Positions 1 through 34,796 of a DNA stretch of 34,796 bases are shown piece after piece; position 1 is the stretch's first letter; every line of letters begins with the position of its first letter. Below the pieces are notes generated by a model. That model saw nothing but the letters and a program-made list of their open reading frames with translations. It was not told the origin of the DNA and did no database searches. This DNA comes from Bdellovibrio sp. (GTDB lineage: Bacteria > Bdellovibrionota > Bacteriovoracia > Bacteriovoracales > Bacteriovoracaceae). The DNA is taken from the NCBI GenBank assembly GCA_020720455.1, contig DYOQ01000013.1, forward strand, positions 17,428-52,223, in the 5' to 3' direction. The translations under genes and the position numbers were made by a program.

Positions 1-1
1 G

Positions 2-856
2 TTTGTTGATACAGAAAGAGCAAAGAAAGATGCTGTAAAAAAGTATATGTCTAAGCATAAGCAAAACAAACCGAGAAAAAAAATACGAGAGGATGAGTTA
101 TCAGAAGATTTAGATGCTGGGCAACCAGCAGAAGAGTCTGTTTCCAATGATAAGATAGACAAAAATTCTAGCTATGGTAAAGATGAAATTGAAAGCTTAG
201 GCTACGATAATTTTTTCCAACTATTCTGGAGGATAGAGTATAGTACAGCATCTGATCAACATGGTGATGAAGCTAATACTCCATTAACTTCTTTTTTGGG
301 TGCCGGTTTTTCTTATGATTTTTATTTTGGTAACAAGCGGGCCCCTTTTACGATGGGAGTTTTAGCAGAGATTGTTAAGTACCAATCAATTAGTGCAAGT
401 GATGGTATAACTGGTACGTATGATTTATCGAATGCTCTTAATTGGCGTGTTAGTTTTGGAAAAGCTGGTTTTTGGAAAAGAGCTGGGCTTATTGGATATG
501 TTGAAAATCAGATGATCCCAGTAATTGAAGTCGCAAACTCTGTTGCCATTTCAATTGAAATTGGTGGCACATGGTTTGGTGCGGGATTGCTTTGGAATAT
601 TAAAACACCAAGCTTTAGGTTCAAAATTTTTCCTAATGTGGCCCTTGGAAGTTTCACTGCAGAGCTGGCCTCAAGTGGAACAATTCTTGCCTCAGAAGTT
701 GATAGAAGTGGATTTAAGTATGGAATGCTGCTTGAATCTGGTGGCGATACTATCTTTTTGAGTGCTGATGCGATGATGATGTCATTCAGTGACAAGAGTG
801 GTAATGGCCAAGCCAATATCACTGCTATTATTGGGAGAGTTGGTAGAAGATTTTAG
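2..856 (+). CDS. Outer-membrane beta-barrel protein, C-terminal part (5' end outside window)
   Basis: The frame is open from base 2, so the first Met (base 47) is probably internal and the gene begins upstream of the window. After about 15 upstream codons comes a very charged linker (KPRKKIRED, then SEDLDAGQPAEES). From about residue 60 of the Met-47 numbering there are alternating hydrophobic/polar strands rich in Gly and aromatics (SFLGAGFSYDFYFG, IGGTWFGAGLLWNI). The protein ends in ...GRVGRRF; a terminal Phe is the usual signal for Bam-dependent outer-membrane insertion. This suggests a periplasmic/charged N-terminal part followed by an 8-12 strand barrel, an architecture also suggested for the two barrel proteins at 30.8-33.0 kb. 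The family is not recognised; cargo or ligand is unknown. It converges on the Asp-rich gene with 19 bases between the stops and no clear terminator. Confidence 0.65.
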   Translation, partial: FVDTERAKKDAVKKYMSKHKQNKPRKKIREDELSEDLDAGQPAEESVSNDKIDKNSSYGKDEIESLGYDNFFQLFWRIEYSTASDQHGDEANTPLTSFLGAGFSYDFYFGNKRAPFTMGVLAEIVKYQSISASDGITGTYDLSNALNWRVSFGKAGFWKRAGLIGYVENQMIPVIEVANSVAISIEIGGTWFGAGLLWNIKTPSFRFKIFPNVALGSFTAELASSGTILASEVDRSGFKYGMLLESGGDTIFLSADAMMMSFSDKSGNGQANITAIIGRVGRRF

Positions 857-875
857 TAAGTGCCGAAACAATAAT

Positions 876-1193
876 CTATTGCAGTTTCTTCCCTTTTTTC
901 TTGAACGTTTTTAACACGCTTTCGTGTATCTTTTGAAGAATGAATTTTGCTTCTCTACGAAGATCATTGTTGTAGATATACCGATACATATTTTCAATAT
1001 CATTAGAACTTTTAAATGACGTTAGTTTCTTAGAGCTATTTGCAACGATTGCTTCATCTAGGTCAACTTCAATATCAACATCAGCATCAGCATCAGCATC
1101 AACATCATCTAGATCTGGATCAATATCGGTGTCAATATCTGAATCAACATCTGGACTAGTGTCAGTGTCAATATCTTTGGTTGTCGATTTCAT
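876..1193 (-). CDS. Small Asp-repeat protein of unknown function
   Basis: 105 aa. Residues 7-47 are almost entirely Asp alternating with small or hydrophobic residues (DVDADADADVDIEVDLDEA). The remainder is a basic helical tail (DLRREAKFILQKIHESVLKTFKKKGKKLQ). No signal peptide is seen, so the protein is probably cytoplasmic with a strongly bipolar charge. The acidic part is encoded by a hexanucleotide tandem repeat (see the repeat entry). The ATG is preceded by GAGGTAATAA, a usable ribosome-binding site. It follows the regulator gene by 41 bases on the same strand and may share its transcript. I do not recognise the family. Acidic D-x-D runs can bind Ca2+ or mimic nucleic acid, but nothing here proves either. 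Confidence 0.6.
   Translation of the reverse strand: MKSTTKDIDTDTSPDVDSDIDTDIDPDLDDVDADADADVDIEVDLDEAIVANSSKKLTSFKSSNDIENMYRYIYNNDLRREAKFILQKIHESVLKTFKKKGKKLQ
1079..1108. repeat. Hexanucleotide tandem repeat CATCAG/CATCAA inside the Asp-rich gene
   Basis: Three exact CATCAG units (1079-1096) are followed by the near-copies CATCAA and CATCAT. On the coding (minus) strand this reads GCTGAT/GTTGAT, giving Ala-Asp and Val-Asp dipeptides. Slippage by one unit keeps the frame and changes the protein by two residues. Confidence 0.8.
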
Positions 1194-1234
1194 TTATTAC
1201 CTCACATTTTATTGAACGGCGGTGATAAACAATA

Positions 1235-2800
1235 TTAGGCTTCTTCCTCTTGTTTTATCATTCCATAACAATGTAGCTTGTTATACAATGTTTTAACCGT
1301 AATTCCCAGTTGTTTGGCAGTTTTTGTTTTATTTCCTTTTAGCTGGTCTAATGTTCTACAGATGTGTAACTGTTCTAGTTCTTGAAGAGTGACATCTTGA
1401 TATATTGCAAAATTATCTTGTTGTTCCTCAATAACTTGTTCAGTCTCATTAATTACTATGCGATCTTCTGTTAACTCATCAGGAAGTTGACACTGGTCAA
1501 TTATTGGCATTGTTGATAAAATGTCTGCTCTTTCAATAATATTTTGTAGTTCTCTAATATTTCCTGGCCACGAATGTTCTTTTAAACAACGTATTGCGCT
1601 AGGAGAAAACGATTTCATATTGCTAGCATCTTTTTTGTTATTTAAGAAAAAATTTGCCAAGTGTTCAATATCTCCTGCTCTATCTCGTAGGCCTGGAACA
1701 CTTAGAGTTACTTTACCAATTGCATAGTATAGATCTTCGCGAAATTTGTTTTCTGAAATTTTATTCTCAATATTTGCAGAAGTAGTCGCCATGACTCTTG
1801 CATTTGAGTTGAATGTTGTTTGAGAAGATGATTTAAATCCAATGCCATCTTCTATAAATCGTAGAAGTTTAGATTGAAGTAGCATGTTAAGAGCATCAAC
1901 GTTATGTAAAATTATTGTTCCATTGTTAGCAGCTTCTAATAATCCTATTTGAGAAAAGCTGTTTGCGCCGACTCTTTCAATTCCAAATAGTTCGTTGTCT
2001 AGGTCTCTTTCGCTTCTTGCGCTACAGTCAATCACAATAAATGGCCCTTGAAACCTGTGACTTCTACAATGAATCCTTCTTGCTAAAATCTTTTTTCCTG
2101 TTCCGGCTTCACCTTTGATTAAAATATTTAAATCGCTAGTTGAAATCTTATCAGCAAGCTTAATAACCCCCATCATTTTTTCTGAGCGGCCAATGATCTC
2201 TTTCTCATCTACTTGAAACTCGCTGGCAAGTGATAGTCCATTTACTTGTTTTGAAAGTTTTGCTTCAGTCTCCTCTATTTTCCTCATAAGAGAGAGGTTG
2301 AGGTCGTTTGCTTCCATAAATAGTCTAATATTTCTTAGCGGCTTTGATAACTTTTTAAGAATTGAAAATATTTTGGTGATGTCATCTCTTGAAAATTGAG
2401 ATGGATTACCATTTTTGATTTTAGTTCTGACGATCGCAATTGTTACCCCTTCTTCTAGTATTGGGACACATAACTCTGCAACAATCTCTTTATCTATCCC
2501 AATAAACATTGGGTCATTTGAAACATTATTGCTAAAATATGGCATCTTTGTTTTTAAAACATGGGCCAAAATACCTTTAACCTCTCCAATGTCTTGAGGT
2601 GATACAGTTTCGTTTTCTATTGAGACTAATTGAAGAGATATTTTTTCTATAACTCTATAAACCTCAATTGAATCTGCTGGGACAATTATAGAAATAAATT
2701 TTGATAGTTCAGTAAAGAAAATTGATTGATCAAGTGTTGCAAGTAGAACTGTTGATAAGCTAGTAAGTTCATTTGAATTTTCGCTGTGTAATTGGTTCAT
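1235..2800 (-). CDS. NtrC-family (bEBP-like) transcriptional regulator with degenerate AAA+ site
   Basis: 521 aa in three parts: a GAF-like sensor (about 20-160), an AAA+ domain (about 200-430) and a C-terminal Fis-type helix-turn-helix (about 475-513, NKTKTAKQLGITVKTLYNKL). Walker A is present (GEAGTGKK, 230-237), as is the sensor II region (WPGNIREL, 411-418). Other hallmarks are altered. The loop that should read GAFTGA is ERVGANSFSQIG (275-286). Walker B, normally LFLDE, is IILHN (296-300), so both acidic residues are gone. The sensor I Asn is Ser341. The second Arg finger (PspF R168 position) is Ala360; the first (R354) remains. In this family GAFTGA contacts sigma-54 and Walker B hydrolyses ATP, so the protein probably binds DNA without driving sigma-54 open-complex formation. 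DNA target unknown. Confidence 0.9.
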   Translation of the reverse strand: MNQLHSENSNELTSLSTVLLATLDQSIFFTELSKFISIIVPADSIEVYRVIEKISLQLVSIENETVSPQDIGEVKGILAHVLKTKMPYFSNNVSNDPMFIGIDKEIVAELCVPILEEGVTIAIVRTKIKNGNPSQFSRDDITKIFSILKKLSKPLRNIRLFMEANDLNLSLMRKIEETEAKLSKQVNGLSLASEFQVDEKEIIGRSEKMMGVIKLADKISTSDLNILIKGEAGTGKKILARRIHCRSHRFQGPFIVIDCSARSERDLDNELFGIERVGANSFSQIGLLEAANNGTIILHNVDALNMLLQSKLLRFIEDGIGFKSSSQTTFNSNARVMATTSANIENKISENKFREDLYYAIGKVTLSVPGLRDRAGDIEHLANFFLNNKKDASNMKSFSPSAIRCLKEHSWPGNIRELQNIIERADILSTMPIIDQCQLPDELTEDRIVINETEQVIEEQQDNFAIYQDVTLQELEQLHICRTLDQLKGNKTKTAKQLGITVKTLYNKLHCYGMIKQEEEA

Positions 2801-2843
2801 TTTGCCCTCTCTTCAGTAATGATTAGTCAGTATGGAAACAAAT

Positions 2844-2858
2844 TTGTGCAACGCACAA
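2844..2858. promoter_or_regulatory. Palindrome TTGTGC-AAC-GCACAA, candidate operator
   Basis: A perfect 6-base inverted repeat with a 3-base spacer lies just downstream of the candidate -10 box and about 40 bases before the regulator start codon. The position suits an autoregulatory operator, since Fis-type helix-turn-helix dimers bind palindromes. It is the only clear dyad in this gap. Confidence 0.4.
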
Positions 2859-2867
2859 CATGGACAC

Positions 2868-2895
2868 AGTGTATCATTGCCTGAAAAAAATACAA
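2868..2895 (-). promoter_or_regulatory. Candidate sigma-70 promoter for the regulator gene
   Basis: On the minus strand TTGTAT (2895-2890) and TACACT (2873-2868) are separated by 16 bases, in the 172-base gap upstream of the regulator ATG. Each box matches the consensus only moderately, so this is a tentative call. Confidence 0.35.
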
Positions 2896-2972
2896 GACTA
2901 AAATACTCCTGTATTGAAATTTTTACACTTTTGGCTTGATTATAAGTAGTTATTGTATGTTATTTTTTCACT

Positions 2973-5900
2973 TTACAAGGTTAAGAGGTGTTCAAAATCT
3001 TTCATTGTTAGCCTACCTGTAAAATAATTATCATCATTTTCAGGTAAGAGGTCATTAAACAACTCTCGTTTGCTATCTTGTAATTTCAATACCTTTTCTT
3101 CAATACTGTCTTTAATTATAGGACGGTAGACTGTCAAAGTATTTGCCTGTCCAATTCTATGAGCTCTATCGATTGCTTGATTTTCAACTGCTGGGTTCCA
3201 CCACGGGTCCATTATAAAGACGTAACTTGCAGCTGTCAGGTTTAAGCCAACCCCTCCCGCTTTTAAACTAATAAGGAATATTTTATTTTTTCCAGATTGA
3301 AAGAGGTTTAATTGCTCTTGTCTCTTTTTAATATTTTGAGATCCATCAATTCTTGATGTTCTCCAATGTTTTTCTCTTATTGTTTTTTCAATAATGTCTA
3401 AATATGTAGTGAATTGTGAGAAGACAATTGCCTGATGTCCTTCAGTTTGTATCTGATCGAGTTGTTCAATTAAAAAATTAATTTTGGTTGATGATGGGCC
3501 ATTTGGATTCCAAAGGCACCGTTGCCTTAATCTTAGGAGCCCGGTAAGAATTTCTCCATACTTGTTTTTAGAAACAGTTGTAAGAATAGTTTTCTTAATT
3601 TCTGCCAGCGTGTTGTTATATTGGTCTCTTTCTGATTCATCAAAAGTAAGAAGATAGTCGTGCTGTATTTTAGGTGGTAGATCTTTGAGTACATTGCTTT
3701 TTGTTCTTCTTAGAATGAAAGGGGCCGCAATCTTCTTTGCCATTTCCCTTCCCTGTTTATTTGATACCGCTCTTACCAAATTTAGATCACCCCAGATGCC
3801 AGGGATGCCAAGATCGATAATGTTATAAAATTCTGCGAGATCATTTTCTACGGGAGTTCCTGTGACACATATTTTAAAATCTGCACTAATATTTCTTGCG
3901 GCAAATGCTCCAAGTGAACGAATATTTTTAAGATGCTGAACTTCGTCTAAGATTAGAATATCAAAGTGCTCTCCTTGAAGAGATTTATTGTACTCTTTTT
4001 TCATTATCCCATAACTTGTAAGAATGATTTTTGTATCGTCTGAAAAGACTCTGCCGCCTCCGTGATAAATATATGACTTTAGGTTGGTAAACTTATTAAT
4101 TTCGTTTTCCCAATTTAGAAGAAGAGAGACTGGAGAGACAACGAGGACTCTTGATATTTTATCGTATAGAGTTTCAATAAGTGAGATTACCTGAAGTGTT
4201 TTTCCAAGTCCCATATCATCAGCAAGGCATGCTCCCATTTTGTTCTCATAAAGAAACTGGAGCCAATTATGTCCAACTTTTTGATAAGGTCTCATTACTG
4301 AATCGAGATGTGGTGGTAGGTGGTATTCTGGAATGTTTGTTAGATTTCTAAGCCTGTTACAAGTATCAATCTCTTCTTGAGAAAGAGCTCCATCTAGGCC
4401 AAGCTTTTTCATTTCAAACAGTTCAAAGATTCTAGCTTTGGTAAAAGCAATACGTAATTTGTTGCTATTTTCCTCACTGTCCTGATTGATACTGGTTTCA
4501 TCTTTGTTGTTTGAAAGGGTATCAAGGTCTTGGCCTTTTGTGTAACGCTTGATGAATTTCAGTAGCTCGATTTGATCTTTGGTAAGAAGAATCATTCCAC
4601 TATTTGATACTGAAAGGCCCGTTTCAATATCAGCATTTTTTATTATTTCTAAATCAGAATCAGAAATACTTAGTTCTAGATCAAACCATTTTTCTGCTGA
4701 ACCTCTTCTTTCGAATCGCATACTTGGAGTCCATGATTTCGTTTTATCATTATCGTAGTATATAAGTATTTTGTATGGTGCAGTTTCATAGGTAAATTGT
4801 GATAGGCCTTGAAACAGCAATGAGTGGTTGATTTCAAAAACAATCTCATTAAGGTCGTGATGGTGAATAGCAAATCTGAAGAACGAAGGCCCGAAACTAT
4901 TGACGATGGAGGTTATAAGCTTCTTAATATGAATGGGGTCGTATTTAAACATTCTTCCACTGTGAATATCGTATTGATGTATGAACGGTGATCCTAAGAA
5001 AGATTCAAGAGAGTCAGTTAATGTTGATTTATAGCTGTTTCCGATCAACGTTTTCTTAAAAATCTGATCACCTGTTTCAATTGCATCTTTAACATTTACC
5101 AGAAATTCGTATGCAGTTGTTTTTTTTCTGAAACTTCCTAGTAACCCGTTTTGAAAAGTTAGGTGTTGGAGTATTGTTGGAACTGGAGCTATCGTTCCAG
5201 TTGGATCAATGAATCTAATAGTTACATGAAGGTGGTGTCTTTTCTTTCCATTTGCAATGTATAAGTGGGCAGTAGTATCTAACTTCTCCATGTCGCAAAT
5301 GTTTGTTCCATCTACAGCTAATTTTACAGTGCCCTTAAGTGAAAGTGATAAAATAGATGTGATAGTATTGTTTATAAAATTAATATCTGGATAGGTTAGA
5401 TCTTTAACAATGATTTTTAGTAGTTCTCTGATTGAATGTGGAATGTGCATCAAGTTTCCACTTTCCCAGTTGAAAACATAGAGCCCCTCAAAAAGAGTTA
5501 TCTTTTCATTGTTAACATTATCAGTTCCGATATGAGAAAATATCACTTCTGGGTATGTCGTAATATCGTTTTGGTTTAAATTTTTAAGATTGTTTATATT
5601 TAAAACAAGAGTCCCTGTGAAATTTTCTGGTATCGGAAAATTTATCGTTCTTTTATTACTCAACATATATTGAAGCGTGGAGTATGGAACGGTAGATGGT
5701 ACTGTGGCCAGTTCGTGAGGACCTCTAATAATAGTTCCGTACCTGTTAGGAGTAGCACAATATGGAGAAGATATCAGTGGTAGACTTGGGAATTGTTCTG
5801 TACCTGAATAGTTGCTTTGTAAATGAAACCCTAAATATAAGGCGACACAATGTTTACAGTGTTCCTCGCTGGTCCACTCTAAACAGTCACACCTTGAACT

Positions 5901-6146
5901 AATTGGCCCTTCGTCGGTACCCTCTAGTCTGCCTTTATATACAATTTTAACTTGAAACTGTTTTTCGTCTCTAACTATTCCAGATACAACGTAATAGTGA
6001 TCTTCATTTTTTTTAGAAAATGAAACACAGATTTTCCCAAGCTTGAGAAGCTTGGCAGCTGGTAAAATAAGATCATCTCTAAAATAGCTTCTGGACTTCT
6101 GGACGATCTCATCGCTAATGGTAAGTTCGTTCTCTTTTAAACTCAA
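2973..6146 (-). CDS. SWIM zinc-finger SNF2-family helicase/translocase
   Basis: 1057 aa. The N-terminus has a SWIM finger (C86-x-C88 ... C97-x-H99) that probably binds nucleic acid or protein. A long poorly conserved middle follows. The C-terminal half is a complete Swi2/Snf2 motor: motif I DDMGLGKT (about residue 645), motif II LDEVQ (about 732), motif III VTGTPVEN, then the second RecA lobe with SLKAGGVGLNL, DPWWNPAVENQA and DRAHRIGQ (about 997). Such proteins are ATP-dependent double-stranded DNA translocases that remodel protein-DNA complexes. The start is TTG at 6146, two bases after the rpoD stop, with no good ribosome-binding site and no nearby ATG, implying coupling to rpoD translation. 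In-operon position suggests a transcription or replication housekeeping role, but that is inference. Confidence 0.9.
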   Translation of the reverse strand: MSLKENELTISDEIVQKSRSYFRDDLILPAAKLLKLGKICVSFSKKNEDHYYVVSGIVRDEKQFQVKIVYKGRLEGTDEGPISSRCDCLEWTSEEHCKHCVALYLGFHLQSNYSGTEQFPSLPLISSPYCATPNRYGTIIRGPHELATVPSTVPYSTLQYMLSNKRTINFPIPENFTGTLVLNINNLKNLNQNDITTYPEVIFSHIGTDNVNNEKITLFEGLYVFNWESGNLMHIPHSIRELLKIIVKDLTYPDINFINNTITSILSLSLKGTVKLAVDGTNICDMEKLDTTAHLYIANGKKRHHLHVTIRFIDPTGTIAPVPTILQHLTFQNGLLGSFRKKTTAYEFLVNVKDAIETGDQIFKKTLIGNSYKSTLTDSLESFLGSPFIHQYDIHSGRMFKYDPIHIKKLITSIVNSFGPSFFRFAIHHHDLNEIVFEINHSLLFQGLSQFTYETAPYKILIYYDNDKTKSWTPSMRFERRGSAEKWFDLELSISDSDLEIIKNADIETGLSVSNSGMILLTKDQIELLKFIKRYTKGQDLDTLSNNKDETSINQDSEENSNKLRIAFTKARIFELFEMKKLGLDGALSQEEIDTCNRLRNLTNIPEYHLPPHLDSVMRPYQKVGHNWLQFLYENKMGACLADDMGLGKTLQVISLIETLYDKISRVLVVSPVSLLLNWENEINKFTNLKSYIYHGGGRVFSDDTKIILTSYGIMKKEYNKSLQGEHFDILILDEVQHLKNIRSLGAFAARNISADFKICVTGTPVENDLAEFYNIIDLGIPGIWGDLNLVRAVSNKQGREMAKKIAAPFILRRTKSNVLKDLPPKIQHDYLLTFDESERDQYNNTLAEIKKTILTTVSKNKYGEILTGLLRLRQRCLWNPNGPSSTKINFLIEQLDQIQTEGHQAIVFSQFTTYLDIIEKTIREKHWRTSRIDGSQNIKKRQEQLNLFQSGKNKIFLISLKAGGVGLNLTAASYVFIMDPWWNPAVENQAIDRAHRIGQANTLTVYRPIIKDSIEEKVLKLQDSKRELFNDLLPENDDNYFTGRLTMKDFEHLLTL

Positions 6147-6148
6147 AG

Positions 6149-7918
6149 CTAATTATCTGAGTACGATTTTAAAAGTTTAGATCTGCTAGGGTGACGAAGT
6201 TTTCTCAGTGCCTTAGCTTCGATCTGCCTAATTCTTTCTCTCGTTACAAAAAAGTCTTGTCCAACCTCTTCAAGAGTGTGGTCAGATTTTTCTCCAATGC
6301 CAAATCTCATTCGAAGAACCTTTTCTTCTCTTGGGGTAAGCGTTGAGAGTACGGCCCTTGTTTGCTCGGAAAGAGTAACACTCATAACTGCTTCTTGAGG
6401 TGAAATTATTTTTTTATCTTCAATAAAATCACCCAAGCTTGAATCATCCTCTTCGCCTATTGGAGTTTCAAGAGATATTGGTTCTTTAGAGATCTTAAGA
6501 ACTTTTTTAACTTTATCTACATGCAAATCCATCTCTTTTGCAATCTCTTCAGGCGTTGGTTCTCTTCCTAATTCTTGAATAAGTTGTCTTGATGTTCGAA
6601 CCATCTTGTTAATTGTCTCAATCATGTGAACAGGAATACGTATTGTTCTGGCTTGATCAGCGATGGCCCTCGTAATAGCTTGTCTAATCCACCAAGTTGC
6701 ATAGGTTGAAAACTTATAACCTCTACGGTACTCAAATTTATCAACGGCCTTCATAAGTCCGATGTTACCCTCTTGGATAAGGTCTAAAAATTGCAAGCCT
6801 CTGTTGGTATATTTTTTAGCTATAGAAACAACTAATCTAAGGTTTGCCTCAACTAGTTGTGCTTTTGCTCTATCGGCCTTTTCTTCACCTTTAAGAATAA
6901 TTTTATAAACTTTTTCAACATCAGAAAAATCCATTCCAGCTTCATGTGATAATCTTCTTAATTTTCTAAGAATATCCTCTTGATTTCTTACGAGCTGTTC
7001 AATCTTGGCATCTGTAGTAAACAGGCTTTTAGCAAGCTGTCTTTTGAATGAATCATCTTCCATTATTTTTGTATGGAGTGATCTATACTCTTCGATGCTA
7101 CTAACTTCTAAAAATTTAAAAATTCTATCTTGTTGTTCATATAGATCTTTAAACTGCAAATAGTAATTCTTAACCGGATCAACAAAACTATTAATCTGTT
7201 TTCTGTTAAGTGTTAGGTCGGCCAGTGGCTCAGCAATAGCATCAAACTCTTTTCTTTGTTCTGGTGTAAGTTTGCGATGATACTCTTCTTCGCTCTCTTC
7301 AGCTTTGTCAGCTTCAAGTTTGGCCAAAGCTTTTTCGATCATGGAAATAACTTTATAGAGCTTGTCTTTAACAACCTCAACTTCTTTAGCAGTTGATTCA
7401 TCGTCTAAGCCTCTAACTAAGTCTTTTATGTACTCTTGTTGTGTCTCTTGTTGTGATTCAATTTTATCTTTTAATGAGATGATTTCTCTAAGCGCGTGCG
7501 TTGAAGATAGTGCAGAGACTACGATCTCTCTTTCTCCCTCTTCAATCTCTTTTGCAATGACAACTTCTCCATCTCTAGTTAGAAGTGCAACAGATCCCAT
7601 TCTTTTTAAGTATAGTTTTACAGGGTCAGTGGAAGCAGATTTAAGTTCAGCTTTTTCTTCTCTTGAAAGGGTCTCTTCAATTATTTCTGTTCCATCTAAT
7701 CTTATACCATCATCTTTGACAGCGACATCGTCGCTTACAATTTCAATTTTTAAACTTTTGACTTTTGTGATAATGGCATCAAGCTCATCTGGAAGAATAA
7801 TTGATGCAGGGATAGCATCGTTAATCTGTTCTGGAGATAACAACCCGTTATCTTTTCCAGCGTTTAAAAGCTTGGAGAACTCTTTTGATTTCAAAAAAAG
7901 ATTAAGGGCAGATGACAT
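6149..7918 (-). CDS. rpoD: Primary RNA polymerase sigma factor (sigma-70)
   Basis: 589 aa from the ATG at 7918, which has AAGGAG five bases upstream; the GTG two codons earlier overlaps that site and is rejected. Region 1.1 is present at the N-terminus. Region 1.2 is [22 protein letters not shown] long acidic non-conserved insert follows. Region 2 is nearly invariant ([44 protein letters not shown]), including the -10 recognition and melting residues. Region 3 is [11 protein letters not shown]. Region 4 ([16 protein letters not shown], then [20 protein letters not shown]) reads the -35 box. This is the housekeeping sigma, not an alternative one. It follows dnaG by 35 bases, the conserved macromolecular-synthesis arrangement, but rpsU is not next to it here. 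Confidence 0.98.
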
Positions 7919-7953
7919 TGACACTCCTTATTTGTTACTACAATTAAACTAGC

Positions 7954-9849
7954 TTACATGGATTTTAGTTTTTCGATATCTTGTTGCACAAAAAGCAGTT
8001 CCCTCATCAGTTGGGCCAAATCTTCTTCAGTGTCACACATTTTCTGTCTCTTTTTCAGATCGTCTCTTTTTTGTTTCAACTGCTCAAGAAGCAATCGGTT
8101 TTTGAGATCACTTGTAAGCTTGTTTAAAACTTTGTCATCCAACGAAACAGGTTGATATCGAAATAACGCTCCTCCAACAGCTTCTTTAAGGCCTATGGGA
8201 TAATTACCATTATTGACAATAGCACCCATAACGGAACTATAGTCACTTTCGTCTATCTCATAAATTAACTCTTTTAGCCTTAAAACATATCTTTTTACAT
8301 CATTATGTACCACAAAAGCAAGTAGTTCATCTATTGAGCTGTGTGTAATGATGTCGGGGTGCGCAACTAATTCTCTAATGAGAAGTTTCTCCACTCGAGA
8401 TATTTCAACCAAGACCTCTTGTTCTAGTAGTGGAGGTAGGCCAACGTCTACTTGTTGAGCACTTTCAGTTGGTGTTTCAGGTTCTACGAGCATAGGTTCA
8501 TCCCGGGCAACGTAATCTCTGTTTGGTCGAGTGTTTGAATTACTATTATTTTTTTCTAAAAAAGTTTTATACATCTGGAGTATGGTCTGACTATCTGATT
8601 GCAACTTTAATCTTTTGGATGCAGTGAGAACTCTTTCTGTGGCCCTTAAATCTTCACCAAGAGGGGATAGTAGGTCAAATACTACCTCTAAAATTTTTAG
8701 TTTTTTATCAGATAGCAGCGGAATTACTTCTGGAATTACGGAATCGAGTTTGAAATCGATAAAAGCAGGGGCCGTATCAATTATTTCTTGAAAAGCAACA
8801 GGGCCACGATTTTTTAAAAATTCATCAGGGTCTTTGAAGTTACCAAGGGTAATAATTTTGGGAACAACCCCCTCGGCAAGCGCTGTTCTATTTAGCCGAT
8901 TCATTGCTAACATTCCAGCAGAGTCTGAATCTAGTGCCATGATGAAATTTTTTGTTAGCTGCTTAAGAGATGTTATTGCGTATTCGCTGGTTGCTGTTCC
9001 CATGACTGCAACGCTATTTTTAAAACCATATTGAAAAAGAGCGCGAACGTCCATATACCCTTCAGCTAGAATAACGTGGTCTTTTTCTCTGATGAAAGGA
9101 ACTGCCATATGTTTTGCGTAAAGAATATTTCTTTTTTTAAAAAGATGTGACTCTTTAGAGTTAACATATTTTGCTGGGTGGTTTGTTACTGTACGTCCAC
9201 CTAGCCCACAAGGATTTCCGCCACCGTCCCAAATTGGAAATATTATTCGGTTGTAAAAAGTGTCGTAGTTGCCAGAGTTACCACTAGTAATAACTCCTAT
9301 TTCTAGTGCCATTGCTATGGCGTTAATCTTGTCGTTTTCATTTGGAATAGATTCAAGATATTTAGTAAGAATATTTGCTTGAGGCGCAAACCCTAGCGAA
9401 AATGTTTTTGCATTTTCTGAGGAGATGCCTCTACCTGTTACAAATTGTTCATATTCAACACATTTTCCATTCTCAACATGCAAGCGGTATAGCTTGATGG
9501 CCCTAGATAGAATTTTTTTCCCTAACTCTTTTCGAGGATCTTTTTTCTGTGCCTTAAACAGGCCATCTGTTGAGATGTTAAGGTTATTAGCAATATCTTT
9601 GATAGCATCTAGGAAGCCGATGTTTTTATATTTTTCAACAAACAAGATGGCATCTCCACCTGTTTGACATGAAAAGCACATGAACATCCCTTTGGTATCG
9701 TTTACGGTCAAGGAGGGGTCTTTATCTGGATGAAAAGGGCAAAGCCCCATTTGATAACGACCTTTTTTTGATAATGGAATGTATTTTCCAATGATACTGG
9801 AAATTGGAGTATCTCTAATTACAGTTTTTAGTTCATCAAGATCGTTCAA
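7954..9849 (-). CDS. dnaG: DNA primase
   Basis: 631 aa. The N-terminal CHC2 zinc ribbon has ligands C37, H40, C58 and C61 (CPFH...CFSC). The catalytic core includes a TOPRIM domain with ILAEGYMDV and MALDSDSAG, the acidic residues that bind Mg2+ for RNA primer synthesis. The C-terminal part (about 480-631) is helical and charged, as expected of the DnaB-interacting domain. The start is TTG at 9849 with AAGGGG eight bases upstream; the next Met (residue 34) lies inside the zinc ribbon and would destroy it. The gene lies between a multihaem cytochrome and rpoD, with short gaps, so it is probably co-transcribed with both. Confidence 0.97.
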   Translation of the reverse strand: MNDLDELKTVIRDTPISSIIGKYIPLSKKGRYQMGLCPFHPDKDPSLTVNDTKGMFMCFSCQTGGDAILFVEKYKNIGFLDAIKDIANNLNISTDGLFKAQKKDPRKELGKKILSRAIKLYRLHVENGKCVEYEQFVTGRGISSENAKTFSLGFAPQANILTKYLESIPNENDKINAIAMALEIGVITSGNSGNYDTFYNRIIFPIWDGGGNPCGLGGRTVTNHPAKYVNSKESHLFKKRNILYAKHMAVPFIREKDHVILAEGYMDVRALFQYGFKNSVAVMGTATSEYAITSLKQLTKNFIMALDSDSAGMLAMNRLNRTALAEGVVPKIITLGNFKDPDEFLKNRGPVAFQEIIDTAPAFIDFKLDSVIPEVIPLLSDKKLKILEVVFDLLSPLGEDLRATERVLTASKRLKLQSDSQTILQMYKTFLEKNNSNSNTRPNRDYVARDEPMLVEPETPTESAQQVDVGLPPLLEQEVLVEISRVEKLLIRELVAHPDIITHSSIDELLAFVVHNDVKRYVLRLKELIYEIDESDYSSVMGAIVNNGNYPIGLKEAVGGALFRYQPVSLDDKVLNKLTSDLKNRLLLEQLKQKRDDLKKRQKMCDTEEDLAQLMRELLFVQQDIEKLKSM

Positions 9850-9885
9850 TCTTGTTACCCCTTTAAGTTACTTTTTTATGACGGA

Positions 9886-10377
9886 TTAATCGCCGTAAAC
9901 ATTTCTTGGTGGTACAGGGAGATTTGCCGGAAGGCCATAAATCTTCCCATGGCACAGCGCGCACGGCTCGCCAAGGTATGGGGTTGTCTCTTTTGAGTAA
10001 TCATATCTAAATAATTTCGGCATTTTTGATTGATGAGGATTGTGACAACTTACGCAATTAAATTTTTTTTCAGGATAAAGTGGGTCTCTATCACCTGAGA
10101 TTGGGTGCTTATGAACCAAGTGCCCCTTCGCAATATTTTTGTGGCAAGCTAAGCACAAAAAATTGACAGGTTTTTTTAAACGGTAATCATTTTGAGTAAT
10201 GACATCATGATCAGCATGACACATGTTACAGTTTTTTTGGGCGATTCTATGTTGTGTTAGATTTGTTAGTTCACCATGACACTCAATGCATTCAGAATAT
10301 TTTGCTGAAGTTGTGGTTAGGGCACTACTAAGAACAAGAATAGAAACAAAAACAAAAGATTCTTTTACAATGCTCAT
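9886..10377 (-). CDS. Periplasmic pentahaem c-type cytochrome (doubled-CXXCH type)
   Basis: 163 aa with a signal peptide (hydrophobic residues about 7-22, likely cleaved after TTTSA). Five CXXCH haem sites are at C30, C50, C75, C108 and C139, and many other His residues can serve as distal ligands (DHD, HLVHKHP, NPHQ). The spacing resembles small NapC/NrfH-linked or doubled-CXXCH cytochromes that carry electrons in the periplasm. No membrane anchor apart from the signal is seen. The partner oxidoreductase is not in this window. It sits 36 bases upstream of dnaG on the same strand, an odd location where rpsU is usual. The start codon has GGGGGA upstream. Function beyond electron transfer is unknown. 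Confidence 0.85.
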   Translation of the reverse strand: MSIVKESFVFVSILVLSSALTTTSAKYSECIECHGELTNLTQHRIAQKNCNMCHADHDVITQNDYRLKKPVNFLCLACHKNIAKGHLVHKHPISGDRDPLYPEKKFNCVSCHNPHQSKMPKLFRYDYSKETTPYLGEPCALCHGKIYGLPANLPVPPRNVYGD

Positions 10378-10414
10378 AAATCCCCCAATCTTATTTTTGT
10401 TATTTCTTCTCAGA

Positions 10415-10444
10415 AGGATACATTTTTTAATCTATCTTTGGCAA
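10415..10444 (-). promoter_or_regulatory. Candidate sigma-70 promoter for cytochrome-dnaG-rpoD-SNF2
   Basis: On the minus strand TTGCCA (10444-10439, five of six consensus bases) and TATCCT (10420-10415) are spaced 18 bases. Initiation would give a leader of about 30 bases before the cytochrome ATG. It is the best match in the 172-base gap downstream of trmB. Confidence 0.45.
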
Positions 10445-10549
10445 TTTAAATCTGAAGGTGTTTGTGGTAGTGACGTAAAGGTGGCGTTAGAAAAAGCACG
10501 TTTGTTGTTAGAAAATAGTTCTAGCAGAAATTAAATAGAGTAATAAAGA

Positions 10550-11248
10550 TTATTTTGGTTTTATCACAAACGCTTTTGTTGGAATATTTTGAGCAATAAA
10601 TATTTTTTCAAACTTCGTAATGTATTTTGATAGCATATGTTCAGGGTGCTCTTTTCTAAGATTAAAAGTTTTAAGTTCAACTTCAAATAGGTGGGATTGT
10701 TCAATGACCTCTTCCATCTGTTTTGCATAATCATCATGATCAGTTTTTATAAACATTTTGCCTGTAGACGTAAGTAGAGGGTGAACTGTTGTTAGCAAAT
10801 GATCGTTAAACAATCTTTTTTTCTTCTGTTTTGATTTAGGCCATGGGTCAGGGAAAAATAAGAATAGGTTATCGATCTCGTGATTATCAAACATGAATGC
10901 TAGACGTTCACCTTTGGCCCGCAGATATTTATAGTTTTTTGTCGGAATCTTTGAAAGCTGAGCTGCGAGCGTAAATGCCCTTTTGAATTTATAATCCATT
11001 CCGATAAAATTTTCAGTTGGATGATCTGAAACGTACTCCCTCATGAAGTGGCCAAATCCGCTTCCAATTTCAACGTTTAATACTGAATCGTTATGAAAGA
11101 GATCGGATCTCCATTTTCCACGAAATTGCTCAGCTTCAAGATCTCTGAAGACAAAAGAGGAAAACTTATCAAGTTTATCGTGATAAGGATTTTTGTGGGT
11201 GTATGAGAACCCGTCGGTATATGCAGCATCAAGTTTATTACAGTCCAT
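10550..11248 (-). CDS. trmB: tRNA (guanine-N7-)-methyltransferase
   Basis: 232 aa, normal for the family. Class I SAM fold: motif I VEIGSGFGHF, motif II region GMDYKFKRA, then the TrmB signature FFPDPWPKSKQKKKRL and a late TKFE, which form the tRNA-binding and catalytic face. It makes m7G46 in the variable loop of tRNAs. The ATG at 11248 gives a natural N-terminus although the ribosome-binding site is weak. It is the last gene of a minus-strand run with the coiled-coil membrane protein and the 66-aa protein, which it follows by 28 bases. No convincing terminator hairpin follows it. Confidence 0.95.
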   Translation of the reverse strand: MDCNKLDAAYTDGFSYTHKNPYHDKLDKFSSFVFRDLEAEQFRGKWRSDLFHNDSVLNVEIGSGFGHFMREYVSDHPTENFIGMDYKFKRAFTLAAQLSKIPTKNYKYLRAKGERLAFMFDNHEIDNLFLFFPDPWPKSKQKKKRLFNDHLLTTVHPLLTSTGKMFIKTDHDDYAKQMEEVIEQSHLFEVELKTFNLRKEHPEHMLSKYITKFEKIFIAQNIPTKAFVIKPK

Positions 11249-11276
11249 AAGTTTGGATTAGCTACCAAATAAAATG

Positions 11277-11477
11277 CTATAAGAAAAGATTTTTCAGATC
11301 ACTTAAAAATGTTTGATAGGGTAAAATCTCAATATCTTGATCTAGTTGTTTGTGAACACCTGTGCAAACGATTTTTCTCTTTGATGTAAAGCTGACATAG
11401 CTTGGTAATCGATAAAGAACTGATTTCGATCTTGATAGAGAATAGTTTTTAAGCACACCTCCTGTGAGGCAAATCAA
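11277..11477 (-). CDS. Small unknown protein (66 aa)
   Basis: The frame begins with TTG at 11477, three bases after the stop of the coiled-coil gene, and ends 28 bases before trmB, so it fills the gap exactly. The protein contains YRLPSYVSFTSKRKIVCTG and ends DLKNLFL; it is mixed in composition and looks like a compact soluble domain rather than a chance frame. A strong AGGAGG lies a few codons inside, so a slightly shorter product starting downstream is possible. I do not recognise it. Confidence 0.45.
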   Translation of the reverse strand: MICLTGGVLKNYSLSRSKSVLYRLPSYVSFTSKRKIVCTGVHKQLDQDIEILPYQTFLSDLKNLFL

Positions 11478-11480
11478 TCT

Positions 11481-12209
11481 TTAGCGATTTTCATTTGCGT
11501 CTTCATCGCCACTATCTGCTTGGGTTGAATCGTTCGAGCTTTCTTGATCACGTTCTTCAGGAAGAACTTGAGTTCTTGTTGCATCAGATTCACTGGTGGG
11601 GTCAGAATCAGTTTCATTATCAGTATCGTCTGAAGATTTCTTTTTAAGTTTTTTCTTTTTTTGCATACTGCCTGCATATGTGCCACTGCCAGAACCGGCA
11701 ATCACTGTCTTCTTTCCACCACCTCGAAGTACCAGAACAATTATCAGCAAGGCGAAGATTAAGGCGCCAAGTACACCGTTTCCAGTCCATATCATGGATT
11801 CTAGTTTGGTTATTTTATCAGTGATTTTTTCATCGATGGAATTGTTGGCATCTTCTAGACTCTTATTAATTTTTTCAGTGCTCTCCATCTCAAAGCTTGC
11901 TATTTTTTCTTGAAGCTCTTTTATTTTTTTATCTTGGAGATCAAGTTGCTCAGCTGGGCTATCTGGAATATTGACTTTTAGTTTTCTTACTTCAAGCTCT
12001 AAATCGTTGAGTCTAATCTCGATTTCATTGGTTCTTTGAGTTTGGGCAAATACTTTCTCTGCTGTTAGATGAGAGTATTCTTTTTTCATTTTTTTGATTT
12101 GGCTTTCAATTTCTGCGACTTTTTTAGTAGGGTCTGCGTTTGTGATGGATGGGGTTAGTGTTAATAGACTAACTACAAATATTAAAATTACTCGGCCTAA
12201 GATTTTCAT
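11481..12209 (-). CDS. Exported coiled-coil protein with one membrane span and charged tail
   Basis: 242 aa. A signal peptide (about 1-25, ending SITNA) is followed by a long heptad-rich coiled coil (about 28-138), a single hydrophobic segment (about 144-162, LGALIFALLIIVLVL), a polybasic stretch (KKKKLKKK, 184-191) and an acidic Ser/Asp/Glu tail to the end. By the positive-inside rule the coil lies in the periplasm and the tail in the cytoplasm. No enzyme motif is visible; a structural or scaffold role is plausible. It is the first gene of a run with the 66-aa protein and trmB. Its ATG is preceded by AAGGGAGAAACT. It is divergent from the M29 aminopeptidase. Confidence 0.75.
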   Translation of the reverse strand: MKILGRVILIFVVSLLTLTPSITNADPTKKVAEIESQIKKMKKEYSHLTAEKVFAQTQRTNEIEIRLNDLELEVRKLKVNIPDSPAEQLDLQDKKIKELQEKIASFEMESTEKINKSLEDANNSIDEKITDKITKLESMIWTGNGVLGALIFALLIIVLVLRGGGKKTVIAGSGSGTYAGSMQKKKKLKKKSSDDTDNETDSDPTSESDATRTQVLPEERDQESSNDSTQADSGDEDANENR

Positions 12210-12272
12210 AGTTTCTCCCTTGAAATACAGTAACGAATTTTAATTACTTGCTCTACTTGTCGGCTAAAAAAA

Positions 12273-12300
12273 ATTATTTTTTAAATAATGTTTTAAAACA
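12273..12300. repeat. Adjacent AT-rich palindromes in the 12.2-12.4 kb divergent gap
   Basis: ATTATTT-TTT-AAATAAT (12273-12289) abuts the perfect 12-base palindrome TGTTTTAAAACA (12289-12300). They lie between divergent genes and could be regulator sites or bent DNA. AT-rich sequence makes chance dyads common, so the functional claim is weak. Confidence 0.4.
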
Positions 12301-12332
12301 TACAGCGTTTGTTGGAAATTGGTTGTATTAAT

Positions 12333-12360
12333 TTGACCGATAGTATTAATTTTTGATAAA
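12333..12360 (+). promoter_or_regulatory. Candidate sigma-70 promoter for the M29 aminopeptidase
   Basis: TTGACC (12333-12338) and GATAAA (12355-12360) are spaced 16 bases. A 10-base direct repeat GTATTAATTT (12325-12334 and 12343-12352) flanks the -35 box with an 18-base period, suggesting a regulator that binds there. Confidence 0.45.
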
Positions 12361-12410
12361 TAGTTTAGCAAAATAGTAATGGATTTATAGTCGAAAATTA
12401 GGAGTTATCA

Positions 12411-13640
12411 ATGAACGAAAAAATTTTTAGAAATTGGGCAAGGTTAGTTCTTAAAACAGGTGTAAATCTCCAAAATGGAGAGAATCTTATAATTAGAGGT
12501 GAGCAAATTCAGTGGGAAGCAGCAATGGCGCTAGAAATAGAAGCGTACAAAATGGGAGCTAAAAATATCGTAACAGACTTAGAACATCCTCAGAGTTTGA
12601 AAAATAGGGTTATGTATCAAAAAGAGTGCTACCTTGAGGAGTTGCCGTCTTACACAAAAGTAAAGATTGATACTTGTGTTGCCGAAAAATGGTCGACTAT
12701 TTTTATCGGTGGGTTGGAGTACCCACATCTTTATGAGGATATGGATCAGAAAAAAAATGCTATTATAACAAAAAAGACACGAGAAATTTCGAAGAAATTT
12801 TCAGATGCAAGAATGGCAGGCTCGTGCGCATGGACGGTAACAGCTCTCCCGACCCCTAACTGGGCAGCTCAAGTTTTTAACAAAGAACCAAGTGATGAGT
12901 TAACAAAAAAACTATGGGATATTATAATTCCTATTTATCGCTTAGATAAAGATGATCCTGCGGCCGCATGGAAAAATCACTCTCAATCATTACATAAACG
13001 GTGCAAGTTTCTTGGTGATGCAAATCTTGATTATGTTCACTTTACTGGCCCTGAAACAGATTTGAAAATTTATATGAGCTCAAAATCAAAGTGGATGGGT
13101 GGCGAGTGGAATATGCCCGGCCAGAAAAATTTCATGCCAAATATTCCAACTGAAGAGGTGTTTACAACTCCTGATTATAGAAAAACTGAAGGACGAGTGA
13201 AAGTAACTCGTCCTGTAAACGTTCTAGGAAATCAGGTTTATGGTGCGTGGTTTGAGTTTAAGAATGGTGAGGTTGTAAGCTATGGAGCAGAAGATAGAAA
13301 AGATATGTTAGATCAGTTTTTTAATATTGATCCTAAGGCAAGAAGACTTGGCGAAGTCGCTCTAGTAGATGTTGACTCACCAATATATAAGGCCAATCAA
13401 ATATTCTACTCTATTCTTTTTGATGAAAATGCTGCTTGCCATATTGCCCTTGGGAAAGGAATAACAATGGGAGTAGAGGGCGGAGATAAAATGTCTGAGA
13501 GTGAGTTGGCATCTGTTGGTTATAATGATTCTCTTTTGCATACAGATTTTATGATCGGTTCTCCAGAGGTTAGTGTTACAGGTTTTTCAACAAATGGTAA
13601 ACGTATAGAGATTATTAAGGCGGGAAAGTTTGTAATTTAA
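12411..13640 (+). CDS. M29-family metallo-aminopeptidase
   Basis: 409 aa, the usual length for the AmpS/aminopeptidase T family. These cytoplasmic dimers remove N-terminal residues using a two-metal centre. Candidate metal ligands are in place: the Glu pair in NIPTEEVFTTPD (248-249), Glu315 in RLGEVALVD, His344 in ACHIALGKG, and His377/Asp379 in LLHTDFMIG. The N-terminal half supplies substrate binding. The ATG is preceded by AGGAG at good spacing. It is monocistronic; its TAA overlaps the cysK stop on the other strand. A role in recycling peptides from prey or turnover is plausible but unproven. Confidence 0.92.
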   Translation: MNEKIFRNWARLVLKTGVNLQNGENLIIRGEQIQWEAAMALEIEAYKMGAKNIVTDLEHPQSLKNRVMYQKECYLEELPSYTKVKIDTCVAEKWSTIFIGGLEYPHLYEDMDQKKNAIITKKTREISKKFSDARMAGSCAWTVTALPTPNWAAQVFNKEPSDELTKKLWDIIIPIYRLDKDDPAAAWKNHSQSLHKRCKFLGDANLDYVHFTGPETDLKIYMSSKSKWMGGEWNMPGQKNFMPNIPTEEVFTTPDYRKTEGRVKVTRPVNVLGNQVYGAWFEFKNGEVVSYGAEDRKDMLDQFFNIDPKARRLGEVALVDVDSPIYKANQIFYSILFDENAACHIALGKGITMGVEGGDKMSESELASVGYNDSLLHTDFMIGSPEVSVTGFSTNGKRIEIIKAGKFVI

Positions 13641-14560
13641 AATAAATTTTCAAGAGAGAGATATCTTTCTCCCGTGTCATTGCAAAAAGTCAGTACGGAA
13701 CTTTCATTTTTAATATTTTTAAGCTGATGATTCGTGGCCGCAAGATTTGCGCCGGTGGATATGCCGGCCAAAATTCCTGTTTCAAGTGGAAGCATTTTGG
13801 CAAATTTATATGCATCCTCACTGCTAACTTTAACTATGTTATCTATATACTCCTTGGTGAAAATGTTTGGAATAAACCCAGCACCGATTCCTTGAATTAA
13901 ATGTGGGCCAGCTTTTTCGTCAGAAAGTACTGCTGATTCAAAAGGCTCTACTCCAGTAACAATCAGATTTGGGTAATTCCCTTTTAGCGCCTTGGCACAA
14001 CCTGAGATGTGCCCACCAGTTCCTATTCCTGCAATTAGGTAATCTAATCCATTTGGAAAATCGGCGGCGATCTCTTTTGCTGTTGTTCTTTGATGTATCT
14101 CTCTATTTACAATATTGTTAAATTGAGACGAGATCCAGCTATTGCGTATCTGTTTTTTTAGTTCAACTGCTCGTTCAATCGCTCCAACCATGCCTTGCTG
14201 GCCCGGCGTAAGTTCTACTTGGCCTCCGTATGCTTTAATAATTCGTTGCCGCTCAATTGTCACACTATCAGGCATTACAACGATTATGCTGAGCCCTTTA
14301 GCAGCAGCAACCATTGATAGTGCTATGCCAGTATTGCCAGAGCTGGCCTCGATGATGGTGGTCTTATCATTTATTTGCCCAGAAACGATACCATCATCAA
14401 CCATCGCAAGTGCCATTCGATCCTTGATACTCCCTCCAGGATTATGTTTTTCAAGCTTGATCCAGACCTTTATATTTTTTTCAATCGCCACTGGAAAAAA
14501 TTTTGAGATACTTATAATGGGTGTTTTTCCAATGGTCTCTAAGATTGAAAAATGTTTCAC
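13637..14560 (-). CDS. cysK: Cysteine synthase (O-acetylserine sulfhydrylase)
   Basis: 307 aa, fold-type II PLP enzyme that converts O-acetylserine and sulfide to cysteine. The Schiff-base lysine is K46 in NPGGSIKDR. The substrate loop SSGNTG is at about 73-78, and the phosphate-binding GIGTGGH is near 180. The start is GTG at 14560 sharing one base with the cysE stop (TAGTG), with GGAG eight bases upstream, so translation is coupled to cysE. CysK and CysE commonly form the cysteine synthase complex through the CysE C-terminus; here CysE ends NNEEIK, and a C-terminal Ile is what normally enters the CysK active site, but this one ends in Lys. CysM is the alternative name; sequence alone does not separate them firmly. 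Confidence 0.93.
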   Translation of the reverse strand: MKHFSILETIGKTPIISISKFFPVAIEKNIKVWIKLEKHNPGGSIKDRMALAMVDDGIVSGQINDKTTIIEASSGNTGIALSMVAAAKGLSIIVVMPDSVTIERQRIIKAYGGQVELTPGQQGMVGAIERAVELKKQIRNSWISSQFNNIVNREIHQRTTAKEIAADFPNGLDYLIAGIGTGGHISGCAKALKGNYPNLIVTGVEPFESAVLSDEKAGPHLIQGIGAGFIPNIFTKEYIDNIVKVSSEDAYKFAKMLPLETGILAGISTGANLAATNHQLKNIKNESSVLTFCNDTGERYLSLENLF

Positions 14561-15393
14561 TACTTAATCTCCTCGTTATTGGTAATAGAGTCATTTTTTT
14601 GAATTTTCATTTCGCCCTTGTGGTAGCAAGTAGTATTATCGAGAATACTTTTGGTGATCCAGACGTTCCCACCAATAATGCAATTCTTGCCAATAATGGT
14701 TTCTCCACCTAAAAGTGTTGCATTTGAGTAGATGACACTACCATCTCCAATGGTAGGGTGTCTTTTTGACGAGGCCATGCTTTTATCAACGCTTAATGCT
14801 CCGAGAGTTACTCCTTGATAGAGTTTAACATTATTTCCAATTACTGTTGTCTCTCCAATTACGATTCCAGTTCCGTGGTCGATGACAAATGATTTACCGA
14901 TAGTTGCTCCTGGATGGATGTCGATACCTGTAATTTGGTGGGCCCGTTCACTTAGCATTCTCGGAAATAGTGGAACTTTCTCTTTATAGAAAAAATTTGC
15001 TATTCGATAAGTATAGATTGCAAAAAAACCTGGATAAGAAAAAATGACTTCATCTAAACTTTCTGCAGCTGGGTCTCCTTCAACAATTGCTTGAGCATCG
15101 AGATACAGATTGTTGTATATCTCCTCAATGTTGGAAAAAAATTTATTGGCAAGGTTTTCTCTTGATTGTTGTGTAGGAAGAATCTTTAGACATTTTTGTA
15201 AAAGAATTTTTATCCTGTTAATTTCAACAATGAAATCTTCTTCTAAATATAGAGCATTTCCGCTGGTGTTTGGGAACAAAAGTTCAAAAAGATCATTTAA
15301 AAATCCGTTTACATCACTTCTACCAATCGCAAGTGTTTTGCTGTTTGCTTTTTGTTTCTGTAGTCGTCTAGCAAAATTAGTATTACCATCCAT
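14560..15393 (-). CDS. cysE: Serine O-acetyltransferase
   Basis: 277 aa. An N-terminal helical domain (about 1-150) is followed by left-handed beta-helix hexapeptide repeats (about 155-250). The catalytic pair is D158 (GIDIHPGA) and H173 (DHGTG), spaced 15 residues as in the E. coli enzyme. RHPTIGDG and GGNVWITKS complete the family pattern. It acetylates serine with acetyl-CoA, the first step of cysteine synthesis. The ATG overlaps the last 11 bases of the upstream lipoprotein gene, and cysK starts on its stop codon. The C-terminus continues about 25 residues beyond the beta-helix and ends in Lys instead of the usual Ile, so complex formation with CysK may differ. Confidence 0.93.
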   Translation of the reverse strand: MDGNTNFARRLQKQKANSKTLAIGRSDVNGFLNDLFELLFPNTSGNALYLEEDFIVEINRIKILLQKCLKILPTQQSRENLANKFFSNIEEIYNNLYLDAQAIVEGDPAAESLDEVIFSYPGFFAIYTYRIANFFYKEKVPLFPRMLSERAHQITGIDIHPGATIGKSFVIDHGTGIVIGETTVIGNNVKLYQGVTLGALSVDKSMASSKRHPTIGDGSVIYSNATLLGGETIIGKNCIIGGNVWITKSILDNTTCYHKGEMKIQKNDSITNNEEIK

Positions 15394-15784
15394 TCATCAC
15401 CCTCATTTCTGTTAATGTTTCTTCTGCCCATTCGCAGTGGTTGTTTGCTGGTGGGGTATCACAAGAGGTGCACAGCTCCAAGTGGTTTGCACTTATTGAG
15501 AGATTTGCAAATGACTGCTCATTACAAATATTTTTAATTCTCATTGCTTCTTCTTGAAGCTTGATTGCGTGAGTTAAACAATACTGATTGTTGTTTCTCA
15601 AGTTGCGGATACTCATTAGTTTGCCTTTTTCAAGAATGAGCACCAGTTCCTTGTAAATCTCATGTTCTGAGATTTTTTTTGTTTTATCTTGATTTGCGTT
15701 GGCCCAGTTAATATTAGGAGAAGAGCAACCTACGTTTGACAACAATAAAATTAAAAATAAAATGTCATAAAAATTTTGATTCAT
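15383..15784 (-). CDS. Small probable lipoprotein upstream of cysE
   Basis: 133 aa. The N-terminus is hydrophobic (ILFLILLLSNVGC) with a Cys at residue 20 in a loose lipobox (Val-Gly-Cys; the -3 Asn is atypical). The mature part is helical with further Cys residues in ELCTSCDTPP and HCEW. It overlaps the cysE start by 11 bases, so it is translated with the cysteine genes. No family is recognised. No ribosome-binding site precedes the ATG; see the promoter entry for a possible leaderless transcript. Confidence 0.6.
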   Translation of the reverse strand: MNQNFYDILFLILLLSNVGCSSPNINWANANQDKTKKISEHEIYKELVLILEKGKLMSIRNLRNNNQYCLTHAIKLQEEAMRIKNICNEQSFANLSISANHLELCTSCDTPPANNHCEWAEETLTEMRVMNGW

Positions 15785-15790
15785 ATTTAA

Positions 15791-15818
15791 CTTATATTTT
15801 ACAGGACAATATATTCAA
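15791..15818 (-). promoter_or_regulatory. Candidate promoter for lipoprotein-cysE-cysK, possibly leaderless
   Basis: On the minus strand TTGAAT (15818-15813) and TATAAG (15796-15791) are spaced 16 bases. The predicted start falls at about 15784-15785, on the A of the ATG, which has no ribosome-binding site in front of it. That combination fits a leaderless mRNA. Confidence 0.45.
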
Positions 15819-15886
15819 ATAGGAGAGGTATTAATTTCACATTGCTTGAATTAATATGTTATCATTGTGGTTGGATATAACTATTT

Positions 15887-16669
15887 ATGGATGAAGTTAT
15901 GAATAAAAAAGATAAGGTAGATGTTTATACCACCAAATCTGATCGAGTTGGTTTTATTGGATTGCTTGAAACTTTTCTTAGAACGTTTAGAACACTTAGT
16001 TTTATAATTTTATTAATACCAGTAATTGCGCTTGGGTGTTTTATTATTGGGCTTGCGTTTACTCCGAGTGTGTTACTTTTCAATTTTTTATATGAACTAT
16101 CCATAAATATGCCGTTAGTAATGAGAGCACTTATTTTGGGAATGGGGATAGCATCTGGTTATCTTGTATATGGAGTATCAATTATTTTCACCGTTCCTTT
16201 TTTCAATTTTATCTTTCCATTCAAAGTAAGGCCGTGGAGAGGTCCATGGCAGTCAATTCAAACCATTCCGTGGTATATTCATAACGCATTAACTCAAATA
16301 GTCAGGTATACGTTTCTTGATTTAGTCACACCCACTCCGCTAAATGTTCTTTTCTATAAGATGATGGGTATGAAAGTTGGTAAAGGTTGCATTATTAATA
16401 CTACTAATATTTCAGATCCATGCTTGATTACGCTTGAGGATAAAGTTACAATTGGTGGATCTGTAACGATCTTTGCTCACTATGGCCAAAAAGGGTATTT
16501 AATTATTGAACCAGTTACGATTAAAAAAGGGGCCAATATTGGTTTAAAATGCAGTATTATGGGAAATGTTGTGGTTGGTGAAAATGTTAACGTTCCACCT
16601 CATGCAGTTCTTCTTCCTAAAACCCGAATCCCTGATAATGGAAAATTTGAGGATGCTGTAATAATCTAA
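15887..16669 (+). CDS. Membrane-anchored hexapeptide-repeat acyltransferase
   Basis: 260 aa. The N-terminal half has two to three long hydrophobic segments (about 37-60, 80-108) in the inner membrane. Residues about 150-250 form left-handed beta-helix hexapeptide repeats (VGKGCIINTT, ITLEDKVTIGGSV, IKKGANIGLKCSIMG, VVVGENVNVPPHAV). A His (HYGQKG) inside the helix may be catalytic. The layout resembles the C-terminal unit of Pls/PosA-type proteins and colanic-acid-type acetyltransferases that modify envelope polymers or lipids. The donor and acceptor cannot be read from sequence. A second ATG at 15899 has GGATGA upstream and is an alternative start. It is alone, upstream of nqrA. Confidence 0.7.
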   Translation: MDEVMNKKDKVDVYTTKSDRVGFIGLLETFLRTFRTLSFIILLIPVIALGCFIIGLAFTPSVLLFNFLYELSINMPLVMRALILGMGIASGYLVYGVSIIFTVPFFNFIFPFKVRPWRGPWQSIQTIPWYIHNALTQIVRYTFLDLVTPTPLNVLFYKMMGMKVGKGCIINTTNISDPCLITLEDKVTIGGSVTIFAHYGQKGYLIIEPVTIKKGANIGLKCSIMGNVVVGENVNVPPHAVLLPKTRIPDNGKFEDAVII

Positions 16670-16739
16670 CCAACGCTGGACATGGATATTTTTTTTTGTC
16701 ACAATTTTAAGTCCCTCATGAAAACAAGGATTCTAAAAA

Positions 16740-18086
16740 ATGATCAAGATTAAAAAAGGGCTAGACCTGCCAATAATGGGCCATCCAGAGCAGGTAATTT
16801 ATAGCGGCCAACATTGTACACATGTTGCGCTTTTAGGAGATGATTATGTAGGAATGAAGCCTACTATGAGAGTCAAGGTTGGCGATACAGTAAAAAAAGG
16901 AGAGGTTCTTTTTGTTGATAAAAATATACCAGAGATTCTATACACATCACCTGGTGCTGGAAAAATAGTTGAGATTAACAGAGGTGAAAAGAGGGCTTTT
17001 GATTCTATCGTTGTAGAGCTTGATGGTTCTGATTCAGAGATAATGTTTGAATCTTTTTCTGCTGATAGTTTAGAAGCACTTGGTGTTGAAACGGTAAAAA
17101 ACAGTCTTTTACAAGCTGGACTTTGGCCGCTTTTTAAAACGAGACCTTTTTCAAAGGTTCCTAATCCAACAACTTCGCCACATTCAATTTTTATCAATAC
17201 GATGGATACAAACCCTTTATCTGCAGATCCGGTGGTAGTAATTAACGATAACCTTGAATCATTTATAAATGGGTTGAAAGTAATTTCTAACTTAACTACT
17301 GGAAAAAAATATTTATGTAAAAATTCTAAGAGTTCCATACCTGGTGCGGAGTTAGATTTTTTAACCGTTAAAGAGTTTTGCGGAGTTCACCCAGCAGGAA
17401 ATAGTGGGACCCATATTCATTTTACTGATCCAGTTAGCATAAATAAGACGGTTTGGAGTATTGACTATCATGCGGTCATTGCAATAGGGAAGTTGTTTAC
17501 GTCAGGCAAGCTATACACTGATCGGATTGTTGCACTTTGTGGGATAAAAGTTGAAAAACCAAGATTAGTGAGAACTAGAGTTGGAGCAAATCTTTCGGAA
17601 TTATTGACCAATCAACTAAAGAATGGTTTGTACCGTAAAATTTCTGGATCTGTTTTAAGTGGGAAAACAGCAAGTGGACCTTTTGATTATTTAGGAAGAT
17701 TCCATAATCAAGTAACTGTTGTTGGTGAGAGTACGGACAGAGAGTTTCTCGGTTGGATTGCTCCTGGTAAGGATAAATTTTCTATAAAAAAAATGTTTCT
17801 TTCATCAGTGATTCCACGTCGTCAGTTTAATTTTTCTACGAGCATGAATGGTGGCCCAAGGGCCATGGTACCTATTGGTGCGTATGAAAAAGTTATGCCC
17901 CTTGATATTTTGCCAACCTTTTTGTTAAGAGCACTAATCACTAAGGATACGGAATACGCGGTCCAGCTTGGTTGTTTAGAGTTGGACGAGGAAGATTTAT
18001 CGTTGTTAACGTTTGTGTGCCCAAGTAAATATGAGTACGGTTCAATTCTAAGAGAAAATTTAACACTCATAGAGAAGGATGGATAA
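16740..18086 (+). CDS. nqrA: Na+-translocating NADH:quinone reductase subunit A
   Basis: 448 aa, the family length. The N-terminus [12 protein letters not shown] and motifs such as [14 protein letters not shown] (barrel-sandwich/Rnf-C-like region) and [17 protein letters not shown] are typical. NqrA is the peripheral cytoplasmic subunit that contributes to quinone binding. AAGGA lies nine bases before the ATG. It is the first of eight genes; each next start overlaps or closely follows. The 70-base gap before it contains no promoter I would call with confidence. Confidence 0.97.
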
Positions 18087-19285
18087 TGAAGGCCTTGAGA
18101 GAGTATTTCGATAAACATGTCACAAGTTTTAGGAAAGGTGGAAGGTTTGAAAAACTTGAACCATTGTATGATACAATTGATACTTTTTTTTATACTTCTG
18201 CAAACACAACGCTAGGTAAAACCCATGTTAGGGATAGTGCTGATTTAAAAAGAGTTATGATCATGGTTGTTTTGGCCGTGATACCAGCTACTATTATGGC
18301 CTGTTATAATACAGGGTTTCAGGCCAATAACATATTGACGGGAACAGGTGTTGCAACAAACTGGAGACAAGCTCTAGTCTTGGGTATTGGCCTTACTCTT
18401 GATTCGACATCAATTCTTAGTAATTTTATTCATGGGTTACTTTACTATCTTCCAATATATTTAGTTTGTAATATTGCTGGAGCGTTTTGGGAAATAATTT
18501 TTGGAATAGTGAGAAAACATGAAGTGAATGAAGGTTTTTTAGTTACTGGAGTTTTGTTTCCATTGATCGTGCCAGCTACAATTCCGTTGTGGCAAGTTGC
18601 TGTTGGAATAAGCTTTGGAGTGGTTGTCGCCAAGGAAATTTTTGGTGGAACAGGTCGAAATTTTATTAACCCAGCACTAGCAGCGAGAGCGTTTCTGTTT
18701 TTTGCATATCCAGGACAGATCTCAGGTGACGCGGTCTGGGTTGCAGTAGATGGATATACAGGTGCAACAGCACTTTCTCAAGCTGCAGTTGGGGGTGTCA
18801 CAACGATTACGTCGAGTTGGATTGATGCTTTTATCGGATTTATTCCTGGGTCGATTGGGGAAACATCCGTCTTAGCATGTATTATTGGGGCAGCGCTACT
18901 GATTTTTACTGGTGTTGCTTCTTGGCACATAATGTTTGCAACACTAATTGGAATGGCACTCACTGCTTACGCATTAAATTTTATTGGGAGTACAACTAAC
19001 CCTATGTTCGCTTTACCTCCGCATTGGCATTTGGTTCTTGGTGGTTTTGCTTTTGGTACTGTGTTCATGGCGACTGATCCAGTAACTTCTGCTGCTACAA
19101 ATATTGGTAGATGGATTTACGGTTTGTTAATAGGGTTTATGGTTGTGCTAATAAGAGTTATCAATCCTGCTTTTCCAGAGGGAACAATGCTTGCAATTTT
19201 GTTTGGTAACGTCTGTGCTCCTGTTATTGATTATTATGTCGTAAAAGGTAATATTAAAAGAAGGGCGGTGAGAAATGTTGGGTAA
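18086..19285 (+). CDS. nqrB: Na+-NQR subunit B, covalent-FMN membrane subunit
   Basis: 399 aa with about ten transmembrane segments. The flavinylation motif D-x-x-T-G-A-T is present ([11 protein letters not shown]228), where ApbE attaches [20 protein letters not shown] is the conserved NqrB/RnfD stretch. It forms the sodium channel and quinone-reducing part of the complex in the inner membrane. The ATG overlaps the end of nqrA by one base, and nqrC begins inside its last codons. Confidence 0.97.
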
Positions 19286-20054
19286 AGATAGTGTAAAAAA
19301 GACTTTACTGGTTTCAATATTACTATGCTTAGTCTGTTCAGTTCTTGTGTCTGGGTCTGCTGTGTTACTAAAACCAATTCAACAAATGAATAAAGAGTTG
19401 GATATGAAAACTAACATTTTGGCAGCTGGGGGTTTGTTAGAAGTTGGTATTAGTGTCGATGAGCTTTTTAAAAAAGTTAGGCCAGTTGTAGTAGATCTTT
19501 TAACTGGTGAGATTGTAACAGATATTGATGTTAATAAGTTTGACCAATACGTTTCTCAAAAAGATCCTCGTTTTACATACGTAATACCTAGAAGTAGCGA
19601 TCTCGCTGGAATTAAGATCAGATCTAAATATTCTAAAGTTTATCTTGTATTAGATGATTATGGTATTAGTGAAATTATTCTTCCTGTGCACGGAAAAGGT
19701 CTCTGGTCTACGATGTATGGTTTTATGGCATTAGATAAAGATACAACTACAGTTAAGGGTTTTTCCTTTTATTCTCACGGTGAAACACCTGGGCTAGGTG
19801 GAGAGGTTGATAACTCAAGTTGGAAAAAATTGTGGCAAGGGAAAAAACTTTATGATGATAATTGGGTAAGTTCTCTCAATGTAATTAAAGGTGTGGTTGA
19901 TAAATCTAATGAGAAGGCCGTGTACCAAGTGGACGGATTAAGTGGTGCAACTCTAACTTCAAATGGTGTGAGTAATATTATTAGTTATTGGAGTAGTCAT
20001 GATGGGTTTGCCAAGTTTCTTGAGAAAGTCAGAAGTGGAGGGGTTCAACTATGA
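19275..20054 (+). CDS. nqrC: Na+-NQR subunit C, covalent-FMN periplasmic subunit
   Basis: 259 aa. One N-terminal transmembrane helix (about 10-31) anchors a periplasmic FMN-binding domain. The attachment motif D-x-x-S-G-A-T is [11 protein letters not shown] (T226). [10 protein letters not shown] is the usual family stretch. It passes electrons between the NqrDE iron centre and NqrB. It overlaps nqrB by 11 bases and nqrD by four (ATGA). Confidence 0.97.
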
Positions 20055-20671
20055 GTAAAGCAAAAGATATCTTGCTTAGACCTGTATTTTTTGAAAATCC
20101 AATTGGTATTCAGGTTCTTGGTGTTTGTTCTGCTCTAGCAGTAACCAGTAAGCTAGAGACGGCCCTTGTTATGTTTGGTGCAGTGACAGCGGTTACTGCT
20201 TTTTCAAGTGCGCTCATTAGTTTAATAAGAAATCATATTCCAAGCAATATTAGGATTATTGTCCAAATGACAATAATTGCTTCGCTTGTAATTGTTGCTG
20301 ATCAGATATTAAAGGCATATTTTTTCTCTGTAAGTAAACAGATGTCTGTTTACGTTGGATTAATAATTACCAATTGTATAGTCCTAGGAAGGGCCGAAGC
20401 TTTTGCAATGAAAAATGGGCCATGGTTAAGTTTTCTTGATGGAATTGGAAATGGCCTTGGTTATGGGGTTATCTTAGTACTACTTGGTTTTATTCGAGAA
20501 TTATTTGGTAGCGGAAAATTGCTTGGGTTCACAATATTATCACTTGCAAACGATGGAGGTTGGTATCAACCAAACGGATTAATGTTACTCCCTCCAAGCG
20601 CATTTTTTTTGATAGGTTTTTTTATTTGGGCATTGAAATCTTGGAAGAAAGAGTTAATAGAAAAGGATTAG
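20051..20671 (+). CDS. nqrD: Na+-NQR subunit D
   Basis: 206 aa, six predicted membrane helices. Conserved stretches include [20 protein letters not shown], with the Cys that ligates the NqrDE 2Fe-2S cluster, and [13 protein letters not shown], holding the second conserved Cys. It pairs with NqrE as inverted-topology paralogues. The ATG overlaps the nqrC stop, and nqrE follows three bases after its stop. Confidence 0.97.
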
Positions 20672-20674
20672 TTT

Positions 20675-21286
20675 ATGTTTGAAGATTATTTAAGCCTGTT
20701 TTTAAAATCTGTTTTTATTGAGAATATGGCATTGGCTTTTTTTCTTGGGATGTGTACATTTCTGGCCATCAATAAAAAAGTTGAAACATCAATGGGCCTT
20801 GGAATTGCGGTCGTTGTTGTTCAGGTGATTACAGTACCTGCTAACAATTTACTGTTTAACTATTTTTTAAAAGATGGCGCTCTTGGTTGGCTTGGGCAGG
20901 GAAGTGTTGATCTTGGATTTTTGGGTTTAATAAGTTATATCGGAGTCATTGCAGCGATGGTGCAAATTTTAGAGATGGTCTTAGATAAATTTTTTCCATC
21001 TCTCTATTTTGCCCTTGGGATTTTTCTCCCTCTCATTACTGTAAATTGTGCTATCCTTGGTGGGTCGCTATTTATGGTAGAAAGAGATTATAGTTTTGGT
21101 GAGAGTATAGTTTATGGATTAGGGTCAGGTTTTGGCTGGGCACTTGGAATAGTTATAATAGCTGGAATTATGCAAAAACTAAAGTACGCCAATCCTCCGA
21201 AAGCGATGAAAGGTCTGGGCCTTGTCTTTATAACAGTTGGACTAATGTCGATTGCCTTTATGTCGTTTTCTGGAATTAAGCTTTAA
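20675..21286 (+). CDS. nqrE: Na+-NQR subunit E
   Basis: 203 aa, six predicted helices, paralogous to NqrD. The two cluster-binding Cys are in [10 protein letters not shown] and TVNCAILGG. Together with NqrD it holds the buried 2Fe-2S centre that carries electrons across the membrane. nqrF follows by 15 bases with GGAAGAG as ribosome-binding site. Confidence 0.97.
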
Positions 21287-21301
21287 GGAAGAGAGCAACT
21301 T

Positions 21302-22531
21302 ATGAGCAGTGAAATATATCTTGGCGTTATCATGTTTACAGTAATTGTATTAGCACTAGTGATACTTATTTTGATTGCTAAAACTAAACTTGTAACTAGT
21401 AGTGATGTAAAAATTGAGATTAATGGTAATCCTGATTTAACACTTAATGTGGCCGCGGGTAATAAACTTTTGAACATTTTAGCTGGTCAAAAAATTTTTC
21501 TGTCGAGCGCATGTGGTGGTGGGGGGACTTGTGGCCAGTGTAAAGTGCAAGTTTTAGATGGAGGAGGTGAAATTCTTCCTACTGAACTTGGCCATATCTC
21601 TAAAAAAGAGGCCAGGTCAGGAATGAGACTTGGTTGTCAAGTTTCAGTTAAGAACGATTTGAAACTTGGAATCCCTGACGAGGTATTTAATATCAAAAGA
21701 TGGAAGTGCAAAGTTAAGTCTAATAATAGTGTTGCAACTTTTATCAAAGAGCTTGTGCTCGAACTTCCTCCCGGTGAAGAGCTTCACTTTCGGGCAGGTG
21801 GATATATTCAGATTGAAGCTCCTCCGCATGTGATAGAGTATAAGGATTTTATTATTCCAGAAAAATTTCGTGATGACTGGGATAAATTTAATATGTGGAA
21901 ATATAAGTCGGTTGTGAGTGAGGATGTTATTCGCGCTTATTCGATGGCCAGTTATCCTGTAGAAAAAAATATTATTATGTTAAATGTTAGAATTGCAACA
22001 CCGCCACCAAACAAACCTGATGTATCACCAGGACAGATGTCTTCTTTTATTTTTGGCCTTAAGCCTGGAGATGAGGTCTATGTTTCTGGAGCTTATGGAG
22101 AGTTCTTTGCGAGAGAGGGTAATCGCGAGATGTGTTTTATAGGTGGAGGGGCAGGTATGGCCCCGATGAGATCGCATATTTTTGATCAACTTTTAAGATT
22201 AAACAGTAAGAGGAAGATCTCATATTGGTATGGAGCAAGAAGTCTAAAAGAGATGTTTTATGTTGCTGAGTTTAATGAACTACAAAAAAAATATTCTAAT
22301 TTTACTTGGCACGTAGCTCTTGATAATCCACTACCAGAAGACAAGTGGAGCGGTCATAAAGGTTACATTCATCAAGTTTTGCATGAATCATATTTAATGA
22401 ATCATGAAGCCCCTGAAGATATTGAATACTATCTATGCGGCCCACCGATGATGGCATCATCTGTTGTTAATATGCTTCTTGGGTTAGGTGTGGATAGAGA
22501 AAATATTATGTTTGATGATTTTGGAGCATAG
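21302..22531 (+). CDS. nqrF: Na+-NQR subunit F, NADH-oxidising subunit
   Basis: 409 aa. An N-terminal membrane helix (about 6-27) is followed by a plant-type 2Fe-2S domain with ligands C71, C77, C80 and C112. The ferredoxin-reductase part has the FAD motif RAYSMASYP and the NADH motif [12 protein letters not shown], ending with CGPPMM. It takes hydride from NADH in the cytoplasm and starts the electron path. Its stop overlaps the possible GTG of apbE. Confidence 0.97.
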
Positions 22532-22533
22532 TG

Positions 22534-23571
22534 ATGTCTCTTCTGCCTACAATATTGTGTCATTTTTTTTTACTCTTAATGTTTATCTCCTGTAACAAAG
22601 ATCAAGATTGTAATCCCTTTGAGTATGTTGGAAATACGATGGGGTCGACATATTCGGTGAAAGGGTGTTTCTCTAAAGATATAAAGAGTGTTACAAAAGA
22701 TTCGCTAATTGTTGAAACCGAAGCGTTGTTTAAAAAAATTGATCAGTTAATGTCAACCTACTCTACAGATTCAGAGATTATGAAGTTTAATAAAGGGCCC
22801 AAAGATCGATGGTATGGTGTATCTAAGGAGACCGCCTTTGTTATTAATGTAGCAAATAAAATTTCGAAAATGAGCGGAGGAGCGTACGATATCACGGTTA
22901 AACCACTTGTTGATCTATGGGGATTTGGAAAAAATAAAAATCAAATTGTTCCTACCCAAAATGATGTCGATAGAGTTAAAAAAAATATCGGCTATAAAAA
23001 TATTTCACTAAGACTCTCTCCTCTTAGTGTGATTAAAAAAAATGATTCTATTGAGATTGATTTTTCATCTATTGCACCAGGTTTCGCTGTTGATGCACTA
23101 TCGAAAATTTTAGAAAAAAATTCAATCGTTAGGTATATGGTAGAAGTAGGTGGCGAAGTAAAAGCTAGAGGTTTGAATTCAAGAGGTGAAAAGTGGTCAA
23201 TTGGAGTTGAGGTTCCTTCTGGCGGTGAAAGAAAGATACAAAGAATTTTACAGATTGATAATGCCTCTATTGCGACTAGTGGGAGCTATCGAAATTTCTT
23301 TGAGCAAGGCGGTAAAAAGTACTCACATACAATAGACCCAAGGACAGGATTTCCTGTGGCCCATGATTTAGTATCTGTTACGGTTGTAGTTCCAAACTGT
23401 ATAGAGGCCGATGGACTAGCAACAATGTTTTCAGTGCTCGGGTTAGAAGATGGCCTAAGATTAGCAAATGAAAAATCTATTGCAGCTTATTTTATTACAG
23501 ATGAAGGAAATCAATTTATAGAGCGGGAATCAGAAAAATTTAAAATGATGTTTGGAAAACAGGACAAGTAG
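22534..23571 (+). CDS. apbE: FAD:protein FMN transferase for Na+-NQR
   Basis: About 345 aa. The N-terminus is hydrophobic and ends MFISC, a probable lipoprotein Cys, so the enzyme sits on the periplasmic side. Conserved parts: NTMGSTY, TYSTDSEI, PLVDLWGFG, VEVGGEVKARG and YSHTIDPRTGFPV. It transfers FMN from FAD to the Thr of NqrB and NqrC in this operon. The FAD-binding IDLGGIAKG is IDFSSIAPGFAVD here, a variant of the usual sequence. ATG at 22534 has GGAG seven bases upstream; a GTG at 22531 overlapping the nqrF stop is the alternative. Confidence 0.94.
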   Translation: MSLLPTILCHFFLLLMFISCNKDQDCNPFEYVGNTMGSTYSVKGCFSKDIKSVTKDSLIVETEALFKKIDQLMSTYSTDSEIMKFNKGPKDRWYGVSKETAFVINVANKISKMSGGAYDITVKPLVDLWGFGKNKNQIVPTQNDVDRVKKNIGYKNISLRLSPLSVIKKNDSIEIDFSSIAPGFAVDALSKILEKNSIVRYMVEVGGEVKARGLNSRGEKWSIGVEVPSGGERKIQRILQIDNASIATSGSYRNFFEQGGKKYSHTIDPRTGFPVAHDLVSVTVVVPNCIEADGLATMFSVLGLEDGLRLANEKSIAAYFITDEGNQFIERESEKFKMMFGKQDK

Positions 23572-23726
23572 TGATCTATTTTTTTGCCACGGTTATTGCC
23601 ATTACTTTTTTTTTAATTAGCTTTAGCTTTGGACAATTTTTAAATCAAAAAAAAATTAAGCTAACATGCGGTAAAGAAAAAAACACATCAGTGAACGTTG
23701 GTATCTGCTCTTGTGGCCATGATTAA
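23571..23726 (+). CDS. nqrM: Minimal NqrM-like Na+-NQR maturation factor (51 aa)
   Basis: GTG start sharing one base with the apbE stop (TAGTG). The product has one hydrophobic helix (about 4-22, YFFATVIAITFFLISFSFG), a short basic turn (NQKKIK), then a Cys-bearing tail: C33 in KLTCG, and C46-x-C48 in GICSCGHD. Position and layout (helix, K-rich turn, Cys-Gly, distal Cys pair) match NqrM/DUF539, which helps insert the NqrDE iron-sulfur centre. The tail is shorter than in vibrios and has three rather than four Cys, as far as I recall the family. Its TAA overlaps the stop of the convergent PilZ-like gene. Confidence 0.75.
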   Translation: MIYFFATVIAITFFLISFSFGQFLNQKKIKLTCGKEKNTSVNVGICSCGHD

Positions 23727-24063
23727 GCAAGAGATAGTTCGTGAATTTTTTTATTATCAATTTGATTGAAAAATTTGATTCCAACACGAAACGACTTACT
23801 GGTCTGAGCCTCTTTTTTATTCATAGGCCTGTTGTAGACGATAACGCCTTCTGTTGCTGGTTTAAACTCGACAGAGTTGATCTTATTTAAGGAGATGCTT
23901 GTGTCCTTGGCAAACATGCCTAGGTCGTGTGAGTAAACGATGATGGCCATTCCACTTTGGGAAATGTCTATAACATTTAGAACAATTTCTCGTGGAGTCT
24001 CGTCATAGCCGACTTTTTTAGTAATCAGATCCGCATCGGGCGGCCGGCATTTTCAAATTTCAT
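23723..24063 (-). pseudogene. PilZ-domain-like gene, apparently frameshifted near its start
   Basis: The minus-strand frame ending at 23723 encodes NVIDISQSGMAII (the PilZ D-x-S-x-x-G motif) and later SKSFRVGIKFFNQID, as in a PilZ beta barrel. The first ATG in that frame (23950) falls inside the motif; upstream the frame stays open to a TGA at 24053-24055 with no ATG, GTG or TTG. A good ATG at 24063 opens a neighbouring frame (MKFENAGRP...) that ends at 24025-24027. Adding one base in about 24028-24052, a G+C-rich patch, joins them into 113 aa, a normal single-domain PilZ length. So it is a broken gene or a sequencing error. Intact, it might bind cyclic di-GMP, though the usual R-x-x-x-R is not obvious. 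Confidence 0.6.
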
Positions 24064-24095
24064 AGTTTCATTATTGCCTATTATTTTATTTTTTT

Positions 24096-24119
24096 AAAAG
24101 GATAGGTTTTGCCTATCTT
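24096..24119 (-). terminator. Rho-independent terminator after the YciB-like gene
   Basis: On the minus strand GATAGG-CAAAA-CCTATC forms a 6-bp stem directly after the stop codon, extended by AA/TT around a bulged C and followed by a short T run. It lies between this gene and the PilZ-like gene. Confidence 0.55.
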
Positions 24120-24708
24120 AAAAGCGTTTATCTCGGTTATCATTTACGACGAACTCTTTTTTTAGTTTAATTCGTATGAAAATGATTTCACAGAGTAAGA
24201 AAATTCCAAACGCAATATAAAATCCTAATGTCTTACAAAAAAGCCAACTACCAGTACTGGCCCATAGAGCAATACCGGCCATAAAAAAACCATAAACGAT
24301 AAACAAAAGCGATAGATGTTTTTCGAGACTTGCGATAATATTTTTGGGTGGAAGTGGTTTGTTTATTGAGTTAATCATATCCCACATTAACCCATCTCCA
24401 TTTTTAGTTTTATAAAGCATATACCCACCAATTATGATTCCCGTAAAAAATGGCTGAAGCTTAAACCATATCCCATCATTTCCAAGAAGAGCAATTAATC
24501 CAAGAAAAAGCACAAGGAAAAAATTAAATTTTGATATGGCATGAATATGTTTAATAAAAGTTTTTTCAATTAGCAGCTCTATTGTTGCAAGTATTAGGCC
24601 ACCAGAGACGGCGATTTGAACTGAGTAATTTGCTTCAAGATACCAGTAAGCAATTGCAGGTAAAAAAGAGATTAAGAAAAATTGTTTGGACATCTGTTTG
24701 TCATGCAT
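24118..24708 (-). CDS. YciB/IspZ-like septation-family membrane protein
   Basis: About 196 aa with five to six predicted membrane helices. The N-terminus FLISFLPAIAYWYLEANY, followed by ILATIELLIEK, matches the start of intracellular septation protein A (YciB), whose members act in envelope or cell-envelope elongation and membrane-energy homeostasis. The C-terminal end is charged (KLKKEFVVNDNRDKRF) and cytoplasmic. ATG at 24708 is chosen; a TTG at 24717 directly after the WYL gene stop is also possible, and neither has a clear ribosome-binding site, which suggests coupling to the WYL gene. Family assignment is from N-terminal pattern and topology, so moderate certainty. Confidence 0.65.
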   Translation of the reverse strand: MHDKQMSKQFFLISFLPAIAYWYLEANYSVQIAVSGGLILATIELLIEKTFIKHIHAISKFNFFLVLFLGLIALLGNDGIWFKLQPFFTGIIIGGYMLYKTKNGDGLMWDMINSINKPLPPKNIIASLEKHLSLLFIVYGFFMAGIALWASTGSWLFCKTLGFYIAFGIFLLCEIIFIRIKLKKEFVVNDNRDKRF

Positions 24709-24717
24709 GGTGGCCAA

Positions 24718-25674
24718 TTATGAAGCTTTTTTCTTGAAAGCGCCACTCATGATGTAATCATCTAGCTCATTTTTTATATTTTCAGGCCCGAGAATAGTTA
24801 TTTTATCATTAATGGAGTGGAGCCATTCATAGAGATGAATAGATTTTTCTACGGTTCCTGCCCAGATTTGGATACCGTTTGAATTTGTAGTTATATATGG
24901 ATTCACAAAATAGTGATAGTTTGGATTTAGATTTATGTTGGCCCCTTCTTTAATTTTTAGAATTAATCGATCTTCACCTCTTCCCATTTGTCTAAGTCCT
25001 TGGATGAAATCGTTAACTGCATTATGCGAGTAATTGGGCCTGTAGGGGTTATCATTTTTAATTACAGCACTAAGCAGTGAATTAAGATCCATATTGATTA
25101 AATTTTTGTCATTAGTATCTTCGGCAATTAGGGTAAGCTTTTTATCTAAATAGAGTAGTCTATGAGGCAATACTTCAATTAAGTGTTGTTGCTTTTCAAC
25201 GTGACAACCAAGTATTAGCTTGCCGTTAATGGCAGTCTCGACTGTATTTAAAATTTTATTACTATTTTCTTCTTGTTTGGCATCTTGGATTGCATTATCA
25301 AAATCAATTAGTCTAAAGAGATCTAAGTCTGGATATTGCTTCTCTATTGTTGCAAGTTTTTCACTTATATATTTATGAAAACACTTTCCATGCATTGTTG
25401 TCATGACTGGAAAATGTGCTTGAAATGAGAGCCATTCGGTAAGCGATAAATCAAGCGTAATGCGCTCTTTTTGAGGCGGAGGTAGAAGTTTGCCATTTTC
25501 TATTGATAGTTCATACCCAATGCTTTTTAACAGGAGTACAGCAGTTGAAATCACTTCTGGAGAGCTATTTAAAGAGATGCTCATCTCTTTAATGTCTACA
25601 TCACCATTTATGTTATCAATATACTGGACGATATCCCAAAATGTTTCATCGTCTAGTATTGATTCATTAAACAT
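24718..25674 (-). CDS. WYL-domain transcriptional regulator
   Basis: 318 aa. The N-terminal ~65 residues are helical and could be a winged helix-turn-helix (VDIKEMSISLNSSPEVISTAV). The middle holds a WYL-type beta domain (VLPHRLLYLDKKLTLIAED, ending SLLSAVI), and the C-terminus (LYEWLHSINDKITILGPENI) is the WYL C-terminal extension. WYL domains sense ligands or nucleic acid, and such regulators often control DNA-repair, defence or envelope genes. The WYL triad itself is changed to R-L-L-Y-L here. The gene overlaps nothing upstream; the ATG has GGGTGG in front. It is followed directly by the YciB-like gene. Confidence 0.8.
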   Translation of the reverse strand: MFNESILDDETFWDIVQYIDNINGDVDIKEMSISLNSSPEVISTAVLLLKSIGYELSIENGKLLPPPQKERITLDLSLTEWLSFQAHFPVMTTMHGKCFHKYISEKLATIEKQYPDLDLFRLIDFDNAIQDAKQEENSNKILNTVETAINGKLILGCHVEKQQHLIEVLPHRLLYLDKKLTLIAEDTNDKNLINMDLNSLLSAVIKNDNPYRPNYSHNAVNDFIQGLRQMGRGEDRLILKIKEGANINLNPNYHYFVNPYITTNSNGIQIWAGTVEKSIHLYEWLHSINDKITILGPENIKNELDDYIMSGAFKKKAS

Positions 25675-25782
25675 ATACCACCCTTTACTGGAGCATTTTT
25701 CTCTAATATCTACTTATCGTAAAGACGGGCCAATACTTTAGTTTTTTTGTCGGGAATCTTCTGCTTGTCTTGTAACATAGAG

Positions 25783-25815
25783 GAGTTACGAGTTACCATG
25801 GTTTTATGAGTTTAC
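25783..25815. repeat. GAGTTAC direct repeats in the 25.7-25.8 kb divergent gap
   Basis: GAGTTAC occurs twice in tandem (25783-25789 and 25790-25796), and GAGTTTAC follows at 25808-25815, just before the ribosome-binding site of the 164-aa gene. GTAAC at 25772-25776 is an inverted partner of the first copy. Possible regulator-binding sites. Confidence 0.35.
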
Positions 25816-25828
25816 GTTGGAGGTAATG

Positions 25829-26323
25829 TTGATTGCCAAGTTCGCGATGAAAAATTCAGTACTGATGATAGGGGTGTTGTTCTTCATAATTTTTTTAATG
25901 AACACAGATGTGAAAAATATTATTTACTCTCGAACAAATAAACTTAAAGCGACTTCATGTCAGAGTGTTATGGTGATGCTAGAAAAAAGATTGTTAGCTG
26001 GACAGAGCGCAAAGTGTAACAACAACAATTTAGAAGTTGAGGTTAAGGCCCCTTTTCTTGCAGCAAAATATAAAGACCAAAATAGGTTCCGTGGTGATAT
26101 GTATCGAGAAGTTGCCAATAATCTGATGTTTGTCTCAAAAAATAGTCCAAGTGATGGTTTAAGTAGAGTTGATATTGTGACCATGAAAGTTATTGCGGAT
26201 AAGATGACGATTAGTGCAGTGACTGAAGGTAAGTTCATTGTTGAACTTGCGACATTAAAGAGTAAAGATGGAATGGCCGAGCATTTAAAGGCAACCGTTA
26301 AGGTAAAAGAGTTTGTGAAATAG
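25829..26323 (+). CDS. Small membrane-anchored protein of unknown function
   Basis: About 164 aa. A single N-terminal hydrophobic segment (VLMIGVLFFIIFLMN) is a signal anchor, and the remaining ~130 residues lie outside the membrane. They contain two Cys (TSCQS and SAKCN) that could form a disulfide and a mixed beta-rich tail (MTISAVTEGKFIVELATL). The TTG at 25829 lies four bases after GGAGGT; an ATG at 25826 and a TTG at 25817 are in frame but spaced less well. The stop overlaps the 3' end of the convergent pseudouridine synthase by 26 bases. Family not recognised. Confidence 0.55.
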   Translation: MIAKFAMKNSVLMIGVLFFIIFLMNTDVKNIIYSRTNKLKATSCQSVMVMLEKRLLAGQSAKCNNNNLEVEVKAPFLAAKYKDQNRFRGDMYREVANNLMFVSKNSPSDGLSRVDIVTMKVIADKMTISAVTEGKFIVELATLKSKDGMAEHLKATVKVKEFVK

Positions 26324-27167
26324 TTTTCAATGATCTGAATGAATATATTTTGTCATGCTTAATTTCATATCTGTTTGCATGGAGCCACACTCTACTACTA
26401 TCTTGCCCACCATATAAGCGATCACCAACAATAGGATGCCCTAGAAATGATAGCGTTGCGCGTATCTGGTGTCTGTGCCCCGAGTTCAAGTTAATTTTAA
26501 CGAGGGATATTTTTTTATTAGCATCATAAGATATGAGGTCGATTTCTTGCGTGGCAATTAAATATTCATTGGAATATATACTTGAGACCATCATCTTTTT
26601 CCCTTTTTCACTTGAAGGATTTAGATACAATTCAATTTTTCCAGAAGTAGTCAATTGGCCATGAACCAAGGCATGATACTCTTTTTGCAAAACTGCAGAG
26701 TGATAATTTGCTCTTAAAAATTTGAGGGTTGTTTCATCTTTTACATAAACAATAACACCAGATGTGACGTGGTCGAGCCTGTATAATAACCCTTTTTCGT
26801 TGTCACTAGTATTGATATTTAGAAGCTTTGGATTTTTGTGCTGTCTTATGTATGAAAGGATATTGTCTGTTTCACTATAACTTAAAGGGTGAGAGTGAAC
26901 CATTTCGGGTTTATCTAAAACAAGAAATAAATCATCTTCAAAAATAGTTTCGGGAATAGGTCCGTTATATATTGGGTTAACTATTCCTTTATTTAAAATA
27001 TCGATTGGTATTTGCACTGATTGATTTTTTTTTATTGATCTGTTAAGAAATGACTTTGATAAAGAAGATTTTTTAATAGCTGATTTTGATATTTTCAAAA
27101 CGTCAACAAGGGCATTTTCTAAGCTTTGGTACTCTTCAAGAATTGTAAGATTCTTATTGAGATTCAA
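26298..27167 (-). CDS. RluA-family pseudouridine synthase
   Basis: 289 aa. The catalytic Asp is D132 in GLLYRLDHVTSG. Later family stretches follow: LNLNSGHRHQIRATLSFLGHPIVGDRLYGG and VWLHANRYEIKH. These enzymes isomerise specific uridines in 23S rRNA or tRNA. Residues 1-70 do not show an obvious S4 domain and are rich in Lys, Ser and Asn. Target RNA and therefore the gene name (rluA, rluC or rluD) cannot be decided here. The ATG lies inside the last codons of motB (14-base overlap), so it is probably co-translated with the motor genes. Confidence 0.85.
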   Translation of the reverse strand: MNLNKNLTILEEYQSLENALVDVLKISKSAIKKSSLSKSFLNRSIKKNQSVQIPIDILNKGIVNPIYNGPIPETIFEDDLFLVLDKPEMVHSHPLSYSETDNILSYIRQHKNPKLLNINTSDNEKGLLYRLDHVTSGVIVYVKDETTLKFLRANYHSAVLQKEYHALVHGQLTTSGKIELYLNPSSEKGKKMMVSSIYSNEYLIATQEIDLISYDANKKISLVKINLNSGHRHQIRATLSFLGHPIVGDRLYGGQDSSRVWLHANRYEIKHDKIYSFRSLKTISQTLLP

Positions 27168-27999
27168 CCTTATGTCCAGGTTCTAACAGGTCAACTTTTC
27201 TAATTAAGAATTCAACTCGTTGGTCTTTTATTTGGTTGTTAATTTCTGAAGATTGACGATCACCAGAATTTGGCCTTGATGAACCATAGTAGACGGTTGT
27301 TATTCTATTAGGAGGAACTCCTTTTTGAATGAGGGTTCTTGTGACGTCAGCAGCTCTTGCTGATGAGAGTGCGAGTGTATCCATTTGACCATTTAAAGAA
27401 GTTTCATTAGCACTTGCGTGGCCCTCAATGAAGATAACCCATTTTTTACTGGTTAAAAGTTTTAATATTTTATCGAAAACTTCTACCGAGATAGATTGTG
27501 CGTATGGTTCTAGTGAGCCTCTTTGATAAAAAATCTTTTCCTTTATTCTTACTTTTATTCCTTCTGCTACTTCGTAAATATCAGAAAAATCTGTAAGGCC
27601 ATAGTTAAACAGATCTGTTTTCATGCTTGTTAGCTCTTCTGTTGATTCTCGATTGATCTCGTGTTTATCTAACATTCCTTCCATTGTTAAAAATTCAATT
27701 GGAAAAGGATGAACTGGTTCCTGACTTTCAAGCATCGTAGGAGCATCATCAGGTGATTTTCCTCGCTGAATAACTTCTCCATGTTTTAAAACGTTACCAC
27801 CAAAAGCATTTTTGATCGATCCAAGAGCTGCCTCATATTTTGCCGTTTCTGTTTTTGCAAATGACAATAGTAAGATGAAGAATGTGAGAAGAAGAGTAAC
27901 CATGTCTGAAAATGTTGCTAACCACCCAGGTAGACCTGGAATACACTCTTCACACTTTTTACACTCCGGTGCAGGTGCGGCCGATTTCTCATCTGCCAT
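27154..27999 (-). CDS. motB: Flagellar stator subunit MotB/PomB
   Basis: 281 aa. The cytoplasmic N-terminus has three Cys (ECKKCEECIPGLPGW), a pattern seen in Na+-type PomB. One membrane helix (about 28-48) holds the ion-binding Asp32 in FSDMVTLLLTFFILLLSFA. A linker/plug leads to an OmpA-like peptidoglycan-binding domain (about 175-275, with FIEGHASANE and LSSARAADVTRTLIQKG). It anchors the stator to the cell wall. It lies 19 bases after motA. The Cys-rich start and the NQR genes nearby favour Na+ coupling, but H+ cannot be excluded by sequence alone. Confidence 0.93.
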   Translation of the reverse strand: MADEKSAAPAPECKKCEECIPGLPGWLATFSDMVTLLLTFFILLLSFAKTETAKYEAALGSIKNAFGGNVLKHGEVIQRGKSPDDAPTMLESQEPVHPFPIEFLTMEGMLDKHEINRESTEELTSMKTDLFNYGLTDFSDIYEVAEGIKVRIKEKIFYQRGSLEPYAQSISVEVFDKILKLLTSKKWVIFIEGHASANETSLNGQMDTLALSSARAADVTRTLIQKGVPPNRITTVYYGSSRPNSGDRQSSEINNQIKDQRVEFLIRKVDLLEPGHKVESQ

Positions 28000-28018
28000 T
28001 GGTTAACTCCTTGATATA

Positions 28019-28789
28019 TTACTCTTCGGTTTTTTCACTCTTACCTTCTCGTAATTTAGGTGGTAAAAATGATTCTAGTTTCTCTTTAATTAGTCGTGGA
28101 TTTTCTCCAGCAACAATTCCAAGAGTCCCTGCAACAATTATATTCATATTCATTAGCTCTAAGCTTGAGCGTTTGCTTATTTTATTTTTTATAGGTAACG
28201 CAAAGATGTTAGCTACAATTGATCCATAAAAAGTTGTTAAAAGAGCAACCGCCATCGCTGGGCCAATTGAAGATGGGTCAGACAAATTTTGAAGCATTTG
28301 AACAAGACCGATAAGAGTACCTAACATTCCAAATGCTGGGCCATCTGATGCTATTCCATCCATTACACTTATACCTTCTTTATGTCTTTCTGCCATGGAA
28401 TCTATTTCCATTTGCAAAATTGATGAAATGACCTCTGGTGGCCTATTGTCAGCCGCTAACGTCATCGCTTTTTTAGTAAATGCATTTTCTATTGGAACTT
28501 TCTCTAGTGCAAAAATTGACTCTCTTCTTGCAGTTTCAGCTAAGTTTGTAATCTCATCGATGGTCTCTTTAAAGTTCACTGAAGTGAAAAAGAAAGCTTT
28601 GAGAGTGTATTGCATGACCTTTGTAACAACCTCCATTGGCCATTTTAGAAAAACTGCTCCAAGTACACCAAGGCCGATAACTACGACAGATGGTATATCA
28701 ACAAAGATCATGATGCTTCCGCCGAGCATAATTGAACCGCCGATGGCGATAATACACAAAATAACACCTATTATTGTAGCAATATCCAT
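28019..28789 (-). CDS. motA: Flagellar stator subunit MotA/PomA
   Basis: 256 aa, four membrane helices with a large cytoplasmic loop between helices 2 and 3. Conserved parts: the helix 1 region (IIGVILCIIAIGGSIMLGG), the charged torque loop ARRESIFALE, and the TM3/TM4 stretches DGPAFGMLGTLIGLVQML and AVALLTTFYGSIVANIFALP. The five-subunit MotA ring rotates around MotB to drive the flagellar rotor. AAGGAAGGA precedes the ATG. It is the first stator gene, 106 bases after the 63-aa gene; that gap shows no strong terminator, so both may be on one transcript. Confidence 0.94.
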   Translation of the reverse strand: MDIATIIGVILCIIAIGGSIMLGGSIMIFVDIPSVVVIGLGVLGAVFLKWPMEVVTKVMQYTLKAFFFTSVNFKETIDEITNLAETARRESIFALEKVPIENAFTKKAMTLAADNRPPEVISSILQMEIDSMAERHKEGISVMDGIASDGPAFGMLGTLIGLVQMLQNLSDPSSIGPAMAVALLTTFYGSIVANIFALPIKNKISKRSSLELMNMNIIVAGTLGIVAGENPRLIKEKLESFLPPKLREGKSEKTEE

Positions 28790-28895
28790 ATCGATCCTTC
28801 CTTTGGATGGACTTTTTCGTATGTAAAACTACTCGGAACTTATTTAATGATCTTTAGAATTTAAAACCTTATCTTGGTTAATGAGAAAATTTTGT

Positions 28896-29087
28896 CTACT
28901 TCATTGTGCTATCAAGATAATCAAGTATAACCGTTCTTAATTCATCTATAGAGAGGTTATCTTTATCGATAAGAAGCTCTTTTTTTATGAACGCTGCTGG
29001 AAAACCAACAAGCTCAGAAAAAGACTCCATATCAATGGGCCTAGCACCAGAAGACGGGGTATCCTGTGTTTCCGCCTCAGTTGTCAT
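28896..29087 (-). CDS. Small acidic protein upstream of the stator genes (63 aa)
   Basis: A strong AAGGAG is seven bases before the ATG, directly downstream of a good promoter. The N-terminus is disordered (MTTEAETQDTPSSGARP). The rest (FSELVGFPAAFIKKELLIDKDNLSIDELRTVILDYLDSTMK) looks like a three-helix domain with a conserved hydrophobic face. No signal peptide is seen. It is read in the same direction as motA, 106 bases upstream, so it may be a motor or gene-regulation accessory; that is inference from position. I do not know the family. Confidence 0.65.
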   Translation of the reverse strand: MTTEAETQDTPSSGARPIDMESFSELVGFPAAFIKKELLIDKDNLSIDELRTVILDYLDSTMK

Positions 29088-29148
29088 TTCACACTCCTTT
29101 GCGAATTAACATCGTCAACAAATAATCGCTTATCCTTTGCGCTTAAAA

Positions 29149-29178
29149 ATCATATCTATCTAATGAAATTGCTGTCAA
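29149..29178 (-). promoter_or_regulatory. Strong sigma-70 promoter for the 63-aa/stator operon
   Basis: On the minus strand a perfect TTGACA (29178-29173) and TATGAT (29154-29149, five of six bases) are spaced 18 bases. Initiation near 29142 gives a leader of about 55 bases. A housekeeping-type promoter here means the stator need not depend on sigma-28 or sigma-54. Confidence 0.7.
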
Positions 29179-29205
29179 AGCAAAAACGATTAACTATATC
29201 AATTG

Positions 29206-29247
29206 TAAGAATATATTAGAGAACTTATAAGACTTATAAGAATATAT
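29206..29247. repeat. Direct repeats upstream of the stator promoter
   Basis: TAAGAATATAT occurs at 29206-29216 and 29237-29247, and a perfect tandem ACTTATAAG ACTTATAAG lies between (29223-29240); each contains the 8-base palindrome CTTATAAG. The cluster is just upstream of the -35 box of the 63-aa/motA promoter, where an activator could bind. Confidence 0.55.
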
Positions 29248-29273
29248 AATAGTCAGATAGCGGCCCGATCCTA

Positions 29274-30386
29274 TCAACTATTATTTTTTAGAAACTCTTT
29301 AATTTTGTTTGCGACAGTTTTGATCTCGTCATCTTTTAAGAACGGATGAATTGGGATACAAAGAGTATTAGCTGCAAACTCTATAGCTTTTGTGAATTCA
29401 CCAGGAGCTCCTTGTAGTGGTAGCTCTTCGGCCATAGATTTTTCATAAAATAACGATGGCCCTATTTCATTTTTTTGTAAAAAATCTTTAAGAGCATATT
29501 TTTGTTCTCTTGAAGATAATCCAATCGGATAGAGGTGCCATGACGAGCTCTCAATGAAATTAGCAGGTGCAATTCTGATTGGAACATTTTTAAGTTGTTC
29601 ATGATATTTTTTTGCGACCTCTTTTCTAGTCTTGTTGTATCTCTCTACATTTTCTAATTTTAAATGAAGAACTGCTGCTTGAATGGAGTCACATCTTGAA
29701 TTTCTGCCAAACAGTTTGTGGCCCTGAGGACTCCTCCCGTGGTTTCTGATAGAAACAATTTTTTCAGAGAGAGCATCGTTATCAGTTAAAACTGCACCAG
29801 CATCTCCAAATGCTCCAAGATTTTTTGTCGGGTAGAACGAAAAAGTAGCTAGGTTTTTACTACTTCCTACTGGGCCATTTGGAAGAAATGTCCCTTGGGC
29901 CTGAGCGCCATCTTCCACGATTTTTATATTGAGAGGGATGCAAATAGTTTCAAGTTCTTTTATCGGTGCAGGTTGTCCATAAATATGAACAGGGACTATC
30001 GCTTTTAATTTATGTTTTTGAAGCACTCGTTTTAAAGAGGCTGGATCCATTAAACCAGTTGCGGGATCTATGTCGATGAAAACCGGCTTTGCCCCGATGT
30101 TTACAACAGCTTCAGCAGTTGCAAAAAATGAAATTCCTGGAATCCCGACGAGGTCGTCTTTTCCAATCCCATATGCTATCAATGCTATTTCAATTGCATC
30201 AGTTCCGTTTGCAACTAAGTGTGCATGTTTTGCACCTTGCATTTTTGCAAACTCTTTTTCGAATGCGACGTTGTACTCACCTTCAATAAAGGCATTCTTA
30301 TCTACAATGCTACTGATTCTCTCTTTAATCTGTTTTCTAAACTCTTCACTATGTAATTCAGCAAAATTGTAAAATCCAATGGCCAT
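29274..30386 (-). CDS. DegT/DnrJ/EryC1/StrS-family PLP sugar aminotransferase
   Basis: 370 aa from the ATG at 30386, which has AAGGA seven bases upstream; the frame extends 18 codons further without a ribosome-binding site. The PLP lysine is K188 in SFYPTKNLGAFGDAG; the cofactor Asp and Gln are in VEDGAQAQ (159-162). NAFIEGEYN and ANGTDAIEIAL are family stretches. These enzymes put an amino group on a nucleotide-linked keto-sugar for lipopolysaccharide, O-antigen or other glycans. No other sugar genes adjoin it, so the sugar is unknown. It follows the 71-aa gene on the same strand. Confidence 0.9.
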   Translation of the reverse strand: MAIGFYNFAELHSEEFRKQIKERISSIVDKNAFIEGEYNVAFEKEFAKMQGAKHAHLVANGTDAIEIALIAYGIGKDDLVGIPGISFFATAEAVVNIGAKPVFIDIDPATGLMDPASLKRVLQKHKLKAIVPVHIYGQPAPIKELETICIPLNIKIVEDGAQAQGTFLPNGPVGSSKNLATFSFYPTKNLGAFGDAGAVLTDNDALSEKIVSIRNHGRSPQGHKLFGRNSRCDSIQAAVLHLKLENVERYNKTRKEVAKKYHEQLKNVPIRIAPANFIESSSWHLYPIGLSSREQKYALKDFLQKNEIGPSLFYEKSMAEELPLQGAPGEFTKAIEFAANTLCIPIHPFLKDDEIKTVANKIKEFLKNNS

Positions 30387-30442
30387 AAGAGCATCCTTGT
30401 GTAAGATAAATTTCGCTCGCGGAGCTAACGTCAGGGACAATC

Positions 30443-30658
30443 TTACATTGTAGCGTCTTTGTCATTACGATATTTTGCGACTTTTTCAAGATGTTTTTCA
30501 ACAACATTGTATAGCTCTAGTTTTGTATTGTATGGGTCGATACCGTCAGGAAGTTGAGAGTAAACAACTTCGTTACCTATCTCTGTAAAAATATACCAAG
30601 TTGATCCAAGTTTTTGGAAAAGTACTTCTTGCTCTAGTTCGTTTTGTAATTTTTTCAT
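30443..30658 (-). CDS. Small unknown protein upstream of the aminotransferase (71 aa)
   Basis: A strong AGGAGG lies five bases before the ATG. The protein starts with a charged helix (MKKLQNELEQEVLFQKL), then a short strand-rich part (STWYIFTEIGNEVVYSQLP) and a C-terminal helix (LYNVVEKHLEKVAKYRN). It is soluble with no signal. It precedes the aminotransferase by about 56 bases and is probably co-transcribed. I do not recognise the family. Confidence 0.6.
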   Translation of the reverse strand: MKKLQNELEQEVLFQKLGSTWYIFTEIGNEVVYSQLPDGIDPYNTKLELYNVVEKHLEKVAKYRNDKDATM

Positions 30659-30770
30659 CTGGCCCTCCTAGCAACAATGATATTTTGATCTCTTGATTTC
30701 TAATCGGGCCGTTTGTTATAAAGTTTAGGGCGTAATTAGCAGTAGGCAAATAGTTCCTGTTTGCTGGATT

Positions 30771-31925
30771 TTATAGGCTTAGAACTCTTATTCCAGCAAT
30801 GATTGCGATGTTTGCGTGAGTAGGATAATACATCTCGTCGGTTGTACTATTCCAAAGAGACTGATTGTTAATCTCATTGCCAGCAGTTTTGTGATGTCTA
30901 AAAACCATCTGGGCCTCGGTCCCGAGAAAAGCATCTAGTTTGTTAGCGATAACATTTCTCTTGCTAATAGTTAGACTTAAGTTTGAGGTGAGAGAAAAAC
31001 CACTGTAAAGTCGTTCTTCTGATGTTCCTACTTGTGGAATTACTTTGATGTACGCTCTTCCATAATTAACAACTGTTGCGCCAGAGAGTTCTATTGCATA
31101 TTTTTCTCCCATATAAACGGTGTAGGAGATAGCTGGCCCAACTCCAAAATCGATAAATAACTCATTCGCTTGATTTTCATTTTGCAGTAGCAGGTGATTT
31201 TCTTGCATGAAGATGTCAAACACTCCACCAAAGAAAAGTCTATTCTGGTGGGCGAGATTGGTGTTTTTTAAATAGCTCCACCGGAATCCAGAACGAACCG
31301 TTGAGTCATTGCCAATCACTTCACTGCTGTGTGGATAATAGATGGTGTTATTTGGCCCAAATCTTAATGAGACATCACTGATATATTTATTTGGATTGTC
31401 TAGTGGATAGTTTTTTGGAAGGGGTTCTTCTAAACGGTAGTCTGTAGGATCGTAAGATAATTGTGATTTATCTGAAAGCTCTCGTTCATCATTGTAGAGT
31501 AGTTTGACATATTTCGCTGGAATATAAGAGTCTCTTTTGATTCGGTCTAGCGTCTGGTAAAAATCTATTTTTCTATCTTCATTAAAATCGAGTCGATCTT
31601 TGTATTCGTAATCATCAATTGTGTAAATTGAATCTTCATCATTCATTAATGAGTCTTCTTCTTTGTCATTAAGAGATGTCATCTCAGTTTCAATATCTTC
31701 AAGTTTTGCTGACTCAATATTTAGATCATCAAGATGTGGATTCTTGTACAGATACTTATCGTGAATATAGATTACGTCTCCCTTTCTGACATACTGAACG
31801 ATTTTGGATCTCTTATCGGGTTCTTGAAATAGTGGAGCTTCTAAAACAGTAACGACACCTCTACCGCCAAAGCATATGCTAGGTATGGTGGCGATGATTA
31901 TTATAATAGAATAAATTAATCTCAT
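30771..31925 (-). CDS. Exported SH3-like/beta-barrel outer-membrane protein B
   Basis: 384 aa. A signal peptide (about 1-20, ending ICFG) is followed by an SH3-like segment (VVTVLEAPLFQEPDKRSKIV, with VRKGDVIYIHDKY), a strongly acidic linker (about 75-120, SLNDKEEDSLMNDED) and a C-terminal barrel (about 185-384) of amphipathic strands with Gly and aromatics (SLRFGPNNTIYY, FIDFGVGPAISYTVY) ending IRVLSL. The SH3-like part could bind peptidoglycan. Its ATG overlaps the stop of barrel protein A as ATGA, so the two are made together. Both share a short LPK-x-Y plus N/F-rich entry to the barrel. Family unknown. Confidence 0.65.
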   Translation of the reverse strand: MRLIYSIIIIIATIPSICFGGRGVVTVLEAPLFQEPDKRSKIVQYVRKGDVIYIHDKYLYKNPHLDDLNIESAKLEDIETEMTSLNDKEEDSLMNDEDSIYTIDDYEYKDRLDFNEDRKIDFYQTLDRIKRDSYIPAKYVKLLYNDERELSDKSQLSYDPTDYRLEEPLPKNYPLDNPNKYISDVSLRFGPNNTIYYPHSSEVIGNDSTVRSGFRWSYLKNTNLAHQNRLFFGGVFDIFMQENHLLLQNENQANELFIDFGVGPAISYTVYMGEKYAIELSGATVVNYGRAYIKVIPQVGTSEERLYSGFSLTSNLSLTISKRNVIANKLDAFLGTEAQMVFRHHKTAGNEINNQSLWNSTTDEMYYPTHANIAIIAGIRVLSL

Positions 31926-32998
31926 ATATTTAAGTTGATATTGTAACCAAATTGTAAAGAATAGACACTAATTGTTTTTGTTTGTGGAGGATCAATAACA
32001 GTCGATCCTGTATTTTCAAGCTTTGGAATTAGGCGATCATATCCAAAGCCTACCGTGATTTTTCCTGCCCACGTTGGAACAATTGCACTGATCGATGTTT
32101 TAAGCGCATTAGATGTTAATTTATACTCATTTCCATTGTGATCAAGGTTAAATCGTAAAGTGTTTTGAAATGAAAGCGTCGAAAATAGTTCAAAACTTTC
32201 AAACTTTTTTAAAGGAATGTTAGCAGAGGGGCCCCACATGGCAAACTCTCCGTGTAATCTTTCGTTATTACTTAGAGTTTCGCTAAAATTGCTGTATGAG
32301 AGAGTTAGGCCAATATTAATTGGAAGATCCCAGTTTAGATAGGAGGCAAAATTAACTGATTGGGTGTGCAAGGATTCGATCGTCTTATTGGTTATTGTTG
32401 AAAAATATTCACCATTCATTGAGTTTAATTTTAGATAGAAGAAATTTTCAAAGCGAGAGATCTTATCATAACCCTTGGGGAGTTTCTTTTCTGGATATGT
32501 CTCGTACTCTTTTGGTTCTGGGCCTAAATCCAAATCTTTTTCTATTGATCTGAGTTGATTAATTTGCACATAGTAGTTTGTCTTGCCATCTTTTCCAATT
32601 AAATCGGCGTATGCATCGTACGGAGTGTGTGGAGTGGCCACAACATAAAGTTTTTGACTTGTTTTTATAATTTCCCAAGTATCTTTTTTTCTAATAATTG
32701 TCCCGGCCGGAACGAATGCTCTAAATGGTGAGTTCGAATATGTTCTTCCTTCATGAAGTTTATAAGTTTTTCTCGCTTTATTTTCCCACCGTTCTAGAGT
32801 TCCAAAATTTTCTAGCTCATCTAATTTTTCGATATCATATTTTTTTAGCTCATCATCACTAAAAAACTCTTCTGCTAGTATCCGTTTTTCTTCCTCAATT
32901 TCAAGCTCTTCATCGCTGACTTTTGTAGTGTTGCTCCATGTTTGTAAACATATAATATTTAAAAATAGCGCAACTGTGATAGATATTCTCTTTCTCAT
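31922..32998 (-). CDS. Exported SH3-like/beta-barrel outer-membrane protein A
   Basis: 358 aa. A signal peptide (about 1-22, ending QTWS) is followed by an acidic helical segment (SDEELEIEEEKRILAEEFF), an SH3-like part (FVPAGTIIRKKDTWEIIKT) and a barrel from about residue 175 (FYLKLNSMNGEYF, INIGLTLSYSNFSE, ITVGFGYDRLIP) that ends QFGYNINLNI. The layout matches the next gene, so the pair looks like diverged tandem duplicates. It overlaps that gene by four bases (ATGA). It is transcribed divergently from the site-2 protease, whose candidate promoter lies in the same gap. Function not recognised. Confidence 0.65.
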   Translation of the reverse strand: MRKRISITVALFLNIICLQTWSNTTKVSDEELEIEEEKRILAEEFFSDDELKKYDIEKLDELENFGTLERWENKARKTYKLHEGRTYSNSPFRAFVPAGTIIRKKDTWEIIKTSQKLYVVATPHTPYDAYADLIGKDGKTNYYVQINQLRSIEKDLDLGPEPKEYETYPEKKLPKGYDKISRFENFFYLKLNSMNGEYFSTITNKTIESLHTQSVNFASYLNWDLPINIGLTLSYSNFSETLSNNERLHGEFAMWGPSANIPLKKFESFELFSTLSFQNTLRFNLDHNGNEYKLTSNALKTSISAIVPTWAGKITVGFGYDRLIPKLENTGSTVIDPPQTKTISVYSLQFGYNINLNI

Positions 32999-33052
32999 AC
33001 AACTATTTTCTACTAACTACTGTTAATTAGCAAATGGCGCTGGTTGTAATTC

Positions 33053-33081
33053 TTGATGTAGCAACTTAAATTTGATATCTA
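33053..33081 (+). promoter_or_regulatory. Candidate promoter for the site-2 protease-scpA genes
   Basis: TTGATG (33053-33058) and TATCTA (33076-33081) are spaced 17 bases. Initiation near 33088 would exclude the TTG at 33072 as start codon and support the ATG at 33105. The boxes are only fair matches. Confidence 0.35.
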
Positions 33082-33104
33082 TTTACCCTTTATGGGTTAA
33101 TTTT

Positions 33105-33779
33105 ATGGAAGATTTTGTATCAAAATTTGCGATGTATGTTCCAGGGTTTCTTCTGGCAATAGTTTTTCACGAGGCGGCCCACGCTTATGTGGCGCTAAAA
33201 TTTGGTGATGATACTGCCAAAATGCAGGGCCGGTTATCGCTAAATCCAATGGCCCATGTCGATATTGTTGGTACCATTATTTTTCCTCTTGTTTTGATTA
33301 TGTTACCTGGTGGAACGATGTTTGGGTGGGCAAAACCTGTCCCTGTTAACTCTGCTAGATTTACCAATTTTAGAAAAGGTCTTTTTTGGGTCAGTGCTGC
33401 TGGACCAATTTCTAATCTGATTTTAGGGACACTGTCGGCATTTTTATTCGCTCTAGTCTATGTGGTTTTTGATGTAGGTTCCTCTAGTCCTCAGGATATG
33501 ACTCTTGGAGTGAGCCTTTTAAATATTGTTAAATATTCTATAACTATAAATTTCGTTTTGGCCGGGTTTAATTTGATTCCGCTTCCACCGTTAGATGGAT
33601 CGAGAATGTTGTCAGCATTTTTAAGTTACAACGCTCTTCGCAAGTATGAGGAGTTTGGCCGTTATAGTATATTTGTTTTTATCATTGCGATGTATACGCA
33701 TGCATTTAGTTATTTGCTCGCACCGTTTGTTTGGATGGGTGATTTATTATTGATGTTTTTTTTAAATTTGATGAGTTGA
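33105..33779 (+). CDS. Site-2-type M50 membrane metalloprotease
   Basis: 224 aa from the ATG at 33105; a TTG at 33072 would add 11 unlikely residues. The zinc motif HEAAH is at 22-26 in the first helix, followed by NPMAHVDIVGTIIFP, and the third ligand Asp is in LIPLPPLDGSRML. About six membrane segments are predicted. Members of this compact subfamily cleave membrane proteins inside the bilayer; the substrate is unknown. It precedes scpA by one base, a common arrangement with scpAB, which suggests joint expression. The ribosome-binding site is weak. Confidence 0.9.
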   Translation: MEDFVSKFAMYVPGFLLAIVFHEAAHAYVALKFGDDTAKMQGRLSLNPMAHVDIVGTIIFPLVLIMLPGGTMFGWAKPVPVNSARFTNFRKGLFWVSAAGPISNLILGTLSAFLFALVYVVFDVGSSSPQDMTLGVSLLNIVKYSITINFVLAGFNLIPLPPLDGSRMLSAFLSYNALRKYEEFGRYSIFVFIIAMYTHAFSYLLAPFVWMGDLLLMFFLNLMS

Positions 33780-33780
33780 T

Positions 33781-34650
33781 ATGTTAGACACTTCGATACA
33801 GGTAAAATTAAATCATTTCGATGGCCCTCTTGGGTTACTTCTCATGCTTATTGAGCGTGAGGAGATGGATATCAAGAAGTTAAACTTAAGAGAGATAACT
33901 TCACAATACCTTGCTTATTTATCAAGAATGGATGAACTCAATTTTGATATAGCAGGGGATTACCTTTATATGGCCGCTGCTCTGTTATTGCTAAAATCAA
34001 AAGCGTGCCTATCTGAAGATGAGGTTAAAAATCTTCAAAGTGAGTTAGATTCTAACCTCGATATAGCCTCTGAAACAGAGTTGATTAGAAGATTAGAAGA
34101 GTATAAAAAATTTCAACTTTTAGGACAGAAACTATGGGCCACACCAAAGTGTGGACATGAGATTTTTGTTAAACCTAAGGTCGATCGTAAGATTATTATC
34201 GATTCAATTCTAACCCCAGTTGATACCGCTGAATTAACTGCTGCCATGATGGATATCATTAGGCGCGAGAAGAGAAAATATACTGTTGTAAAAAGAGATC
34301 GACTCTCAATTAAAGAGAAGTTGCAGTTTCTTAAAAAATATTTGAAGCAGGGAGAGCAGACAGATTTTGAGCAACTGTTACAAAATGATGGCCAGTTTGC
34401 AGTTGATAATGTGCTAATAACTTTTATCTCATTATTAGAGTTAGCAAGACTACGAAAAGTTTCTGTTTTTCAAAATGAACACAAAGGAAATATTTATCTA
34501 GACGTTTTAGAGTCTTTGGAAAATTTTGATGTTGATATGGCCGATGGTTTTGATGAAGAGGAAGAGAGTGTTGTGGATCTTCCTCCTCTAGAGCTACAAC
34601 CTGCTGAGGCCACTTTAGATCCAATGATGGATGGAGAATGCGATGAGTGA
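33781..34650 (+). CDS. scpA: Segregation and condensation protein A
   Basis: 289 aa. The N-terminal kleisin domain has FDGPLGLLLMLIEREEMDI, with LREITSQYLAYL and YMAAALLLLKSKACL, the part that contacts the SMC neck. The C-terminal winged helix (about 205-250, NVLITFISLLELARLRKV) binds the SMC head. The last ~35 residues are acidic (DGFDEEEESVVDLPP) and extra to most family members. ScpA bridges SMC heads in chromosome condensation, together with ScpB. Its stop overlaps the ATG of the next gene. Confidence 0.95.
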   Translation: MLDTSIQVKLNHFDGPLGLLLMLIEREEMDIKKLNLREITSQYLAYLSRMDELNFDIAGDYLYMAAALLLLKSKACLSEDEVKNLQSELDSNLDIASETELIRRLEEYKKFQLLGQKLWATPKCGHEIFVKPKVDRKIIIDSILTPVDTAELTAAMMDIIRREKRKYTVVKRDRLSIKEKLQFLKKYLKQGEQTDFEQLLQNDGQFAVDNVLITFISLLELARLRKVSVFQNEHKGNIYLDVLESLENFDVDMADGFDEEEESVVDLPPLELQPAEATLDPMMDGECDE

Positions 34651-34796
34651 TGAATTGATCGAAGAGACAGTAATGGATTTGAAAGTTAGCGAGTCAACGG
34701 CCGCTGTTACGACGACCCTTTCTCGTCTTGATCAAGATATTGAAACACCGGATGATCAACTTCAAGAAACGTTATGGCAGGTTAGAACAGGTTTAA
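34643..34796 (+). CDS. scpB: Probable scpB, N-terminal part (continues beyond window)
   Basis: ATG at 34643 overlaps the scpA stop by eight bases, and the frame is open to the window end (51 codons). The visible part is acidic and disordered-looking (MSDELIEETVMDLKVSEST, ending TLWQVRTGL). Nothing yet shows the ScpB winged helices, so the name rests on its position after scpA. Confidence 0.5.
   Translation, partial: MSDELIEETVMDLKVSESTAAVTTTLSRLDQDIETPDDQLQETLWQVRTGL

Follow-up and report, generated by a model that had tools for sequence, protein, structure and literature searches.

A sigma-54 activator relative with a degenerate AAA+ site and a candidate operator at its own promoter in Bacteriovoracaceae

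What role can be left to a relative of the sigma-54 enhancer-binding proteins (bEBPs) when most of the catalytic residues of its AAA+ domain have been replaced? This question is raised by an open reading frame with an ATG start (1235..2800, minus strand) in the 34,796-nucleotide stretch of DNA analyzed here (the window; bases 17428-52223 of its contig, from a host genome of 2.7 Mb). The frame encodes a regulator of 521 aa.

Domains and active-site motifs of the regulator

The regulator was characterized using Pfam, an AlphaFold model, a fold search and alignment. It carries the bEBP domain, with a match to PF00158 (Sigma54_activat) of 135.2 bits against a cut-off of 20.2, together with matches to AAA_lid_14 (73.7 bits) and HTH_8 (34.0 bits). 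At the N-terminus, a weak GAF_2 match below the cut-off was obtained, and Pfam returned no match to Response_reg, the receiver domain expected of a VpsR- or NtrC-type protein. From the N-terminus onwards, the protein comprises a GAF-like domain (residues ~1-150, then a linker helix), an AAA+ domain with a degenerate active site (residues 199-371), a lid (residues 372-447) and a Fis-type helix-turn-helix (residues 470-514). The AlphaFold model has a mean pLDDT of 85, and its N-terminal domain is mixed alpha/beta. Modeling of the AAA+ part had been proposed as a check on the original prediction, and it gave the bEBP AAA+ fold: the best bEBP AAA+ folds matched with Z scores of 24-29, and the top structural matches were NtrX, NtrC1 and FleQ (Z 28-29). 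The protein fell short of two NCBIfam equivalog cut-offs, those of TyrR (576; the protein scored 167.7 bits) and nifA (528.85; 216.2 bits).

The active site is a mixture of kept and replaced residues. Walker A (GEAGTGKK, 230-237) keeps Lys236, and the sensor II Arg is kept as Arg416 (in WPGNIREL). In Walker B (GTIILHN), the acidic pair has become His299-Asn300; the sensor I Asn has become Ser341 (in RVMATTS); and in FREDLYYA, Arg354 is kept while the second Arg finger is Ala360. Of the Walker B pair, the sensor I Asn and the Arg fingers, all belonging to the motif set of a sigma-54 activator, Arg354 alone remains. The L1 loop reads ELFGIERVGANSFSQIGL, is without GAFTGA, and is two residues shorter than the loop of an intact relative, L078 (ELFGHEKGSFTGAINTKVGL). 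The original prediction had listed the His-Asn pair, the missing GAFTGA, Ser341 and Ala360 along with the kept Walker A, sensor II and helix-turn-helix; every one of these items is present, and the residue numbering is correct. A bEBP AAA+ fold and a Fis-type helix-turn-helix without GAFTGA are what mark the sigma-54-independent bEBP relatives, and the regulator has this combination. Judged by these motifs, it lacks the defining features of a sigma-54 activator and fits the sigma-54-independent kind in all but its N-terminal domain.

Conservation and ancestry of the degenerate form

A genome scan with the single regulator sequence gave no matches, and an alignment-based scan recovered the orthologues; full-length ones were found in nearly all family genera searched. 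The relatives named here belong to the Bacteriovoracaceae, the Halobacteriovoraceae and related Bdellovibrionota. As the nearest orthologues are just 42-46% identical to the window regulator, the window genome is far from any sampled genome.

The comparison with homologues was based on an alignment of 72 degenerate orthologues, nearly all from Bacteriovoracaceae and Halobacteriovoraceae, with 19 intact reference sequences; some of the loci are redundant because they are closely related, which makes the counts non-independent, and start codons are uncertain in some orthologues. Such an alignment had been suggested along with the original prediction, and it showed that the losses are clade-wide. 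GAFTGA was present in none of the 72 and the Walker B DE pair in one (L103; 71/72 are without it), whereas all 19 intact references keep the DE pair and both Arg fingers. Walker A is retained (both glycines in 72/72, Lys in 70/72), the Walker B Asp is still present in about a third of the degenerate clade (26/72), and the second Arg finger is gone in over half of it, the window protein included. One half of the clade tends to retain the Walker B Asp and the second Arg finger, with most of the L1 loop deleted and the sensor II Arg often lost. In the other half, to which the window protein belongs, Walker B carries Asn, Lys or His, Ala or Ser often replaces the second Arg finger, and remnants of the L1 loop are left. 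The most degenerate orthologue (L205:4730-6334, minus strand, in G019) has no L1 loop, LEH in Walker B and GRAGDGKH in Walker A; the small gene described below is still downstream of it, and a beta-propeller (TolB-like) gene lies upstream.

Several catalytic residues are missing together, as might be seen in a decayed gene or after a sequencing or assembly error, but full-length open frames over dozens of genera and dN/dS values far below 1 leave this explanation practically no probability and rule out recent decay or sequence error. In close pairs, dN/dS of the AAA+ part was about 0.01-0.12 (NG86; pairs with saturated dS were uninformative and left out), and by this measure the AAA+ domain is still under strong purifying selection despite its dead-looking site. 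Within the clade, the helix-turn-helix has a mean pairwise identity of 77%, and the AAA+ and GAF parts have 41-42%. In the helix-turn-helix, GITVKTLYNKLH is nearly invariant among the 72 degenerate orthologues. The notion of a stable new role rather than decay, put forward in the original prediction, is thus backed by the clade-wide degenerate form, purifying selection, the near-invariant helix-turn-helix and the retained Walker A Lys. Sister genomes were also searched for intact motifs; these were seen in one deep-branching relative (L078) and in other families, and in none of the near sisters, which is the pattern expected of an ancestral state.

L078 lies within the family and joins the degenerate clade with an SH-aLRT of 100. 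Its motifs are intact (GSFTGA, LDEV, ATN and both Arg fingers), and it shares the small gene downstream, and the promoter and palindrome upstream, with the degenerate orthologues. The paired genes at the locus in other Bdellovibrionota families (L111, L114, L158-L160, L165, L173 and L174) are intact as well: they resemble the window regulator in domain order and in having the small protein gene downstream, but they keep GAFTGA, the Walker B DE pair and the Arg fingers. Because L078 and these genes are intact, the ancestor was, to judge from the sequences of its descendants, a normal sigma-54 activator. A quick tree favored a single loss (support 80; 68 on a reduced set); since placing L078 with one or the other half of the degenerate clade gave trees that were not rejected (p-AU 0.56 and 0.62), one loss and two losses both stand. 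Sigma-54 activation therefore appears to have been lost anciently, one or two times.

Loss of rpoN was ruled out as the cause of the motif loss, as rpoN is kept in 37/39 genomes. The window genome itself keeps rpoN and several other activators (L001-L006) in which the Walker B pair is present and the loop is GAFTGA-like, so it was this one activator that left the sigma-54 system. No convincing sigma-54 promoters were found upstream of the intact relatives. One family genome (G022, 95% complete) with a degenerate regulator (L019) gave no rpoN match, which may reflect an assembly gap.

The gene pair, its neighborhood and its promoter

A small basic protein of 105 aa is encoded 41 nt downstream of the regulator gene (876..1193, minus strand). 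It has a core, FKSSNDIENMYRYIYNNDLRREAKFILQKI (consensus NFRxxxDIENFYRFIHENxLRREA), and a Lys-rich tail, and is predicted to form three helices. Wherever the flank of an orthologue was long enough, the small gene was found after the regulator gene, at a median distance of 57 nt. The protein had no family match in Pfam, NCBIfam or PHROGs, and a PDB structure search gave no match at E up to 10, a result that says little for a short helical query. Among 192 genomes sampled across the phylum, it was found in 169, nearly always in single copy, and is possibly a signature protein of Bdellovibrionota. In several other families, including the one to which G029 and G069 both belong, the small gene is at a different place, and a stretch of about 5 kb around it contains no regulator. 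A match at L042 was discarded as a false pattern match. The window copy, and only this copy, has an extra N-terminus with an acidic Asp-rich repeat, DIDTDTSPDVDSDIDTDIDPDLDDVDADADADVDIEVDLDE (residues about 8-47).

The usual position of the regulator gene is between tolQRAB and ftsEX-envC. tolB lies directly upstream in 64/66 orthologous loci; downstream, the small gene is usually followed by a gene for an HD-domain protein (62/69 loci), beyond which come ftsE, ftsX and genes for an EnvC-like M23 peptidase and a Ctp protease (55-57/59 loci). The locus is rearranged in the window genome (window 1-9849 and L203): SNF2-rpoD-dnaG replaces tolQRAB, and an opposite-strand ORF of 269 aa (47-856) occupies the place of the HD gene; ftsE-ftsX-envC-ctp are on the same contig, just past the window edge (L203). 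The orthologues do not share the synteny with rpoD and dnaG, and none of SNF2, rpoD and dnaG was found near them; a functional link between the regulator and these three genes was ruled out on this ground.

Upstream of about 60 of the 66 orthologues, a block TCTTGTAA...TATTAT is conserved. Its family consensus, AACACyyGAGnATTTTAGTCTTGTAAAAATTTCAGACGCACTGTATTAT, reads as a sigma-70-type promoter. The predicted promoter of the window regulator (2868..2895, minus strand) consists of a -35 element TTGTAT (2895-2890), a 16 nt spacer and a -10 element TACACT (2873-2868). It was located by conservation rather than from mapped transcripts; a consensus promoter scan did not list it, and it is a weak match to the E. 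coli consensus. Upstream of the -35 element lies the conserved element CAATACAGGAGTATTTTAG (2898..2916, minus strand; family consensus AACACyyGAGnATTTTAG). The window copy of this element holds an inverted repeat, ATAC-N4-GTAT.

A candidate palindromic operator, TTGTGCGTTGCACAA (2844..2858, no strand assigned), starts at about +3 of the inferred transcript. Its pattern is TTRYGC-N3-GCRYAA, to which the window copy conforms perfectly, and enrichment was seen for spacer 3 only. At 27/74 loci, a strict copy lies in the 120 bp before the start codon, compared with 0.1 expected from the density elsewhere in the same loci (about 250x), and the palindrome starts 38-39 nt from the TCTTGTA block in 39/56 sites. 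In some orthologues (e.g. L062, L079 and L114) it is degenerate or absent. Outside the regulator promoter, exact copies are rare, from none to a few per genome, and in several genomes their number is close to that of the control pattern; the G002 genome has a single occurrence of the pattern, which is the one at the regulator promoter. The window copy scores terminator-like; an RNA hairpin or attenuator was considered and rejected: over the loci, pair 4 is A-C in 14 cases versus G-U in 8, and pair 2 is mostly mismatched, so that a DNA palindrome fits better than an RNA stem. As the promoter and palindrome are also present at motif-intact L078, the operator would be independent of the motif loss. 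The palindrome could, at the same time, belong to an unrelated regulator.

Possible modes of action

We consider it fairly probable that the protein is a regulator under GAF control which binds nucleotide without hydrolysing it, acts at a sigma-70-type promoter and represses mainly the unit formed by its own gene and the small-protein gene. Having descended from a sigma-54 enhancer-binding activator, it would have become a sigma-54-independent transcription regulator, for which we infer from sequence that: the GAF-like domain may sense a ligand or a partner; the AAA+ domain would bind nucleotide without productive hydrolysis and serve as an oligomerisation or signal-transmission module; the Fis-type helix-turn-helix would bind the palindrome TTRYGC-N3-GCRYAA; and the regulator, whose main site would be the palindrome at the transcription start of its own sigma-70-type promoter, would repress the regulator and small-protein genes. 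The autoregulated unit would sit in an envelope/cell-division gene cluster (tol, ftsEX, envC), which hints at a link to division. A palindrome placed over the transcription start most likely means repression of its own unit, and autoregulation is the simplest reading of a near-invariant Fis-type helix-turn-helix in a protein whose own promoter carries a palindrome at a fixed position.

Known relatives offer partial parallels. TyrR of Escherichia coli also belongs among the bEBP relatives and represses sigma-70 promoters, including that of its own gene; it differs from the window regulator in its N-terminal domains, and the window protein scores below the TyrR cut-off, as given above. VpsR of Vibrio cholerae acts at sigma-70 promoters and, like the window regulator, has the bEBP fold without GAFTGA (AAA+ domain of the regulator against 7v2b: Z 26.4, rmsd 2.5 over 238 residues, 37% identity). 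VpsR binds c-di-GMP (also according to the title of 7v2b), and its N-terminal domain is receiver-like, whereas that of the window regulator is GAF-like. Regulators without GAFTGA that act at sigma-70 promoters make different use of nucleotide: Rhodobacter NtrC needs ATP binding but not hydrolysis, VpsR needs no ATP, and Caulobacter NtrC needs Walker A and B residues (PMC10274813; PMC12421884). Like the window clade, the NtrC proteins of Rhodobacter capsulatus and Caulobacter have lost the GAFTGA loop by a deletion found throughout their lineages. They use sigma-70 promoters (PMC10274813), but they are two-component response regulators, and that of Caulobacter still needs the Walker B residue.

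These precedents (VpsR and R. capsulatus NtrC; PMC10274813), together with the embedding of the regulator gene in the tol-ftsEX-envC cluster, would also suit a VpsR-like activator of sigma-70 promoters at many sites, perhaps those of division or envelope genes, with the palindrome at its own promoter being one of them. We regard this as a minority reading that deserves some weight; against it, the exact palindrome is rare elsewhere in the genomes and lies downstream of the inferred -10, which is a repressor position. It is improbable that the protein is instead a partner subunit, joining the hexamers of intact sigma-54 activators to tune them, with its own motifs dispensable. The window genome does have rpoN and several intact activators, and some orthologues keep Arg fingers, residues that work in trans in a bEBP ring; however, such a subunit would have no need for an invariant DNA-binding domain, and over half of the clade, including the window protein, is missing the second Arg finger. 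Slightly less probable still is a regulator that continues to hydrolyse ATP without GAFTGA, in the manner of Caulobacter NtrC, which needs its Walker A and B residues (PMC10274813): clade members reading LIIDD retain the Walker B Asp, but the window protein is without both acidic residues, the sensor I Asn and the second Arg finger. Some ATP hydrolysis in the part of the clade that retains the Asp is possible.

This kind of regulator is known (VpsR, Rhodobacter NtrC), while the lineage, the operator candidate and the partner protein seem to be undescribed; no literature on this locus was found among open-licence papers. More speculatively, and with less than an even chance in our estimation, the regulator and the small protein may form a two-part regulatory unit of Bdellovibrionota, in which the small protein is an ancient co-regulator and which the Bacteriovoracaceae rewired from sigma-54 to sigma-70 control of envelope/division genes. 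If true, this would provide a many-species example of an AAA+ activator that lost its motor and kept its DNA target. Loss of sigma-54 contact is known regulator by regulator; here, a whole family can be followed and intact relatives are present at the same locus, so that the path from an ATP-driven activator to a passive DNA-binding switch could be reconstructed and tested. The locus also draws attention to a small, undescribed protein shared by most sequenced Bdellovibrionota, and it may mark a control point within the tol-ftsEX cluster of predatory bacteria.

Two further degenerate bEBP relatives were noticed. One (L008/L200; L008 at 34673-35626 of contig C70 of G000) is a protein of 318 aa without a receiver domain and has orthologues (50-62% identical) in all family members searched; the neighbors of its gene encode a TPR protein and an intact activator of the response-regulator type. 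The other (L009/L201; L009 at 45159-47102 of contig C12 of G000) is a protein of 648 aa that includes a GAF domain. It is conserved across most of the family, and its gene adjoins those for a CdaA-type diadenylate cyclase and a member of the phosphoglucomutase/phosphomannomutase family.
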